64,000 bases of DNA from positions 87,569 to 151,568 of the forward strand of contig NZ_AUGY01000012.1 of assembly GCF_000422905.1 (NCBI RefSeq). The letters run 5' to 3'. Within the stretch, counting starts at the first letter, position 1. Every line of letters starts with the position of its first letter. Shown piece by piece: positions 1 to 64,000 of the stretch. Origin of the DNA: Paenibacillus alginolyticus DSM 5050 = NBRC 15375 (GTDB taxonomy: Bacteria > Bacillota > Bacilli > Paenibacillales > NBRC-103111). The translations under genes were made by a program, and so were the position numbers. The notes under the pieces are model-generated. The model was not told where the DNA came from. It was given only the letters and a program-made list of their open reading frames with translations, and searched no databases.

Positions 1-2
1 AC

Positions 3-3000
3 CGATGGGTAAAGCGCGGCGCAAAAGGCATCGCGCTGATCGAGGATCGGGGCAGTCAGTTGGGGCTGCGTCATGTCTTCGATGTGTCGGACACGCAGAG
101 CCGAAGCCGACAGCCCTTTCCCCTATGGCGCATGGAGGAGCCGGATACGGAGGCCGTCATCGAAACGCTGGAAAATGCGTTTGGCAGTGAACCGGGGCCG
201 GGGATGGAACTGGTTGAAGTGTTGTTGACCGCTGCCCGAAACGCGGTGGAGGATCACAGCGCCGATTACGTGCGGATGCTGGTAGCCGAGCGCGACAACA
301 GCTTACTGGAAGAACTGGATGAGCCGCATGTGGAACTGTTGTTCAGAGAAGCCGCTCAATACGCGGTCGCCTTTATGGCGCTGACACGCTGCGGATTGGA
401 ACCCTCCCATTACATCAGTGTTGACGATCTTTCCGGCGTCGGTTATTTCAATACACTCCCTGCACTGTCACATTTGGGCGCGGCGATCAGCGACGTGGCT
501 GAAACGATGCTGCGCGAGATTGAATCCACCGTTCGGGCGATGCACCGCGACGAGCAGCGAAAAAAAGGGCGTCAGGCGAGCCGTACCGTTGCAAGGCCAG
601 AATCCTTGCCGCACAATGAAGCTAAAACACGCGAAAGGATGATGGAGCATGGAACTGACCTACACGCCGAGCGGGGATTACCTGCTGCCCGACCTGACGC
701 TGACCGAACCGATGAGCATCGGGAAATATGGGATGTTGCGCAAGACGTTTCTCAAGGAGGAGCGGAAGGGAACCTACGCTCACCTGATGCTGTCGGAGCA
801 ACTGACCCGGCATCTGGCGGACATCGACCGGACAGCGCGGGAGCAGATCGACCTGACGATGCAGGAACTGATCCGGCAGCATCCGGCCCCGGACAAGGCG
901 ACCGACCCGATGGGCTGGACGAGTCACATGAACAGCCTGAAACAACAGGCCGAGGAACTGATTCTCACGGAACTGATCTATCACTAAAATGGTACGACCG
1001 GGAAACGGAGGACAGAAGTCTTCCGTTTTTTCATGACCAAGCGATCATCAACGATATGCTTCGCGCCGCGCCGCTTTCCGAGAGCAAGGCGGCTATCGAA
1101 GCCTTTTTCGACGTGCATAAGGAAGATCGGGAACGAACGCTGTATATACGCAGTCTGTTCCCTCCGGGAATGACGGAGTTAACACTAGATGATGACATAA
1201 AGGTCGGTTTTGAGCCGTACCGCAACGTACTGCATCTTTGGACGGGATCGACAGAGCATCGGACGGCGCAGAGCTTTTACGATTGGTCGGTTATTGCCGG
1301 ACATTTTTCCAGCATGATTCTCCTTAACGAGTTTGATCCTGCTCATAAATCGGTGCCTTCTATTCAGCAGCAGACATTATGGATGAAACAAGCGGAGGAC
1401 GAAAAAGCCTCCGCTTTTTCACTTCCTCAAGCGGCCATCGACGCTGTTCTGCAAGGTGGAAGTGGTTTTGAGAACGGAAAGCTTCGCATCGCGCTATTTT
1501 TTCAACAGTCGTTATCGACGCAGGAGAACGCTGATTTTCTGAAACGGGAATATGGCACTGGCGGACGCCTCCCTGCCCTGATCGGCACCGATATTCATGA
1601 AAATCACGATAGTAAGGGAATTACGCTGACACGCGGTTCCATTATGAACCCGGATGTTCGGGTCGTGCTGCCGTGGATCAAGGTGCAAAAGCGCATTGGC
1701 GAGCTGCTGGCAGCGGGCCGCTATCTGAACCGCCAGGAAGAAGAACGGTTGCCTGCCTATGCCGAGCAGCAGGAGGAGCAGCGCAGGCAGCGCGCGGCGG
1801 AAAAGACGGAACACAATCTGCCGCTATCGGAATTGCAGCCGGATGAATCACAGCAAATGCCCAACCGGGCTCGGGCGCGCTATGGGTATACGGAGGGCAG
1901 CAAAGTCTTTATCGGTGCGGACGAGTACGAAATTGCGCAGCTGGAGTCGCGAAAGGTTGTGCTGCAGGACGTTCAATTTCCGTTATTCATGCAGGAAATG
2001 AATCGTCGGGATTTCGAGCGCATGCTGCGCGAGGACCCGCTGAACGATCATCTGATTTCCGGCCAGCAGGAATCGGATTCGGAACACGAGGAAAGGGATA
2101 CGGAACTGGTGGACGAACCGGAGCAAGCGGTACAACCGGCACAACCGGCACATGATGAGGGGGACAGGATATCTCCCGTTGCTCCTTCCGCTGCCACGCC
2201 CGAGATCGAGATCCGGCGTGAATCGACTCCGGTTAGCAACTACCGGATCATGGACAACGAACTGGGACATGGCGGCGCAAAAACCAAGTACAAATGGAAC
2301 GTGGAAGCGATCCGGCTGCTGGGGCAACTGGAGAAGGATAACCGTCAGGCGGCTGCGGACGAGCAGGCCGTGCTTGCCCGCTATGTGGGCTGGGGCGGGA
2401 TTCCCCAAGCATTTGATGATGGGAATTCGCAATGGGAAACCGAATATGCGGAGCTGCGAGATTTGCTGGACCCGGAGGAGTATGCATCCGCCCGCGCCTC
2501 CACGCTGAATGCCCATTATACATCTCCGACCGTCATCAAGGCGATGTACGAATGCCTGGAGAGGATGGGCTTTCGCAGCGGTAATATTTTGGAGCCGTCT
2601 TGCGGCATCGGCAACTTTTTCGGTCTATTGCCGGAGTCATTTCAGGACGCTCGGCTGTTTGGCGTGGAGTTGGACAGCATCACCGGGCGCATCGCGCGGC
2701 AGCTTTACCCGCAAGTATCGATTGCTGTCAGCGGCTACGAGCAGACCAGCTTGCCGGACAGCTTTTTTGACCTCGCGATCGGTAACGTCCCGTTCGGCAG
2801 CTACGGCGTGGCCGACAAAAAATACGACAAGCACAAGTTTCTGATTCACGACTATTTTTTTGCGAAGACGCTGGATAAGGTTCGTCCAGGCGGAATTGTC
2901 GCCTTCATTACGTCGAAAGGGACGATGGACAAACAAAACCCAACCGTCCGTAAATACATCGCGGAAAGGGCCGTGCTGCTCGGCGCGGTGCGTCTGCCTA

Positions 3001-6000
3001 ACAATGCGTTCCTGGCGAATGCCGGAACCGAAGTGACCGCCGACATTTTGTTTTTGCAAAAACGGGACCGCATGGTGGCTGTCAGCGAGCAAACCGAGGA
3101 ATGGCTTTCGCTCGGCGTTACGGCAGAGGATGTGCCGGTGAATAGCTACTTTGCAGCCCGCCCCGAAATGGTGCTTGGTACGATGGCCTACGATGACCGG
3201 ATGTACGGCAATCAACAGGAAACGACCTGCCGGCCCTACCCGGAAGCTCCTTTGGACGAGCTGTTGCGTGAGGCACTGGCGAACATCCATGCGGAGTGGG
3301 TCGAGTTGGAACGGGAGGAACAGCCGGAGGAGGAAGAGGTCTCCCTGCCTGCCGACCCGTCCGTTCGTAATTTCAGCTTTGCGCTGGTCGAGGGACGCAT
3401 CTATTTTCGGGAAAACAGCCGGATGCGGCCGGTTGAAACATCAGCAACTGCGGCGGGTCGTATCAAGGGCATGATTCAGCTTCGGGACACGGTGCGCGAA
3501 CTGATCGAATACCAGACCGAGGATTACAGCAACGAAGCGATAAGGGAGCAGCAGCGCAAGCTGGATACGCAATATGAACGGTTCACAGCGCAATACGACC
3601 TGATTAACAGTCGCGCCAATAGCCTTGCCTTTTCGGATGACAGCTCGTACTTCCTTCTCTGTTCGTTGGAAGTCATAGATGAGGAAGGACGGTTGCTGCG
3701 TAAGGCGGATATGTTCACGAAGCGTACCATTCGGCAACGAGCCAATATCAAACAGGTGGATACGGCTTCGGAGGCGCTGGCGGTTTCCATCGGTACGAAA
3801 GCTCGCGTCGATCTGCCGTATATGGCAGAACTGACCGGACTCACGCAGGAACAGCTTGTGCAGGAGCTTCGCGGCGTGATCTTCCCGAATCCTGAAAATC
3901 TGGACGAAGAAGGACAACCGAACTACGAAACAGCGGATGCGTATTTATCGGGCAATGTGCGTGAAAAGCTGCGCGCTGCCAAACAGTTTGCGGCCTATGA
4001 CACCGAGCGGTACGCTGAAAATGTTAGAGCGCTGGAAGCCGTGCAGCCGAAGGACTTGGACGCTTCCGAGATTGATGTGCGACTGGGCGCAACCTGGCTG
4101 CCGCCGGAAGTCATTCGGGCATTCATTTTCGAACTGGTGGATACGCCGTATATGTACCAAACCTCCATCAATGTGATGTATTCTGGCTACACAGCAGCCT
4201 GGAACGTCAAAGGCAAAAGCGATGATCGCAGTAACAATATTAAGGCTAATGTCACCTACGGTACGAATCGCATCAATGCGTACAAAATTCTCGAAGACAC
4301 GCTGAATCTGCGGGATGTAAGAATTTTCGATACGGCCGTTGAGAACGGTGTGGAAAAGCGGGTGCTGAACAAGCAGGAAACGGCTATCGCACAGCAAAAG
4401 CAGGAAGCCATGAAGGAAGCGTTTCGAGACTGGATATGGCAAGATCCGCAGCGCCGGGAGCAGCTCACGCGACTGTACAATGATCGGTTCAATTCCATCC
4501 GTCCGCGCGAATATGATGGAAGTCATATCCGCTTCACAGGGATGAATCCGGAAATCCGGTTGCGGCAGCATCAGGTCAATGCGGTTGCCCGCACGCTCTA
4601 CGGCGGCAATTCCCTGTTCGCCCATTGCGTCGGCGCGGGCAAAACCTTTGCAATGACCGCCGCGGCTATGGAAAGCAAGCATTTGGGCCTGTGTAACAAA
4701 AGCATGCTGGTTGTTCCTAATCATCTGACCGAGCAATGGGCGGCGGAATTTTTGATGCTCTATCCGTCCGCGAACGTGCTGGTCGCCACCAAGAAGGATT
4801 TTGAAACGAAGAACCGGAAGACGTTCTGCGCACGGATTGCCACCGGTGATTACGACGCGATCATCATCGGCCACTCGCAATTTGAAAAAATTCCGATCTC
4901 GGCGGAGCGCCAGCGGCAGCAGCTTTACGAACAAATATCCGAGATCACCAGCGGCATCCGCGAGCTAAAGGAAGCCAAGGGCGAGCGGTACGCCATCAAG
5001 CAGCTTGAGCGGACAAAGAAGACGCTGCAGGTCAAGCTGGAGAAGCTGAGCGACGCGAGCCGTAAGGATGATGTGGTCACCTTTGAGGAACTCGGCATCG
5101 ATCGATTGTTCGTCGACGAAGCAGACTCGTATAAAAATCTGTTTCTTTATACGAAAATGCGCAACGTCGCCGGGCTGTCGCAAACCGAAGCGCAAAAGTC
5201 ATCGGACATGTTTGCCAAGTGCCGCTATTTGGATGAATTGACCGAAGGACGGGGCATTATTTTTGCCACGGGTACGCCGATCTCCAACTCCATCACGGAG
5301 ATGTACACGATGCAACGCTACTTGCAATACGAGCGGCTCCGCGGGCAAGGCTTGCAGCACTTTGATTCGTGGGCTTCGACATTTGGCGAAACAGTTACCG
5401 CCATCGAATTGGCACCGGAAGGAACGGGCTATCGCGCGAAAACGCGGTTTGCCCGTTTTTATAATTTGCCGGAGCTAATGAACGTCTTTAAGGAAGTGGC
5501 GGACATTCAGACGGCGGATATGCTCCAGCTTCCGGTTCCCAAAGCCCACTTCCACAACGTCGCTGTGCCACCGAGCGATTTTCAGCGTGAGATGGTCGCG
5601 GATCTCGCCAGCCGCGCCGAACAGGTGCGAGCGAAGCGAGTAGAGCCGCATGAAGACAACATGCTCAAGATCACCAACGACGGACGCAAGCTGGCCCTCG
5701 ATCAGCGGCTTGCAAATGCCATGCTACCCGATGACGAAGGCAGTAAAGTAAGCGCCTGCGCGGATAACGTCTTTCGGCAATGGGCCGACAGTCGGGAGCA
5801 GCGGCTCGCGCAGCTGGTCTTTTGCGACCTTTCCATTCCAAAGCAGGACGGAACCTTTAATGTGTACGACGAGCTGCGGCGAAAACTGACGGAGAAAGGC
5901 ATTCCGGTTGAGGAGATCGCCTTCATTCACGACGCCAACACGGAGATAAAGAAAAAGGAACTGTTTGCGAAAGTACGAACGGGGCAGATTCGGGTGCTGC

Positions 6001-7046
6001 TTGGATCGACCTTCAAGATGGGCGCAGGGACGAACGTACAAACCAAACTAAGTGCGCTGCACGACCTCGATTGTCCATGGCGACCACGCGACCTGGAGCA
6101 GCGCAGCGGGCGGATTATTCGGCAAGGCAACCAGAACAGCGAGGTTCACATCTTCCGCTATGTCACAGAGAACACGTTTGACGCTTACCTTTATCAAACG
6201 CTGGAAAACAAGCAGCGGTTTATCTCGCAGATCATGACCAGCAAGTCGCCGGTTCGGTCTGCCGAGGACATTGATGAGACGGCTTTGTCCTATGCCGAAG
6301 TTAAAGCGCTTGCGACTGGAAATCCGTACATCAAGGAAAAAATGGATCTCGACATCCAGGTATCGAAGCTCAAGCTGCTCAAGGCGAATCATTTAAGCCA
6401 GCGTTATGCGCTGGAGGACCGGCTACTCAAAATGCTGCCGCAGCAAATCAAGTCTACGGAGGAACGCATTGCCGGGTATGAGCAGGACGTGGCTTTGTTC
6501 ATACGCGCCCAAGTGTCGGAGAAGGGTAGCACTGATGAGACCCGTTTTCCCGGCATGACGATCAAGGATTATTCTTACTCGGAACGCGCTGCTGCGGGCG
6601 CAGCTTTGTTGGACGCCTGCAAGGGTATGACCTCGCCCGATCCGCAGGAGATGGGCAGCTATCTCGGTTTTTCCATATGGCTTTCATTTGACAGCTTCAC
6701 GAAGGAGTACAAGGCGACACTACGCGGCGCATTGGGCCATACGGTTACGCTTGGGCCGGATACAGGTGGCAATATCATGCGAATAAATAATACATTGTCG
6801 GATTTGCCGAATAAGCTTGTCTATTACCGTGACCAACTCGCAACACTCATGAAACAAATGGTGACGGCGAAGGAGCAGATCGAAGCTCCGTTCAAGCAAG
6901 AGCAGGAGCTGCAAACCAAATCTGCTCGGCTTGCAGAATTGAATGCGCTGCTTAACATGGACAAACGGGAAAACGAGGCCGTGGACAGCGTGTCGGATGA
7001 AGAACCTGAGCTGCCGGAGCGAAAGGCTGTCAATCATGAACGCTAA
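3..7046 (+). CDS. Giant conjugative-element protein: ArdC-like N-terminus, N6-methylase-like and SNF2-type helicase domains (5' partial)
   Basis: The frame is open from the first bases and already reads the ArdC-like motif GAKGIALI and then VFDVSDT (nt 18-95), so the true start lies upstream of the window; the TTG at 60 is not it. Order of parts: ArdC-like end; a Gly/Pro/Asp-rich linker (about 640-985); conserved segments around SAFSLPQ and GSIMNPD (1410-1660); an adenine-methylase-like domain with LEPSCGIGNFF (near 2590) and NVPFG in place of NPPY (near 2784); and an SF2/SNF2 helicase with GAGKT (near 4633), VDEAD (near 5113), ATGTPISNS (near 5263) and QRSGRIIRQG (near 6100). This architecture is typical of Firmicutes ICEs, where one giant protein of about 2,300-3,000 residues heads the transfer region. 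A role in DNA processing or anti-restriction during transfer is inferred. It overlaps the next small gene by 11 bases. Confidence 0.93.
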   Translation, partial: RWVKRGAKGIALIEDRGSQLGLRHVFDVSDTQSRSRQPFPLWRMEEPDTEAVIETLENAFGSEPGPGMELVEVLLTAARNAVEDHSADYVRMLVAERDNSLLEELDEPHVELLFREAAQYAVAFMALTRCGLEPSHYISVDDLSGVGYFNTLPALSHLGAAISDVAETMLREIESTVRAMHRDEQRKKGRQASRTVARPESLPHNEAKTRERMMEHGTDLHAERGLPAARPDADRTDEHREIWDVAQDVSQGGAEGNLRSPDAVGATDPASGGHRPDSAGADRPDDAGTDPAASGPGQGDRPDGLDESHEQPETTGRGTDSHGTDLSLKWYDRETEDRSLPFFHDQAIINDMLRAAPLSESKAAIEAFFDVHKEDRERTLYIRSLFPPGMTELTLDDDIKVGFEPYRNVLHLWTGSTEHRTAQSFYDWSVIAGHFSSMILLNEFDPAHKSVPSIQQQTLWMKQAEDEKASAFSLPQAAIDAVLQGGSGFENGKLRIALFFQQSLSTQENADFLKREYGTGGRLPALIGTDIHENHDSKGITLTRGSIMNPDVRVVLPWIKVQKRIGELLAAGRYLNRQEEERLPAYAEQQEEQRRQRAAEKTEHNLPLSELQPDESQQMPNRARARYGYTEGSKVFIGADEYEIAQLESRKVVLQDVQFPLFMQEMNRRDFERMLREDPLNDHLISGQQESDSEHEERDTELVDEPEQAVQPAQPAHDEGDRISPVAPSAATPEIEIRRESTPVSNYRIMDNELGHGGAKTKYKWNVEAIRLLGQLEKDNRQAAADEQAVLARYVGWGGIPQAFDDGNSQWETEYAELRDLLDPEEYASARASTLNAHYTSPTVIKAMYECLERMGFRSGNILEPSCGIGNFFGLLPESFQDARLFGVELDSITGRIARQLYPQVSIAVSGYEQTSLPDSFFDLAIGNVPFGSYGVADKKYDKHKFLIHDYFFAKTLDKVRPGGIVAFITSKGTMDKQNPTVRKYIAERAVLLGAVRLPNNAFLANAGTEVTADILFLQKRDRMVAVSEQTEEWLSLGVTAEDVPVNSYFAARPEMVLGTMAYDDRMYGNQQETTCRPYPEAPLDELLREALANIHAEWVELEREEQPEEEEVSLPADPSVRNFSFALVEGRIYFRENSRMRPVETSATAAGRIKGMIQLRDTVRELIEYQTEDYSNEAIREQQRKLDTQYERFTAQYDLINSRANSLAFSDDSSYFLLCSLEVIDEEGRLLRKADMFTKRTIRQRANIKQVDTASEALAVSIGTKARVDLPYMAELTGLTQEQLVQELRGVIFPNPENLDEEGQPNYETADAYLSGNVREKLRAAKQFAAYDTERYAENVRALEAVQPKDLDASEIDVRLGATWLPPEVIRAFIFELVDTPYMYQTSINVMYSGYTAAWNVKGKSDDRSNNIKANVTYGTNRINAYKILEDTLNLRDVRIFDTAVENGVEKRVLNKQETAIAQQKQEAMKEAFRDWIWQDPQRREQLTRLYNDRFNSIRPREYDGSHIRFTGMNPEIRLRQHQVNAVARTLYGGNSLFAHCVGAGKTFAMTAAAMESKHLGLCNKSMLVVPNHLTEQWAAEFLMLYPSANVLVATKKDFETKNRKTFCARIATGDYDAIIIGHSQFEKIPISAERQRQQLYEQISEITSGIRELKEAKGERYAIKQLERTKKTLQVKLEKLSDASRKDDVVTFEELGIDRLFVDEADSYKNLFLYTKMRNVAGLSQTEAQKSSDMFAKCRYLDELTEGRGIIFATGTPISNSITEMYTMQRYLQYERLRGQGLQHFDSWASTFGETVTAIELAPEGTGYRAKTRFARFYNLPELMNVFKEVADIQTADMLQLPVPKAHFHNVAVPPSDFQREMVADLASRAEQVRAKRVEPHEDNMLKITNDGRKLALDQRLANAMLPDDEGSKVSACADNVFRQWADSREQRLAQLVFCDLSIPKQDGTFNVYDELRRKLTEKGIPVEEIAFIHDANTEIKKKELFAKVRTGQIRVLLGSTFKMGAGTNVQTKLSALHDLDCPWRPRDLEQRSGRIIRQGNQNSEVHIFRYVTENTFDAYLYQTLENKQRFISQIMTSKSPVRSAEDIDETALSYAEVKALATGNPYIKEKMDLDIQVSKLKLLKANHLSQRYALEDRLLKMLPQQIKSTEERIAGYEQDVALFIRAQVSEKGSTDETRFPGMTIKDYSYSERAAAGAALLDACKGMTSPDPQEMGSYLGFSIWLSFDSFTKEYKATLRGALGHTVTLGPDTGGNIMRINNTLSDLPNKLVYYRDQLATLMKQMVTAKEQIEAPFKQEQELQTKSARLAELNALLNMDKRENEAVDSVSDEEPELPERKAVNHER
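649..987 (+). CDS. tnpV: TnpV-family transposon protein, nested out of frame inside the giant gene
   Basis: The 112-residue product has the TnpV family layout: N-terminal YLLPDL, then IGKYGMLRKTFLKE, HLADIDRTARE, an MGWTSHMNSLKQQAEE segment, and an ELIYH end at the usual C-terminus. TnpV proteins occur on Tn4451/Tn5397-type elements and their role is unresolved. The ATG at 649 has AAAGGA at 634-639, 9 bases upstream. The gene lies wholly within the giant CDS in another frame; the host protein's disordered Asp/Gly/Arg/Pro-rich linker is exactly the shadow of this ORF. Both frames stay open for 339 bases. I am confident of the family match, less so that it is translated. Confidence 0.72.
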   Translation: MELTYTPSGDYLLPDLTLTEPMSIGKYGMLRKTFLKEERKGTYAHLMLSEQLTRHLADIDRTAREQIDLTMQELIRQHPAPDKATDPMGWTSHMNSLKQQAEELILTELIYH

Positions 7047-7233
7047 CCAGGCGGATAGGTTCGCGTCTTCCCGGCAACGATGGAATCATCATACAGGCGA
7101 GAGCCTGTTCGATGAAATGGCTAATCAAGTTATCAAGCGTCTGCGTAGTGATAAAACGTATGCGGCGTTGGCTAGGAGACGCGCAGAAATTCAGTTACAA
7201 CATCTTTTCGGCAAGTCCATTTTAAGGCTATGA
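7036..7233 (+). CDS. Small hypothetical ICE protein, probably a truncated N-terminal part
   Basis: The ATG lies 11 bases inside the end of the giant gene, suggesting translational coupling. The 65-residue product is basic and helical, with LFDEMANQVIKRLRSDKTY in the middle. It ends at TGA 7231, exactly where a neighbouring frame opens and continues with similarly helical sequence to 7381. I read the pair as one ancestral small protein broken by a frameshift. Size and position recall DUF6809-like proteins of these elements, but I cannot assign a family firmly. Confidence 0.5.
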   Translation: MNANQADRFASSRQRWNHHTGESLFDEMANQVIKRLRSDKTYAALARRRAEIQLQHLFGKSILRL

Positions 7234-7381
7234 ATTGATATTCACAAGCGCCGAGGAGCATCTCGCATGGCTTGAAGTCAAGCGGACGATTGATGAAACG
7301 GAACAAATGGAACGTTTGGCGCTTTATGTTCAAGGGCATGCCGACTGCTTTTCTTACCTGATGAAGATTGGCGCGCTCTAG
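7226..7381 (+). pseudogene. Out-of-frame continuation of the small ICE protein
   Basis: After TAA at 7223 this frame is open for 51 codons with protein-like content (SAEEHLAWLEVKRTIDETEQ, then a Cys/aromatic-rich end SYLMKIGAL) and stops at TAG 7379. No good start codon or ribosome binding site is present, so it is probably the detached C-terminal half of the gene at 7036, reached by a single frameshift near 7220-7230. Confidence 0.4.
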
Positions 7382-7515
7382 TAGACAGGGAAACGCTGTA
7401 TAAACGCTGTATTCACGCGTTTTCCTGTTATTTGTTGAGGTAATCTATACGACAATGACGTCTGTTGCTCATGATGCGCACACAGGCTTTTTATTTTTTC
7501 GAAAGGAGTGAGGCT

Positions 7516-8454
7516 ATGAGCTACGTCAACAAAGAACAAATCGAACGTGCAAAGCAATTGGACCTGCTCACTTACCTGCAATGCTTCGAGCCTTACGAAC
7601 TTGTACGGTGCTCGCGCAATGTCTATTCAACTCGAACTCACGACAGCCTTAAAATCTCTAACGGCAAATGGTTCTGGTGGTCGCGAGGGATTGGCGGCCG
7701 CTCGGCGCTGGATTATCTCATTAAGGTACGTGGCCTATCGTTTCCCGATGCGGTATTGCAAATTGACGATAATTCACCCGTCTATATATCTTCGGCTGCG
7801 CCAATCGTTTCTTCAATTGCTCGGCTGGAGCTTCCCGAACCGTATGAGACTTCAAATCGTGTCATTGCTTATCTTTGCAAGCGCGGCATTTCCCGCGACG
7901 TAATCGACTTTTGTCTCGACTCAGGACGACTGTACGAAAGCAGAATGTACCATAACGCGGTCTTTGTGGGATTCGATTTGACAGGCGCTCCGCGTTATGC
8001 GGCGATTCGCGGGACAACTAAAGCTCGCTACATGGGTGAAGCGCCAGGAAGCGATAAACGGTATTCGTTTGCTATACCAGCCGATGACTACGGCTCCGAG
8101 TTGCATTTGTTTGAAAGCGCAATTGACCTATTATCGTACTGCACCCTTGCTGCAATCTCCGGGAAGGACTGGCGACAATCGCATCAATTGTCGTTGGCCG
8201 GGATATATAGCCCTAAAGAAAAAAAGGATGGAGGCATTGCACCGGCTGCACTCACCAACTATTTGCAAAGCTATCCGGAAGTGGAGCGCATGGTGCTTCA
8301 TTTGGACAACGACGAACCTGGCCGTTCTGCGACAGCAGCGATTCAGAAATTACTCAGCCAAACTTACGAGATTTCAGATGAACCGCCAATCAGGAAAGAC
8401 GTTAACGACGACCTGAGGATTTATCGTAAACAGTGCGAGGAGCCAACTCGTTAG
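7516..8454 (+). CDS. DUF3991 and Toprim domain protein of the conjugative element
   Basis: 312 residues starting at the ATG with AAAGGAG (7502-7508) upstream. The N-terminus (VNKEQIERAKQLDLLTYLQ, then TRTHDSLKISNGKWFWWS and GGRSALDYLI) is the conserved DUF3991 region found in many Firmicutes ICEs. The C-terminal half carries a Toprim-like pattern: ESAIDLLSY (acidic residue, about 200) and HLDNDEPG (DxD-like, about 275). Toprim folds act in primases and topoisomerases, so a DNA-processing role in transfer or replication is likely but not shown. It precedes the mobC-relaxase block, as usual in this family. Confidence 0.85.
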   Translation: MSYVNKEQIERAKQLDLLTYLQCFEPYELVRCSRNVYSTRTHDSLKISNGKWFWWSRGIGGRSALDYLIKVRGLSFPDAVLQIDDNSPVYISSAAPIVSSIARLELPEPYETSNRVIAYLCKRGISRDVIDFCLDSGRLYESRMYHNAVFVGFDLTGAPRYAAIRGTTKARYMGEAPGSDKRYSFAIPADDYGSELHLFESAIDLLSYCTLAAISGKDWRQSHQLSLAGIYSPKEKKDGGIAPAALTNYLQSYPEVERMVLHLDNDEPGRSATAAIQKLLSQTYEISDEPPIRKDVNDDLRIYRKQCEEPTR

Positions 8455-8537
8455 CACCGCTCGGTACAATGGTATTCAGAGCAGTGTCGGGCGAAAATAG
8501 AGGTGGCTTCAAAATTCTGATTCCAAGGAGGTAGGGC

Positions 8538-8684
8538 ATGAGCGAACAGGACAATAATGAGCTGGCTGAGGAGATTGAAAAAGCACTTTTGGAGGCAGAG
8601 GAAGAAGCGCGAAACGATCCGACACGTTTAGACCATCAAACGGTGATGACCAATCTACGCCGGGCAATAGGCAAGGAACGTTGA
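8538..8684 (+). CDS. Small acidic protein, antitoxin-like C-terminus
   Basis: 48 residues behind a strong AAGGAGG (8524-8530). It is rich in Glu in its first half and ends with a pattern (HQTVMTNLRRAIG) that resembles the C-terminal part of RelB/StbD-type stability proteins. No toxin gene lies next to it, so function is open. Position between the Toprim gene and the mobilisation genes is typical for small conserved ICE proteins. Confidence 0.55.
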   Translation: MSEQDNNELAEEIEKALLEAEEEARNDPTRLDHQTVMTNLRRAIGKER

Positions 8685-8715
8685 TGGAAGCCAAACACGA
8701 TAACGTTTCACACGA

Positions 8716-8746
8716 AGACGCTGAGCGATCAGCGTCTTTCGTCTTT
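8716..8746 (+). terminator. Rho-independent terminator
   Basis: A perfect 9-bp stem AGACGCTGA / TCAGCGTCT (8716-8724 and 8729-8737) with a GCGA loop is followed by a T-rich run. It closes the operon upstream of the candidate oriT. Confidence 0.75.
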
Positions 8747-8840
8747 TCGATACCCTTCCCCTTTTTTCCGGCAGGTGCCTTTCAGGGCGACGCGAGACGA
8801 ATGTCTCGTGTTGCAGCAAGCACTGAATTTGGTCTCCCAA

Positions 8841-8885
8841 ATTCGCTTGTTAGGGGCAAGCCCCTAATACCCCTACCTCCAACAA
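8841..8885 (+). other. oriT: Candidate oriT region
   Basis: A perfect palindrome TTAGGGGC-AA-GCCCCTAA (8850-8867) is followed directly by TACCCCTACCTCC. It lies in the only non-coding stretch of the transfer block, about 130 bp upstream of mobC and the relaxase, where oriT is normally found in MOBP systems. No nick site can be assigned by eye. Confidence 0.45.
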
Positions 8886-8994
8886 CACGCTGTTTTATCA
8901 AGAATATAGGTTCCAACAAAGATCGGTATTTTTTAGAACGCCAGAAACTATTTAGCGTTTCATTCGGCTATTTCCTTTGAAGAGGGAAGTGAAC

Positions 8995-9360
8995 ATGATG
9001 AGAAGACGAGCGATTCGCATTCAGGTATGGGTGAACAACGATGAAAACACAAGACTCCAAGCGAGCGCGAAAAAATCGGGACTTTCACAGGAGGGTTATA
9101 TTCGATCTCTCATTAATGGCTATGTTCCGAAGGCGATGCCGCCAAAAGACTATTTCACGATGATGCGTGAACTGCACGCTATCGGCAATAACCTTAACCA
9201 ATTGGCCGCGAAGGCGCATGTGACCGGACATCTGGATCGTGGAGCTTTTCAGCAGGAGGCTGATCACTTGCGCCGCGCTGTCCAGCAGATTCAACAGGCC
9301 GTGACAGCACCGGAACCGAGAACCGTACCACAAGGAAATCCTAACGTACATCCGCCGTAA
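8995..9360 (+). CDS. mobC: MobC-family relaxosome protein
   Basis: 121 residues. It opens with a ribbon-helix-helix-like segment (RRAIRIQVWVNNDEN, then SGLSQEGYIRSLI) and continues with the MobC hallmark MRELHAIGNNLNQLAAKAH. MobC proteins bind oriT and help the relaxase open the DNA. I chose the ATG at 8995 because GAGGGAAG (8982-8989) is correctly spaced; a second ATG follows immediately. The relaxase gene starts 14 bases downstream, so the two are co-expressed. Confidence 0.88.
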   Translation: MMRRRAIRIQVWVNNDENTRLQASAKKSGLSQEGYIRSLINGYVPKAMPPKDYFTMMRELHAIGNNLNQLAAKAHVTGHLDRGAFQQEADHLRRAVQQIQQAVTAPEPRTVPQGNPNVHPP

Positions 9361-9374
9361 AGGGGACAGCACAT

Positions 9375-10766
9375 ATGGCGACAACCGCAATATGGGACGT
9401 TACCGACCGCCTCAAGCGTGTGTTGGATTACGCCACCAATCCCGATAAGACCGATCAAGCGCGTGTAGCGCATGATGATTTACAGCAGGTGCTCGCTTAT
9501 ACCAGCGCGGATGCCAAAACGGAAAAACAGCTTTACGTCAGCGGGATCAACTGCGATCCGCTGACCGCCTACGAGCAAATGCAGCGAACCAAACGACAAT
9601 TTCAAAAGACCGATGGCATTGTGGCTTTTCATGGGTATCAGGCGTTTGCACCGGGCGAAACGACGCCGGAAATGGCACATGCCGTTGGCGTCAAGCTGGC
9701 GCGGGAGCTATGGGGGGAGCGCTTTGAAGTCGTTGTATCGACCCATTTGGACAAGGAGCACTTGCACAATCATTTTGTACTGAATGCGGTGTCGTTCCTG
9801 GACGGTAAACGCTATTACGATAACAAAGCCTCTTACGCGCTGATGCGGCAAACCTCCGATCGACTTTGCCGGGAGCATGCCTTATCGGTCATCGAGCAGC
9901 CGGAACCGGGTAAGGCCAAGCATTACGGCGAGTGGCGAGCGGAACAGGAAAGCAAGCCGACTTGGCGCGGCTTGATTCGCGAGGATATCGACGCCGCTAT
10001 CGCCACTGCTATGACGATGACGCAATTCTTCGCGATCCTTCAGAAGCAGGGCTATGAAATGAAGTCGAACGTCAAGCATTTAGCGATACGCCCGCCGGGC
10101 AAAGAGCGGTTTGTTCGATTGCGCAGTCTTGGCGACGCATACACGGAGCATGCGATAAAAGAGCGTATTCTGCAAAACCAGTTACCGCAGCGTCAGCCAC
10201 CGGTGCCGTTGCCGCGGCGCAGGCGAGCCGTCATCGTTCGCGGCACCCTGCACATCGGACGTAGATTTAGCGGCCTGCAAGCCTTGTATATGCGTTACTT
10301 ATTCAAGATGGGGCTTCTGCCCCATTCCCGCGCGTCCCGTAAACGGACGTCTTTTTTATTGCGCGAAGACTTGCGACATTTGACGGCGATCACGGAGCAA
10401 ACCAAGCTGCTATGCCGTCATCGTATTTCCAGTACGGATCAATTGACGGGTTATCTTGATGGGTTGCAGGCAGAGTTGAAACAAGGATACAGCTTCCGCA
10501 AAATGCTGTACAACCGACTTCGCCGCTGTCAACTTCCCGAGCAAATCGAATCGTACAAGTCGCAAATTGCTGAGCTTTCCCGTCAGCTCGCGAAGCTCCG
10601 AAAGGAGGTGAGGCTTTGTACTGGCATTCTTGCCCGATCCAGCGATATAGCAAACAAGCTGCAACGTAACGAGGAAGACCAATCGACACGAAGGGAGGCC
10701 AATGTCCATGAGCAGCGGAACCGAGGCGGCCGATCAGGTCGTCAGCATGAGTCTTCGTGGCATTGA
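9375..10766 (+). CDS. MOBP-type relaxase (mobilisation nuclease, VirD2-like)
   Basis: 463 residues. The metal-binding triad motif HLDKEHLHNHF is at residues 124-134; the catalytic Tyr is probably Y19 or Y42 in the N-terminal part. The N-terminal third is the relaxase domain (PF03432 type); the basic, Arg-rich C-terminal part (after about 275) probably binds DNA or partners. The enzyme would nick oriT and stay covalently bound to the transferred strand. Its 3' end overlaps the PcfB-like gene by about 59 bases in another frame. Confidence 0.93.
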   Translation: MATTAIWDVTDRLKRVLDYATNPDKTDQARVAHDDLQQVLAYTSADAKTEKQLYVSGINCDPLTAYEQMQRTKRQFQKTDGIVAFHGYQAFAPGETTPEMAHAVGVKLARELWGERFEVVVSTHLDKEHLHNHFVLNAVSFLDGKRYYDNKASYALMRQTSDRLCREHALSVIEQPEPGKAKHYGEWRAEQESKPTWRGLIREDIDAAIATAMTMTQFFAILQKQGYEMKSNVKHLAIRPPGKERFVRLRSLGDAYTEHAIKERILQNQLPQRQPPVPLPRRRRAVIVRGTLHIGRRFSGLQALYMRYLFKMGLLPHSRASRKRTSFLLREDLRHLTAITEQTKLLCRHRISSTDQLTGYLDGLQAELKQGYSFRKMLYNRLRRCQLPEQIESYKSQIAELSRQLAKLRKEVRLCTGILARSSDIANKLQRNEEDQSTRREANVHEQRNRGGRSGRQHESSWH

Positions 10767-11667
10767 GGTCATGGCGAAAATTTCCGGTGAAGGCGCGAAG
10801 CATCTGGCCGTTTATTTGTTCGCCGCCCTGCAAGGGCAAAAACGAACAAGAGGCCGCATTCGTCTGGAAAGCTTGCTGCGCAGCGGCAAGGAACTGAAGG
10901 TGTTTGCAGTACGAAATGAAGACTTGCCGACTTTTTGCAAAGAAGCGAAGCGGTATGGTGTCCTCTATTGTGCGCTGCGTGACAAGAAAAATGTGGACGG
11001 GCTTTGCGACGTCATGGTGCGGGCCGAGGATGCGTCCAAGATCAACCGAATCGTTGAACGCTTCAAGCTGGCGACCGTAGATACGGCCAGCATCAAGCAG
11101 GAGATTGTGAAGTCCCGCAGCGGGAAGCAGTCGGACGAGCGTAAAGGAGCGGCGCAAGAACTGGAGCAAGTCTTGGCAGCGCCCGAAGGCGGGACCAGCG
11201 AGCCTCCGGCATCAAACGAGGGGGCAGTGAGCGAAGATTTTTTGGACGATCTGTTGGGAAAGCCCGAGCCGGCGGCGGAGGTTCAGCCGGTAAACGAGCA
11301 GCAGGGAACCGATCATCCGGCGGCCGAGGAGTGGGAGGTCGAGCGAACGGAGCCGGAGCGTCCGCTTCCCCTCCTGCCGACAGAGGAGGAGAGGACAATG
11401 GAACCATCCTTTCCGTCCGCGCCTACCTCCGAGCGCAGCGCGGCATACGAAAAGGTTACGATTGACCCTGAAAAGCCGAAGGAAAAAGTGTCCGTCCGCC
11501 AATTGCTGCGTGAAATTCGGGAGGTAAACCGGGCGGCAGAGACCAGACGGCGGCAGCAGGTGCAGGAACCATCGTTGCCTAAGCGCAGAGATCGCGGGAA
11601 GTCGGCGTCCGGCAGTAAAGCGTCCGTTCCGATAACCGGGGGTCGAAAGCGAGGGAAATCGAAATGA
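10708..11667 (+). CDS. PcfB family (DUF3801) conjugation accessory protein
   Basis: About 320 residues. The conserved N-terminal domain (about 1-135, with GAKHLAVYLFAAL, RLESLLRSGKELKVF and KRYGVLYCAL) is PcfB/DUF3801-like; the rest is a Glu/Pro-rich, probably disordered tail ending in basic residues. PcfB of pCF10 helps dock relaxase-DNA to the coupling protein. GGGAGG at 10693-10698 fits the ATG at 10708 (9 bases) better than the in-frame ATG at 10702. Its stop overlaps the next ATG by 4 bases. Confidence 0.82.
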   Translation: MSSGTEAADQVVSMSLRGIEVMAKISGEGAKHLAVYLFAALQGQKRTRGRIRLESLLRSGKELKVFAVRNEDLPTFCKEAKRYGVLYCALRDKKNVDGLCDVMVRAEDASKINRIVERFKLATVDTASIKQEIVKSRSGKQSDERKGAAQELEQVLAAPEGGTSEPPASNEGAVSEDFLDDLLGKPEPAAEVQPVNEQQGTDHPAAEEWEVERTEPERPLPLLPTEEERTMEPSFPSAPTSERSAAYEKVTIDPEKPKEKVSVRQLLREIREVNRAAETRRRQQVQEPSLPKRRDRGKSASGSKASVPITGGRKRGKSK

Positions 11668-12530
11668 GCGAACTGGACGAGTTATTCCAGCCCCAAGTCA
11701 CGACGACCTCCGGTCAGCGTGAGCAGCCGTTCGACAAAGAAGAATGGGCGCAAAAAAAGCAAGAACTGCGGCAGTGGACGTATGAGACGATTGACACTGC
11801 CACAGCCGCCATTGCTCAAAACGGCGAACAATTTCAGCATTATCTGGACGTACAAAGCCGTTTTGATCTCTACAGCGTCGCGAATGCGCTGCTTATTCTC
11901 GCACAGCGCCCGGATGCCACTCGCATTGCTGATTTTGATAGTTGGAAAGAACAAGGCGTCTATATCCGTCGCAAGGAAACCGGCTTCTACATCTTGGAGC
12001 CAGGCGAGGAATACAAGCGGGAAGATGGGAGTACCGCAATCAGCTACAACCCCAAGAAGATGTTCGATGTTGCGCAAACAACCGCACCGAAAAAGGAACC
12101 GCCGATCTACCCGGATGACCGCACGCGCATTAAGGCGTTGATGGATCGGTCACCTGCTCCGATTACGATTGGAGATGCCTTGCCTGCGGAAGTTCATACG
12201 CTTTATCAGCCGGATACGCGAAACATCGTGATACGTCGCGGACTGGGGGCCGGTGACATTTTTCGGGCGCTCGCACAGGAGCTGGCGCATGCGGAGATTG
12301 ATCGCGGCCATAACAACTACAGCCGCTCACATTACAATTTCCAAGCTTACTGCGCTGCGTATATGCTTTGCAAAAAGTTCGGCATCGAGACGGCTTCTTT
12401 CCGCTTCGGCCGGGTTCATGAACGGCTTAAGGAGTTGGAGCCGCAGCAAATTCGCGCCGAGCTGACGGTGATGAAGGATGCGGTACATGACATTTCCCGT
12501 CGTATGCACCGTATGCTGGCCCAGCAGTGA
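11664..12530 (+). CDS. ArdC-like protein with degenerate peptidase-like C-terminus
   Basis: 288 residues, starting with ATGA overlap to the previous gene. The first half matches the ArdC N-terminal ssDNA-binding domain (QSRFDLYSVANALLILAQRP, about 64-83; DSWKEQGVYIRRKETGFYIL). The C-terminal half has ALAQELAHAEIDRG (about 201-214), reminiscent of the zinc-peptidase region of ArdC but without a clear HExxH. ArdC proteins protect incoming DNA. Same operon as relaxase and coupling protein. Confidence 0.72.
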   Translation: MSELDELFQPQVTTTSGQREQPFDKEEWAQKKQELRQWTYETIDTATAAIAQNGEQFQHYLDVQSRFDLYSVANALLILAQRPDATRIADFDSWKEQGVYIRRKETGFYILEPGEEYKREDGSTAISYNPKKMFDVAQTTAPKKEPPIYPDDRTRIKALMDRSPAPITIGDALPAEVHTLYQPDTRNIVIRRGLGAGDIFRALAQELAHAEIDRGHNNYSRSHYNFQAYCAAYMLCKKFGIETASFRFGRVHERLKELEPQQIRAELTVMKDAVHDISRRMHRMLAQQ

Positions 12531-12615
12531 CAGCAGCAACCGAATCGCAGCGATTCCACCACCCGCTAGTCGTGGCATGAATCTGCTTTTCATTTTTCTG
12601 TTGGGAGGAGTGGCG

Positions 12616-12807
12616 ATGAAAGAGGAAGAACGTATCCTGAGAATGGATCATTACGAGCATGGCATTGTCATCAACGCCTTGAATGCGCTCCGCAACGACT
12701 TGATCGGCCAGCAGCGGCCGACCGATCCTGTTGACGATTTACTGCTCAAAGCGATTGACGCTCCCTATCAAAAGGTAAAACGCCGGAGTCATCATGCGGC
12801 GCGCTGA
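12616..12807 (+). CDS. Small conserved ICE protein, unknown function
   Basis: 63 residues behind GGGAGGAG (12602-12609). The core HGIVINALNALRNDLIGQ and DPVDDLLLKAIDAP look like a short helical domain ending in a basic tail. It overlaps the start of the coupling-protein gene by 14 bases. No family with known function recognised. Confidence 0.6.
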   Translation: MKEEERILRMDHYEHGIVINALNALRNDLIGQQRPTDPVDDLLLKAIDAPYQKVKRRSHHAAR

Positions 12808-14563
12808 AACCGCAAGGAGTAATCTTTTACTCTTTGCGGTTTTTTTTATTCCGGTCGTGTGGGCGGCGCTGCTTGCCGCCCCCGCTTTGTCAAAGGGATT
12901 ACCGGCACTTCTGCTGTATCTCAGCGAGGCGATTAACCATCCCTTCCAGATTCAATGGGTCGAGGATACGCCACGAAGCTTGTTGCTGTTCACGCTCACT
13001 TATGGGATTTCGGTCGGCATCTACTTGGCGTCGCCGCGCAACTATCGGCGGCGCGAAGAACACGGCAGCGCACGATGGGGCAAGGCCAGACGCATCAATG
13101 CCAAGTACCACTACAAGCAACCGGAACAAAACAAAATTCTGACGCAGCAGGTACGCATCGGCTTGGATGGCCGCAAGCATCGCCGGAACCTGAATGTTCT
13201 TGTCGTCGGCGGTTCCGGTTCCGGCAAAACACGGTTTTACGCCAAGCCGAACGTCATGCAGGCGCATACGTCCTTTGTCGTGCTCGATCCTAAGGGCGAA
13301 ATTTTGCGCGATACCGGGCATCTGCTCAAGTCCGAAGGCTATGTCATCAAGGTGCTGGACCTCATCAATCCGCACCGTTCGCATGGCTACAATCCATTCG
13401 CCTATTTGCAAGACGACAAGGATGTTCTCAAGCTGGTCACCAATCTGATCCGCAATACGACACCAAAGGGCAGCAATACCAACGATCCCTTTTGGGAGCG
13501 ATCCGAGACCGCTTTGCTGGAAGCGCTCGTGCTATACCTGCTATATGAAGCACCGCCCGAGGAGCAAAATTTCCCAATGGTCATGGAAATGATCGCGGCT
13601 GCGGAGGTGCGGGAGGAGGACGAAACGTACCAAAGCCCACTCGATGAACTGTTCGAGCGGCTGGCCATGCGCGACCCGGAACACCTTGCCGTCAAGCAGT
13701 ACAACATTTTCAAGCTGGCGGCGGGCAAGACGGCCAAGTCCATTTTAATTGGCCTCGGCGTTCGGTTGGAGAAGTTCAACTTGCATACGATTGCGGGGAT
13801 GAGCATGGTCGACGAAATGGAATTGCCCGTTATGGGGGAGAAGAAGACGGCGTTGTTTGCCGTCATTCCCGATAACGACAGCAGCTTCAATTTTATTGTA
13901 GGCATGCTGTACACACAGCTTTTTCAATGCCTCATGTATGAAGCGGACTATCAGCATGGCGGACGTCTCCCGATTCATGTTCACTTTGTCATGGACGAGT
14001 TCGCCAATGTGGCGCTCCCCGACGAATTTGACAAGTTACTCTCGACGATGCGCAGCCGGGAAATTTCCGTGTCGATCATTTTACAAAATTTAGCGCAGCT
14101 CAAGGCGCTGTACAAGGATTCGTGGGAATCCATTGTGGGCAACTGCGATGAGTTTTTGTATTTGGGCGGTAACGAACAGTCCACCCACAAATACGTCTCG
14201 GAGCTGCTGGGCAAGGAAACGATAGACACCAATACCTACGGCCAGAGCAAGGGGCGAAACGGTAACTATTCGATCAATTACCAGCAGTCAGGTCGTGAAT
14301 TACTCACGCCTGATGAAGTGAGGTTGCTGGATAATCGCTATGCTCTGCTCTTTATCCGCGGCGAACGTCCAGTCCAGGACGACAAATATGATTTGTTCAG
14401 GCATCCCCATGTCTCGCTGACGACAGATGGCAACGGTCTTCCCTACCAACATGGCGGAACGGAGCACGCTTTGGATTGGCAATCCCTGCTCCTTCATGAA
14501 AATGGGGATTACGAGCTGCTGTCGGAGGAAGAAATGGAGTCGCTATTTTTAGGAAGGGAATGA
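12794..14563 (+). CDS. virD4: Type IV coupling protein, VirD4/TraG family
   Basis: 589 residues. Two N-terminal membrane segments (about 10-30 and 62-80) precede the RecA-like ATPase: Walker A GGSGSGKT at 139-146, the family motif DPKGEILRDTG after it, and Walker B-like HFVMDEFANV near 396-405. The family links relaxase-DNA to the type IV secretion channel at the inner membrane. The stop codon overlaps the next ATG (ATGA). Complete length for the Firmicutes VirD4 group. Confidence 0.93.
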   Translation: MRRAETARSNLLLFAVFFIPVVWAALLAAPALSKGLPALLLYLSEAINHPFQIQWVEDTPRSLLLFTLTYGISVGIYLASPRNYRRREEHGSARWGKARRINAKYHYKQPEQNKILTQQVRIGLDGRKHRRNLNVLVVGGSGSGKTRFYAKPNVMQAHTSFVVLDPKGEILRDTGHLLKSEGYVIKVLDLINPHRSHGYNPFAYLQDDKDVLKLVTNLIRNTTPKGSNTNDPFWERSETALLEALVLYLLYEAPPEEQNFPMVMEMIAAAEVREEDETYQSPLDELFERLAMRDPEHLAVKQYNIFKLAAGKTAKSILIGLGVRLEKFNLHTIAGMSMVDEMELPVMGEKKTALFAVIPDNDSSFNFIVGMLYTQLFQCLMYEADYQHGGRLPIHVHFVMDEFANVALPDEFDKLLSTMRSREISVSIILQNLAQLKALYKDSWESIVGNCDEFLYLGGNEQSTHKYVSELLGKETIDTNTYGQSKGRNGNYSINYQQSGRELLTPDEVRLLDNRYALLFIRGERPVQDDKYDLFRHPHVSLTTDGNGLPYQHGGTEHALDWQSLLLHENGDYELLSEEEMESLFLGRE

Positions 14564-14868
14564 TGAGCTTGAAATTCAAAATGAAACGACTGCTGGCCCT
14601 GTACGTCATGCTGATCTTAGCGGGAACCGTATTCACCTCTACCGCTTATGCAGAAGGCGATCCGATGACGACAGTCAACAACCTATCCACTTTTATATTC
14701 GGTTTAATCCGTGCGATCGGCATGATTATTCTCGGTTTTGGCATTGTTCAAATTGGGTTGTCGCTAAAGTCCCATGACCCTTCTCAGCGCGCAAACGGAT
14801 TTTTGACACTCGCCGGCGGAGTCATTATTACGTTTACTAAGGAAATCCTTGCCCTGATTGCCGGATGA
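14560..14868 (+). CDS. Maff2-family small membrane protein (VirB2-like)
   Basis: 102 residues: signal-like segment ending near TAYAEG (about 30), then two hydrophobic helices (about 42-66 and 80-100). Maff2 proteins hold the VirB2-pilin position in Firmicutes type IV systems. The ATG overlaps the VirD4 stop and a second ATG follows directly. A GC-rich hairpin lies downstream before the TrbL-like gene. Confidence 0.75.
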   Translation: MMSLKFKMKRLLALYVMLILAGTVFTSTAYAEGDPMTTVNNLSTFIFGLIRAIGMIILGFGIVQIGLSLKSHDPSQRANGFLTLAGGVIITFTKEILALIAG

Positions 14869-14888
14869 GCTTGAAGCTTTTGCATAAG

Positions 14889-14916
14889 AGGGGGCGGACG
14901 ATTCGTCTGTCCCCTG
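14889..14916 (+). other. GC-rich hairpin between maff2 and trbL-like genes
   Basis: GGGG-C-GGACG-ATT-CGTCT-G-TCCCC forms a stable stem just after the Maff2 gene. It lacks a long T-run, so it may attenuate or process the operon mRNA. It also argues against using the upstream ATG at 14865 as the next gene's start. Confidence 0.4.
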
Positions 14917-14936
14917 TTTACGGAAGGGGTGAGAAT

Positions 14937-15776
14937 ATGGCAAAAAACAGTTGGGTCATCGACAATCTCGAAAATGCTTTGGATACCTGGAACGAAAAGA
15001 TGAATGAAATTTGGCATCTTGTTACCCAATCACCAGCGGATTTTAAGGGCGGCGGCGTATGGCGTGTGATTATTGATATTCACGGTGCGTTGCAAGCTAC
15101 GGGATTGGCACTCCTGGTCTTATTTTTTGTGATTGGCGTTGTGAAGACGACCGGCAGCTTTGCGGAAGTGAAAAGGCCGGAGATGGCCGTCAAGCTGTTT
15201 ATCCGATTTGTGCTCGCCAAGGCGGTCGTAACCTATGGGCTGGAGTTGATGATGGCTCTCTTTACGATTGTACAGGGGATCATCTCAACGATGATGGGAC
15301 GCTCCGGGTTCGGAACGTCAGAGGCTATGGCCTTGCCGGATACGGTAGCGCAAGCGATTGAAGACGTTGGCTTCTGGCAAAGCATTCCACTGTGGATCGT
15401 CACCATTCTCGGCAGTTTGTTCATTACGGTGCTATCCTTTGTAATGATCCTTTCGGTGTACGGGCGATTTTTTCGTATCTATTTGTATACGGCAATAGCC
15501 CCCGTTCCGCTGTCCGCATTTGCGGGGGAGCCAAGCCAAAATATCGGCAAGTCGTTCCTGAAAGGATACGCGGCAGCGTGTCTGGAAGGCGCGATTATTG
15601 TACTGGCGTGTATCATTTACTCCGCCTTTGCTACCGCTCCTCCAGCCGTCGATGCTAATGCGGGCGCGGTTACGATGGTGTGGACGTATATCGGGGAACT
15701 CATTTTTAATATGCTCGTTCTCGTCGGTACAGTGAAGATGGCAGATCGTATCGTGCGCGAAATGATGGGACTGTAA
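14937..15776 (+). CDS. TrbL/VirB6-like conjugal transfer membrane protein (CD1112 type)
   Basis: 279 residues from the ATG preceded by GGAAGGGGTGAG; the in-frame ATG at 14865 would begin inside the hairpin region and is less likely. At least five membrane helices are visible, including GLALLVLFFVIGVV, IVTILGSLFITVLSFVMILSV and the conserved YLYTAIAPVPLSAFAG loop. The family forms the inner-membrane core of the type IV secretion channel. In related elements this gene is followed directly by prgI; here a cassette intervenes. Confidence 0.85.
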   Translation: MAKNSWVIDNLENALDTWNEKMNEIWHLVTQSPADFKGGGVWRVIIDIHGALQATGLALLVLFFVIGVVKTTGSFAEVKRPEMAVKLFIRFVLAKAVVTYGLELMMALFTIVQGIISTMMGRSGFGTSEAMALPDTVAQAIEDVGFWQSIPLWIVTILGSLFITVLSFVMILSVYGRFFRIYLYTAIAPVPLSAFAGEPSQNIGKSFLKGYAAACLEGAIIVLACIIYSAFATAPPAVDANAGAVTMVWTYIGELIFNMLVLVGTVKMADRIVREMMGL

Positions 15777-15797
15777 TCACCTTGTGAATGATGGGAG

Positions 15798-16133
15798 TTA
15801 TTGGATTGCGGTCAAAAAAAGCTTCAAAAGCGCCAGAGCATCCTTACGCTGCTTCTCTGTGCATTGATTGAGCGCAGCCATTATCAATCCCGTTTCATCG
15901 TAAGGTGTGGCGCTCTCCTCTTGACTCAGGAGCAATTCATTAGGAGAAAGCTTGAGCAAATTGCAAATGCTGAACATCGTTTCAATGGACATTCCGGCTT
16001 TACCTCGTTCAATATCGGCGCAAAATCTTGGGACCCGTCCAATTCGTTCAGCCAGTTGTTCACGAGAAATTTCCAAAGCCTCTCGTTGCTTCCGAATGCG
16101 TTGCCCTACCTTCTTTTTATCGTAACCATTCAT
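15798..16133 (-). CDS. XRE-family (Cro/CI) transcriptional regulator
   Basis: About 111 residues with an N-terminal helix-turn-helix (GQRIRKQREALEISREQLAERIG, then IERGKAGMSIETMFSICNLL, about 12-68). It is antisense to the surrounding transfer genes, so it probably has its own promoter. The ATG at 16133 fits GAGGTGA upstream better than the TTG before it. An 11-bp inverted repeat (ATGGGAGTTAT at 15791-15801, ATAACTCCCAT at 16165-16175) flanks the gene. Confidence 0.8.
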   Translation of the reverse strand: MNGYDKKKVGQRIRKQREALEISREQLAERIGRVPRFCADIERGKAGMSIETMFSICNLLKLSPNELLLSQEESATPYDETGLIMAALNQCTEKQRKDALALLKLFLTAIQ

Positions 16134-16297
16134 CAAGCGTCACCTCTTTACAGGGGTTGAGTTCATAACTCCCATTATGGAGGAGCACACAATTGACATA
16201 AATGAGATTAAAACTTACCATTTAAGTAGTCTTTTAACATACAACATGTACCCTTCATTAATGTTGGCTCTCACAATAAAAACGGGAGGAAGGATGA

Positions 16298-16483
16298 ATG
16301 AACGAATTGTTAAGTGAGCTGGAAAAGGAGCGGCGAAAGCTGAATTTGCTTGGTGAAGAGTTAATGAAGCAATCCATTTCTTTATCCTGCAATCAAGAGT
16401 TCCAGGAGCAAAGTCAAAAGGTCGATCAGTTAGTAGCCCGCTATCATCACATGAAAGCCAAGCGGAAGCAGCAGGTAAGGTAA
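16298..16483 (+). CDS. Spo0E-like aspartyl-phosphate phosphatase
   Basis: 61 residues forming two helices, with the family signature SQKVDQLVARY (about 45-55; Spo0E consensus SQxLDxLI). Spo0E proteins dephosphorylate Spo0A-P and delay sporulation. Strong GGGAGGAAGG upstream. Carriage inside a transfer operon suggests the element may modulate host sporulation; that is inference. Confidence 0.7.
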   Translation: MNELLSELEKERRKLNLLGEELMKQSISLSCNQEFQEQSQKVDQLVARYHHMKAKRKQQVR

Positions 16484-16507
16484 AAGAATTTTGGGGGGAA
16501 GCAGGCA

Positions 16508-16837
16508 ATGGAAATTCCACCGTGGTTTCGAACAGCTATTCAAGGTCGATTGGACTACGTTTCTGCACGAATCGAACATCATTCCGATCTAAAGCGTGTT
16601 CGTGCTGAAGAAAAGAAAGCATTTCAAGTCTTGTTTGCTGGTATGGATATGGAGCGAATGCCTGAATTTGATGTTTGGGAGGACAAACACCATTTTAAGC
16701 AAGCGATTATGAATGAGTGGTTATTTTTACAAGGGATGAAGGATGGTTTTCAGCTTGCTGTGGAACTAATGAGCAATCCTGTGCCATTTGATGACGACAC
16801 ACTGATCAAACCTGAACGTAACGAGCCTGAGGCGTAG
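16508..16837 (+). CDS. Hypothetical protein of the ICE cassette
   Basis: 109 residues, soluble and charged; ATG preceded by GGGGGGAAG. The helical segment NEWLFLQGMKDGFQLAVELM (about 73-92) recalls C-terminal parts of small ICE proteins such as DUF6809, but the match is weak. Located 24 bases after the Spo0E-like gene and 24 before prgI. Confidence 0.55.
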   Translation: MEIPPWFRTAIQGRLDYVSARIEHHSDLKRVRAEEKKAFQVLFAGMDMERMPEFDVWEDKHHFKQAIMNEWLFLQGMKDGFQLAVELMSNPVPFDDDTLIKPERNEPEA

Positions 16838-16861
16838 ACTGCTCATCCGGGAGGGATAAAA

Positions 16862-17227
16862 GTGGAAGTGAAAATCAACCGGGAAATCCGGGATTATACG
16901 GAAAGCTTGTTCTTCGGACTGTCCTTGCGGCAGTCTTTTTTTTCTGTTCTGGCGGTCGCAGCGGCAATTGGACTGTATTTCGGGCTGCGCAGTCATTTCG
17001 GACTGGAAACGCTCAGTTGGATGTGCATATTGGGGGCAGCTCCCTGCGCCGCGCTCGGATTTATCCGCTATCACGGTATGACGGCGGAGCAACTATTGTG
17101 GGCGTATGTAAAGTCGGAGTTTCTGATGCCAAGACGGCTTGTGTTCCGGTCAACCAACATGTACTACGAAGCACTGAAAGGAAACCTGCACAAGCGTGAG
17201 CAAGAGAGGATGAAGCGTAATGATTAA
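16862..17227 (+). CDS. prgI: PrgI-family protein (VirB3-like)
   Basis: 121 residues from a GTG start with GGGAGGG upstream. The opening KINREIRDYTESLFFGLSLRQ followed by two membrane helices (about 25-40 and 50-66) is diagnostic of PrgI proteins, which sit next to VirB4 in Gram-positive systems. The stop overlaps the virB4 ATG by 8 bases, so the pair is translationally coupled. Confidence 0.87.
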   Translation: MEVKINREIRDYTESLFFGLSLRQSFFSVLAVAAAIGLYFGLRSHFGLETLSWMCILGAAPCAALGFIRYHGMTAEQLLWAYVKSEFLMPRRLVFRSTNMYYEALKGNLHKREQERMKRND

Positions 17228-19550
17228 GACACTCAGGCGCACCATGAAGCAGGACAAGGAACGGACAGTCATTCCCAAAAGCGTACAACAAGCGATCCCG
17301 ATCCGCGCCATCTGGCCGGACGGGATTTTTGCTGTCGGCAACAAATTCTCGAAGTCGTTCCGTTTCGCGGACATCAACTACGCTGTCGCATCGAGAGAGG
17401 ACAAGGAGACGATGTTCCTTTCCTACTCCGAATTGCTTAATTCGTTTGACAGCGGCGCGACGACGAAGATTACGATTCACAATCGGCGGCTTAATCAGGC
17501 AGACGTAGAACGTTCCATTCTTATTCCGCTCCAGCAAGACGGGCTGGATGTATATCGGCAGGAGTACAACGACATGTTGCTTGGTAAAGCGACGGATGGC
17601 AACACAAATGGGACGATTCAAGAGAAATACATCACCATCTCCGTGGTTAAAAAGAACGTGGATGAAGCTCGCCATTACTTCGCGCGGGTCGGCACGGAGT
17701 TGACGGCGCATTTCTCTCGTCTCGGCTCGAAATGTACCGAACTTGATGCGACTGACCGCCTGCGCATTCTGCATGACTTCTTCCGGATTGGCGAGGAAGC
17801 CGATTTTCGCTTCGACATGCAGGAGATGATGCGCAAGGGACACGATTTCAAAGATTACATTTGCCCTGACACCTTCGAGTTTGCCAAAGACCATTTTCGG
17901 ATGGGCGAATACTACGGTCGGGTCATCTTTCTGCGTGATTACGCCAGCTACATCAAGGACAGCATGGTAGCCGAACTGTGCGATTTGAACCGCAACTTGC
18001 TGCTGTCGCTCGATGTGATCCCGATTCCGACCGATGAAGCTGTTCGCGAAGTGGAGAATCGACTGCTCGGCGTGGAGACGAACATTACGAATTGGCAGCG
18101 ACGGCAAAACCGGAATAACAACTTTTCCGCCGTCGTTCCTTACGATATGGAGCAGCAGCGCAAGGAGAGCAAGGAATTTCTTAGTGACCTGACCACGCGC
18201 GACCAGCGGATGATGTTCGGGCTACTTACGATGGTGCATGTTGCGGACAGCAAAGAACAACTCGATAGCGATACGGAAACGTTGCTTACCACCGCTCGCA
18301 AGCATCTGTGCCAGTTTTCCACGCTCTCCTATCAGCAAATGGACGGTTTGAATACAGTGCTGCCGTATGGGCTGCGAAAGGTTCATGCTTTGCGGACACT
18401 AACGACTGAAAGTACGGCTGTCTTTATCCCTTTTCGAGCGCAGGAGATCATGCATCCAGACGGCATTTATTACGGGCAAAACGTCATCAGCAAAAATATG
18501 ATCATCGCCAATCGAAAGCAACTGCTGAATGGAAACAGTTTTATCCTTGGCGTATCCGGTTCCGGTAAAAGCTTCGCCGCGAAACGGGAAATCGTCAACC
18601 AGATATTGGCGAGCGATGACGACATTATCCTGATTGACCCGGAGCGGGAGTATTCCGCTCTGGTAAATGCGCTAGGTGGCGAGACGATTCACATATCTGC
18701 TACTTCGTCGAACCATATCAATGCGATGGATATGAACCGGGATTATGGCGACGGAGCCAATCCGATCATTCTAAAATCGGAATTCGTCCTGTCGTTGTGC
18801 GAGCAGTTGATCGGAGGACATCAGCTTGGAGCCAAGGAGAAGTCGCTCATCGATCGCTGTACCGCCGCTGTGTACCGCAAGTATTTGCGGAGCAACTATA
18901 AGGGGCAGCCGCCGACATTGCAGGATTTTCGCGCGGAGCTACTCAAGCAAGCAGAACAGGAGGCGCAGGACATCGCGCTGGCCATTGAATTATTTACTTC
19001 CGGCAGTCTGAATACGTTCGCCCAATCGACCAACGTCAACGTCCACAATCGGCTCATTTGCTACGATATTCTCGACTTGGGCAAGCAGCTTCTTCCCATC
19101 GGCATGCTGGTCGTACTCGACAACATCTTGAATCGGATTACGCAAAATCGCGCCAGAGGCAAGAATACGTTTATCTTTATTGATGAAATCTACCTTCTGT
19201 TCCAGCACGAATATAGCGCCAACTTTCTTTTCACGCTCTGGAAGCGTGTCCGAAAGTATGGCGCTTTTTGCACAGGGATTACGCAAAATGTGGACGATCT
19301 GCTGCAAAGCCATACAGCCCGCACCATGCTTGCAAACAGTGAATTCATCGTCATGCTAAATCAGGCCAGCACCGACCGGATGGAGCTCGCCGAGTTGCTC
19401 AACATTTCGGACCTGCAACTGTCCTACATTACGAATGTTGACGCCGGGAATGGTCTGATGAAGGTCGGCAGCTCCCTCGTACCGTTTACCGACAAGTTCC
19501 CGCGACACACGAAACTATACGGTCTGATGACGACGAAGCCTGGGGAATAG
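17220..19550 (+). CDS. virB4: VirB4/TrsE-family conjugation ATPase
   Basis: 776 residues. The N-terminal domain (about 1-400) is VirB4-like; the ATPase part has Walker A GVSGSGKS near 444-451, the following DPEREYSALV, and Walker B FIFIDEIY near 651-658. The C-terminal end (KLYGLMTTKPGE) is as in complete homologues. VirB4 powers the secretion channel. A terminator-like repeat follows, and the cell-wall hydrolase that normally comes next is found about 40 kb away. Confidence 0.94.
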   Translation: MIKTLRRTMKQDKERTVIPKSVQQAIPIRAIWPDGIFAVGNKFSKSFRFADINYAVASREDKETMFLSYSELLNSFDSGATTKITIHNRRLNQADVERSILIPLQQDGLDVYRQEYNDMLLGKATDGNTNGTIQEKYITISVVKKNVDEARHYFARVGTELTAHFSRLGSKCTELDATDRLRILHDFFRIGEEADFRFDMQEMMRKGHDFKDYICPDTFEFAKDHFRMGEYYGRVIFLRDYASYIKDSMVAELCDLNRNLLLSLDVIPIPTDEAVREVENRLLGVETNITNWQRRQNRNNNFSAVVPYDMEQQRKESKEFLSDLTTRDQRMMFGLLTMVHVADSKEQLDSDTETLLTTARKHLCQFSTLSYQQMDGLNTVLPYGLRKVHALRTLTTESTAVFIPFRAQEIMHPDGIYYGQNVISKNMIIANRKQLLNGNSFILGVSGSGKSFAAKREIVNQILASDDDIILIDPEREYSALVNALGGETIHISATSSNHINAMDMNRDYGDGANPIILKSEFVLSLCEQLIGGHQLGAKEKSLIDRCTAAVYRKYLRSNYKGQPPTLQDFRAELLKQAEQEAQDIALAIELFTSGSLNTFAQSTNVNVHNRLICYDILDLGKQLLPIGMLVVLDNILNRITQNRARGKNTFIFIDEIYLLFQHEYSANFLFTLWKRVRKYGAFCTGITQNVDDLLQSHTARTMLANSEFIVMLNQASTDRMELAELLNISDLQLSYITNVDAGNGLMKVGSSLVPFTDKFPRHTKLYGLMTTKPGE

Positions 19551-19564
19551 CGACTTGAAACAAG

Positions 19565-19608
19565 AGGCTGTCAAGGCTGAAGTAAATACTTCTTAATCTT
19601 GACAGCCT
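19565..19608 (+). terminator. Terminator-like inverted repeat after virB4
   Basis: AGGCTGTCAAG (19565-19575) pairs perfectly with CTTGACAGCCT (19598-19608). An inner hairpin GAAGTA-AA-TACTTC is nested in the loop. It marks the end of the transfer block and the start of the lower-GC cargo. Confidence 0.6.
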
Positions 19609-19776
19609 TACGCTTAGCGTATTTGAATAAAACATAATTTAAATTAATGTCTCTACTTTATATGCCAGTCATCTTTTTGTAAAAGCTATGTCAAAACTTG
19701 TGTCACCATATAAGAAATTGTTCACCATTTCTAAAACACACTTATTTGATGAATAGGTAACAAAACTTACAAAACT

Positions 19777-20472
19777 TTATTTAATCCAAGTCACCTTCCC
19801 TGACTCCAAATGGTACTCGCCACCGATTATTTTTAAATCGCCATTCACCAACTTCTCGTTTAGTGCCGAATGTTCATGTAGTTCATCCTCAACCATTTTG
19901 ACATTTTCAATTACAGCCCTGTCAATGATGTCTGTTTCGGTTATGCCAGCGGATATCGCCTTTTCAGCCGCCGGTTCAATCTTATTGACAATGGATTGTA
20001 AATAAGCTGGATGCTTCCTTCTTTGTAAGGCTTCAATAACCGCGCCGCAGTTCTCATGCCCTAAAACCAACACTAGTGGAACGTGTAAATGATCCACAGC
20101 ATATTGAACACTACCTATGACATCATCATTCACGATATTTCCTGCAACGCGAATCACAAATAGATCTCCCAGAGATTGATCAAACACAATCTCAGGTGCT
20201 ATTCGTGAATCGGAGCAGCTAATGACGACAGCGACTGGTTTTTGTTCGGAGATAAGCTGCTTCCGATTTTTAATCACATGTTTTTCTGCTAAATGCCCCG
20301 TAACAAATCGTTGGTTTCCTTCTTCCAAATGACGAATCGATTGTGCAGGATTCATTTCCTGCTTTATCTTTACGCTGAAAGCAGGCTGGTTCAATGATCG
20401 ACATCCTGTGTTGGACAGCAAACACACCCATACGACCAAACATAGCAGGTTGCGGGACTTCTTAAATGACAC
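19777..20472 (-). CDS. Exported beta-carbonic anhydrase (lipoprotein)
   Basis: 231 residues from a GTG at 20472, chosen because GGAGG lies 8 bases upstream and because it puts a signal peptide at the N-terminus; the longer ORF from 20538 has no signal. Lipobox LSNTGC with lipidated Cys about 24. Zinc ligands and partners of the beta class are present: C86 with D88-R90 in CSDSR, then H139 and C142 in GHENCG. It would interconvert CO2 and bicarbonate outside the membrane. An operator-like motif shared with the SulP and regulator genes lies just upstream. Confidence 0.86.
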   Translation of the reverse strand: MSFKKSRNLLCLVVWVCLLSNTGCRSLNQPAFSVKIKQEMNPAQSIRHLEEGNQRFVTGHLAEKHVIKNRKQLISEQKPVAVVISCSDSRIAPEIVFDQSLGDLFVIRVAGNIVNDDVIGSVQYAVDHLHVPLVLVLGHENCGAVIEALQRRKHPAYLQSIVNKIEPAAEKAISAGITETDIIDRAVIENVKMVEDELHEHSALNEKLVNGDLKIIGGEYHLESGKVTWIK

Positions 20473-20488
20473 AACAATGGCCTCCAAT

Positions 20489-20512
20489 AAATATTTGAAC
20501 ATTTGAATATCT
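20489..20512 (-). promoter_or_regulatory. Operator-like motif, carbonic anhydrase promoter
   Basis: On the minus strand this reads ATATTCAAATGTTCAAATAT. It matches the motifs at 22315, 22425 and 22929, all in front of genes of the same cluster, and resembles ArsR-family operators. It lies immediately upstream of the carbonic anhydrase ribosome binding site. Confidence 0.55.
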
Positions 20513-20550
20513 AACTTATTTGTTCCCTCCGTCCACATGATTTATTCCCA

Positions 20551-20583
20551 CTAAAAACAAAGAGGCACCTTCAATGAGGTGCC
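20551..20583 (-). terminator. Terminator of the FabH-like operon
   Basis: On the minus strand GGCACCT-CATTGA-AGGTGCC (20583-20564) is followed by a T-rich tract. It separates the FabH-like gene from the carbonic anhydrase. Confidence 0.75.
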
Positions 20584-20604
20584 GCGGCTATATATAATCG
20601 TTAT

Positions 20605-21612
20605 TTATAATGGGAGAGGTTCGTTAACGACAGGATCAAGTTGTAACCTTACGAGGACTCCCGCATGCACAAGTCCAGCCCCAAACCCATAAAGTAAGGC
20701 TTGATCTCCCGCACGGATTTTCCCATTCCGAATCCCTAAATCGAGGGAAAGGGGGATCGTTGAGGACGATGTATTACCGAAGTGAGTTAGACTATGTAAC
20801 GTACGTTCTAAAGGGAACTCCAGTTTCTCACAAAGCGGCTCAATCAGTCGCATATTTGCGCTATGGGGAATAAACCAGTCCACATCATTTATAGTCTGAT
20901 TGCTTTTGTTCATCAATTGATGAATCGAATCGGGAATGGTTCGCATCACCCAACGGAATACTTCCCTTCCGTTTTGGACAATACAATTGTTGTCGCATAA
21001 CTCCTGCTCGCCGAGTCTATTGGCAAGCCCTGTCCGATAAATATGGACTCCCCCTTTGCCATCGGAGCCAACATGATGACTGACGAATCCCTCAAACTGG
21101 TCATCTCTTTCCACCAAAACGGCACCTGCGGCATCGCCAAATAAGACGCAGGTTGTACGATCCGAATAATCTGTAATTTTGGATAGCGTTTCACCGGCAA
21201 TGACCAGAACCTTCCTATGCAGTCCAGCAGCAATCAAGCCATGAGCCATGATGAGTCCATAAGAAAATCCAGCACAAGCGGCACTAATATCAATCGCACC
21301 AGCGTTTTGAATATGAAAATGGGCTTGAATTAAGCAGGATACTGTTGGGAAAGGAAAATCAGGTGTAGTGGTACAGACAATAATAAAATCCACATCCTCG
21401 ATCGTTTTGTTATACCGAAAGATGAGATTTCTGATCGCGTTTATACAGAGATCACTGGTAAATTCGTCTCGCTCAGCAATTCGTCGTTCATGAATACCTG
21501 TCCGTTGCACGATCCATTCATGACTGGTATCCACCATGTTTTCCAAATCATCATTTGTTAGTTTTCGTTGGGGTACATACGTTCCAATGGCTGTAATACG
21601 CGAATGAAACAT
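20605..21612 (-). CDS. 3-oxoacyl-ACP synthase III (FabH-like)
   Basis: 335 residues from the ATG with GGGTGGG upstream. Thiolase fold with the KAS III catalytic set: Cys at about 113 in SAACAGFSYG, His in the FIPHSAN motif and Asn in HFGNTSSST. Family members condense acyl-CoA with malonyl-ACP to start fatty acid or secondary metabolite chains. It is the second gene of an operon with the Cys-rich protein upstream. Its location among bicarbonate or sulfate genes is unusual; a link through carboxylation of acetyl-CoA is only a guess. It could be an extra FabH rather than the housekeeping copy. Confidence 0.85.
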   Translation of the reverse strand: MFHSRITAIGTYVPQRKLTNDDLENMVDTSHEWIVQRTGIHERRIAERDEFTSDLCINAIRNLIFRYNKTIEDVDFIIVCTTTPDFPFPTVSCLIQAHFHIQNAGAIDISAACAGFSYGLIMAHGLIAAGLHRKVLVIAGETLSKITDYSDRTTCVLFGDAAGAVLVERDDQFEGFVSHHVGSDGKGGVHIYRTGLANRLGEQELCDNNCIVQNGREVFRWVMRTIPDSIHQLMNKSNQTINDVDWFIPHSANMRLIEPLCEKLEFPLERTLHSLTHFGNTSSSTIPLSLDLGIRNGKIRAGDQALLYGFGAGLVHAGVLVRLQLDPVVNEPLPL

Positions 21613-21645
21613 CAATAATCCCACCCTTCATTCTTATTGAAATCG

Positions 21646-22281
21646 CTATGAAATCGGAAATTTTTGCCGATATTCATGCAGTTCTTTTTGAAAACGATGA
21701 AAAGGACTGGATAACATTATTATATTCCGTTTTATTTTGGTTTTCTTTTTCCGATTATGCTGATAATCATGGAGTTGATCAATCTGTTTATCGATTTTCT
21801 CGCGTAGGGTTAGGATAAACCCGATGGCAATGTGAGATTTAGCCAACTCATGAAGATCGGTAGCAAGAGCCTCACTCAAATTGCTAAGATCCGGAAGGTG
21901 TAACGACTTTGTCACATAAAAGACCTCCGGCGTAAAATCCTCACGGTAATCTTGTCCCGGGACTTGCTCCCAAAAGTCATTCCATTCGCGTAGTAGGCTG
22001 GTTTCAAACAAAAAGAACTTTAAAAAACCACATAACCATGCCGTACAACTTGTATTTCGTTTTTGGCATCCAATACCTTTGACAAGATGGCGACACCCTT
22101 GACAACAAGAACCTCCATTGACGATACAAACGTTACAAATGGAATTGGACCCGATCTCATGTAACGCATGAATTCCCATTGTTATGACGGTTTGTCTGCT
22201 TACTTGCATAAAAGGTGAAGTCAATTCGTGAGAGGATGACGAATCTTGACGTGATGAGTCCTTACTTGTAGAGCCCGGCAT
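21646..22281 (-). CDS. Cys-rich protein of unknown function
   Basis: 211 residues; ATG at 22281 chosen for its 9-base spacing to AAGGAG. The first half has many cysteines (CNVCIVNGG, SCCQGCRHLV, GCQKRNTSCTAWLC, about 49-84), a pattern suited to a zinc or iron-sulfur site. The C-terminal half is helical and charged (LREKIDKQIDQL, then a Lys/Arg-rich stretch). I recall similar uncharacterised proteins in Bacilli but no function. It shares an intergenic region with the divergent ArsR gene and precedes the FabH-like gene by about 30 bases. Confidence 0.65.
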   Translation of the reverse strand: MPGSTSKDSSRQDSSSSHELTSPFMQVSRQTVITMGIHALHEIGSNSICNVCIVNGGSCCQGCRHLVKGIGCQKRNTSCTAWLCGFLKFFLFETSLLREWNDFWEQVPGQDYREDFTPEVFYVTKSLHLPDLSNLSEALATDLHELAKSHIAIGFILTLREKIDKQIDQLHDYQHNRKKKTKIKRNIIMLSSPFHRFQKELHEYRQKFPIS

Positions 22282-22314
22282 TCGCACCTACTCCTTATGT
22301 TCTTTTGTAAAATC

Positions 22315-22340
22315 AAATAATCAGATATTTGAATATAATG
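22315..22340 (-). promoter_or_regulatory. Operator-like motif upstream of the Cys-rich/FabH operon
   Basis: Minus-strand reading CATTATATTCAAATATCTGA shares the ATATTCAAAT core with the other three sites. It lies between the divergent minus-strand operon and the ArsR gene, close to the minus-strand start. Confidence 0.5.
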
Positions 22341-22424
22341 GGTATTATACAGGAGTTGAAACCAAATCACAATCCATGCTCCAGAGCCTTCTTTCCAGAA
22401 TGTTTTTGGTTGAAGTTGTGTTAT

Positions 22425-22448
22425 GATATTCATATATTCAAAAGTATA
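22425..22448 (+). promoter_or_regulatory. Operator-like motif upstream of arsR-type regulator 1
   Basis: GATATTCATATATTCAAAAG carries the ATATTCAnAT core and sits about 22 bases before the regulator start, consistent with autoregulation. Confidence 0.5.
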
Positions 22449-22469
22449 ACGATTATGGAGGCGTTAGCC

Positions 22470-22799
22470 ATGAATCAAAATATTCAACAGTTTAAAGCCG
22501 ACTTTTTTAAAGCGCTGGCGCATCCCATGCGGATTCGAATCCTGGAGGTTCTGAGTGAAGGAGATAAAAACGTAAATGAGCTACAGAATATTTTAGGCTC
22601 AGAAGGTTCAGCCGTTTCTCAGCAGTTGGCGGTATTGCGAAATAAAAATGTGGTGACGGGCTTAAAAGATGGCACTTCGGTCATTTATTCGTTACGTGAC
22701 CCGCTGATAAAAGACCTGCTCGCAGTTACAAAACAGATCTTTGATAATCATCTCGTGGATGCCATTTCATTACTTGAGGTCATCCGAAGTGAATCTTAA
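22470..22799 (+). CDS. ArsR-family regulator 1, no metal-binding cysteines
   Basis: 109 residues; ATG with GGAGGCG (22457-22463) upstream. Winged helix: KALAHPMRIRILEVL, then the recognition region SEGSAVSQQLAVLRNKNVV. It has no Cys at all, so the CVC-type metal site is absent and the signal must be something else. It is paralogous to the regulator after SulP. Divergent to the FabH operon; operator-like repeats lie on both sides, so it likely controls both directions. Confidence 0.83.
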   Translation: MNQNIQQFKADFFKALAHPMRIRILEVLSEGDKNVNELQNILGSEGSAVSQQLAVLRNKNVVTGLKDGTSVIYSLRDPLIKDLLAVTKQIFDNHLVDAISLLEVIRSES

Positions 22800-22804
22800 A
22801 CAGA

Positions 22805-22850
22805 AAAACAAGGGTATCCATGAGCAACATCAAGGATCACCTTGTTTTTT
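22805..22850 (+). terminator. Rho-independent terminator after regulator 1
   Basis: AAAACAAGG (22805-22813) pairs with CCTTGTTTT (22840-22848), followed by T residues. Confidence 0.65.
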
Positions 22851-22928
22851 CGTTTTGCAGTCGGGAACATGCGGAGCGACGCTAGATTTTTACGATTGAC
22901 ATTGTTCATTGACAGGAGTAACATCTCA

Positions 22929-22954
22929 CATATATTCAAATAATCAAATATATG
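22929..22954 (+). promoter_or_regulatory. Operator-like palindrome upstream of SulP
   Basis: CATATATT and AATATATG form perfect arms around CAAATAATCA; the whole reads ATATTCAAATAATCAAATAT, the best copy of the shared motif. It lies about 21 bases before the SulP start. Confidence 0.6.
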
Positions 22955-22974
22955 AAGAAGAGAAGGTAGTTCAG

Positions 22975-24735
22975 ATGAAATGGACAGAAAGATTTGAAGG
23001 ATACCATGCATCCGCGTTCCGTAAGGATCTCATTTCAGGACTCATTGTTGGTATTATCGCCATTCCATTAGGGATGGCGTTTGCTATTGCGGCTGGTGTA
23101 AAACCGGAATATGGCATTTATACAACCATCGTTGCCGGTATCTGTATTTCCTTGTTCGGAGGTTCTAAATTTCAAATTGGCGGCCCGACCGGTGCATTTA
23201 TTCCGATCCTTTTCGCGATCGTCATGGAATACGGATACGAAAATTTATTGCTTGCGGGATTTTTGGCGGGAATTATTCTTGTTCTCATGGGCCTATTTAA
23301 ACTCGGTGCGTTGATTAAGTTTATTCCTCGTCCTGTAACCATCGGATTTACTGCCGGAATTGCCGTCATCATCTTCAGCGGACAGATTGCCAACTTTTTA
23401 GGTTTGAGCGGTATCGAGAAACATGAGAATTTTCTACCCAATATGAAGGAAATTGTGATGCATCTCACAACTACGAATCTCTACAGTGTTATCACAGCGG
23501 TCGTCTGTTTGGCAGTTATCCTCCTAACACCGAAATTTTTACCGAAGGTCCCTGGTTCCTTGGTAGGACTTGTCGTATCCACTGTAGTGGCGACCGTATT
23601 CTTTAAAGGGGAAGTAGCAACAATTGGATCGTCATTTGGAGCTATTCCAAGCACACTGCCCCATCTTCATTTTCCTGATCTAACCTGGGATCGCATTGAA
23701 AACTTGATTCGCCCCGCCTTTATTATTGCCATGTTGGGCGGCATCGAATCATTATTATCGGCGGTTGTTGCCGACGGCATGACAGGCAGTCGTCATAACA
23801 GCAATCGTGAACTGATTGGGCAAGGTGTCGCCAATATGGTAACCCCTCTTTTTGGAGGCATACCAGCAACAGGAGCCATTGCACGAACAGCAACCAATAT
23901 CAAAAACGGGGCGGTCTCACCTCTGTCGGGGATTATACATGGCATTGTTGTATTACTGGTGCTCATTTTGTTTGCACCTTACGCATCGGAAATTCCACTT
24001 GCTAGTATGGCACCGATTCTGATGTTAGTTGCTTGGAACATGAGCGAACGAAAAGAATTCGCTCACGTCTTAAAAACCAAAACGAGCGATTCCGTTGTCC
24101 TTCTCATTACCTTTTTGCTTACGGTCTTTACAAATTTAACGACTGCCGTTGAAGTCGGACTAATCTTGGCCGTAATTCTGTTTGTGAAACGCATGAGTGA
24201 CGGTTTACTGGTTTCCAAGGTATTGCCTGACCCAACAGCTAAACATGAGAAAGTGAAAGCCCATATGGTAACCGAAGGCCACGATTGTCCACAAATCGAG
24301 ATCTATACCATCGAAGGCCCTCTCTTTTTCGGCGCCGCTAACATGTTTGAAAAGTCCATCATGGATACGATTCATCAGAGGCCGAAAGTTTTACTGCTCC
24401 GCATGGGAAAAGTACCCTTTATGGATACGACAGGTGAATCGAATCTAGCCAGTTTGGTGAAACACTTCGAGAAATTTGGCGGGCTCATTCTTGTATCCGG
24501 AATTCAATCTCAGCCTTTGGAAGTATTGAAGAGAACAGGGTTATATACGCTGATTGGGGCTGAACATTTTTTTGGACATACCGGTGAGGCACTTAACTAC
24601 GCGCTATTGCAACTGGATTTGAACAAATGTTTGGGTTGTAAACATTTCGCTTTCCGTGAATGCGCGGCGTTATCAAACAAGGAGTCCCAAAAAGAAGTGA
24701 TATCTAGCTTAAAGCCAGATCCAGCAAGGACATAG
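22975..24735 (+). CDS. SulP (SLC26) anion transporter with STAS domain and Cys tail
   Basis: 586 residues from the ATG behind GAAGAGAAGG; the longer ORF from 22909 would start inside the operator. About 10-12 membrane helices; the SulP motif GGPTGAF is near residue 67, and a STAS domain occupies about 450-560 (KVLLLRMGKVPFMDTTG). A short Cys-containing tail (LNKCLGCKHFAFRECAAL) follows. Substrate could be sulfate or bicarbonate; the nearby exported carbonic anhydrase favours bicarbonate, by inference. Followed by a paralogous ArsR gene. Confidence 0.87.
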   Translation: MKWTERFEGYHASAFRKDLISGLIVGIIAIPLGMAFAIAAGVKPEYGIYTTIVAGICISLFGGSKFQIGGPTGAFIPILFAIVMEYGYENLLLAGFLAGIILVLMGLFKLGALIKFIPRPVTIGFTAGIAVIIFSGQIANFLGLSGIEKHENFLPNMKEIVMHLTTTNLYSVITAVVCLAVILLTPKFLPKVPGSLVGLVVSTVVATVFFKGEVATIGSSFGAIPSTLPHLHFPDLTWDRIENLIRPAFIIAMLGGIESLLSAVVADGMTGSRHNSNRELIGQGVANMVTPLFGGIPATGAIARTATNIKNGAVSPLSGIIHGIVVLLVLILFAPYASEIPLASMAPILMLVAWNMSERKEFAHVLKTKTSDSVVLLITFLLTVFTNLTTAVEVGLILAVILFVKRMSDGLLVSKVLPDPTAKHEKVKAHMVTEGHDCPQIEIYTIEGPLFFGAANMFEKSIMDTIHQRPKVLLLRMGKVPFMDTTGESNLASLVKHFEKFGGLILVSGIQSQPLEVLKRTGLYTLIGAEHFFGHTGEALNYALLQLDLNKCLGCKHFAFRECAALSNKESQKEVISSLKPDPART

Positions 24736-24777
24736 CCTATTCCCAATCGGAATCGCCCCAAAGACGAAATGAGGTGA

Positions 24778-25140
24778 ATGGGTATGCAACTTGCACTTCA
24801 GCAATACAGAGTAAATGTTTTTAAGGTCATGGCTCATCCGCTGCGATTGCAGATTTTGGAGTTACTTTGTGAAGGACCGAAAGGTGTCAATGAGCTTCAA
24901 TCGCGTTTACAAAGTCAAGGTTCAACGGTTTCCCAACATTTGGGTGTTTTAAAAGCGAAGCATCTCGTAATAGGAATGAAGGCTGGAACTCGCGTCGTCT
25001 ATTCCGTGCAAGATCCTCTTTTATGTGATCTGCTTTTCATGACCAAAAACATGTTTAACAACCAACTCATGAGCGTGATTGACATACTCGATACTGGAAC
25101 TCATGAACAGCAAGGGTCAGATAGGAAGTGTAAGGAATGA
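24778..25140 (+). CDS. ArsR-family regulator 2
   Basis: 120 residues behind GAGGTGA. Winged-helix protein closely similar to regulator 1 (MAHPLRLQILELL, SQGSTVSQHLGVLKAKHLV). It has three scattered Cys but no CVC motif. Its stop overlaps the next ATG. The pair of paralogues flanking SulP suggests dual or hierarchical control of the same operator type. Confidence 0.82.
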   Translation: MGMQLALQQYRVNVFKVMAHPLRLQILELLCEGPKGVNELQSRLQSQGSTVSQHLGVLKAKHLVIGMKAGTRVVYSVQDPLLCDLLFMTKNMFNNQLMSVIDILDTGTHEQQGSDRKCKE

Positions 25141-25352
25141 GTCAAATTCATATTCAGCAAAAGGGAGAGGGGTTCTCGATCATTTATTTGAAGCAACCGA
25201 CCGGCAATCGTCAAGTATTTGGATCCTGTACGGGTTATTGCGAGAGCGTCGTATTGGCTTTGGAAAAGGCGAGACAATTACACATTCCAGAACAAAACAT
25301 TTTATATCAGGGGAGAAAAATTGGTTTTTTTGCATATAGAGATCCTCTTTAA
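25137..25352 (+). CDS. Small hypothetical protein coupled to ArsR 2
   Basis: 71 residues, ATGA overlap with the regulator and a GGAAGTGTAAGGA leader. Sequence has GSCTGYCESVVLALEKARQL and an aromatic C-terminus (GFFAYRDPL). No family recognised. Overlap with the regulator suggests joint expression. Confidence 0.5.
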   Translation: MSQIHIQQKGEGFSIIYLKQPTGNRQVFGSCTGYCESVVLALEKARQLHIPEQNILYQGRKIGFFAYRDPL

Positions 25353-25368
25353 GAAGGAGCTGCTGGAT

Positions 25369-25461
25369 ATGGTTTCCCGTTCGTTTCAACTACAGGATTA
25401 TATGGAAGGTTCGACTTTGCTTGAAAACAACCTTTCGTCTGTCATTTGGAAAAAACGGTAA
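25369..25461 (+). CDS. Possible 30-residue peptide
   Basis: ATG with AAGGAG (25353-25358) at 10 bases. The peptide (MVSRSFQLQDYMEGSTLLEN and 10 more residues) has no recognisable domain. Supported only by the ribosome binding site and operon position. Confidence 0.3.
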   Translation: MVSRSFQLQDYMEGSTLLENNLSSVIWKKR

Positions 25462-25622
25462 CGGTTTTCGCTAAACAACTTAAGCGTGAGGAGAAGACAA
25501 TGAACGATTTATAAAATAAAGTTTTTGTTTGACTTGTCAGAAGGTCACGTGTATTTCGAAGGCTATTCATATTCTTTCGACAAGAACGGTTTCTGGACAA
25601 TATCAAAAATCAAAAGGTTGCC

Positions 25623-25787
25623 ATGATTGTCGGGCGGATAATAAAAAAGTGTTCCAACAATCGTATCCTTTATTTAAGCAAACAAGGTTGTGATGTCCTT
25701 TTGATCTTCAACTTTATTATTACCGTTATTGCACTGGGAATTATAGTGTATTTATTTATCAAGTCGCAGTCAAACCGATGGTATTAA
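25623..25787 (+). CDS. Possible small single-pass membrane protein
   Basis: 54 codons; basic N-terminus, then one strong membrane helix (LLIFNFIITVIALGIIVYLF), then a short polar tail. Only a weak AAAAGG precedes the ATG. Two more tiny membrane proteins with good ribosome binding sites follow, which raises its credibility. Confidence 0.35.
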   Translation: MIVGRIIKKCSNNRILYLSKQGCDVLLIFNFIITVIALGIIVYLFIKSQSNRWY

Positions 25788-25802
25788 TCTGGAGGTGTCA
25801 GT

Positions 25803-25913
25803 ATGTTGCTTGTTTATATCGCGGTTTTTGGAGTAGCCGCCTTTATTATATGGATTACCATCTGGGCAACTAGTAAAGCGTATTCTAAAAAATGGGATCG
25901 ACCAGATGAATAG
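25803..25913 (+). CDS. Small single-pass membrane protein
   Basis: 36 residues behind GGAGGTGTCAGT. One helix (YIAVFGVAAFIIWITIWA) and a Lys-rich tail. Size and topology resemble small accessory subunits of transporters or oxidases, but no family is recognised. Confidence 0.5.
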   Translation: MLLVYIAVFGVAAFIIWITIWATSKAYSKKWDRPDE

Positions 25914-26061
25914 TTAGCTATTCATGTGAAGGATGTAATGTAAGCGGTTGGGTGTGATTGCCTTTTCCAGTAACATAAGGAGAGTTCGAATGATTACCCT
26001 GAGAAAAGTGGTGGGACGCTGACCTTCGAATCATTTATTCAATTTAGAGAGGAGGTCGATT

Positions 26062-26196
26062 TTGAGCTCCAATGGATTTGGAATTTTGATGGTTAGTGTC
26101 GTTTATTTTGGTTTAATCATCTGTTCTTTTGTTATCTTAAAGACAAACAAGACTCATTCTAAGAAGCGAAAAGAAGAGGAACATTCCGATAAATGA
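26062..26196 (+). CDS. Small single-pass membrane protein, TTG start
   Basis: 44 residues. A very strong GAGAGGAGG precedes the TTG. One helix (GILMVSVVYFGLIICSFVIL) followed by a highly charged Lys/Glu tail. Third member of the row of tiny membrane proteins; function unknown. Confidence 0.5.
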   Translation: MSSNGFGILMVSVVYFGLIICSFVILKTNKTHSKKRKEEEHSDK

Positions 26197-26580
26197 AAGT
26201 TTTGTATCTAATTATGAACTCCGATCGCGCGATTTACGAATTATGCGTATTGCGTTCACTTAAACAACAGGTAGTTGAGTTTGGTTCGGGTTCCACCGTC
26301 CGGGCAACTTTATCTCACGTAAGGAAAGCGCCGATACAATGTTGACACTTGCATAGGCATAACCCCGTGAATATTTTCTTTAAGTTCCGAATCTGTTTTT
26401 TGGTATTAGAACTTAGAGTTCTATTTTAATTTTACCGGTAAATAATAAGGGAAATTAAGCATTAATTGAACACCATTGTTCCGATGCTGACCATATTAGG
26501 AACCAACGATTACGTCTTACATTAAATAGATGTAAACAAAGTGGAAGCCCTTATTTAACAAGCGATTCCACTTTTGGAGT
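26197..26580. other. Intergenic stretch without a visible gene
   Basis: About 380 AT-rich bases. The only structure I can support is the minus-strand terminator at 26538-26574 for the truncated MFS gene. No ORF with a ribosome binding site was found. Confidence 0.5.
26538..26574 (-). terminator. Terminator after the truncated MFS gene
   Basis: AAAGTGGAA (26538-26546) and TTCCACTTT (26566-26574) form a perfect 9-bp stem just beyond the MFS stop codon on the minus strand. Confidence 0.65.
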
Positions 26581-27378
26581 TTAGATAACTGACACTTCGC
26601 CAAATAAGGCCGCCCAACCAAGGAAACCGTTAATGTTCATCCAGCGAATCGTTCTATCTTTGACTATGGAAAGGGGAACGAGTGGTGATGCTTGCTTTTT
26701 TTCAAAGAAGTAAAAGGCGATAATGAATATTGCGCCAACACTGACATAGAGGATTTGATTGCTGTCAACGACAGTTGCTAGAAGCAACACACTGACTCCA
26801 ATCGTAAACAAAAGTGCGCCGATATAATCGATACGTGCTTTTTTGGGTGTATACTCCTCTTTATATGGTAATAAAGTGAGCAACGCTAGAATGCAAATCG
26901 GGATATTTATAAAGAAAATCCATCTCCATGTCATATACTCCACGAAAAATGCGCCTAACAACGGTGCGATGACTGCTGACAGTCCCCACATTGATGTCCC
27001 CAATGCTTGAATTTTTCCGCGCTTTTCAATGGAAAATAGATCGCCTGCAATAATAGCTGGAAAAGGCATCATGAAGCCTGCACCGACACCTTGAATTCCT
27101 CGGAAAATAACAAGCTGTACCATGGTTTGCGACACACCGCACAGTATAGAACCGATTAAAAATAAAATAATTCCAAAAGCAAAGACTCGTTTCCGGCCGA
27201 ACAAGTCTGATAATCGACCTGCGACCGGAGCGAGCACGGTGGTTGCGATCATATAAGAGGCAAACGGCCAAGCAAAAAATTCAAACCCGCCAAGACTCTT
27301 TGCTATGATTGGCATTGTTGTATTCATAATCGTGGTATCCATTGATGCTACAAATAGGGCGAGTACAATACTTATCAA
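26581..27378 (-). pseudogene. DHA2-type MFS transporter, C-terminally truncated
   Basis: About 265 residues; intact members of this drug:H+ antiporter group have 450-500. The N-terminal half is good: VASMDTTIMNTTMPIIA in helix 1, the loop motif GRLSDLFGRKRVF, and motif C-like GFMMPFPAIIAGD. The reading stops after GFLGWAALFGEVSVI, about halfway, right before a terminator. A TTG at 27378 with GGAGGGAG fits better than the ORF's first TTG. Probably non-functional. It directly follows uspA in a sulP-uspA-MFS operon. Confidence 0.7.
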
Positions 27379-27408
27379 TATTACTCCCTCCCAATATCTT
27401 GGGACCAA

Positions 27409-27834
27409 TTATTTTACAACAATAACTGGACACTGTACTCTCTTAACCACTTTATGACTTACGCTGCCCAAGACAAATTCCTGTAAGGCATTTAGCCCGC
27501 GGCTTCCTATAATGACCAAGTCCACCTTTTCATTGTTTGCATATTCTACAATAGCTGGACCAGGATCACCGGTAATAATCTTTGTTTCATGATTGACATT
27601 TTTAGAGGAAAGTTGCTCTACAATAGGGAGCAACTTTTGATGTCGTTTCAACTCTATTTCCTCATGATTTTGAGAATGCAAGACTTCACTTTTAATTTTG
27701 GATAAGTCTGCTACAAATAAGATTTCAACGGTGGAATCTGGAATCAAGGATGCAATTTTCGCTGCCTCCTGGGCTGCCCGAATCGAGTTTTTTGACCCAT
27801 CAGCAGCGAGTAAAATACGTTGATACACATTCAT
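27409..27834 (-). CDS. Universal stress protein, UspA family
   Basis: 141 residues. One Usp domain with the ATP-binding glycine pattern GSRGLNALQEFVLGSVS near the C-terminus and N-terminal ILLAADGS. Starts 12 bases after sulP on the same strand, so the two are an operon. SulP-Usp pairs suggest regulation of the transporter by an adenine nucleotide-binding partner. Confidence 0.85.
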   Translation of the reverse strand: MNVYQRILLAADGSKNSIRAAQEAAKIASLIPDSTVEILFVADLSKIKSEVLHSQNHEEIELKRHQKLLPIVEQLSSKNVNHETKIITGDPGPAIVEYANNEKVDLVIIGSRGLNALQEFVLGSVSHKVVKRVQCPVIVVK

Positions 27835-27846
27835 CTCTCCCCTTCA

Positions 27847-29313
27847 TTAGTGTGCTTTTAATTGAGCATTTGCATCTTGGTATACGGCTAACTTATCTAT
27901 AATTTTTTTACTAGATGCATTTAGTCCTTTAATCGTGACATGATTATTGTTTTCACGATATTTGATGACTACTTTATCTACTGCGCCTACGCCAGAGTCG
28001 TCCCAAATGTGTGCATGAGAGAAATCAATAACAATATTTATATCATCAGCGATATTAAAGTCAAAGGCTTGTATGAAGCCTTCCACAGAGGCAAAGAACA
28101 ATTGACCCGTTACATCAAATACGATTTCTTTGCTGCTCTGTCGTCTTCTAACCTCTAGTTTTGAAATCTTGGCCACAAAGAAGATAGCGCTAAGAATAAC
28201 ACCGGCTATAACGCCTTTGGAAAGATCATGCGTTGCAACAACAATAATTACGGTAGTCAACATGACAATGGCATCTGTTTTTGGAGCTTTTCGCAAATAT
28301 GAGAATGAGGACCAATCAAACGTACCAGTCGAAACCATGATCATAATTCCTACTAGTACAGGCATTGGAATTTGTATAACTAACCCACCTAATACAAGTA
28401 TCAGGAATATGAGGAACAGACCAGCAACCAAAGTAGATAATCGACCGCGTCCTCCTGATTTTACATTGATTACGGACTGTCCGATCATAGCACAACCTGC
28501 CATTCCACCAAAAAAACCAGTAACTATATTCGCAATTCCTTGTCCTCTGGATTCTCTGTTTTTATTGCTTTCGGTCCCAGTCATATCATCGACAATAGAT
28601 GATGTCAGCAACGATTCTAATAGTCCGACAATGGCTAAAGCTATTGAGTAAGGAAAGATGATTTGTAACGTTTCAAAGTTAAACGGAATGTCTGGAATAA
28701 AGAAAGAAGGCAGGGATTGAGTGATTCTCCCCAAATCTCCAACCGTTCTTAAATCTAAATGTCCCCAGATGGCTACTGCTGTAAGGATAATAATGGCAAT
28801 CAAAGGGGCAGGTATTGCTTTGAAAAATCTAGGCAATACATATACAATAACTAGGGTAATAGCTACAAAAACATAAGTCATAGTCGATATCCCCACAAAA
28901 TGAGGGACCTGTGCCATAAATATCAGAATGGCCAGCGAGTTAACAAATCCGATCATAACTGCTCTAGGAATAAACTTCATTAATTTTGCAATCTTGAGTA
29001 CTCCGAAAATAAGCTGTATGATCCCAGTGAGTATAGTAGCGGCCAACAAATATTGTAATCCATATTCTTTTACTAGAGGAACCATCAATAGAGCCATTGC
29101 GCCGGTAGCGGCGGAAATCATCCCTGGACGACCGCCAACAAATGCGATTATAACTGCGATACAAAATGATGCATATAAACCAACCATGGGATCGACACCA
29201 GCAATAATGGAAAAGGCAATCGCTTCTGGAATGAGAGCCAGGGCGACAACAATACCGGCAAGTATGTCCCCCCTGATGTTGGAAAACCATTCCCTTCTAA
29301 TTTTTTCAACCAC
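27847..29313 (-). CDS. SulP-family anion transporter 2
   Basis: About 488 residues. SulP fold with [20 protein letters not shown] early on, about 10 helices, and a C-terminal STAS domain (about 395-480, with [15 protein letters not shown]). The GTG at 29313 lies 11 bases after AAGGAG; the GTG at 29325 touches the ribosome binding site and is less likely. Not closely similar to the SulP at 22975. Divergent from the recombinase-like gene at 29483. Confidence 0.86.
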
Positions 29314-29400
29314 GTTTACTTCCACTCCTTATTTAATTTAATGTGACTTTTAAATCTCATAAAAGTCAGGTTCCGTAGTAGGCAAAGCCATTTTATCATC

Positions 29401-29437
29401 AAAAGGACCAAAATGGAACCTTTTTGGTCCTTTTTTT
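29401..29437. promoter_or_regulatory. Long perfect inverted repeat between sulP 2 and the recombinase-like gene
   Basis: AAAAGGACCAAAA (29401-29413) and TTTTGGTCCTTTT (29422-29434) form a perfect 13-bp stem with an 8-base loop, followed by T residues. No gene end is near on the + strand: it lies between two divergent starts. It may be an attenuator of the + strand gene or an operator for its product. Confidence 0.5.
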
Positions 29438-29482
29438 GTGTTATGCTTTCATAAAGGCTTTGGCAGTAAGGGGAGCATGGTT

Positions 29483-30025
29483 ATGTTAATTGGTTATTTG
29501 AGACCTTATCAAGATGATGTAAATTGTAAAATCCAGTTAGAGATTTTGATGGAACTCGGCTGTGATCGTTTTTTCACTGAGGAGCATTCGTCTCCTAAAA
29601 AAAGAGTAATGTTAAAAAAAATGATAAACGAACTGCAACCAGGAGATACAATTGTGGTTGCAAAGTTGTTCTCATTTGCCGATTCTACACGGCACCTTGC
29701 CGAGTTATTAAATCAATTAAAGCAAAAACAAGCTTATCTTTATTCCGCTGGCGAAGGCATAGATACTAACCATTCGTCTGGATATTCATTTCATGATAGC
29801 GTAAACCATTTATTAAATTTTCAAAGCGATGTCATTAGTGAGAATACTAAAAAAGGATTATATGAGGCGAAACAAAAAGGAATTAGGGCTGGCCGTCCGC
29901 GAAAGCCCGATGAGAATGTGAAACGAGCCATTCATATGTATCAAAGTCAAAAGTATAGTCTTGCACAAATAAAGGAAGAGACAGGAATTAGTAAAACTAC
30001 GCTATATCGCTATTTGGAGAGTTAA
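29483..30025 (+). CDS. Serine-recombinase-like protein lacking catalytic residues
   Basis: 180 residues with the overall resolvase layout and a C-terminal HTH (LAQIKEETGISKTTLYRYL). The N-terminal motif is GYLRPYQDD where active resolvases have GYARVSTxDQ, so the nucleophilic Ser is Tyr. The KLDRLGRD motif reads KLFSFADS, losing Asp67, Arg68 and Arg71 (gamma-delta numbering), and the AERR segment is replaced by SDVI. A recombinase it cannot be; a DNA-binding regulator is plausible. ATG 29483 is 8 bases from AAGGGGAG; the earlier ATG at 29477 is too close. Divergent to sulP 2. Confidence 0.75.
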   Translation: MLIGYLRPYQDDVNCKIQLEILMELGCDRFFTEEHSSPKKRVMLKKMINELQPGDTIVVAKLFSFADSTRHLAELLNQLKQKQAYLYSAGEGIDTNHSSGYSFHDSVNHLLNFQSDVISENTKKGLYEAKQKGIRAGRPRKPDENVKRAIHMYQSQKYSLAQIKEETGISKTTLYRYLES

Positions 30026-30058
30026 TCTAAGGCATTCCAATAAGGACTGCTCTTATTT

Positions 30059-30177
30059 GTATCAGAAAGCATGTTTTTACCGGCGAGTGAGGGAGTATGA
30101 GGGAGCAAATGGACGGAACAAGCAATCGCCCATTGCTTCAAAAGACGATGCAGAGAACGGGAATCAGGGGATGGCTT
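30059..30177 (+). pseudogene. Remnant of a Tn3-type resolvase 3' end
   Basis: One frame reads ACFYRRVREYEG, matching the usual resolvase C-terminus (TFYRQVKEYE in the copy at 44030-44065). The preceding sequence does not match a resolvase, so only the last part survives. Nucleotide similarity to the 44027-44068 stretch is evident by eye. Confidence 0.45.
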
Positions 30178-30190
30178 GAAGCCATCCCCT
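30166..30190 (-). terminator. Hairpin after the multicopper oxidase gene
   Basis: AGGGGATGGC / GCCATCCCCT, a perfect 10-bp stem with a 5-base loop directly after the minus-strand stop. No strong T-run, so termination strength is uncertain. Confidence 0.5.
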
Positions 30191-30195
30191 GGCTA

Positions 30196-31869
30196 TTATT
30201 CCGGTTTATTCCCTGCATTCGGGTCTGCAACAAAATTTGTCTTATAGTCTGTATACTTCAGCTCCGTTACCATGCCGGCAGAAGCATGATGCAAATCATG
30301 ACAGTGGAACATCCAGTTGCCTTCATTATCTGCTTCGAATGCGACAACGTATTCTTCGCCCGGCTTCAAATTCAACGTATCCTTTATGATTGGAGATCCT
30401 TCAAGCGGTTTCCCGTTCTTGCTTAGCACTTGAAAGAAGTGACCGTGCAGGTGCATCGGATGGTCGTCAGTTTTCGAGTTATTGACAAGGCGAACCTTGA
30501 CCGTATCTCTTTTTTTGACGTTTATCGGTTCGGTTTCCGGAAACGTTTTTCCATTTATGGTGTAGACCATTTCGCCGTTTTTCATTTCGGTATTCATATT
30601 CATCGTGTATTCCAACGTGTACTTCTGATCTAACGTAAAGTTGGCTTTGCCTGCTTGGCCGTAACGGCTCATATCGACAGCTGTCAGCTTCTCTACTTCA
30701 TTCGCTTTGTCGGAACCGGCGGGAGCTCCTTCATAAGCAATCGTGGCTTTCATCCCTTTAACAGCAGCTTTGTCGCCGTGGTCCTCGATCAACCATTGGC
30801 CCGGATTACTGGCGACAAATTCAATATCGTAACGCTCTCCTGGAGCAATACTTACGACATTATCTTTCAGGATACCTGGATTTTTTATAGGTTGTCCGTC
30901 GGTAGCAATAACTTTGAATTCATGTCCGTGCAAATGAATTTGATGAGACAGATAGCCCGCATTGATCAAACGGATTCGAACTTTATCTCCTTCCTTAACA
31001 GGAAGCTGATCTACCAGCGAACCGGATTTTCCATTTATGGTATACAGATCGTACATGCTCATATCGTGTCCCATATTCATGGAACTATTGTCGGTCTTGG
31101 TCGAAGCTTTGTTTTCGTTCCCCATATTCATCGTACTGTGATCCATGCCGGACATGTTCATGCTAGATTTATTGTCTTTGCCATCCGAACTGCCCATATT
31201 CATTTTGCTATGATCCATTTCCGACATGTTGCCTCCGGACATATTCATGCCGGACATTTCCCCGGAGCTCATCCATTCATCGAGGACAAGTGTATAATCA
31301 CGATCAACGTCGGTACCTTCTTTCGGTTCAACGATGAATGCCCCATATAATCCGCGATCCAACTGATTTACACTATCCTGATGCGAGTGGTACCAGTAGG
31401 TGCCAGGGACATCTGCTTTAAACTCGTACGTAAACGACTGGCCTGGTTGAACGGCGTTTTGCGTTACGCCTGGAATGCCATCCATGGCGTTCGGTACAGG
31501 AACGCCGTGCCAGTGAATGGTGACTGGCTCGGGCAACTGATTTTTAAGATTGACCTTTATCGTATCTCCTTGTTTAACCCGAATTTGCGGTCCAGGAACG
31601 GAATTGTTGAACGTCCAAACCGGCAACGCTTTTCCGGGGGCTATTTCCTGATTGCTCTGGGCGGCAATCAAATTAAATTCTTTTCCCGTTAATACAACGG
31701 ACTTTTCTGATTGTGTATTTGTTGATTCCGGAGTTTCCTTGGTTCCTTCCATATTCATTTTCGAATGATCCATTCCGCTCATTCCACCAATCGAACCTGA
31801 ACAACCGGCCAATATAACAGATAAAGCTCCGACTGCCATTATACTTTTGAGCCTCCAACCTAGCTTCAT
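30196..31869 (-). CDS. Multicopper oxidase lipoprotein with Met-rich insert
   Basis: 557 residues. Lipoprotein signal with lipobox ILAGC (C23), then Met/His-rich GGMSGMDHSKMNM. Copper ligands are in order: IHWHGVP and YWYHSHQD in the first cupredoxin domain; HPMHLHGHFF and the terminal FHCHDLHHASAGM for the type 1 and trinuclear sites. A long insert (about 205-275) repeats MxM and DHSxMNM motifs and probably binds or funnels copper. Likely a surface-exposed cuprous or metal oxidase for copper tolerance. Start ATG with AAAGGAATG upstream. Confidence 0.92.
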   Translation of the reverse strand: MKLGWRLKSIMAVGALSVILAGCSGSIGGMSGMDHSKMNMEGTKETPESTNTQSEKSVVLTGKEFNLIAAQSNQEIAPGKALPVWTFNNSVPGPQIRVKQGDTIKVNLKNQLPEPVTIHWHGVPVPNAMDGIPGVTQNAVQPGQSFTYEFKADVPGTYWYHSHQDSVNQLDRGLYGAFIVEPKEGTDVDRDYTLVLDEWMSSGEMSGMNMSGGNMSEMDHSKMNMGSSDGKDNKSSMNMSGMDHSTMNMGNENKASTKTDNSSMNMGHDMSMYDLYTINGKSGSLVDQLPVKEGDKVRIRLINAGYLSHQIHLHGHEFKVIATDGQPIKNPGILKDNVVSIAPGERYDIEFVASNPGQWLIEDHGDKAAVKGMKATIAYEGAPAGSDKANEVEKLTAVDMSRYGQAGKANFTLDQKYTLEYTMNMNTEMKNGEMVYTINGKTFPETEPINVKKRDTVKVRLVNNSKTDDHPMHLHGHFFQVLSKNGKPLEGSPIIKDTLNLKPGEEYVVAFEADNEGNWMFHCHDLHHASAGMVTELKYTDYKTNFVADPNAGNKPE

Positions 31870-32616
31870 AGCTTATTCATTCCTTTCTGTAACTGAACTT
31901 CCCATAAATCAATCATAGCCGAAGCCTGTGTAGAACTTTTGAAGAAGGAAGGAGTTCGCAGAGACAGGTTTAGTTCTTTATATATTTTCGTAAACCGACT
32001 TTTGAAGGTAGGCATAAGCTGATAAAAATAATAAGCGAGGAGGATTCCTCATGCGCGATATTGATGCACTTTGCCAGGAATTTGCGTAGATTCTTGGGGG
32101 GCTTTCGAACGAAAACATGGGGTATGTATGGTCGAAAGAGATCGACCGTATATTAAGATAAACATATTGGGAAGGCCAAGCCATTCCGGACTTGCTCTTC
32201 ATTCCATGTGGTACTTTGAATTCATGGATTTACAAGGAGACGTCTCCGCCGGTCCGTTAGACCGATCATCCGGGCGGCCTTGAACAGGATTTGCCCCTTC
32301 GCAACTTTAAATGGCTTCGCCGACCTTTAAAAATCCGAACGCAATGGTTGTAAGACTGATTACTCCTTCACGCGCCGGGAAAATGTTATCTTCCTAATTC
32401 CGAACATTGATTATTAATTTACTGCAACACCAGCGAGGTAGCGGAAGCCTGCAGGGTGATGAAATAAACAATTCTTTATGGATGACAACCGGGTTCCTTT
32501 CAACAAAGGAGAGCCGGTTTTTATATGCGGCCAACTCCAATTTTTTATTTACACAGGTTCTTCATAAACGCGGGTTATACTTAAAACAAAAGCATTTCAC
32601 GGGGGTGCCTTATATT
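31870..32616. other. Non-coding stretch between the oxidase and lgt
   Basis: About 750 bases. The left end should hold the minus-strand promoter of the oxidase. Scattered short ORFs lack ribosome binding sites. A hairpin AACCGG/CCGGTT with inner TCCTTT/AAAGGA and a T-run occurs at 32487-32523 and may be an attenuator before lgt. Otherwise I see nothing. Confidence 0.45.
32487..32523 (+). terminator. Hairpin with T-run upstream of lgt
   Basis: AACCGG (32487-32492) pairs with CCGGTT (32514-32519), and TCCTTT with AAAGGA inside it; TTTTT follows. With no gene end nearby on this strand it may be a leader attenuator. Confidence 0.45.
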
Positions 32617-33393
32617 ATGAAAGTCATTTTATTTATGATTGGAGATTATCCTGTAAGGGCATACGGCACCATCATTGCAATCGCCATCCTTCTTTCACTT
32701 GGAGTCGCCCTGTATCTTGCCAGAGGATCGGAATATCGCAAGTATCTTTGGGATGTCGTTTTTTATGTGATTTTGGGGGCTATTGTAGGAGCACGCTTAT
32801 GGGAAGTTGTTTTTTTCGAGGGAACGTATTATTCGCGGCATCTTCTCGAATCATTTGCGATTTGGAAGGGCGGCTTATCGATTCAAGGAGGACTCATAGG
32901 AGGATTTGCAGCCGGTCTTATTTATTGCTGGCGTAAAAAGATTAATTTCTGGGAATTTACAGATATCGTGGCACCGGCTATTATTTTTGGTCAGGGCGTT
33001 GGGAGAATCGCTTGTCTTTTAAATGGTGACGCCTTTGGCTCCCCGACAGGTTCGAATTTTGGGCTTGTCTATCCGCCAGGAACGATTGCGTATGAAACTT
33101 ACGGTTCTCAGGCATTATGGCCTGCGGAAGTGTGGGAAGGTCAGTGGGACTTTGTTGTCTTTGGGATTTTGTTAATTTTGAAAAACCGGTCGTGGCCCCG
33201 CGGCTTTATATTCCTGTCCTATAACATCCTGTACTCGTTGGGACGTTTTTTTCTGGAAATGCTTAGGGGGGATACGCCTAGATATTTATTTCATCTGACT
33301 GCTGCGCAGTGGACAAGCATCATTGTGATTCTTATTTCAATTGGGTTTATCCTGTGGAACGATCTTTCTTCCAGGAAAACTAGAAGCATATAA
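32617..33393 (+). CDS. lgt: Prolipoprotein diacylglyceryl transferase-like protein
   Basis: 258 residues, about seven membrane helices. ATG behind GGGGGTG. Family marks: WKGGLSIQGGLIGG, GRIACLLNGDAFG (conserved GR...N), and SLGRFFLEMLRGD near the end. The position equivalent to the E. coli essential His103 (SFHGG) is Gln here (SIQGG), so activity may differ. Lgt attaches diacylglycerol to lipobox Cys. It sits among three lipoprotein genes (30196, 36106, 37034), suggesting a dedicated role. Confidence 0.82.
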   Translation: MKVILFMIGDYPVRAYGTIIAIAILLSLGVALYLARGSEYRKYLWDVVFYVILGAIVGARLWEVVFFEGTYYSRHLLESFAIWKGGLSIQGGLIGGFAAGLIYCWRKKINFWEFTDIVAPAIIFGQGVGRIACLLNGDAFGSPTGSNFGLVYPPGTIAYETYGSQALWPAEVWEGQWDFVVFGILLILKNRSWPRGFIFLSYNILYSLGRFFLEMLRGDTPRYLFHLTAAQWTSIIVILISIGFILWNDLSSRKTRSI

Positions 33394-33468
33394 TGACCAA
33401 CTTTCTTGTCCAGCGGGAACATTTAGGGAGGAGACGGGTTCTCCTTTGCCCTTATTAGGAGAGTCGTT

Positions 33469-34146
33469 ATGATCAAAAAAGGGGCTGTCCTATTTCTATA
33501 CGGGATAGGAATTGTATTTATCATTGCATACAAAGAACTGATCCTTTCGTGGTTGACAAACGAAGGTACAGAACGCCTCCCCTGGTTGATCGGGATAGCA
33601 ATCCTTTTGGGCGCGGCCCCAGTCGTCCCTTTTGGAATTGTTGCCGGGATCATGGGCGCTCAATATGGGCCAGTCTGGGGCACGTTAATCAATGTGGCCA
33701 GCTCAACGGTAGCCGGTGCAATACAGTTCCTGGCCGTTCGGGTCTTGTTTCAAGAATGGGGCAGGCATTTCGTCATGAAGTTTGAACGAATGGACCGGTT
33801 TATGCTGTTTTTGGAGCGAAATGCGTTCCTGGCTGTTTTAACGGCGCGGCTGCTTCCGTTCGTCCCGGCACCGGCCGTCAATGCGGCCGCGGCGATAAGC
33901 CAGATGAGCTTCGGCAGCTTCTTCCTTGCTACCGTGATCGGAAAAATCCCGGTGATGGTTATGTTTTCTGTTATGGGGGGACAGTTGTTTTCTAGCTTGT
34001 CTCATGTTGCATGGACGCTGTTTATATATGTCCTCTTCCTGATAGCCATCTATGCTTGCTATCGCTGGTATCACATGACGAGATTTTCGCAACAACAGGA
34101 TTCGGATGCGGAATACATAACCAAACAGGAAGGGGAAAATGGATAA
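33469..34146 (+). CDS. TVP38/TMEM64 (VTT domain) membrane protein
   Basis: 225 residues, five to six membrane helices. The VTT core is visible: VVPFGIVAGIMGAQYGPVWG and LTARLLPFVPAPAVNAAAA, with TVIGKIPVMV after it. Members of this family are lipid scramblase-like and often occur in metal resistance clusters. Same operon as lgt and the two-component genes. Confidence 0.8.
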   Translation: MIKKGAVLFLYGIGIVFIIAYKELILSWLTNEGTERLPWLIGIAILLGAAPVVPFGIVAGIMGAQYGPVWGTLINVASSTVAGAIQFLAVRVLFQEWGRHFVMKFERMDRFMLFLERNAFLAVLTARLLPFVPAPAVNAAAAISQMSFGSFFLATVIGKIPVMVMFSVMGGQLFSSLSHVAWTLFIYVLFLIAIYACYRWYHMTRFSQQQDSDAEYITKQEGENG

Positions 34147-34220
34147 AGGGGCATCTTTTTTTCTTTGGTATCAACATATTTGCTTGGTACGGCTGGAATA
34201 TATGTTTTTGGAGGTTGATT

Positions 34221-34913
34221 ATGAAAACCGTATTAGTCGTTGATGATGAATCGAAAATTCGGGATGTGGTTGTATCCTACTTGAAAAAAGACGGTTTTCA
34301 GACCGTTGAAGCCGAAACGGGCAGCGAGGCCATTCGACGCGTGCAAAACGAATCGATTGATTTCGTTATCCTGGACCTTATGCTTCCGGATATGGAGGGC
34401 GAGCAGGTTTGCCAAGCGATTCGTCAAATCCATTCTGTTCCGATTTTGATGCTTACCGCCAAGGTTTCCGAGAACAATCGGATTAAGGGGTTATCCATGG
34501 GGGCCGACGACTACTTGATCAAGCCCTTTGACCCACGCGAAGTCGTAGCTCGGGTTCGGGCGATCCTGCGGCGTACGGACGAGTATCATTTGCTTGCGGA
34601 TCGCCTGGCCTTTAATCAAGGGGAACTTATTATTGATTCGTTAAAACAGCAAGTATTCCGTGACGGCCAACCGGTGAACCTGACCCCGAATGAATATAAG
34701 CTGCTGCTTGTCCTGGCCAAGCATCCGCAGCGTCACTTTTCACGAGACGAGCTTGTGGAACGCGTGCTTGGCTATGATTTTTACGGTGATAGCCGAACGA
34801 TCGATCAGCATGTAAAAAATATCCGGCAAAAAATAGAGGGCGACCCCAAATCCCCCAAATATATTGTGACGGTGTTTGGAACCGGCTATCGGTTTGCAGG
34901 AGGAACAACATGA
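34221..34913 (+). CDS. OmpR/PhoB-type response regulator
   Basis: 230 residues. Receiver with acidic pocket VVDDE and phospho-acceptor D52 in ILDLMLP, the conserved Lys in IKPFDP, and a winged helix C-terminus (TPNEYKLLLVLAKHP, YIVTVFGTGYRF). GGAGG precedes the ATG; the longer ORF from 34011 overlaps the VTT gene and is not needed. Overlaps the histidine kinase start by 4 bases. Likely controls the copper/envelope island, inferred from context. Confidence 0.9.
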   Translation: MKTVLVVDDESKIRDVVVSYLKKDGFQTVEAETGSEAIRRVQNESIDFVILDLMLPDMEGEQVCQAIRQIHSVPILMLTAKVSENNRIKGLSMGADDYLIKPFDPREVVARVRAILRRTDEYHLLADRLAFNQGELIIDSLKQQVFRDGQPVNLTPNEYKLLLVLAKHPQRHFSRDELVERVLGYDFYGDSRTIDQHVKNIRQKIEGDPKSPKYIVTVFGTGYRFAGGTT

Positions 34914-35980
34914 ATAAGCGACTGCATACTCGTTTGGCTCTGATTATTATCGGGATTGCTGCTGGCATTGTCCTGATTTCAACCATTGGCGTCATTTTGA
35001 CGACCCATTATCATTTCTCCTTGTATCAAGCGCAAGCCGGCATGACGCACGAATTACCCGAACTGAATTATCATTTGGAACAAGCGATGATGCAAACGAT
35101 CATCTGGACGTGTTTCGTTGCGATTGTACTTGCCGTATTTCTCGGTTTTTATGTGGCCAAACGAATTTCGGCTCCTCTCATTCATATGACGCGAGTCGCG
35201 GAACGCATGACGGACGGGGAATGGAGTGCGAGAGTGGACATTCAAGGGAAAGATGAGCTTGCAGACTTGGGCGCATCGCTAAATACACTGGCGGAACAGT
35301 TGCAGCAGCATGAGCAACTGCGCGTCACGATGACCGAAGACATCGCGCATGAATTGCGAACCCCTTTGGCTACGCTCAAAAGCCATATGCGCGCCTTGGA
35401 AGACGGGATTTGGGAGCCTACGCCGGAGCGTATCCATTCCTGCTACGAAGAAATCGAACGATTAACGCAGCTTGTGGCCGAATTGGAAGACCTGACGCAT
35501 GTGGAGTCCCCTGGTTTTCAGTTGGTGAGAAAAGAAGAATCATTGGCGGCCATCATCGAGAGAGGCGTAGAACTGGTTGCTGCTGCCTATCGTGAAAAAA
35601 ACGTTCATCTACAGTGTTCCGTAAGTCCTCATATTCAGGTTTTTGTCGATCATGATCGCATGATTCAGGTACTTGTGAATCTGCTTAGCAACGCTCTGAA
35701 ATTTACTCCAGAACACGGTGAAGTGCGAATTGAGGGGAATGAAGACAACGGGCATGTTTGGATCCGAGTTCAAGACACGGGAACGGGAATCCCACAGGAG
35801 GACTTGCCCTATGTGTTCGAGCGATTTTACCGGGGTGATAAGTCCCGCAATCGGAAGACCGGAGGCAGCGGCCTGGGGTTAACCATCGTCAAGGAGTTGG
35901 TTGCAGCCCACGGCGGGGAAATTTCGGCCGAGAACCGGGAAGGTGCCGCCTTTACAATTCGGCTTCCCAAAAGACAGTAG
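34910..35980 (+). CDS. Sensor histidine kinase
   Basis: 356 residues. Two membrane helices (about 9-31 and 64-84) around a short 33-residue external loop containing several His and Met (THYHF, MTHEL); HAMP about 84-135; H-box IAHELRTP with H147; N-box NLLSNALKF; G-boxes DTGTGIP and GGSGLGL. The small His/Met-containing loop is compatible with metal or envelope sensing. Partner of the regulator immediately upstream. Confidence 0.9.
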   Translation: MNKRLHTRLALIIIGIAAGIVLISTIGVILTTHYHFSLYQAQAGMTHELPELNYHLEQAMMQTIIWTCFVAIVLAVFLGFYVAKRISAPLIHMTRVAERMTDGEWSARVDIQGKDELADLGASLNTLAEQLQQHEQLRVTMTEDIAHELRTPLATLKSHMRALEDGIWEPTPERIHSCYEEIERLTQLVAELEDLTHVESPGFQLVRKEESLAAIIERGVELVAAAYREKNVHLQCSVSPHIQVFVDHDRMIQVLVNLLSNALKFTPEHGEVRIEGNEDNGHVWIRVQDTGTGIPQEDLPYVFERFYRGDKSRNRKTGGSGLGLTIVKELVAAHGGEISAENREGAAFTIRLPKRQ

Positions 35981-36105
35981 AGCGTTCTACATCGAATCTT
36001 CAAAAGTATCGATTACACTGTTTATGATTTGAATTTTTATCGAATGGTTTGGAAATACATGGGGGACACTGAATTCAGGTCTCTTTTAGAGATGGGGTAA
36101 TTTTT

Positions 36106-37020
36106 TTGAAAAAGATGACGATGCTTGCACTAGCGGCAGTACTATTGATCGGGACCACGGCATGCTCGAAAAACACAGAGCAAGGGCCGAATTCCAATGC
36201 GAGCACCACTTTTATGCACTTACACGGCCTTGGTTACTCAGCAGACGGAAAACGGCTTTACATTCCCGTTCACAACGGACTACAGATATATACAGACGGA
36301 TCATGGAATGAAGGTCCTGGAGAGAAGCACGATTATATGGGGTTCACCACGGTCGATGACGGATTTTACAGCAGTGGCCATCCAGCACCGGGTTCGAAGT
36401 TTAAAAATCCCTTAGGCCTTGTAAAAAGCACGAATGATGGGAAAACCGTCTCGGTTCTTGCTCTTGAGGGGGAAGTCGATCTACACGGTATGACAGCCGG
36501 GTATCGTTCGCATACGCTATACGTGGCGAACCCGGAGCCTAACTCCAAAATGAAACAGTCAGGTCTGTTTTATAGCAAGGATGAAGGGAAAGCCTGGACA
36601 AACAGTCCTGCAACCGGTCTCCAAGGGCAGATGACGGCAATCGCAGCTCACCCTTCTGATGCATCGATCGTTGCTGTCGGTACGACAACAGGCGCCTATC
36701 TATCGAGGGATTACGGTCAGAGGTTTACCCCAATGGTTCCGGAAAAACCGGTTTCGGCCCTGACCTTCACGGATTCCGGTAACGTAATGATAGCTACCTC
36801 CGGTCCTAATGCTTCACTGCTTGACATCAATATAGAGAGCAAACAATCGTTGGCGATCCAGACGCCAAGCAAGGATACGATCGCCTATGTTGTCCAGAAT
36901 CCGGCGAATCCGAAAGAGCTGGCCATTGCAACGGAACCCAAAGATGTCTATCTTTCTACCGATCACGGCGCTACATGGATACAAATTGCAGAGAAAGGTA
37001 AAACGATCAATCGAAAATAG
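36106..37020 (+). CDS. Lipoprotein with beta-propeller (F510_1955 glycosylhydrolase-like)
   Basis: 304 residues from a TTG with GATGGGG 8 bases upstream; the next ATG at 36115 would shorten the signal. Lipobox GTTACS (lipid Cys about 20). Several BNR/sialidase-like blades with the Asp-box pattern (YSKDEGKAW, LSRDYGQRF, LSTDHGATW), and HLHGLGYSADGK near the start. Such proteins are annotated as glycosyl hydrolases on weak grounds; they recur in copper-linked loci. Activity unproven. Confidence 0.75.
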   Translation: MKKMTMLALAAVLLIGTTACSKNTEQGPNSNASTTFMHLHGLGYSADGKRLYIPVHNGLQIYTDGSWNEGPGEKHDYMGFTTVDDGFYSSGHPAPGSKFKNPLGLVKSTNDGKTVSVLALEGEVDLHGMTAGYRSHTLYVANPEPNSKMKQSGLFYSKDEGKAWTNSPATGLQGQMTAIAAHPSDASIVAVGTTTGAYLSRDYGQRFTPMVPEKPVSALTFTDSGNVMIATSGPNASLLDINIESKQSLAIQTPSKDTIAYVVQNPANPKELAIATEPKDVYLSTDHGATWIQIAEKGKTINRK

Positions 37021-37033
37021 GAGGTTTTTAAGC

Positions 37034-38341
37034 ATGAAAAAAGGCTTGAAAGTCGGTATTATTTCGGCGGTTACAGCACTGGCCCTGACCGGATGTTTTA
37101 ACAAATCCAATTCTTCCACTCCACACGATATGAACAACATGGGCCAACAAACCGGTTCGGCACAAAGCCCGACTAGTGCGGTATCTATACCGTGGATTGC
37201 CTCAAAAAACACGACGCGCATCAACACAAGTGACCCGGCGGAAGCTGCGGTGCTTGTTTCGAAAACGCTGTGGATGGCAACCAGTGATGCGAACCGTCCC
37301 GGCGGTGTCATTCTGGCGAATCCGAAAGATTGGCAAACGACCCTCGTCAGTGCAGATTTGATTCATCACCCGAATAACGGTCCAGTTCTGTTTGTGAATA
37401 AAGAAAGTGTACCGGATGTAACGCTGAACGAATTGAAAAGGCTAAAACCAATGGGGACGGAAACGAATAAAGGAACTCAGGTTATATTGGTCGGGGATCT
37501 TGATCCCAAGGTAGAGGAACAGGTAAAAGCGCTTGGCTACAAGACGGACAAGATTGCAGGGGGCAACCCGGCGGCCGTAGCCAAAGCCGTAGATGCTTAT
37601 TATACCGCTGTCGCGAAGGAAAATCCGCCTTCGGTCATCATTGGTTCTATGGACAGCGAAGAATATACGATGCCAGCGGTGAATTGGATTGCTCATATGC
37701 CGGAGCCGCTGCTTTATGTTAAAAAGGATGAGGTTCCGCAAGAAACCATGGATGCTTTAAAGACACGGGGTGGAAAAGCCAATATTTATTTGCTCGGGCC
37801 AGAATCGGTTATTTCGGCCAAAGTTCAAGAACATTTAGGTCAGTACGGGAAAGTGGTTCGTATTGCGGGCAATGACCCATATGCGAATGCCGTTGCCTTC
37901 GCGAAGTATAAAGATTCCGAAACCGGTTTTGGTTGGGGGATTACAACGCCGGGTCATAACTTTTCGTTCGTCAATAAAGATTCCGCAGCTTTGGCACTCG
38001 CGGTAGCTCCATTCTCACATTTAGGCAAACATGCACCGCTTCTCTGGACGGACAAAGACAAGCTGCCGGATACGGTGATGTCCTATGTCATGTCGGTTCA
38101 ACCAAAATATAAAAAGGAACCAACGGAAGGGCCATACAATCATGCATGGTTAACGGGGAGTGAGGATTCGTTGACCGCCGCGGCGCAAGGGGAGATCGAT
38201 TCCATGCTGGAGATCGTATCGAAGACCGGAGAAGGCCATGGCGGGGATGGCGGCAATACGAAGACGGAACCATCACCTAAACCAAGTGAGGGTACAACCG
38301 AGGGCGGTAATATGACGAATATGCCGGGCATGAAGCATTGA
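37034..38341 (+). CDS. Cell wall-binding repeat 2 (CWB2) lipoprotein with Met/His termini
   Basis: 435 residues. ATG with AGGAGG upstream; lipobox ALTGC (Cys about 20). The body resembles CWB2 repeats: GVILANPKDWQTTLVSADLI, VNKESVPDVTLNELKRL, VILVGDLDPKVEEQVKALG, YLLGPESVISAKVQEHLG. Met/His motifs follow the lipobox (HDMNNMGQQ) and end the protein (NMTNMPGMKH), as in copper-handling proteins. Twelve bases after the previous lipoprotein, same operon. Confidence 0.8.
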   Translation: MKKGLKVGIISAVTALALTGCFNKSNSSTPHDMNNMGQQTGSAQSPTSAVSIPWIASKNTTRINTSDPAEAAVLVSKTLWMATSDANRPGGVILANPKDWQTTLVSADLIHHPNNGPVLFVNKESVPDVTLNELKRLKPMGTETNKGTQVILVGDLDPKVEEQVKALGYKTDKIAGGNPAAVAKAVDAYYTAVAKENPPSVIIGSMDSEEYTMPAVNWIAHMPEPLLYVKKDEVPQETMDALKTRGGKANIYLLGPESVISAKVQEHLGQYGKVVRIAGNDPYANAVAFAKYKDSETGFGWGITTPGHNFSFVNKDSAALALAVAPFSHLGKHAPLLWTDKDKLPDTVMSYVMSVQPKYKKEPTEGPYNHAWLTGSEDSLTAAAQGEIDSMLEIVSKTGEGHGGDGGNTKTEPSPKPSEGTTEGGNMTNMPGMKH

Positions 38342-38416
38342 TGATGCGGCCGAACTCAATTTCCAAATGAAAGCAGATGTCTGGTGATGCTGGGGAATTA
38401 CGGTTAGCCATGGGTT

Positions 38417-38509
38417 ATGATGCTGTTTTGTGTGTTGTTCATGGCTGCCATCATAGGTGTTACCGTTTATATAGCGGTAAGACTGGCTTTAAGAAAAACC
38501 CGTTTGTAG
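38417..38509 (+). CDS. Possible 30-residue membrane peptide
   Basis: Begins with two ATG codons; one hydrophobic helix (FCVLFMAAIIGVTVYIAVRL) and a basic end. The ribosome binding site is poor. Similar tiny membrane proteins occur near copper genes, but support here is thin. Confidence 0.35.
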   Translation: MMLFCVLFMAAIIGVTVYIAVRLALRKTRL

Positions 38510-38576
38510 TGAATCGAATTAGCTCGTTTGGGTAAAAACATAACAAATACATCATTTGGAATGGAGGGTAAAACCC

Positions 38577-38906
38577 ATGTCACATGAGCAATTTCAACAT
38601 TGCATTGATGAGTGCATAAAGTGTATGCTTGCATGCAATCACTGTTACGACGCTTGCTTGAATGAAGATCACCTTGCGATGATGAAAGAATGTATCCGGC
38701 TAGACCGGGAGTGCGCCGACCTTTGTGCTTTTGCTGCGCAAGCGATGTCCCATAACAGTTCCTATGCAAAGGGGCTTTGCCGGATTTGCGCCGACGTTTG
38801 CGAAGCATGCGGGACTGAGTGTAAAAAGCATGAGCATGAACACTGTCAACGTTGTGCCGATGCTTGTTTCTCCTGTGCAAAAGCTTGCAGGGCTATGGCG
38901 GGCTAA
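38577..38906 (+). CDS. Four-helix-bundle copper storage protein (Csp/DUF326 type)
   Basis: 109 residues behind GGAGGGT. Seventeen or so Cys are spaced to line helices (CIDECIKCMLACNHCYDAC, CIRLDRECADLCAF, GLCRICADVCEACGTEC, CQRCADACFSCAKAC). No signal peptide, so it is the cytosolic Csp3-like type that stores many Cu(I) ions. Last gene of the copper island, followed by a terminator. Confidence 0.9.
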   Translation: MSHEQFQHCIDECIKCMLACNHCYDACLNEDHLAMMKECIRLDRECADLCAFAAQAMSHNSSYAKGLCRICADVCEACGTECKKHEHEHCQRCADACFSCAKACRAMAG

Positions 38907-38914
38907 ACCGAGGC

Positions 38915-38956
38915 GAAAAAAGCCTATCCCTCTAATATCTGGGGGTAGGCTTTTCG
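38915..38956 (+). terminator. Terminator after the Csp gene
   Basis: AAAAAGCCTATCCC and GGGGGTAGGCTTTT form a bulged stem with T-run at the 3' side. Confidence 0.7.
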
Positions 38957-39038
38957 GTGTTTCTATCTTTTCAATTGCTTAAAATTAGCAAACTTGATTG
39001 AAACTAAACGTATCAAAATGATGATACTCATTCTTATT

Positions 39039-39076
39039 GGGGTAGTACCTGCGAAGCTGACACCACCCGCAAAATA
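39039..39076 (+). repeat. Tn3-like terminal repeat, copy A
   Basis: GGGGTAGTACCTGCGAAGCT then GACACCACCCGCAAAA. It is near-identical to copy B (44111) and to the reverse complement of copy C (49364-49400). The GGGG start and about 38-bp length fit Tn3-family ends. No transposase is adjacent. Confidence 0.65.
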
Positions 39077-39216
39077 GATGTAATTAATTATAAGTATCAA
39101 TCCATAATTAAGTCTCATTCCATTCAAAGTCATATATGTTCAATGAAAATAAAGTTTAAAACTGTGAAGTTAAACTACCATAAGACTAGGTTGGTTCGGA
39201 GTAAATCATGAACTTA

Positions 39217-39543
39217 TTAACTTCTCGGTGCCCATAGCATGACGGACACGCCTACAATACAAATAGCGGCACCTAGCCAATCGTACATATCGGGTGCTTT
39301 CTTATCGACGAGCCACCCCCATAAAACGGCGAGAATAACAAATACGCCGCCATAAGCCGCGTAGACTCGCCCAAACGATGGGAAACTTTGCAACGTTGGG
39401 ATGACGCCGTACAAAATGAGGATGATGCCCCCGACGATGCCATACCAAAGGGGCCTCGATTCCCGCAGCCACAGCCAAACCATATAACCCCCGCCAATTT
39501 CAGCGAGTCCAGCAAGCACAAAAATGAATATAGCAAACAACAC
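39217..39543 (-). CDS. YnfA-family (UPF0060) small membrane protein
   Basis: 108 residues from a GTG 9 bases after GAAAGGAG. Four membrane helices; family marks [15 protein letters not shown] and [11 protein letters not shown]. YnfA proteins resemble small multidrug resistance transporters. It follows the MerR-type regulator by 16 bases in the same direction, so the regulator probably controls it. Confidence 0.85.
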
Positions 39544-39559
39544 GAAGACTTGCTCCTTT

Positions 39560-39955
39560 CTAACACATACCAGTATTTTGTATCTTCTCTAAACATTCCG
39601 ACCAGGTAATGCATTTGCATCTTAAGCCGGTATCTAAAATCTGTATCATTGAATTGATTTGTCTCTTTCTCTCCTCTAGCTCAGAGCGTTTCTGCTTCGC
39701 CATCTGTTCCCATCGCTCGGAAATCGAATCATCCGTTTCAAAGACTTCTAATAAAATTGCGATTTCCTGAATGCTAAATCCGGTCTGCTGCGCGACTTTA
39801 ATAAAATTGATGCGGTCTAGCAGCCTTTCATCATAGCGGCGCTGCCCGTTTTTCCGTTCCGGAGAAGGTAGCAAACCTACAGATTCATAATACCGCAGCG
39901 TCGATGCGTTCACATCGGCTCTTGCCGCCAACTGACCAATACTAAGCTCTGCCAT
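39560..39955 (-). CDS. MerR-family metal-responsive regulator
   Basis: 131 residues. Starts at [20 protein letters not shown] (HTH), followed by the dimerisation helix and a C-terminal loop CKCITWSEC typical of metal-sensing members. The ORF extends upstream but the ATG at 39955 gives the standard N-terminus. The divergent promoter has a MerR-type 19-bp spacer and reads into the amber-interrupted gene at 40036. Confidence 0.85.
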
Positions 39956-39972
39956 AAACTTAACTTCACCCC

Positions 39973-40003
39973 TTGACTTAAAGCTAACTTTAAGTTTTAT
40001 GAT
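39973..40003 (+). promoter_or_regulatory. MerR-type promoter with operator palindrome
   Basis: TTGACT (39973-39978), a 19-bp spacer and TATGAT (39998-40003). The spacer holds a perfect dyad ACTTAAAG-CTAA-CTTTAAGT (39976-39995). Overlong spacing with a central dyad is the hallmark of MerR-activated promoters. Confidence 0.8.
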
Positions 40004-40035
40004 TGAATTATAGCTTGTATGGGAAGGTGAAGTAA

Positions 40036-40275
40036 ATGAAAAATGATTGGCTTGCCGGTCTCGGACTAATAGGAGCGTGCGCCTAGTGCTGCGCGTTACC
40101 GTTGCTCGGCGGCGCAGCCGCCCTAGGCATCCCAACTTTATTTCTGAATCCTGTGGTTGTTGCTATGTTGGTTCTTGTGTTTGTGATAGCGGGAGTCGTT
40201 ATTTATCAGCGGCGCAAGGCAAAAGGATCAGCTTGTTTTAATTCAGGATGCAGTTGTAATTCTTGTATGAAGTGA
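40036..40275 (+). pseudogene. Mercury-transport-type membrane protein (MerF/MerT-like) with an in-frame amber codon
   Basis: 80-codon frame behind GGAAGGTGA. It reads MKNDWLAGLGLIGACA, then TAG at 40084-40086, then CCALPLLGGAAALGI, a second helix (VVVAMLVLVFVIAGVVIYQ) and a Cys-rich tail (SGCSCNSCMK). The CC pair after the first helix and the overall size fit MerF/MerT-like uptake proteins. The rest of the frame is intact, so the stop is recent, a sequencing error, or read through. It sits directly behind the MerR-type promoter. Confidence 0.7.
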
Positions 40276-40289
40276 AAGGGGCTAAACGC

Positions 40290-40643
40290 ATGGGTAAAGA
40301 AATACCGGTTGCCTGTTGCACTACGGTTTTTACAAAGGAGCAGCGAGTTGAATACAAAAGCATTTGGGGAGAGCTAGAAATGAGAGGGATCGGCATTATT
40401 GAGATTGAAAAAGGGTATCAATATCAATACTCCGGTGATTCGGATACGCTGCACCTTGTGAATGAATGGGTTAGCATGGAGAGAAAATGCTGTCCGTTTT
40501 TAACCTTTACGGTGATCGCAAGTAACGAAGACGATCCGGTCTTGCTTCAATTGACTGGAACCGAAGAAGCAAAAGCATTCTTACGTTCTGATATTAACTA
40601 TAGTATCAATACGATTACAACGATAAACGAAGAGGTAATATAA
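40290..40643 (+). CDS. Cys-containing protein of the MerR locus, unknown function
   Basis: 117 residues; ATG behind GAAAGGGG. Two CC pairs: PVACCTTVF at the N-terminus and MERKCCPFLTFTV in the middle (about 73-85). I recognise the ERxCCPFLxF motif from small proteins in metal clusters but know no function. Same operon as the interrupted membrane protein; a mercury or thiophilic metal role is inferred. Confidence 0.65.
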   Translation: MGKEIPVACCTTVFTKEQRVEYKSIWGELEMRGIGIIEIEKGYQYQYSGDSDTLHLVNEWVSMERKCCPFLTFTVIASNEDDPVLLQLTGTEEAKAFLRSDINYSINTITTINEEVI

Positions 40644-40661
40644 TTGCAGTAGGTTGAATGC

Positions 40662-40702
40662 AAAAACCAGTCAACACGAAAATTAGTGTTTGACTGGTTT
40701 TA
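40662..40702. terminator. Bidirectional terminator between the two MerR loci
   Basis: AAAACCAGTCAACAC (40663-40677) and GTGTTTGACTGGTTTT (40686-40701) form a long stem with T-runs on both strands, serving the + strand operon and merA on the minus strand. Confidence 0.75.
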
Positions 40703-40765
40703 ATTATCGATAAACGATCAGTTGAGAACAGTTGTCTTTACGATCAAGGTTGATTGGCCAATATC

Positions 40766-42406
40766 TTATCCAGCACAACAGGATAATTTAGATACATCTT
40801 TATTGATCGTAAGAGCTGCTAGTTTTAATCCTTCAGCCATCGTTAAATACGGTGCTAGGCTATCGCGTAGATCCTCGACCGTTAAACCGAACTTGACTGC
40901 AAGTGTCGCAGCGTAAATCACATCTCCGGCATTTTCAGCGACAATATGAACACCAAGCACCGTTAACGACTTGGAATCAGCCACTAATTTAAAAACGCCG
41001 GTTGTTTCGCGATTAACAAGTGCTCTAGGCACCGAATCCAAAGGAAGAATGGACGTTTTAACCTCATACCCTTTTGCCTTAGCTTGCTCTTCCGTGAGTC
41101 CTACGGTAGCAACGGAAGGAGAAGTGAACGTAACACCTGGAACAGCTTCAAGATTTACCTTTTTCTCTAAGCCGCCTATTGCATTATCAGCCGCGATGCG
41201 ACCTTCATAAGCAGCCACATATACAAACTGTGGCCCCATCGTCACATCGCCTGCAGCATAAATTCTTGGGTTCGAGGTGTTTAAAAAATCATCGACGACG
41301 ATTTCGCCTTTGAAACCTATATTTACATTAGCAGCGTTAAGGTTTAGTGCTTCAATATTTGGTTTTCTGCCGGTTGCAATAAGCAGTTGCTCGACTTCAA
41401 TGACTTTCTTTTCGCCATCTACGGAAATATGCACTTGTTTCAGATCGCTGTTTGCTTCAATGCGATCATACGTTACACCGGTAATCAAGTGAATCCCTTG
41501 CTCGGTTATAGCCTTTGTCACCGCTTCGGAAATTTCAAGGTCATACTCTTTCAAAATGCGAGGACTTCTTTGCATCAGCGTAACGTCTGACCCTAGATTG
41601 TGAAAGAGTTGACCCAATTCCAATGCAATATAGCCTGAGCCGATGACGGCAAGCGTTTTAGGCAATTGTTTGAGCTCAAGTAGTGATGTGCTTGTTAAAT
41701 AAGCTACGTCCATTAATCCTTGAATATCCGGAATGGACGGCGAAGCTCCTGTGGCAATTAAAAATCGTTTCGCTGTAACCTTTCGCCCACTTACCTCGAT
41801 GGTTTTTTCATCTGCGAATGTTGCCTCTCCCCGAATGAGTTCAAATCCGTACTCACCAATCAAATGTTCATACTTCTGTTCTCGCGTACTGGCTACCAGT
41901 TCATTTTTATGTTCGACCAACTTTTCCAAATCTACTTTTCCTGTTGATGTGGCTAGTCCCAGGAATGGGTTGCTTTTGGCTAAATGATTGATTTCACCGG
42001 CACGAAGCAGCGTTTTTGATGGAACACAGCCAACATTTACGCAGGTTCCGCCTACAGTTCCCCGCTCAATGATCGCGACTTTTGCGCCATATTCCACCGC
42101 TTGAATCGCTGCGGAAAAAGCTGCCCCACCGGAACCGATGATCAGAAAATCATAGTCGTCCTCATCGCCGTGAAACGGAGCATCATGAGTTTCTATTACT
42201 TCCGCATCTCCGGATTGATATTTTGCCTCGTTAATGGCTTTTTGGGCGGTTTCGATCGCAACGTCATCGGGCAATTCAAACGTGACTTCATTACGGTGAA
42301 AACTCGTCTCGATATTGGCGGCTCCAATGTTTTTAAGTGCGGTTGATACGTGTTCTTCGCAGCCGCTGCATGTCATGCCTTGAACGTTGATCCGGTATTT
42401 TTTCAT
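40766..42406 (-). CDS. merA: Mercuric reductase
   Basis: 546 residues. N-terminal HMA domain with GMTCSGC (10-16); FAD motif [10 protein letters not shown]; redox pair C122/C127 in [15 protein letters not shown](P)H domain [10 protein letters not shown]; and the C-terminal mercury-receiving pair C543-C544 in KLSCCAG. Reduces Hg(II) to volatile Hg(0) with NADPH in the cytosol. Last gene of the mer operon, followed by the shared terminator. Confidence 0.96.
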
Positions 42407-42409
42407 TTC

Positions 42410-42739
42410 TTATCCTCCAATTACATCAAACCCATATTTTGTAACCGATGATTGGATTAGCTTTACATCGGTTTTCAGATCATCAAAGGAAACCGTCACT
42501 TTTGCAATGTTTCCCTTAGTTTCAATTTCTACTTTGCTGACTCCGTTTACCTTTGAAATTGAATCTTGAATCACAGAAGGCGGGCAGCATTCTAATCCCG
42601 TGACCGTGAACGTCGCCGATTGATTTGCAACAGTTGTACTTGCGGTTTGCACAGTTGCCGATGATTTTTCATTGCTGCCGCATGCCGTACCCAAGAGTAA
42701 AAGAGATATTGACACCAATATTCCCATTGTTGCTCTCAC
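42410..42739 (-). CDS. merP: MerP-like mercury-binding lipoprotein
   Basis: About 109 residues from a GTG 6 bases after AAAGGG. Signal peptide with lipobox LGTAC, a Ser/Thr linker, then an HMA-like fold with LECCPPSV replacing the usual GMxCxxC. That CC arrangement is unusual but keeps two thiols. Anchored outside the membrane, it would pass Hg(II) to MerT. Two bases from merA. Confidence 0.75.
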   Translation of the reverse strand: MRATMGILVSISLLLLGTACGSNEKSSATVQTASTTVANQSATFTVTGLECCPPSVIQDSISKVNGVSKVEIETKGNIAKVTVSFDDLKTDVKLIQSSVTKYGFDVIGG

Positions 42740-42754
42740 ACAAAACACCCTTTC

Positions 42755-43066
42755 TTATAATAGTCCTCTTTCAGCCAACCCTAAAAAAAGAAACGCTCCT
42801 AAAACTAAAATGGTCGTCGTCCATAAAGTGATAACCGTACTTTTGCTTTTGCGTTTTCGTCCATAAACCAAATAAAATGATACACCAAGAAATAATAACG
42901 TCATGATCATAAAAAACAGCTGGTACTTGATTGAAATAATCGCGAGTGTACCTGCCAAACCGGATAATCCGAGAGGAATGAGAATGATGGGTCCGAGGCA
43001 GCAGCCAGACATAAGAAAGGCGGATAATACCGCCCCCCAGCTCGTTAGTTTTTCTCTCAAAATCAT
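42755..43066 (-). CDS. merT: Mercuric transport protein MerT
   Basis: 103 residues, three membrane helices. C22-C23 in MSGCCLGP within the first helix is the MerT signature. Start ATG overlaps the merE-like stop (ATGA). Takes Hg(II) from MerP and delivers it inward to MerA. Confidence 0.85.
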   Translation of the reverse strand: MILREKLTSWGAVLSAFLMSGCCLGPIILIPLGLSGLAGTLAIISIKYQLFFMIMTLLFLGVSFYLVYGRKRKSKSTVITLWTTTILVLGAFLFLGLAERGLL

Positions 43067-43323
43067 TCACCTCGTTTTTGCCCTGGTACTGAGCAGCAAT
43101 CATGTGCCACATCGGTTTTTTCTTGTATATTCGTCCTTTTGAACACCATACAAAGGGAAATCACAAATAGAATAGCCAAAATAGCACTAGCGGTACCTTG
43201 ATGGGCTGCAAAATACGCACCCAGCGTTGTGCCAGCAAGCAGAGGAAGAATCAAAACGAGATGGCAAGGGCAGGATAGCAGAGCTAAAAAACCCCATCCC
43301 ATTTTCTTTGTATTTTCTTTCAC
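43063..43323 (-). CDS. merE: MerE-like broad mercury transporter
   Basis: 86 residues from a GTG behind GGAGGAAAT. Two to three membrane helices, with C18-P-C20 in LLSCPCHLVL as in MerE, and a C-terminal CC. Overlaps merR upstream by 4 bases and merT downstream by 4. Confidence 0.78.
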   Translation of the reverse strand: MKENTKKMGWGFLALLSCPCHLVLILPLLAGTTLGAYFAAHQGTASAILAILFVISLCMVFKRTNIQEKTDVAHDCCSVPGQKRGE

Positions 43324-43730
43324 AGGATTTCCTCCTTGTCAATTAACGCTTCGATGATTGGGCATTCATGAATTGCCTTTTCATCCGGACAGCGGTTTTT
43401 TAAATCTTTTAGCATACATTCGATTCGCTCAAGGTCTCTTATTTTCAACCGAACATCTTCAAGTTTATGAACAACAAAATCGTGCATATCCGCACATCTC
43501 ACATCGTCTTTATCAACGACACCAAGCAATTTATCAATTTCAGATAACGTAAAACCAAGCTCTTGTATACGTTTAATGAACATGATTCGTTTTACTGTAT
43601 CTTCCGGATAAAGCCTGTAGCCTGCATCCGACCTTACAGGTTCAGCAATCAGACCTTTTCGTTCATAATATCTAAGCGTTTCTTTATTTACATTACATAA
43701 TTTGGATATATCTCCTGAATGATACCTCAT
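43320..43730 (-). CDS. merR: Mercury-responsive regulator MerR
   Basis: 136 residues. N-terminal HTH (GDISKLCNVNKETLRYYERK), long dimer helix, and exactly the three Hg(II) ligands of Bacillus MerR: C79, C114 and C123. First gene of the mer operon, so autoregulated and activated by Hg(II) from the promoter at about 43750-43780. Confidence 0.93.
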   Translation of the reverse strand: MRYHSGDISKLCNVNKETLRYYERKGLIAEPVRSDAGYRLYPEDTVKRIMFIKRIQELGFTLSEIDKLLGVVDKDDVRCADMHDFVVHKLEDVRLKIRDLERIECMLKDLKNRCPDEKAIHECPIIEALIDKEEIL

Positions 43731-43749
43731 GGTTCACCTCCCTCATAAG

Positions 43750-43779
43750 TGTAAACCCTGTACCATGATACATAGTCAA
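43750..43779 (-). promoter_or_regulatory. mer operator/promoter
   Basis: Minus strand: TTGACT (43779-43774), a 19-20 bp spacer containing the dyad GTATCATGGTAC (43771-43760), and a TACACT-like -10. The dyad lies between the elements as in known mer promoters. Confidence 0.7.
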
Positions 43780-43825
43780 GACATTTTTATTTATTTCCTT
43801 AAAGTTCCGAAATATTTTTAATTTG

Positions 43826-44080
43826 GTCGTATTACCTATGTGGCCGAGCAAGAGCGGAAGAAGAACCGGCAGCGGCAGGCGGAAGGAATCGAGGTTGCCC
43901 GAGGGGAGGGCGTTGTATTCGGCCGACCCAAGCAAGAGATCGATGGAAAATGTGGAGGCGTACCGGGAATGGAAAGCAGGCCAGATTACCGCGACGGACG
44001 CTATGCGTCGGATCGGTATGAAAAAGCCTACATTTTACCGGCAAGTGAAGGAATACGAGGAAATCAATGAGCCGTTCTAA
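43826..44080 (+). pseudogene. Frameshifted C-terminal fragment of a Tn3-type resolvase
   Basis: The first frame reads ITYVAEQERKKNRQRQAEGI and VARGEGVVFGRPKQE; the second continues with ENVEAYREWKAGQITATDAM, then RRIGMKKPTFYRQVKEYEE. Together they are the last third of a serine resolvase, broken by one frameshift near 43935. The catalytic N-terminal domain is missing. It ends 30 bases before terminal repeat B. Confidence 0.75.
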
Positions 44081-44110
44081 GCTGTCGTCAGTTCCGCGGC
44101 GACCAATGAT

Positions 44111-44150
44111 GGGGTAGTACCAGCAAACAAAGCTGACACCACCCGTAAAG
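44111..44150 (+). repeat. Tn3-like terminal repeat, copy B
   Basis: GGGGTAGTACCAGC, a short AAACAA insertion, then AGCTGACACCACCCGTAAAG. Faces inward towards inverted copy C at 49364-49400, so B and C enclose about 5.3 kb with the cad, CsoR and MATE genes. Confidence 0.65.
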
Positions 44151-44183
44151 TACATGGGGACATTTCCCTCTCAATACCTTGGC

Positions 44184-44821
44184 CTAGGAGATACCTTGTT
44201 GAGTTTGATGTTTACGAACTATGATTTTTCGATACATACCGTTAAACAGGGCGGACGCATCTTCCTCTTCCCGAATTTGTTTCTCGTACGGCACGATGAG
44301 TTGTTCGAAATGTCGTCCGATGTCCGTGCCCATCATTGCTGCGATGGGACGAAGGATTTTTTTTATTACCGGCAAATCCTGCGAGGGAGGGGCAAATTTA
44401 TCAAAAATGATCATATGTCCCCCAGCTCGCGTAACCCGAATCATTTCTTGAAAACATCGATTCGGATCGGGGACAACCGATAAGATCAAATTCGCAATGA
44501 CCATATCGAACGATTCCGGTGAAAAGGTCAAATTTTGTGCATCCATCTCAATGAAGTGAATGTTAGGGGAGTCATATTGATTCTTAGCTCGACCAAGCAT
44601 TTCGGTTGACAAGTCAATTGCAGTTACAGAAACATCTTTGTCTTTAATGAAGTGCAAATCTGCTCCTGTCCCGACGCCTACAAAAAGAACTTTGCTTTTA
44701 GGCTCAATGTCGAGGTTCTCAAAAATCTTTTTCCGCGCCTTTAAAAAGGCCCGGAATTGAAGAGATAATCATAAAAGGGTGCCCATACCCGATAAATCAC
44801 TTTATTCCAAGGGTTATTCAT
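44184..44821 (-). pseudogene. Class I SAM-dependent methyltransferase, frameshifted
   Basis: The frame from ATG 44821 reads MNNPWNKVIYRVWAPFYDYL, then runs into a stop near 44743. The -1 frame continues with KARKKIFENLDIEPKSKVLF, VGVGTGADLHF (SAM motif I), AIDLSTEMLGRA and a typical C-terminus. One base is missing around 44752. Directly after cadA on the same strand. Substrate unknown; a functional homologue would belong to the UbiE/Mtf11-like group. Confidence 0.72.
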
Positions 44822-44827
44822 AGGCGA

Positions 44828-46945
44828 TCATTTCCCTTTCACTCTTAACAAACGTAGGCTGTTCAAAGTAACAATTAGGGTAGCTCCCATATCTGCAAAA
44901 ATAGCCATCCATAACGTAAGCCAGCCAGGAACAATCAAAGCCAAAGCGACAAGCTTAATCCCGAGCGAGAACGTAATGTTTTGCTTTATTATCGCAAGGG
45001 TTTTACGACTTAACCGAATCGTATACGGGAGTTTACCTAAGTCGTCAGCCATAAGTGCAATGTCCGCCGTTTCAAGCGCCGTATCCGTACCTGCGCCGCC
45101 CATAGCGATACCAACCGTTGAAGCCGCAAGCGCGGGCGCGTCGTTTACGCCGTCGCCAATCATAGCAACATTGCCATAGTCTTTACGAAGCTGCTTGATG
45201 TAGTCTAATTTATCTTGCGGCATGAGGTCGGCTTTAACGTCTGTAACATTCAACCGGCTCCCGATAGCTTCGGCGGTTGCTTGATTATCACCCGTAAGCA
45301 TAATCGTTTTCTTGATGCCAATTTCGTGCAATTGCTTAATAACGTCTTTACTGGAATCGCGCACTTCATCGGCCACGGCTATTAAGGCAAGAACTTGTTG
45401 TTCCGTTCCCAAGACCATAACCGTTTTCCCTTGTTTTTGTAGAGCTTCGATACGTTGATTCGTTTCAACATTCATATCGGAGTGAAGTTCTGCAAAGAGT
45501 TTTGGACTACCGACGTAATACAATTCCCCGTTTACTTTTGCTTTAACAGCTTTCCCGGTTATGGATTGGAAATCCTCAACGGCGAGGGATAAGTCGGCTC
45601 CGAGATTTTCAGCTATACGAACAATCGCGGAAGCAAGCGGGTGTTGCGAACCTTTTTCGATAACTGCCGCGATAGCAAGCAATTCTTTTTCGTCTTTCGT
45701 TCCGAAAGCATGGACATTTGTAACTTCCGGGAATCCCTTCGTCAACGTACCCGTTTTATCGAATGCGATTGCGGCAAGGCGACCAGCTTCTTCAAGGTGT
45801 ATGCCGCCTTTGATAAGGACGCCATTTTTCGCCGCGTTTCCGATAGCTGTAACAATCGAAACAGGTGTCGAAATGACCAATGCGCAAGGACAGCCGACGA
45901 CGAGTAACGCTAATCCCCGATATACCCAATCGCCCCAATCAGCGGCGACGAACAGAGGGGGCACAACGGCAATACCTAATGCCAAAATCATAATCGCGGG
46001 CGTATAGTATTTCGCAAATCGGTCAACGAACGCTTGTGAAGGTGCACGTTCGGCTTGTGCTTCTTCAACAAGGTGAATAATTTTGGAAATGGTTGTATCC
46101 TCGACGTGCTTCGTTACTTTGACCTCAAGCAATCCTTCTTCGTTTAATGTGCCTGCGAAAACTTCATCATCAATTGTTTTCGTTACGGGAACCGATTCGC
46201 CGGTTATCGCGGCTTGGTTTATGGTTGATGTCCCTTTAATAACCACGCCATCCATTGCAAGTTTTTGACCTGGCTTTACAATCATGACGTCGCTAACCTG
46301 TATATCCTCAACACTTACCGTAATTTCTTCGGAACCGCGTCGAATCAGAGCTTCCTTCGGTGCAATATCCATCAGGGAACGAATGGATTGACGCGCTTTC
46401 TCCATAGAGTAACGTTCCAAAACTTCACTAATTGCAAACAAGATAACAACCGTCGCGCCTTCGCCCCATTTGCCGATCGCCGCGGCACCGATGATGGCCA
46501 CCGTCATAAGGGTGTTCATATCGAACTGAAATCGGAAGAGATTTTTAAGCCCTTTTTTGAATAGATCGTAACCACCAATGAGAATAGAAGCCGCAAAAAT
46601 GACTGCGGATAAGATACTTCCCTCACCTAGAAAATAACCTGCCGCAAGCAATACGGCAGAAACCAACATGTTCCAATGCTCTTGCCAAAATGGTTTTTTC
46701 TTTTCAATCGTCCGTTGTTTTTCAGGTGTAACTTTCAGGCTTTCAAACGCTCCAGCCTTTTCTAAATTCTCCACTGTGGTACTTCCATAAACGGTTATCT
46801 TAGAAGCTCCAAAATTGACTTGTGCATCTTTAACGCCAGGCAAACCTTTTACATTTTTCTCGAAAATGCCTGCGCAATTCGTACAGGTAATGCCTTGAAC
46901 TCTGTAGACGTTTTTATCTTCAGTGTTTTCAATTTTATTTTCCAT
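44828..46945 (-). CDS. cadA: Cadmium/zinc/lead P1B-type ATPase
   Basis: 705 residues. One HMA domain (C21 and C24 in ITCTNCAG); eight membrane helices with the CPC metal site in [11 protein letters not shown]; phosphorylation motif DKTGTLT; SEHPL-like motif GSQHPLA; and hinge [11 protein letters not shown]1B-2 ATPases export Cd(II), Zn(II) and Pb(II). Overlaps cadC by 11 bases, forming a classical cadCA operon. Confidence 0.94.
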
Positions 46946-47306
46946 TGGTAATCAACTCCTGCGAATGAGTAGAAGCTAGCTGTACCAATTGACGAACATG
47001 GTCGTCTTCTAGCGAATAAAAAACTAATTTACCATCCTTGCGGTATTTGGCTAAGCCAAGCTGCTTTAAGGTGCGAAGATGATGTGAAGCGGTTGCCATC
47101 GAAGAACCGATGATGTTAGCTACATCACAAACACATAATTCATCTTCTTCGCAAAGGGCAAAAGCGATTTTCATTCTTGTTTCGTCAGCTAAAACCTTAA
47201 ACATCTTTATCATGCCTTGAATATTTTGTCCTTCGAGCGCATTTTGTACCTTTCGGACTTTAGGTTCGTCATAACAGTAAATTTCACATGAATCCTTTTC
47301 TTTCAT
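46935..47306 (-). CDS. cadC: Cadmium-responsive repressor CadC (ArsR/SmtB family)
   Basis: 123 residues from [14 protein letters not shown]; three extra codons upstream are possible. The metal thiols fall at C7, C11, C58 and C60, matching pI258 CadC. Winged helix [17 protein letters not shown]. Represses cadCA until Cd(II), Pb(II) or Zn(II) binds. An operator-like dyad is located at 47376-47395. Confidence 0.92.
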
Positions 47307-47375
47307 CCCGCTCATATTCTCACCTCTACAATCAAACGGTTATTTGATTATTATCATACAACAAGCTCTTCGATT

Positions 47376-47395
47376 ATTCAAATGTATATTTGATT
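47376..47395 (-). promoter_or_regulatory. CadC operator-like dyad
   Basis: TCAAAT-GTAT-ATTTGA perfect arms within ATTCAAATGTATATTTGATT, resembling CadC/SmtB operators, about 70 bp upstream of cadC. Confidence 0.6.
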
Positions 47396-47584
47396 ATCTC
47401 TCAAGCGCATCTAAAATATTCAAGTTCAAACATTTTTTTGGTATCGGAACTAAGCCAAGTCAATAGGAAATGACGTAATTTGTGAGGAGACAGGTTTTGA
47501 GGCAATACTATCGATCAGAGAATCTAGCTTGGCTAAAGTTGGGGGCTTATGGAAAATCTCAAGAATAATAAAAACGCTTCCCAA

Positions 47585-47605
47585 TAACCCCCCCGGGGGG
47601 ATATG
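47585..47605 (+). promoter_or_regulatory. CsoR-type operator
   Basis: Seven C followed by six G (47588-47600) flanked by AT-rich sequence matches the G-tract palindrome bound by CsoR proteins. It lies 38 bases before the CsoR gene, pointing to autoregulation. Confidence 0.7.
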
Positions 47606-47642
47606 ATTATCGAAAAAGAAATAATAAGCTTGGAGGGTTATT

Positions 47643-47942
47643 ATGAACGATCAAACACACCATCACGATCATACGCATGAACACAAGTATCGAAAACAAA
47701 TCGTGAACCGATTAGCAAGAATCGAAGGTCATGTGCGAGCTGTAAAGGAAATGACAACCGAAGGACGTGATTGTTCAGAGGTTTTACTACAAATCGCCGC
47801 GGTGCAAAAAGCATTGGATAATGCGGCCAAACTTCTCCTCAAAGATCACTTAGAGAGTTGTGTTGTGGACGCAGTACACCACGGAAATCAAGAAAAAGTA
47901 CTGTCCGATCTAAATAAAGCACTAGATAATTATATTCGATAG
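47643..47942 (+). CDS. csoR: CsoR-family copper-sensing repressor
   Basis: 99 residues, His-rich N-terminus (HHHDHTHEH), then the all-helical CsoR fold. Ligand set C44, H69 and C73 (RDCSEV, KDHLESC) is the Cu(I) Cys-His-Cys type rather than the FrmR or RcnR type. GGAGGG precedes the ATG. It appears co-transcribed with a MATE exporter instead of copA/copZ. Confidence 0.85.
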   Translation: MNDQTHHHDHTHEHKYRKQIVNRLARIEGHVRAVKEMTTEGRDCSEVLLQIAAVQKALDNAAKLLLKDHLESCVVDAVHHGNQEKVLSDLNKALDNYIR

Positions 47943-47954
47943 GAAGTGGCTGCT

Positions 47955-49328
47955 TTGGCAAACGATCTAACAATAGGTGACACCACTAACAAACAAAAAT
48001 TAAAAATCATTTTAGCACTAGCTGTACCAGCAATGATTGAGAACATGCTACAAACCATTGTCGGCTTTGTTGATACCGTATTTGTAGCCAAACTCGGCCT
48101 TGTTGAAGTCGCCGCCGTTGGCGTGACGAATGCAATTCTCGCGGTCTACCTTGCTGTTTTTATGGCGATTGGGGTAGGAACATCTTCCCTAATTGCTAGA
48201 AGTGTAGGTGCAGGTGATTTGGGGAAGGCGAAAGCCATTGCTAGGCAGTCAACGTGGATTTCTATCATATTAGGGATCTCTTTCGGTATCGTTACCTTTT
48301 TCTTTGCAGAGCCGTTATTGCGGATCATGGGGGCCGAACCGAGCGTACTGGCTGATGGGGTTGTTTACTTCCGTATTGTAGCTATACCTTCCGTATTCAT
48401 ATCATTGATGACCATTTTCGGAAGCATACTGCGTGCTGCAGGGGATACAAAAACTCCGATGAAAGTTGGCATTTGGGTAAACCTCATTCATATCGTTTTG
48501 GATTATGTATTTATTTTCGGTGTCTTTGGGATGACTGGATGGGGGATCGCCGGTGCAGCTTGGGCCACCGTTATTGTTCGGGTAATTGGGTCAGTAGCGC
48601 TGTATCTGTTCATTCGAAAATCCAAGCTCTCTTTTTCTTTTCGAAAAGGCACATCAAATGAAATTACTTTACCACTTTTGCGCCTTTCGACGCCAGCTGC
48701 AGCAGAACGGCTGATTATGCGGTTTGGACAGGTGCTTTACTTTGGTCTTATTGTTCGGATTGGTACAGATGTGTATGCTGCACACATGATCGCCGGGAAT
48801 ATCGAGATATTTTCCTATATGCCAGGGTATGGATTGGCCGTGGCAGCCACTATCTTGGTAGGGCAGAATTTAGGGGCCAATCGACGAGAGGATGCATATC
48901 GTTACGGCATGTTGACCGCTGGAATCGCCGTTGTTTTCATGTCTTTTATCGGTATCCTATTGTTTGTGTTTTCTCCTTTGGCGGCTACCTGGTTTACCGG
49001 CCAAGCCAGTGTCATTGAGATGGTGACGACAGCGCTCCGGATTGACGCTTTTGCACAGCCGTTTTTGGCGATAGGTCTCGTTATTGCTGGGGCTTTACAA
49101 GGCGCAGGTGATACAAAAAGCCCTATGTACAGCACAGCGATTGGAATGTGGTTAATACGTGTTGTCGGAGTTTATGTGTTATGCATTTATTTGGGGATGG
49201 GAATCGCTGGCGTATGGCTTTCGATTGCTGTTGACTTACTTATACGTGCCGTTTACTTGCTGCTTCGTTTCAAACGAGTATTTCGGAAACCATCCTTAAA
49301 TCAAACAATCACAGCTAGTGATTCTTAA
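47955..49328 (+). CDS. MATE-family efflux transporter
   Basis: About 457 residues and 12 helices. Two homologous halves: AVPAMIENMLQTIVGFVDTV with GSILRAAGDTKTPM, and GQVLYFGLIVRIG with GALQGAGDTKSPM. MATE proteins export cations with Na+ or H+. A TTG at 47955 is 8 bases after AGGAAG; the GTG at 47946 is too close. Placed under a CsoR gene, so metal-linked control is likely. The downstream terminal repeat C begins about 36 bases after the stop. Confidence 0.88.
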   Translation: MANDLTIGDTTNKQKLKIILALAVPAMIENMLQTIVGFVDTVFVAKLGLVEVAAVGVTNAILAVYLAVFMAIGVGTSSLIARSVGAGDLGKAKAIARQSTWISIILGISFGIVTFFFAEPLLRIMGAEPSVLADGVVYFRIVAIPSVFISLMTIFGSILRAAGDTKTPMKVGIWVNLIHIVLDYVFIFGVFGMTGWGIAGAAWATVIVRVIGSVALYLFIRKSKLSFSFRKGTSNEITLPLLRLSTPAAAERLIMRFGQVLYFGLIVRIGTDVYAAHMIAGNIEIFSYMPGYGLAVAATILVGQNLGANRREDAYRYGMLTAGIAVVFMSFIGILLFVFSPLAATWFTGQASVIEMVTTALRIDAFAQPFLAIGLVIAGALQGAGDTKSPMYSTAIGMWLIRVVGVYVLCIYLGMGIAGVWLSIAVDLLIRAVYLLLRFKRVFRKPSLNQTITASDS

Positions 49329-49363
49329 TTGCATCATGTCTCAAATTTAACATTTTTATCCAT

Positions 49364-49400
49364 ACATTTGCGGGTAGTGTCACTACGCTGGTACTACCCT
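49364..49400 (-). repeat. Tn3-like terminal repeat, copy C (inverted)
   Basis: Reverse complement reads AGGGTAGTACCAGCGTAGTG then ACACTACCCGCAAAT, matching copies A and B. It is in the opposite orientation, so it can pair with either A or B as a transposon end. No target duplication could be recognised. Confidence 0.65.
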
Positions 49401-49533
49401 AATCGGCAGCTCCATCACTGGCAGCTGCTTTTTTTCAACGTTGATACTGCGTTAACAATTGGCGTATATGATCATAATAGAAATAAGCAAATAATTATAT
49501 GGCTATTTACAACGGATACGGGAGTGTGGGAGA

Positions 49534-49965
49534 ATGAAACGGGAAGTCAAACGGATTTATTTCCTTTGCGGGCAAAATCGGTGCCGAAGTCAGATGGCCG
49601 AAGCTTTTGCCAAGTTTTATGGCGGGGATCATGTGGTGGTGGAGAGTGCTGGATTAAATCCATCCGATGAAGTGCATCCTTACACCATTGAAGCCATGCG
49701 GGAGGTAGGCATCGATCTTTCCCAGCATGTCTGCAAAAAAATTGACATGAAGGTTTTTCTATCGTCGAATGCGATCGTCAAGCTGTGCGAACAAGTTGTG
49801 GAGCGGTGTCCTATCGTGCCGCTCAAGATCATGAACGTCGATTGGAACATCACTGATCCGCTGGGCGAAGACGGCGGCAGCCTGGAAGACGTGAAGAGAG
49901 CGCGTGACGAGATTCGGGAGAAAGTGATCGGGTTGCTAAAAGGGATGGACATTCCCGTCGCTTAA
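49534..49965 (+). CDS. Arsenate reductase-like protein (low-Mr phosphatase fold)
   Basis: 143 residues. P-loop CGQNRCRSQ with C12 (CX5R) and two further Cys, C85 and C92, placed like the resolving pair of thioredoxin-coupled ArsC. More divergent than the second arsC in this operon. Would reduce arsenate to arsenite. First gene of the ars operon; arsR follows at once. Confidence 0.8.
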   Translation: MKREVKRIYFLCGQNRCRSQMAEAFAKFYGGDHVVVESAGLNPSDEVHPYTIEAMREVGIDLSQHVCKKIDMKVFLSSNAIVKLCEQVVERCPIVPLKIMNVDWNITDPLGEDGGSLEDVKRARDEIREKVIGLLKGMDIPVA

Positions 49966-49979
49966 AAGGAGTGAAGCAG

Positions 49980-50303
49980 TTGAGCAAACTAGAAGAAGTA
50001 GCGGATGCCTTGAAGCTATTGGGGGACCGGAACAGGCTCACCATCGTAACCTTGCTGCAGGTGAAGGAATTGTGCGTGTGCGAGATCGTGGATATTTTGA
50101 AAACAAGCCAGCCCAATATCAGTCAGCATATGCGCAAGCTGCGGGATGGGGGCTTGGTCAAAGAGTCACGCAGGGGGCAATGGGTGTATTATTCGCTCTG
50201 TCTGGAAGACAAGCCTTATATTTTGGATATTCTAAAGGAAATTCCTTCGCAAGCGGCGCTGATTGAGCCTGCCGTTTGTATAACCAATGATTGCTGTACG
50301 TAG
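49980..50303 (+). CDS. arsR: Arsenic-responsive repressor ArsR
   Basis: 107 residues from a TTG 9 bases after AAAAGGA; the GTG at 49971 abuts that site. Winged helix with arsenite ligands C32 and C34 in ELCVCEI, and a C-terminal CC. Controls the ars operon. Confidence 0.88.
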   Translation: MSKLEEVADALKLLGDRNRLTIVTLLQVKELCVCEIVDILKTSQPNISQHMRKLRDGGLVKESRRGQWVYYSLCLEDKPYILDILKEIPSQAALIEPAVCITNDCCT

Positions 50304-50318
50304 TTCAGGAGGACGCAT

Positions 50319-51731
50319 ATGGTTTATGTAGCGATTTTCATTTTCTTGGTAACGTTGCTTTTTGTCATCTGGCAGCCGAAAGAATTAAATATCGGCTGGT
50401 CGGCAAGTGCCGGAGCGATCCTTGCTTTATTATTTGGTGTGGTCAGCTTCGCTGACGTCGGCACCGTAACCGGCATCGTGTGGAATGCCACCTTGGCGTT
50501 TGTGGCTATTATTTTAATCTCATTGGTGCTGGATGAAATCGGTTTTTTTGAGTGGGCTGCATTGCATATGGCGCGGCTGGCACGCGGAAACGGTCTACTC
50601 ATGTTTGTATTTATCATCCTGCTTGGATCGGCGGTTGCCGCGCTGTTTGCCAACGACGGCGGGGCCTTGATTATCACACCGATTGTGCTCGCCATGGTCC
50701 GGGCACTTAAGTTTGATGAAAAGATGATCCTGCCGTTTATTATGGCCAGCGGTTTCATTGCGGATACGGCTTCCTTGCCGCTTGTCGTCAGCAACTTGGT
50801 TAACATCGTATCTGCGGATTATTTCAACATCGGTTTTGCGGAATACGCGAGCCGCATGATTGTTCCGAATTTCTTTTCCGTCATTGCGAGCCTCATTGTG
50901 CTGTATCTGTATTTCCGGAAGAGTATCCCGAACACTTACAATCTTACACAATTGAAAAAGCCGAAGGAAGCCATCAAGGATATGCGGCTGTTTAAGTTAT
51001 CTTGGGTCATTTTAGCCGCGCTGCTTGTAGCGTATTTCATCAGCGAATTTTTCTCGATCCCTGTATCCATTATTGCCGGGGTTGCAGCGATTGCCTTTTT
51101 GTTCGCCGCGAGAAAAAGCCCTGCGATTCATACCTGGAAACTGGTGAAAGGCGCTCCCTGGGCTGTCGTAATCTTCTCTATCGGCATGTATGTGGTCGTT
51201 TATGGCTTGCGCAATGCCGGACTTACAGATGCACTGGGCAGCGTCATTCAAGCGGTGGCAGACAAAGGGTTGTTTGTGGCTACAGTAGGTATGGGCTTTA
51301 TTGCGGCCATCCTGTCGTCCATTATGAACAACATGCCCACGGTCATGATAGATGCGCTCGCCATCCAAGGCACACAAACCGATGGATTCATTCGTGAGGC
51401 GCTAATCTATGCGAATGTGATCGGTTCGGACTTAGGGCCCAAAATTACACCAATCGGCTCCCTGGCCACGCTGCTTTGGCTGCATGTACTATCCACGAAA
51501 AACGTGAAAATCAGATGGGGCTATTATTTTAAAGTCGGTATCCTGTTAACCGTTCCCACGCTGTTCATTACGCTCACCGGTCTTTATGTATGGCTTTATG
51601 TTCTCCAGACGTTACAGGTGAATGTATGGTTATGCATTGCGGTGATTGTAGTCGTCCTGGCGGTTGTTGCAATGATCATGAAGTCTTTTTTGGGAAGTAA
51701 ACAAGCGAAAAGAGTTCATCAAGGCGATTAA
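50319..51731 (+). CDS. arsB: Arsenite efflux pump ArsB
   Basis: 470 residues, about 12 membrane helices, of the ArsB/NhaD superfamily rather than Acr3: [18 protein letters not shown] and [16 protein letters not shown] with [19 protein letters not shown] are family hallmarks. AGGAGG precedes the ATG. Exports arsenite and antimonite. Confidence 0.93.
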
Positions 51732-51761
51732 CGAATTGAAATCAAAAGGAGATTGTTCACC

Positions 51762-52187
51762 ATGGAGAAAAAACCGTTCATTTATTTTTTGTGCACCGGA
51801 AATTCTTGCAGAAGCCAAATCGCGGACGGGTTTTTAAACGCGCTAGGCGGGGACAAATTTGAAGTCAAAAGCGCGGGTCTTGAAGCACATGGACTGAATC
51901 CGCGTGCAGTGCAAGTCATGCAAGAAGCTGGCGTGGATATTAGCAAAAACACCTCCGATGTGATCGATCCGGAACTTTTAAATCGCGCCGATTATGTCAT
52001 TACCCTTTGCGGCCACGCCGACGAGCATTGCCCAGTGATCTCCAACAAGAACGTAACGAAATGGCATTGGGGTTTTGATGATCCGGCAAAAGCAACCGGA
52101 ACGGAAGAAGAAATCATGAACCAGTTCCGCAATGTTCGCGATTCGATTAAGAGCCGGATTGAACAATTCGTCAAAGAAGGGAAATAA
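51762..52187 (+). CDS. arsC: Thioredoxin-dependent arsenate reductase
   Basis: 141 residues; ATG behind AAAAGGAG. Catalytic triad of thiols C11 ([10 protein letters not shown]), C83 and C90 ([11 protein letters not shown]), and the C-terminal [11 protein letters not shown] motif, as in S. aureus pI258 ArsC. Supplies arsenite to ArsB. Confidence 0.95.
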
Positions 52188-52197
52188 GGTGACCACG

Positions 52198-52668
52198 ATG
52201 ATCAAACGAATGCATGTCGCTTTAAACTGTACGGAGCTGAACAAGTCTCTGGACTTCTATCGCGCTTTTTTTGGGGCGGAACCGAGTAAGATTAAAGATA
52301 ACTACGCCAAATTTGAGTTAGAAGAACCGGCGTTGCATTTTTCGCTCAATGTACGCCCCTTCGAACAAAAGGGAGTACTGAATCACTTGGGATTTCAAGT
52401 GAATAATACGGAAGAAGTGCTGGCCATGGGGGAGAGGCTTCGTCAAAGCGGACTGCTGCTGATCGACGAGATGAATACCACATGCTGCTATGCGGTACAG
52501 GATAAAGTTTGGGTGTACGATCCGGACGGCAACGCTTGGGAGATTTTTTACACCAAAGAAGATTCCGAATTCGAATCGGCCGGAGAAGCCAGGGATCTGT
52601 CCTTGTGCTGCGCACCGCCAGCAGCCCCGGTTCCGATTGAGTTTGGATCGTTTAAAAAAGGAGTATAG
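52198..52668 (+). CDS. arsI: ArsI-type C-As lyase (VOC superfamily)
   Basis: 156 residues. Metal ligands H6, H63 and E115 and the vicinal pair C96-C97 in NTTCCYAV, which binds trivalent methylarsenicals, match ArsI. C-terminal CCAPP tail is also common. The enzyme demethylates MAs(III) using O2 and Fe(II). CadI is an alternative name for close relatives, but context favours ArsI. Four bases before the next gene. Confidence 0.88.
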   Translation: MIKRMHVALNCTELNKSLDFYRAFFGAEPSKIKDNYAKFELEEPALHFSLNVRPFEQKGVLNHLGFQVNNTEEVLAMGERLRQSGLLLIDEMNTTCCYAVQDKVWVYDPDGNAWEIFYTKEDSEFESAGEARDLSLCCAPPAAPVPIEFGSFKKGV

Positions 52669-52671
52669 TCT

Positions 52672-53115
52672 GTGGCGTCTGAAAAAACCTACCATGCTTT
52701 GATTCCGGATAAAATTTTCATGGGCGCGGCAACAGACGTGGAATCGATGGTGAAAAATGAAGGGATCGACGTGATCGTGGATCTGCGCGGCGAAGCGAAG
52801 GAGTGCGCCTATCCAGCGGCCAATGCGAAATGGATTCAAATTCCGTTAGCGGATAACTCTGCCGGACCGCAAGAAAAAGCCTTTGAACAAGCGATCCAGG
52901 CGGTCACCGAAGCTTTTCATCAAAATAAGAAAGTGGCTTTTCATTGTGGCGGAGGAAAAGGGCGGACCGGTACGGTAGCCGCTGGCACCTTACTTGCTTT
53001 GGGATTAAGCGATACGCTTGACGAAGCCGAGGCCAAGGCGAAGAGCATTCGCAACATCATTGATATTAAACCATCACAGAGAGAATCCCTGAACAAGATA
53101 TATCCCGGTAAATAA
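52672..53115 (+). CDS. CX5R protein phosphatase in the ars operon
   Basis: 147 residues from a GTG 9 bases after AAGGAG. Dual-specificity phosphatase fold: IVDLRGEAKEC early, possible general acid D61 in LADNSAG, and the P-loop HCGGGKGRTG with C92 and R98. Unlike ArsC it has no resolving Cys pair near the P-loop. Role in arsenic biology unknown; it may act on protein or small phosphate (or arsenate) esters. Followed by a terminator. Confidence 0.78.
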   Translation: MASEKTYHALIPDKIFMGAATDVESMVKNEGIDVIVDLRGEAKECAYPAANAKWIQIPLADNSAGPQEKAFEQAIQAVTEAFHQNKKVAFHCGGGKGRTGTVAAGTLLALGLSDTLDEAEAKAKSIRNIIDIKPSQRESLNKIYPGK

Positions 53116-53124
53116 GCACGCTAG

Positions 53125-53155
53125 AAACCACATCAGCCGAGTGGTTTTTCTTTTT
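53125..53155 (+). terminator. Terminator of the first ars operon
   Basis: AAACCAC (53125-53131) pairs with GTGGTTT (53141-53147), followed by a T-rich run. Confidence 0.75.
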
Positions 53156-53166
53156 TGCGATATAAC

Positions 53167-53183
53167 ATTTGCAATTTGCAAAT
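53167..53183 (+). promoter_or_regulatory. MarR operator-like palindrome, marR promoter
   Basis: ATTTGCAATTTGCAAAT, a near-perfect dyad. An almost identical site lies at 53684 upstream of the monooxygenase. Confidence 0.65.
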
Positions 53184-53218
53184 AATTATTGTATAACTAA
53201 GTAATGAGGTGAACCACA

Positions 53219-53668
53219 ATGGAAAATGTTCGCGAACTATTTCAAATCATGACACGCCGTTTCGGGTTTCTCAATAAAAATTGCTGCTCCGCCGGTGGAT
53301 GCGATATATCTTTAGTGCAAAGCCATATTCTTTACGAGATCGATCGTCAGCATCAACCGTCCATTCAACAGGTAGCCGAGGCGTTAGGGACCGATATTAC
53401 GACCTTTAGCCGACAAATCCAATCGTTAATTAAAATGAATTTGGTCAAAAAATCGCCCGATCCGGACGACCGTAGGGTCTATGTGCTTTCGCTCACGACA
53501 GAAGGGAAGTATGTGGCCACGACGATTGACCAGCAAATGAACGCTTATTTAGCTGAAGTTTTCTCTCACATGAACGATTTTGAAAAAGAAACCGTCATTC
53601 GCTCCATTAAGCTTTTGAATGAAGCGATGTCGAAATCCAGCCTTTGCTGTTCCACCCCCATCGGGTGA
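53219..53668 (+). CDS. MarR-family regulator with cysteine motifs
   Basis: 149 residues. MarR winged helix (SIQQVAEALGTDITTFSRQI, DPDDRRVYVLSLT wing). Unusual Cys clusters at both ends (KNCCSAGGCD and SSLCCS) could bind arsenite. The paired TTGCAA operators before this gene and the next suggest it regulates itself and the arsO-like to arsM unit. Confidence 0.85.
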   Translation: MENVRELFQIMTRRFGFLNKNCCSAGGCDISLVQSHILYEIDRQHQPSIQQVAEALGTDITTFSRQIQSLIKMNLVKKSPDPDDRRVYVLSLTTEGKYVATTIDQQMNAYLAEVFSHMNDFEKETVIRSIKLLNEAMSKSSLCCSTPIG

Positions 53669-53683
53669 TTTCTTTTCTCTTAT

Positions 53684-53700
53684 ACTTGCAAATTGCAAAT
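53684..53700 (+). promoter_or_regulatory. MarR operator-like palindrome, arsO-like promoter
   Basis: ACTTGCAAATTGCAAAT shares the TTGCAA-ATTGCAA core with the site at 53167, on the opposite strand sense. Confidence 0.65.
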
Positions 53701-53719
53701 AAATCGGAGGGTGTTGGGT

Positions 53720-54775
53720 ATGAATGAGGTATTGGATACGATTGTCATTGGAGGGGGGCAGGCGGGTCTTGCTTCCTGCTATCATCTACAGAAGAAAGGA
53801 CTTCGATTTCTGATTTTGGACGCGAGCGACGAGGCGGGCGGTTCGTGGCCGCGTTATTACGATAGTCTCAAACTGTTCTCTCCGGCACGCTTTTCATCGA
53901 TGCCGGGCATGAAGTTCCCTGGCGAGCCGAATGGTTATCCCAAGCGTGATGAAGTCATTCGTTATTTAAAGGATTACCGGGCGAAGTTTCAATTGCCGGT
54001 TCGAACCAATCAGCGCGTAGCATCGGTCGAAAGGGATGGAGACGGGTTTACGGTACGCACGATGGCAGGAGATACGTTTCGGGCGCGCACCCTCATTAAT
54101 GCGACTGGCTCCTTTCACAATCCCTATACGCCAGTTTTGCCGGGGCAGGAGGCTTTTCAAGGCCGCATCCTTCATTCCTCTGAATACCGAAATCCAGAGC
54201 CATTCATCCATCAACGCGTAGTGGTGGTGGGGCGCGGGAATTCTGCCGTACAGATCGGAGTTGAACTGGCCGAGGTGAGCAAGACGTCTTTAGCGGTACT
54301 CCGGCCGGTTCAGTTCGTGAAACAGAAGGTTTGGGGCCAGGATGTGCATTTTTGGGTGAGGCTGATTGGGTTTGACACCTTTCCATTTTGGCGATTCGGG
54401 AAAACCGCACCTAGTTCAAGTGCGGTGAACGATTCGGGCGGGTACAAAGAGAAAGTAGCGGCAGGGAAACCGGATCAACAACCGATGTTTACGTCCTTTT
54501 ATGAGGATGGCGTCATTTGGCCGAACGGGACAAAAGAACCGGTAGATACGGTGATCTTTGCGACAGGATACCGGCCGCATCTCCCCTACCTTCAAGCGAT
54601 TGGTGCGCTGGATGCGGAAGGAAGGCCGTTACATCAAGCAGGTATAAGCGACGTCCCGGGGCTTTATTATGTGGGGCTGGAAGGGCAGCGTTCCTTTGCT
54701 TCTGCTACTTTAAGGGGGGTGGGGCCGGACGCGCAGTTTGTTATGAAAAAGCTTTTGCATCATCTTGCACATTGA
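53720..54775 (+). CDS. arsO: ArsO-like flavin-dependent monooxygenase
   Basis: 351 residues behind GGAGGG. FAD-binding GGGQAGLASC near the N-terminus, NADPH-binding GRGNSAVQIG in the middle, and the ATGYRPHLP motif of FMO-type enzymes. ArsO proteins oxidise trivalent organoarsenicals or arsenite; CzcO-like annotation is also possible. Same regulon as marR by shared operator. Confidence 0.82.
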   Translation: MNEVLDTIVIGGGQAGLASCYHLQKKGLRFLILDASDEAGGSWPRYYDSLKLFSPARFSSMPGMKFPGEPNGYPKRDEVIRYLKDYRAKFQLPVRTNQRVASVERDGDGFTVRTMAGDTFRARTLINATGSFHNPYTPVLPGQEAFQGRILHSSEYRNPEPFIHQRVVVVGRGNSAVQIGVELAEVSKTSLAVLRPVQFVKQKVWGQDVHFWVRLIGFDTFPFWRFGKTAPSSSAVNDSGGYKEKVAAGKPDQQPMFTSFYEDGVIWPNGTKEPVDTVIFATGYRPHLPYLQAIGALDAEGRPLHQAGISDVPGLYYVGLEGQRSFASATLRGVGPDAQFVMKKLLHHLAH

Positions 54776-54878
54776 ATGCTCATGTTGCCTTACAGAAATA
54801 TGAAGTTTCGTAATATTGATTGCTCACCTTCAGTTCTTGAAAGGTGAACGTAACATTTGATAGAAGGATGGTACCGAC

Positions 54879-55064
54879 ATGAACCTCAATTGGTTTGCTG
54901 CGGAAATGCTCATGAAACAAGGTCAAATGAAAATCGAACGATCCGCTAGAGAAGCGTGGAAATGGTCAGACAACGCTATGAAAAAGCAATCGGGCCGATT
55001 TTTTAGCCGTCGGCAAATCATTCGTGTAACACCAACGGCCTGCTGCGCTAAGAGCTGCTGTTGA
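54879..55064 (+). CDS. Small basic protein with CC...CC tail, ars-associated
   Basis: 61 residues; ATG behind AGAAGG. Amphipathic, Lys/Arg-rich body, ending in TACCAKSCC. The four terminal cysteines could chelate arsenite. No family recognised. It sits 30 bases upstream of arsM, whose N-terminus also holds CC pairs. Confidence 0.6.
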   Translation: MNLNWFAAEMLMKQGQMKIERSAREAWKWSDNAMKKQSGRFFSRRQIIRVTPTACCAKSCC

Positions 55065-55093
55065 TTCTATAAAAAACGAAGGAGTGAATTTTC

Positions 55094-55894
55094 ATGAATC
55101 AAGTGAGTAATGATCAAATTCGTCAAAATGTTCGGAATCGGTATAAGGAGATCGCCTTACAGGACGTAGGGGCGGGGTCCTGCTGTACGCCAGCGTCTGC
55201 CAATGCTTGCTGTGAGTCGCCCGCGGATGTTTCCGCTAAAATGGGCTACTCGTCAGAAGAACTGACAGCCGTTCCGGATGGGGCGAATCTTGGCCTCGGC
55301 TGTGGCAATCCGCAAGCCATTGCCGCTTTGCAAACGGGAGAAGTTGTGCTGGACCTGGGAAGCGGCGGCGGGTTTGATTGCTTCCTTGCCTCCCGTCAGG
55401 TAGGTGATTCCGGCCGGGTCATTGGTGTGGATATGACACCGGAAATGATCAGCCGCGCCCGCGAAAATGCCAGCAAAAGCGGTTTTACCAATACGGAATT
55501 TCGACTGGGCGAGATCGAGCATCTGCCGGTCCAAGACCACTCGGTTGACGTGATCATTTCGAACTGTGCCATTAATCTATCCCCATCGAAGCAGCAGGTT
55601 TTTGACGAGGCGTTCCGTGTGCTGCGTGGCGGCGGCCGACTGGCCATATCGGATGTCGTGGCAACGGCCGATTTTCCGGATGAAATCAAGCAGGATATCG
55701 ACCGTATCTATTCAGGGTGCATTTCGGGAGCTTCTTCCATCGGCGAGCTGGAGGCCATGCTTGCTCAAAGCGGTTTTACCCATATTGAGATCGAGCCAAA
55801 AGACGAATCCCGGACGTTCATCAAGGATTGGATTCCTGGTGCAAATGTCGAACAATACCTGGTGTCAGCCGCGATACGTGCCATCAAGGCTTGA
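55094..55894 (+). CDS. arsM: Arsenite S-adenosylmethionine methyltransferase
   Basis: 266 residues. SAM motif VLDLGSGGGFDC; the three catalytic thiols C70 (LGCGNP), C158 (SNCAINL) and C209 (YSGCISG) agree with ArsM. N-terminal CC pairs (GSCC, NACC) are extra. It methylates As(III); together with ArsI this would allow methylation and demethylation in one cell. Confidence 0.94.
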   Translation: MNQVSNDQIRQNVRNRYKEIALQDVGAGSCCTPASANACCESPADVSAKMGYSSEELTAVPDGANLGLGCGNPQAIAALQTGEVVLDLGSGGGFDCFLASRQVGDSGRVIGVDMTPEMISRARENASKSGFTNTEFRLGEIEHLPVQDHSVDVIISNCAINLSPSKQQVFDEAFRVLRGGGRLAISDVVATADFPDEIKQDIDRIYSGCISGASSIGELEAMLAQSGFTHIEIEPKDESRTFIKDWIPGANVEQYLVSAAIRAIKA

Positions 55895-56051
55895 GTCGTG
55901 ACGGGGTGAGCTGTTGCAGCTCGTGTTGATCTGAACATGAGAGGGTTGCGCTATGTTCGAACATACGTTACTAAGGTGTGATACCAAGCAAACTTTTTGG
56001 CATCTATTGAAATATGGTAAAATAAATTAATTCAAATATGTCGAATAGACT

Positions 56052-56132
56052 AGGAAAAAAGGCAAACCTGATCGAAAGACAGGGACGCAAAGCCACGGGT
56101 CTTCTGCACTAGTGCAATGATCGCCGGGTTAC
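56052..56132 (+). ncRNA. Cyclic-di-GMP class I (GEMM) riboswitch aptamer
   Basis: The conserved elements appear in order: GGCAAACC, a GAAA tetraloop stem, GGGACGCAAAGCCACGGG (tetraloop receptor and ligand pocket), a variable hairpin, and the closing CGCCGGGTTACC that pairs with the start. A terminator follows 30 bases later, before the regulator gene. Confidence 0.92.
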
Positions 56133-56153
56133 CCTCTCAAACCACACCAAGAT

Positions 56154-56195
56154 GACAAGCAGGCACGCCAGTGAGGGGGCGTGTCTTTTTGTCAT
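56154..56195 (+). terminator. Riboswitch expression-platform terminator
   Basis: GGCACGCC (56162-56169) pairs with GGCGTGTC (56178-56185), extended outward by GACAA/TTGTC, with TTTTT at 56186-56190. It lies between aptamer and ATG, so cyclic-di-GMP probably controls read-through into the regulator. Confidence 0.8.
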
Positions 56196-56221
56196 TTGAA
56201 AATAAAAAGAGGTGATCGATT

Positions 56222-56929
56222 ATGAACAAACAAACGAGCTTTTCTGTAGAGATAATAGATTTGATCCATAGGAAGAACGGGAGTATTAAAGTATTACTGG
56301 CGGATAGTGACCTAGATTGGCAACAGCGACTCGCTATGTTGATTGAATCCGAGCCAGATATTTATTTATCTAACATCGTTTCGACAAAAGAGGAAGCGAT
56401 TCGAGCGAGTGTACAATTAGACGTAGACGTAATGATCTTGGAAATGATTTTGAATTCGCCCAAACGAGACGGGCTGGACGCCGTAGCGGAAATTCTCAGA
56501 AATAAGACGTTACCGATTATTGTCCTTTCTTCGATACATGATCCTGAAGTCATGGTCGATGCAGTTGTAGCTGGAGCCGTCAATTATATTACAAAGACCA
56601 ATTATTTGGACATACCGGTTGCAATTAGGGAAGCATACCGCCGTCAGTCCTCTCTCCATTCGGATGTCGCGGCGATAATCCGTAATGAAATTGGGTTAAT
56701 AAAGCGAAAAGAATTGCATTGCATGCTCACACCTACTGAAAAAGAAATTTTGCAACTCATAGGCTTGGGCTATCGACAGACAATTATCAGAGAATTACTT
56801 GGCATTACTTCGAACACCCTGAAATCGCACGTTCGGCATATCACTCGTAAATTTGATACCCGATCCATTCGAGAAGCAGCTGAGAAGGCGAAACGAAGAG
56901 GTCTGTATGATCTGCACTATGCTACGTGA
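56222..56929 (+). CDS. NarL/LuxR-type regulator with a Glu in place of the phospho-acceptor Asp
   Basis: 235 residues. Receiver domain (about 22-140) with VLLADSD pocket and the conserved Lys in YITKTN, but the acceptor position reads MILEMIL with E74 instead of Asp, mimicking or abolishing phosphorylation. LuxR HTH at about 168-230 (LTPTEKEILQLIGLGYRQ, TLKSHVRHITRKF). No kinase gene is adjacent. Ribosome site AGAGGTGAT. Expression is gated by the upstream riboswitch, so it would act as a cyclic-di-GMP output factor. Confidence 0.87.
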   Translation: MNKQTSFSVEIIDLIHRKNGSIKVLLADSDLDWQQRLAMLIESEPDIYLSNIVSTKEEAIRASVQLDVDVMILEMILNSPKRDGLDAVAEILRNKTLPIIVLSSIHDPEVMVDAVVAGAVNYITKTNYLDIPVAIREAYRRQSSLHSDVAAIIRNEIGLIKRKELHCMLTPTEKEILQLIGLGYRQTIIRELLGITSNTLKSHVRHITRKFDTRSIREAAEKAKRRGLYDLHYAT

Positions 56930-57114
56930 TTTAATGGGACTGTAATTTGAAACAAGCTTTGTGGGGATTCGAGGATTTTCGACAAAAATATCATGGCAGA
57001 GGGTGACAAAAAGATCACCCTCCCCATTCGAACTAATAATAGGTAAAATGAAGGGGAAATCTGAGGAAAAATAGGAACATTATACCGGAATCAAAGGAGG
57101 TGGAGAGAAAAAAG

Positions 57115-57237
57115 ATGAATGTTGGAGATTGTTGTCGTGAATCGGAGTCTGAAGAAAATCAAAATGGGACAGGCTCTCGTAAAATGAAGAGGATGGTGCC
57201 TTTAACTTACGTAATTATGCGGCTGTCCCCAATATAA
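57115..57237 (+). CDS. Small hypothetical protein
   Basis: 40 codons behind a very strong AAAGGAGGTGGAGAG. Polar, acidic start with CC (GDCCRESES) and a more hydrophobic end. No family recognised. Confidence 0.4.
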   Translation: MNVGDCCRESESEENQNGTGSRKMKRMVPLTYVIMRLSPI

Positions 57238-57375
57238 CAATGAAGGGATGATCGTCATGTATCAATTAGAAACGGAGCGTGAATTATGTTTTTTAGCATG
57301 GATTGATTTGCACTTCATTCAGCAGTTTTGCGGAAGGAGAGTTGTAGTATTTCTTGGAATTGGGGAGGGTGTTTG

Positions 57376-57837
57376 ATGAATCTTACTCAACAGTCCATCC
57401 CCTATGAAAAAGTGGAAGCATGGCTTATGTCCTATAGTGATTGGAAAGCAAGGTTGGCATATGCGCAGGCAGAGCTTAAGCATATTCCGGGATTAACGAG
57501 GGCTTTGCATGAGTGGGTGAATCATGGCAATGGAAGAAAACAAGAACCATTGTTGCGTATGGTCATTCATCGGATAGAGATCACTGAACATGAAATCCCG
57601 TTGCTATTATCGAGAATCGGATTGATCGATTACGCTTTCTCGGCTCTCACCGCAGAGGAAATTTTGTTCGTTCGTCTACGATATTTGGATAAACTGGCGC
57701 TTTCGGTCATTATAGATCGCATTGCACTTTCCCGCCGCGCGTTCTTTTATCATCGGAAGCGAATTCTGCATAAAGTATATCGAAAAATCAAAGATCGGGC
57801 GGTCCTGTTGGAACTGGATTCCTTTGGAGAAGACTGA
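57376..57837 (+). CDS. ArpU/sigma-like HTH protein, phage- or element-type regulator
   Basis: 153 residues from the ATG after GGGGAGGGTG. The C-terminal third has a region-4-like HTH (LTAEEILFVRLRYLDKLALS, IDRIALSRRAFFYHRKRIL) as in ArpU-type late regulators of phages and elements. N-terminal part helical, unknown. Followed by a clear terminator. Confidence 0.6.
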   Translation: MNLTQQSIPYEKVEAWLMSYSDWKARLAYAQAELKHIPGLTRALHEWVNHGNGRKQEPLLRMVIHRIEITEHEIPLLLSRIGLIDYAFSALTAEEILFVRLRYLDKLALSVIIDRIALSRRAFFYHRKRILHKVYRKIKDRAVLLELDSFGED

Positions 57838-57852
57838 TCATATCATTACTTC

Positions 57853-57884
57853 AGAAGATGCACATACGCATCTTCTATTTTTTA
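57853..57884 (+). terminator. Terminator after the ArpU-like gene
   Basis: AGAAGATGC-ACATAC-GCATCTTCT, a perfect 9-bp stem, then ATTTTTT. Confidence 0.85.
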
Positions 57885-58040
57885 TGGTTCGTGAATTGGA
57901 AAATATCATCTCTATTCCCCATCTTTTCAAACAGGTTCTAGGGTCTACTCCCCATTTTTGAGCTACTTTGATAGAATCAGTTCAATCTCTCCGAGTACGA
58001 TTAACTCCTCACCAAGAGATGCGATGCCGGGAATCTTTCT

Positions 58041-58117
58041 TGCACCGAACATGCACCGAACACTGCACTAGATTTGCTCTTGTTTTGCACGAATTGTGCG
58101 CCCAATATGCACGAATT
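58041..58117. repeat. Iteron-like direct repeats
   Basis: TGCACCGAACA occurs twice in tandem (58041-58062). TGCACGAATT occurs at 58086 and 58108, 22 bases apart (two helical turns). All share TGCAC. Looks like a protein-binding array. Confidence 0.5.
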
Positions 58118-58369
58118 CCGTGATACGATGATAGTGTAGCAAGGCTAAGGGCAGCCTACAAGATCATCGGCCGTCCTTTATGTTTGCGAAAGAGAGGATT
58201 GACGAAACGGGACAAACTTGTTGCAGGGTTTCGTCATGTTCCGCCTTCAAGTCGTACAATCTTACCAATGAAAGGAGGACGATGATGTAATGGTTTCCAT
58301 TTATTCTGTTATTTAAGAAATAGGTAGACATGCTATCCTGAACTGGATACACCTCTATTTTCAGCCATC

Positions 58370-58427
58370 GAGCGCCGTTTCATTTTTTGCTGCGATCAGC
58401 AAAAAAAAGAAGCAAGGCGCTCTTTTT
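58370..58427 (+). terminator. Terminator
   Basis: GAGCGCC (58370-58376) pairs with GGCGCTC (58416-58422), TTTTTTGCTG-CGAT-CAGCAAAAAA is nested inside, and TTTTT follows. Confidence 0.75.
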
Positions 58428-58850
58428 ATTTTCCGGTTGAAACACAATAAAAGAAGGTCGCTATTACAGTGACGAGTGCTGAAGGCATGTGATACGAGTC
58501 ACCAAAAAGGAGCGTTTGAACTAAAACTTAGGACAACACCAACATAAAACAGGCTGGCTATTCCTCTCGCAATGGTGTTGCCATGTGAGGAGGGAAATGG
58601 ATATTATGTGCCCCCCGTTGCATGCAATGTCAAACCACGATCTTTTTATGTATTCCTTCTATTCGTATGGCTTATAACGCTACAACCATGGATATTACTT
58701 TCTGACCTGGCTGCAAATCAGCATTGGATTGCTGAGCGGCAAGGTCTTTTTTATTTTTGTAATAAAATCATTAATCGTTTGAAAGGGAGCTTGGGCTGTC
58801 GCTCTCCCCCTCTATTTTGGTTTGCCAAAAACCAAAATGGAGGGACGAAT

Positions 58851-59270
58851 ATGAAAAGGATTAATTTGCGGGACATGTATCCCTTTATCAAAGCGGATGA
58901 ATGGATTGACCTAGATGATGAAGTGGCACAAGAAATCCGCCGCTTCGACTTAAACGAAAACGCATACAAATTGCGCACCTATCGTCATCACGCTTATTAC
59001 TCGCTTGATCGGAACGACGGTATAGAACAAGATGTTCTTTTCCTTTCGATTTCCCCAGAGGAATATTACGAGCGTAAGCTTTCCAATGAGCAGCTTTATG
59101 CGGCTATGTGTCGATTGCCGGAAAAATCGTTCAGACGAATTTATGCTCACTTCTTCTTAGGCATGAGCAAAGTAGCGATTGCCCAAGCTGAGCAAGTTGA
59201 TGAACGGGCAGTACGAAAATCTATTGAACGCGGCATAAAACAAATGGCGCAGTTTCTCAAAAACATGTGA
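58851..59270 (+). CDS. Sigma-70 region 4-like HTH protein of conjugative elements
   Basis: 139 residues, ATG behind GGAGGGA. The Firmicutes ICE family is recognisable: HHAYYSLDRNDGIEQDVLF, then MCRLPEKSFRRIYAHFFLGM and HTH residues AQAEQVDERAVRKSIERGI. A hairpin (58814-58838) ends at the ribosome site and may control translation. The longer ORF from 58572 lacks a good start. Proposed role: element-encoded transcription factor. Confidence 0.78.
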   Translation: MKRINLRDMYPFIKADEWIDLDDEVAQEIRRFDLNENAYKLRTYRHHAYYSLDRNDGIEQDVLFLSISPEEYYERKLSNEQLYAAMCRLPEKSFRRIYAHFFLGMSKVAIAQAEQVDERAVRKSIERGIKQMAQFLKNM

Positions 59271-59389
59271 TTGCGGTAGGCCAAAGGTTCCGATTTGCTT
59301 GCCAAAATGAACAGATAGGTAAAGAGCTTTATGTAGGCGGCGGCTGGTTATAACCAGCCGCTCATTTTCCATGAGAGGGGCAGGTAACA

Positions 59390-59797
59390 ATGAATCCGAT
59401 TCGATTTCGAGATGCTGAACACGAAAGTTTCTACTATCGGATGCTGGATGAAAGGAAATGCAGCGACGGCTATCATCGGGCACTTTTCTACACATTAGGT
59501 ATTTCACGCGATACTCGGAGTCATATCCGCGATTTGTTTGATTTTTCTAATGGGGGCATTAAACCCGGAGGTCTTGCAGCCTCGTGGCAAACCGGTAGTT
59601 CTATCCGCGTGTGCAGGCTTGCTTTTAATCTGTGGAATGGCTGGACGGAAAAAGGTGGGGAACGCTACTCTACGCCCCACGAATTATTCGATTGCAGCTA
59701 CGCTCCCTATTTTTTTGAAGCGATTCAACTTCGTTATCCGGATTATTGCCGAAGCCAGGAGAAGATTTTCAAGCGGCTGAACGAACAAATTCGCTGA
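59390..59797 (+). CDS. DUF6075-family ICE protein
   Basis: 135 residues behind GAGAGGGGCAGG. The conserved stretch HRALFYTLGISRDTRSHIRD, LFDF, KPGGL and CRLAFNLWNGWTEKGGERYS, then ELFDCSYAPYFFEA, is characteristic of a family carried by the same type of element as the 0-19.6 kb module. Function unknown. Confidence 0.8.
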   Translation: MNPIRFRDAEHESFYYRMLDERKCSDGYHRALFYTLGISRDTRSHIRDLFDFSNGGIKPGGLAASWQTGSSIRVCRLAFNLWNGWTEKGGERYSTPHELFDCSYAPYFFEAIQLRYPDYCRSQEKIFKRLNEQIR

Positions 59798-59825
59798 ATG
59801 GTAGCCAGATAAGGGAGTGGAATAG

Positions 59826-61814
59826 ATGAAGGATATTAAAACGAGGACTGTTGTGAAAGACATTAAACGTTTGGACAGACTGCCGAACTTGATGGATCGT
59901 GTAAAACATTCGAGCGCCCGTACAAAACAGCATAAAGACAATGACAAGACGACTTCACAATCTCCAAATGAATATGCGCAGCACCATTCTGCATCGTCCA
60001 TAGATAAAACGGTACGTGTTCAAATTGGAATGATCGTGGTTGCCAGCAAAAGATTGACAAGGCGGCGGGCAAAGCCAGAGGGGAATACAGTATCGATGCA
60101 GAACCCCGCTGCTATAATTACTAAGCCTTCACGTACACATCAATCGCGACTTGCCCGCAGGTTGCATCTCCGTAAGCCAGTAGATGGGAAATATCTCTTG
60201 TCATCTAGCCAACAAGCAGGAAAACAACGCTTTATACGAAGCCGGGTCAATGCCCGGCTTCTGCATCCTTCTCGCAAAGATAGCTTTCCTGACCGAATTC
60301 GGGAAGGCAGACATCAAGAACCGGCCGGGAAAAAAGGAGCATTCGCCGCCGCGGCATCTCATTCAGCAAATGTACGCGGGAATCGCCCAAGAGCGCTAAC
60401 GTCCGAAAGCTTGAGGAAGCGGCATTTCAGGCCACCGTCATCCCGCATCCCCTTCGCCATATCCAAGCAAGCAGGCCATACGATCAAACGTAAAGAACGG
60501 AAGTTCAAGGCATTATCGCCATTTATAAAAACGGGACAACGGTTAGGACAGGCTAAAAGCCATTCTGATATTCAAGCGGAAGGAAAAATGAATAGCGCCA
60601 GGACAGCGCAGAGGACTGCACAGATGGCGACTGCCCGCCGCTCCATTCAAAGGGCGCAAGCTGCCGCGCGATTAAATCTTAGGATCATTAAAATGGTCGT
60701 AAAAGCAGTCGCGCTGCTTGTCAAAGGGGTAGCTGCGCTTTTGGGGATCAGCAGCACCGTTATTGTATTGCTGTGCATTGTTATGGCTATAGCTGCTGTC
60801 ATTTCCTCTCCGTTCAGCATCTTTGTTTCCGGTGAAAACACGGATGCGGATGTAAAGCCGCTTTCCCGAATCGTTCAAGAGCTGGACATTGAGTTTGCCG
60901 ACCGACTGACAGAAATACAGCAGTCCGCAGGCCATGTAGACCGAGTGGAGTTTTATTACCCAGGCAGCGCGGACAACACGCGAATTGATAATTGGATGGA
61001 TATTATAGCCGTCTTTGCCGTGAAGACTGTCATGGATTCAGAAAACGGAATGGATGTAGCCACACTTGATGCAACAAGGATCGACATCATCCAATCGGTG
61101 TTTTGGGACATGAATCAACTGGAATCTCATGTCGAAAAGATCGAACATACGGAAACCGTTACGGTAGAGCATGAAGATGGGAGTACGAGCGAAGAGACGA
61201 CTACCAGCTATGAGCACATTTTGCATATTACCATTTCGAGCAAAACTGCGGAGCAACAGGCTAATTCCTATCATTTTACAAATGAACAGAAGGACATCAT
61301 GAAGGAAATGATGTCTGGGGAGTTTCGGCCTCTCATGTTTGCGATTCTTGGTAAAGAGACGGATATTGGATTGACGCCGGGGCAGCTTGTGGATGTTCAA
61401 CAGCATTTGCCCGAGGGAGAAATAGGCAGTGAAGTCGTCAAATTGGCGCTAACTCGTTTAGGTGATCCGTACAGTCAACCGAAGGCGGGGCAGGATGACT
61501 TTACAGATTGTAGCTATCTCGTTCAGTGGGTTTATCGACAGATTGGTATCAACTTACCGCGAACCGCTGCGGAACAGGCACGATTTAGCGTAGAAAATGG
61601 TCTGATAGTAAGCGCGGCAGATTTGGTTCCTGGCGATCTTGTGTTTTGGAGTTACGAGCGCAACGGGAGATTTATGGATATAACCCATGTTGGAATTTAT
61701 GCGGGGAATGGCAAAGTGGTAGACGCTTCCTCAAGTCGGGGACAGGTGGTGTACCGCAAGTTGTTTGACTCAGATAAGCAGGTATTGTTTGGAAGACCTG
61801 CGATTAAAATGTAG
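59826..61814 (+). CDS. CD1108-family cell-wall hydrolase of the transfer system (NlpC/P60)
   Basis: 662 residues. Starts MKDIKTRTVVKDIKRLDRLP as in this family; a long, very basic disordered region (about 60-285); one membrane helix (about 300-335, ISSTVIVLLCIVMAIAAVIS); and a C-terminal NlpC/P60 peptidase with Cys near 561 in DCSYLVQW and His near 621 in ITHVGIYAG. It would open peptidoglycan for the mating channel (VirB1 role). In related elements it follows virB4 directly. Confidence 0.87.
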   Translation: MKDIKTRTVVKDIKRLDRLPNLMDRVKHSSARTKQHKDNDKTTSQSPNEYAQHHSASSIDKTVRVQIGMIVVASKRLTRRRAKPEGNTVSMQNPAAIITKPSRTHQSRLARRLHLRKPVDGKYLLSSSQQAGKQRFIRSRVNARLLHPSRKDSFPDRIREGRHQEPAGKKGAFAAAASHSANVRGNRPRALTSESLRKRHFRPPSSRIPFAISKQAGHTIKRKERKFKALSPFIKTGQRLGQAKSHSDIQAEGKMNSARTAQRTAQMATARRSIQRAQAAARLNLRIIKMVVKAVALLVKGVAALLGISSTVIVLLCIVMAIAAVISSPFSIFVSGENTDADVKPLSRIVQELDIEFADRLTEIQQSAGHVDRVEFYYPGSADNTRIDNWMDIIAVFAVKTVMDSENGMDVATLDATRIDIIQSVFWDMNQLESHVEKIEHTETVTVEHEDGSTSEETTTSYEHILHITISSKTAEQQANSYHFTNEQKDIMKEMMSGEFRPLMFAILGKETDIGLTPGQLVDVQQHLPEGEIGSEVVKLALTRLGDPYSQPKAGQDDFTDCSYLVQWVYRQIGINLPRTAAEQARFSVENGLIVSAADLVPGDLVFWSYERNGRFMDITHVGIYAGNGKVVDASSSRGQVVYRKLFDSDKQVLFGRPAIKM

Positions 61815-62017
61815 CGAGTAAATCATGATCTAAGATGTACTCTCGGAATGCTCGGAAGTCACTTATTCAGGGCTTTCGAGCATTGCCCCTCTAAAGTACT
61901 CCTATAATATCTCTTTGTTCATGCACCAGCTTAGACAATTCCATTATGCCGTACATTTCATTCTTGATAAAATCGCCTAGCTGCATAAGCATTTCTTCGT
62001 TTCGATGTAATATGTAA

Positions 62018-62062
62018 GCAGCAATGGTAAAATCCCCAAAAACAGCAATTGAAAATTCCCCA
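62018..62062 (+). repeat. IS21 left-end multiple repeats
   Basis: Two tandem copies: CAGCAATGGTAAAATCCCCA and CAGCAATTGAAAATTCCCCA (about 62019-62038 and 62043-62062). Repeated transposase-binding sites at the ends are typical of IS21-like elements. Confidence 0.75.
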
Positions 62063-62099
62063 CTTGGACCCGACATACTCTCCCGTGGGGAGAGTAACT

Positions 62100-63341
62100 A
62101 TGATCAAGAATGGGGAGCATCACATGATCAAAGAGATGCAACAAAAAGGAATGAATATCAGCCAAATAGCGAGTGAACTCAGACGGGATCGGAAGACGAT
62201 CCGCAGTTGGCTGAACGAAACAGAAACAAAAGCGTACCAATTTCAACTGACCCTCAAGCCTTGTTTACTAGAGCCATTCAAAGATTATGTGAAGCGGAGA
62301 ATGGAAGAAGGCTGCCTCAACGCTGTCGTTCTCTTCGATGAAATCAAAGCACAGGGATATGGCGGGAAAAAGACGATGCTGCGGTACTTCATGAATCCGC
62401 TTCGGCCGGTTGTGATCTCGCAAGCAACGGAGCGTTATGAGACGCCGCCGGGACAACAAGCTCAAGTCGACTGGGGATTGTTCAAAATCAAATGGAACGG
62501 CACATACAAGCGGATCTACGCGTTCGTGAAGGTGCTGGGCTATTCGCGCATGATGTACGTGGAGTTCACCGAGAACGAGCAGTTGGAAACGTTAATGGGC
62601 TGCCATCTTCGCGCGATGGCGTACTTCGGGGGACGGACGGCAACGATTCTTTACGACAATATGAAAACCGTTGTCAGCGGTCAAGATGCGCAGGGAGATG
62701 TGGTGTGGAACGAGCGATTCACCCAATTTGCCAATCATCATGGCTTTATCTTACGGCGTTGCCGCCCTTACCGGGCGCGGACCAAAGGCAAAGTGGAGAG
62801 CGGTGTGAAGTATGTACGAAAAAACTTCTGGCCACGCGTCCAAACGTTCACCGATCTGAATGACTTAAACAATCAGGCGAGGGCGTGGCTAGATCAAACC
62901 GCTAATGTAAGGGTACACGGAACGACGCACGAAGTGCCGCAAGAACGCTGGCAGCACGAAGCACTCCAGCCCTTTAACCCCGTGCGTTTTGAAGCCATCT
63001 ACCGCCATGAACGCAAGGTGTCTTCGGACTGCCTCGTCTCCTATGATGCGCACCGCTACTCGGTTCCCCATCGCTACGTGGGGTCCACCGTGAATATTCA
63101 GGATTCGAATAACGGCCTCATCGGGATCTATGTAGGCGAGCAGCTCATCGCGGAGCATGTAAAAGCAGTCGGCCGCCATCAGGTCGTCACGAACAAGAAA
63201 CACTTCGAAGGGATTCGGGCCACAGGCGCCTCCAAGGCCGCTACGCCAATGCCACTTATGGTTCCCCAGACGATCCCCGAAGTGGTTGCTCGCGACTTGT
63301 CTGTGTATGACGCCTTCTCGGAAGAGGCGGTGTTGTCATGA
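62100..63341 (+). CDS. istA: IS21-family transposase IstA
   Basis: 413 residues from ATG 62100 with GGGGAGAG upstream; the ORF's earlier TTG lies in the terminal repeat. N-terminal HTH (GMNISQIASELRRDRKTIRSW), rve/DDE core with Asp in QVDWGLF and LYDNMKT and Glu in KGKVESGVKYV, and the C-terminal Mu-like domain. Catalyses transposition with IstB. Confidence 0.93.
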   Translation: MIKNGEHHMIKEMQQKGMNISQIASELRRDRKTIRSWLNETETKAYQFQLTLKPCLLEPFKDYVKRRMEEGCLNAVVLFDEIKAQGYGGKKTMLRYFMNPLRPVVISQATERYETPPGQQAQVDWGLFKIKWNGTYKRIYAFVKVLGYSRMMYVEFTENEQLETLMGCHLRAMAYFGGRTATILYDNMKTVVSGQDAQGDVVWNERFTQFANHHGFILRRCRPYRARTKGKVESGVKYVRKNFWPRVQTFTDLNDLNNQARAWLDQTANVRVHGTTHEVPQERWQHEALQPFNPVRFEAIYRHERKVSSDCLVSYDAHRYSVPHRYVGSTVNIQDSNNGLIGIYVGEQLIAEHVKAVGRHQVVTNKKHFEGIRATGASKAATPMPLMVPQTIPEVVARDLSVYDAFSEEAVLS

Positions 63342-64000
63342 TGGTGCAAGAGCGATTGGACGAAGCCTTCCAGTATTTCGGTTGGGTTCGCATTCCCGAC
63401 ATCCTGCATCAGCACGCAGAAGAAGCCGCTCAAGAAAATATAGCGTATACCGTCTTCTTAGACAAGTTGTTGCAGGAAGAAATGAGTGAAAAACGGAATC
63501 GATTTGTGCAGATGCGGACGAGAATGGCGCATCTGCCCTTCCAAAAATCGCTGGACACCTTCGATTTTAGTTTCCAGCCATCCATCGATGAAAAAAGAAT
63601 CAAGGACCTCGCGACGTTACGGTTCGTCGAGCACCAGGAGAACTTAATTTTTCTAGGTCCTCCTGGTGTAGGGAAATCGCATCTAGCAGTGGCGCTTGCG
63701 TATGAAGCTTTGCGTAAGCGATACACCGTGTACTTTGTAACAGCTCATGATTTAGTCCAAAGCCTGCAACTCGCTCACCAGAACCATACCATCAAACAGC
63801 GCATGCGGACGTACACCAAACCGGATTTACTCATCATTGATGAAATCGGCTACCGCAAAATGGATGATACGGCAGCGCATTTCTTCTTCCAGATTGTCTC
63901 CGAGCGTTACGAGAGAGGGTCCATTATCTTAACAAGCAACAAGTCGTTCGGGAGCTGGGGTGAAATATTCGGGGATTCGGTACTGGCAACAGCGATCCTG
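63338..64000 (+). CDS. istB: IS21-family helper ATPase IstB (3' partial)
   Basis: 221 residues to the window end. ATGA overlap with istA. DnaC/DnaA-like AAA+ ATPase: Walker A GPPGVGKS at 107-114, Walker B LLIIDEIGY, then ILTSNKSFGSWGEIFGD. Continues beyond position 64000; about 30 more residues expected. Confidence 0.93.
   Translation, partial: MMVQERLDEAFQYFGWVRIPDILHQHAEEAAQENIAYTVFLDKLLQEEMSEKRNRFVQMRTRMAHLPFQKSLDTFDFSFQPSIDEKRIKDLATLRFVEHQENLIFLGPPGVGKSHLAVALAYEALRKRYTVYFVTAHDLVQSLQLAHQNHTIKQRMRTYTKPDLLIIDEIGYRKMDDTAAHFFFQIVSERYERGSIILTSNKSFGSWGEIFGDSVLATAIL

Follow-up and report, generated by a model that had tools for sequence, protein, structure and literature searches.

Three described systems come close to the arrangement reported here. 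The first is comS of Bacillus subtilis, which lies within srfA and, in the part of the source covered here (PMC12350097), resembles our case in being a small same-strand gene nested out of frame. That example, however, concerns one operon, whereas tnpV is a named family whose nesting has been kept in two phyla and whose outer frame has become a stretch linking domains. The second is TnpV of Tn4451/Tn6104-type elements, a mobile-element gene of the same named family, for which, in Tn4451-type elements, the portion of PMC3158075 covered records a postulated role in excision. There, TnpV is described as a gene by itself, on elements that encode a large serine recombinase, whereas the tnpV described below is nested in a methylase/helicase gene. 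The third is the class of polyvalent proteins of conjugative elements, in which ArdC-N occurs with a methylase-SWI2/SNF2 dyad (PMC5512222, covered in part). The outer protein at our locus shares this methylase-helicase layout, and relatives of it have an ArdC-N-like N-terminus; in the main text of that account, as far as covered, the words TnpV, linker and overprint each occur zero times. A literature search that took in partial texts of PMC3158075, PMC9815147, PMC5633684, PMC5512222 and PMC12350097, and whose reach mostly stopped short of subscription journals, returned no account of the overlap.

The window (the whole stretch of 64,000 nucleotides that was analysed) opens within a giant methylase/SNF2-helicase gene on the forward strand (3 to 7046). 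Its 5' part lies outside: the ORF starts 238 bases 5' of the window and, in the extended locus (L003, 1763-9046), comprises 2427 codons. The encoded protein consists, in order, of an N-terminal domain (in-window part 3 to 593, its end set by homology with the close relative L121), a linker (648 to 986), an N6 DNA methylase domain (2478 to 3068; N6_Mtase, PF02384) and an SNF2-related helicase (4605 to 6128; SNF2-rel_dom, PF00176, and Helicase_C, PF00271). Methylase and helicase thus sit on one chain, as in the polyvalent proteins. Within the giant gene, and on the same strand, an ATG-initiated ORF at 649 to 987 occupies the +1 frame of the open frame 3-7046, such that the third position of each TnpV codon is the first position of a host codon. 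The alignment of its 112-residue product with PF14198 covers the complete profile (positions 1-111 of 111) and scores 109.4 bits, where the cut-off is 27, with E = 1.2e-31; an NCBIfam search with the same protein gave no match. A Shine-Dalgarno-like GAAAGGAT, read from the sequence, lies at 633 to 640 on the forward strand, with 8 bases between its end and the ATG at 649. The original prediction had described just such a full-length TnpV with its own ribosome binding site, out of frame in the giant gene, and had noted that the tnpV bases, read in the host frame, encode an Asp/Gly/Arg/Pro-rich linker. Both descriptions are accurate, and the linker flavour that it gave for relatives is present in them as well (for instance, GDRPDGEG). 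A chance ORF at 649-987 is ruled out by the PF14198 match and by the selection tests given below. An antisense open frame of 120 codons (622 to 984, reverse strand) also runs over tnpV, so that three frames are open on these bases; we take the antisense frame to be a by-product. A like arrangement recurs in the same genome, where a second giant gene on contig C159, divergent from the first, also has a TnpV embedded in it.

The neighbourhood of the giant gene is that of an integrative and conjugative element (ICE). Downstream, all on the forward strand, follow a DUF3991/Toprim protein (7465 to 8454), a MobC/NikA-like relaxosome protein (8977 to 9360), a relaxase (9375 to 10766; PF03432), a VirD4-like coupling protein of the CD1115 family (12794 to 14563; NF045973) and a VirB4-like ATPase of the CD1110 family (17220 to 19550; NF045971). 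PADLOC matches on the giant protein are confined to its methylase and helicase parts. A Pfam scan of the N-terminal domain gave no match in either the window copy or L121. We call the domain ArdC-N-like by way of its relatives: among eight N-terminal regions scanned, the homologous Listeria domain matches PF08401 (E = 6.3e-6, the only one above the cut-off), those of Streptococcus suis and Enterococcus faecalis match it weakly, and a profile of the domain connects Listeria with the giant-protein family of the window.

We consider it very probable that this is a conserved tnpV nested out of frame in a giant methylase/helicase gene, and that bases 649-987 are, by prediction, read twice. Ribosomes passing in the giant frame would translate these bases as a linker, likely disordered, and ribosomes starting at the internal ATG would likely make the 112-residue TnpV protein. 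The N-terminus would be kept joined to the methylase/helicase by stop avoidance only. TnpV itself may be a small protein that partners the DNA-processing machinery of the element and is translated from the message that also encodes the methylase/helicase.

PF14198 was found in 14 of 104 genomes of the family, 49 of 392 in the order sample and 28 of 398 in the phylum sample. From a further scan of named genomes, the best 80 of 548 relatives were used, ranging from Paenibacillus and Cohnella to Lachnospiraceae. The 179 profile matches reduce to 142 distinct sequences, 136 of which cover most of the profile. These 136 full-length TnpVs (199 loci) fall into 113 whose surrounding host frame is open over 433 codons or more, the property by which the embedded class is defined, three with host homology and a broken frame, and 20 scored as free. 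The last class includes L153, which was kept among the 19 free representatives of the stop test although it bears the host signature and has a stop immediately 3' of tnpV; in L135, L153 and L173, the breaks in the host frame lie outside the overlap. The third frame contains 6 to 19 stops in each of the 113 embedded copies, compared with none in the host frame, which is open by definition in this class, and the other out-of-frame phase is open in none.

A complementary survey started from the host, seeking the methylase region in the 398 phylum genomes, so that loci were not picked by TnpV. It returned 26 giant genes in 18 genomes, including the two in the window's own genome; one was cut by a contig end. 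Among the 25 with upstream sequence, 24 match the TnpV profile in the +1 frame, 23 of them strongly and one (G711) weakly (E = 3.7e-4), which bears out the expectation of a TnpV frame in homologous linkers; the survey profile was partly built from survey loci, and Pfam's independent model marks the same 24 places, with G416 and G711 below its cut-off. The one remaining gene of this survey, G533 (L115), has the N-terminal domain and no nested TnpV; just 5' of its ORF, there is a TnpV-like match that is very weak (E = 0.012). The analysis also took in 30 annotated regions of our choice out of larger sets, one of which comprised 2029 methylase-bearing plasmid records. Eight of the nine opened Bacillota plasmid regions with the methylase have a nested TnpV, namely those from Cohnella, Virgibacillus, S. 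suis, Listeria, Ruminococcus albus, Streptococcus agalactiae, Monoglobus and E. faecalis. When the Pfam model was run on six plasmid TnpVs, five scored above the cut-off and that of S. agalactiae below it, at 19.9 bits. The ninth region, from Streptococcus sp. (L214), gave no TnpV profile match; its ORF starts no more than 29 codons before the methylase.

To what extent the host frame is held open can be judged from stop codons, with the expectation obtained by permuting each TnpV's synonymous codons. Among 21 divergent embedded copies, 0 host-frame stops were seen against 50.9 expected, a zero that follows in part from how the class is defined. With the three broken host copies added (1 stop, in L143, against 2.4 expected), the count becomes 1 against about 53. 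Free copies, by comparison, have 84 stops against 94.2 expected. In codon choice, T-ending codons before AA, AG or GA number 0 of 1033 in embedded copies, which is wholly by construction, compared with 86 of 218 in free copies, and T ends 1065 of the 3107 pyrimidine-ending codons elsewhere in embedded copies. The outer frame is kept open by selection.

Amino-acid selection was assessed by classing sites according to their effect in both frames, using 281 close pairs (nucleotide identity of at least 0.85). Pair sets were limited to 400 in the main test and 150 in the border test, the pairs share ancestry, and the intervals are bootstraps over codons. For the TnpV frame, dNN/dSN is 0.213 (95% interval 0.161-0.274) and dNS/dSS is 0.163; because a virtual +1 frame outside the overlap gives 0.61-0.82, the TnpV value of about 0.2 is to be read against that range and not against 1. 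TnpV amino acids are under purifying selection, and the expectation that this frame would not be evolving neutrally is borne out. The host frame in the overlap gives a dNN/dNS of 0.962 (0.706-1.367) in close pairs and 0.95-1.08 in the border test, compared with 0.11-0.12 just upstream and 0.11-0.23 downstream. Since constraint on the host is seen in the flanks, the method detects it where it exists, and it finds none in the overlap: the host residues there evolve as if neutral. In more distant pairs, the host dSN/dSS exceeds 1 (1.67, 1.03-3.10), and some ratios saturate. The dual coding that had been proposed is supported, but it is asymmetric. With TnpV residues selected, and host residues neutral in effect apart from the avoidance of stops, the linker amounts to an out-of-frame shadow of tnpV.

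One alternative is that coding is symmetric, with the linker's amino-acid sequence itself functional and selected. The linker is indeed strongly hydrophilic: its hydrophobicity in the embedded copies is 0.13, below the 0.23 found for the shadow in free copies, and compositional selection or a GC effect may lie behind this difference. A few linker columns are also invariant, although constraint on TnpV can yield that too. Against these features stand the ratios just given, since 0.95-1.08 in the overlap is much like the value of a virtual host frame in free TnpVs (1.07, from 10 pairs only) and far from the 0.11-0.23 of the flanks. We regard symmetric coding as improbable, and take the linker to be a shadow that is kept open and whose residues evolve as if neutral.

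The start of tnpV carries signals of its own. An ATG lies nearby in 110 of the 113 embedded copies. The anti-Shine-Dalgarno pairing energy has a median of -8.2 at TnpV starts, taken in this comparison as the best of nearby candidates, against -2.2 at 931 control in-frame ATGs. When host codons were resampled with the protein kept, now using the nearest ATG only, mean pairing was -7.5 compared with an expected -4.7; singly, 7 of 23 tests reached p <= 0.05, the nearest ATG pairs weakly in four, and the combined chi-square is 118 with 46 degrees of freedom. The 23 representatives here, and the 21 of the stop test, differ because identity was computed differently. These observations bear on a further possibility, namely that programmed frameshifting from the giant frame makes a fusion of the N-terminal domain with TnpV instead of a separate protein. 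Such a fusion would be compatible with the shared strand and the +1 phase, and the open TnpV frame extends at least 45 codons 5' of the ATG in 21 of 110 copies. In 30 of the 110, however, five or fewer codons are open there, in the window only two, and both the ATG and the Shine-Dalgarno sequence are conserved, which makes frameshifting very improbable next to internal initiation. Lastly, that TnpV is a functionless, decaying transposon remnant caught in the helicase gene hardly deserves credence: the family takes its name from a transposon protein, and TnpV occurs in mobile cargoes that have inserted into snf2 genes (PMC9815147, covered in part), but the nested gene is under purifying selection, keeps one phase and place across deep divergence, and is intact while the third frame is full of stops.

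Structure prediction agrees with an ordered TnpV and a disordered linker. The AF2 model of TnpV has four helices over residues 26-110 (mean pLDDT 85.8) and is helical wherever it is confident, and TnpV is accordingly predicted to be helical. For the host N-terminus, modelled in L121, residues 11-277 are mostly confident and residues 278-421 fall below a pLDDT of 50; the linker homologue (residues 296-407) lies inside the latter stretch, with a pLDDT of about 24-40, so the linker is predicted to be disordered. The host-frame shadow is rich in Gly, Ala, Arg, Asp, Glu and Ser, a composition that fits a disordered linker. A Foldseek search of the TnpV model against PDB gave no match at E <= 0.001, and the best PDB sequence match has an E-value of 0.02. 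For an excisionase fold (lambda Xis-like) in TnpV, solved structures searched by sequence and by fold yielded no convincing match. The PHROGs match of TnpV is a family of unknown function.

The nesting extends beyond Bacillota. With an Arthrobacter query, a TnpV-like gene was matched in 63 plasmid records. In all nine opened Actinomycetota regions with a TnpV match, eight of which were opened because TnpV matched, the helicase frame continues open across TnpV, again in the +1 phase. Together, these nine copies have 0 host-frame stops against 10.9 expected by permutation; singly, they are mostly not significant. The helicase frames begin 26 to 438 codons 5' of TnpV. Only in Paenarthrobacter aurescens does the annotated helicase CDS span TnpV; in the other eight, a gene listed separately covers TnpV, and the gene that follows is annotated to start after TnpV or, in Microbacterium, within its last bases. 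These annotated starts might suggest unfused tandem genes, which is ruled out by the helicase frame being open through TnpV in nine of nine. On five of these plasmids (L221-L223, L226 and L227), a similar short peptide (VEGQLSFD- or DGQLSFE-like) is encoded 5' of TnpV in the helicase frame. For four of these plasmids, annotation puts the start of the following gene beyond TnpV, which may be too late. The Bacillota N-terminal domain was sought in one Actinomycetota copy (L216), without a match. Of the opened regions from Salmonella, Hafnia, Pseudomonas putida, Roseibium, Burkholderia, Campylobacter and Rhodococcus, none gave a TnpV profile match, the Rhodococcus region (L215) having the methylase.

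In the cyanobacterium Acaryochloris (two records), tnpV is unfused and immediately precedes the SNF2 gene; the helicase frame has 8 stops in one record and 6 in the other. The methylase query had no match in the stretch from the second record (L224), where the neighbour is known from its annotation as an SNF2-related protein. Of the two outlying proteins given to Pfam, that of Acaryochloris passes (29.5 bits) and that of Arthrobacter (L216) does not (16.5). The unfused Acaryochloris pair looks like an earlier state, although the tree is unrooted. Together with the free-standing relatives of tnpV, it makes the linker look overprinted on tnpV, and we think it most likely that the linker is the shadow of an older gene. 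The helicase frame would then have been extended upstream through tnpV. In this respect, the claim that the linker is a frame-shifted image of tnpV fixed across a family holds for the image, which is conserved, and probably needs its direction reversed, tnpV likely being the older of the two. That tnpV is nested in the +1 phase in both Bacillota and Actinomycetota suggests that the nesting arose once, long ago, with two events also possible. The TnpV tree, which is unrooted and poorly resolved, needs several changes between embedded and free, and gives no decision between gain and loss or between one event and two.

On a bolder reading, to which we are evenly disposed, TnpV would be an obligate partner subunit of the conjugative methylase/SNF2 helicase, the two genes having become inseparable in Bacillota and Actinomycetota once the frame was extended through tnpV, and the linker sequence of a widespread giant-protein family would be dictated codon by codon by another protein. 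The nesting is deeply conserved, in a host gene that Listeria, Streptococcus and Enterococcus carry on plasmids and ICEs. It shows that a domain linker can arise from the out-of-frame reading of an existing gene, and it ties TnpV, a family of unproven function, to a conjugative methylase/helicase.

Protein databases contain annotated TnpV proteins that are close to the copy in the window, and the nesting had been offered as an explanation of orphan TnpV annotations. This accounts for some of them, such as those of Cohnella herbarum, Kocuria and Arthrobacter, which are nested; others are free-standing next to a recombinase or regulator. Annotation tables, which are incomplete by their own description, list the TnpV alone and no giant gene in Cohnella herbarum and Monoglobus, and the SNF2 protein alone in Virgibacillus. 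Free TnpVs lie near helix-turn-helix regulators, between ParB and relaxase, or after a recombinase. In L162, L181 and L203, the free TnpV genes are found at or just after small helix-turn-helix regulator genes; those of L162 and L181 group with embedded TnpVs in the tree and are possible escapes from the host gene. In L017 and L141 (Paenibacillus koleovorans in the case of L141), the TnpV frame is 68% identical to that of the window over residues 13-112, its N-terminus is altered and no host homology was detected, with three host-phase stops in L017; this TnpV is probably a decaying copy. Back in the window, a protein encoded at 11664-12530, which has no Pfam match, carries a motif like that of the N-terminal domain (LILAQRPDATRIADFDSWKEQG) and by eye resembles that part of the giant protein.
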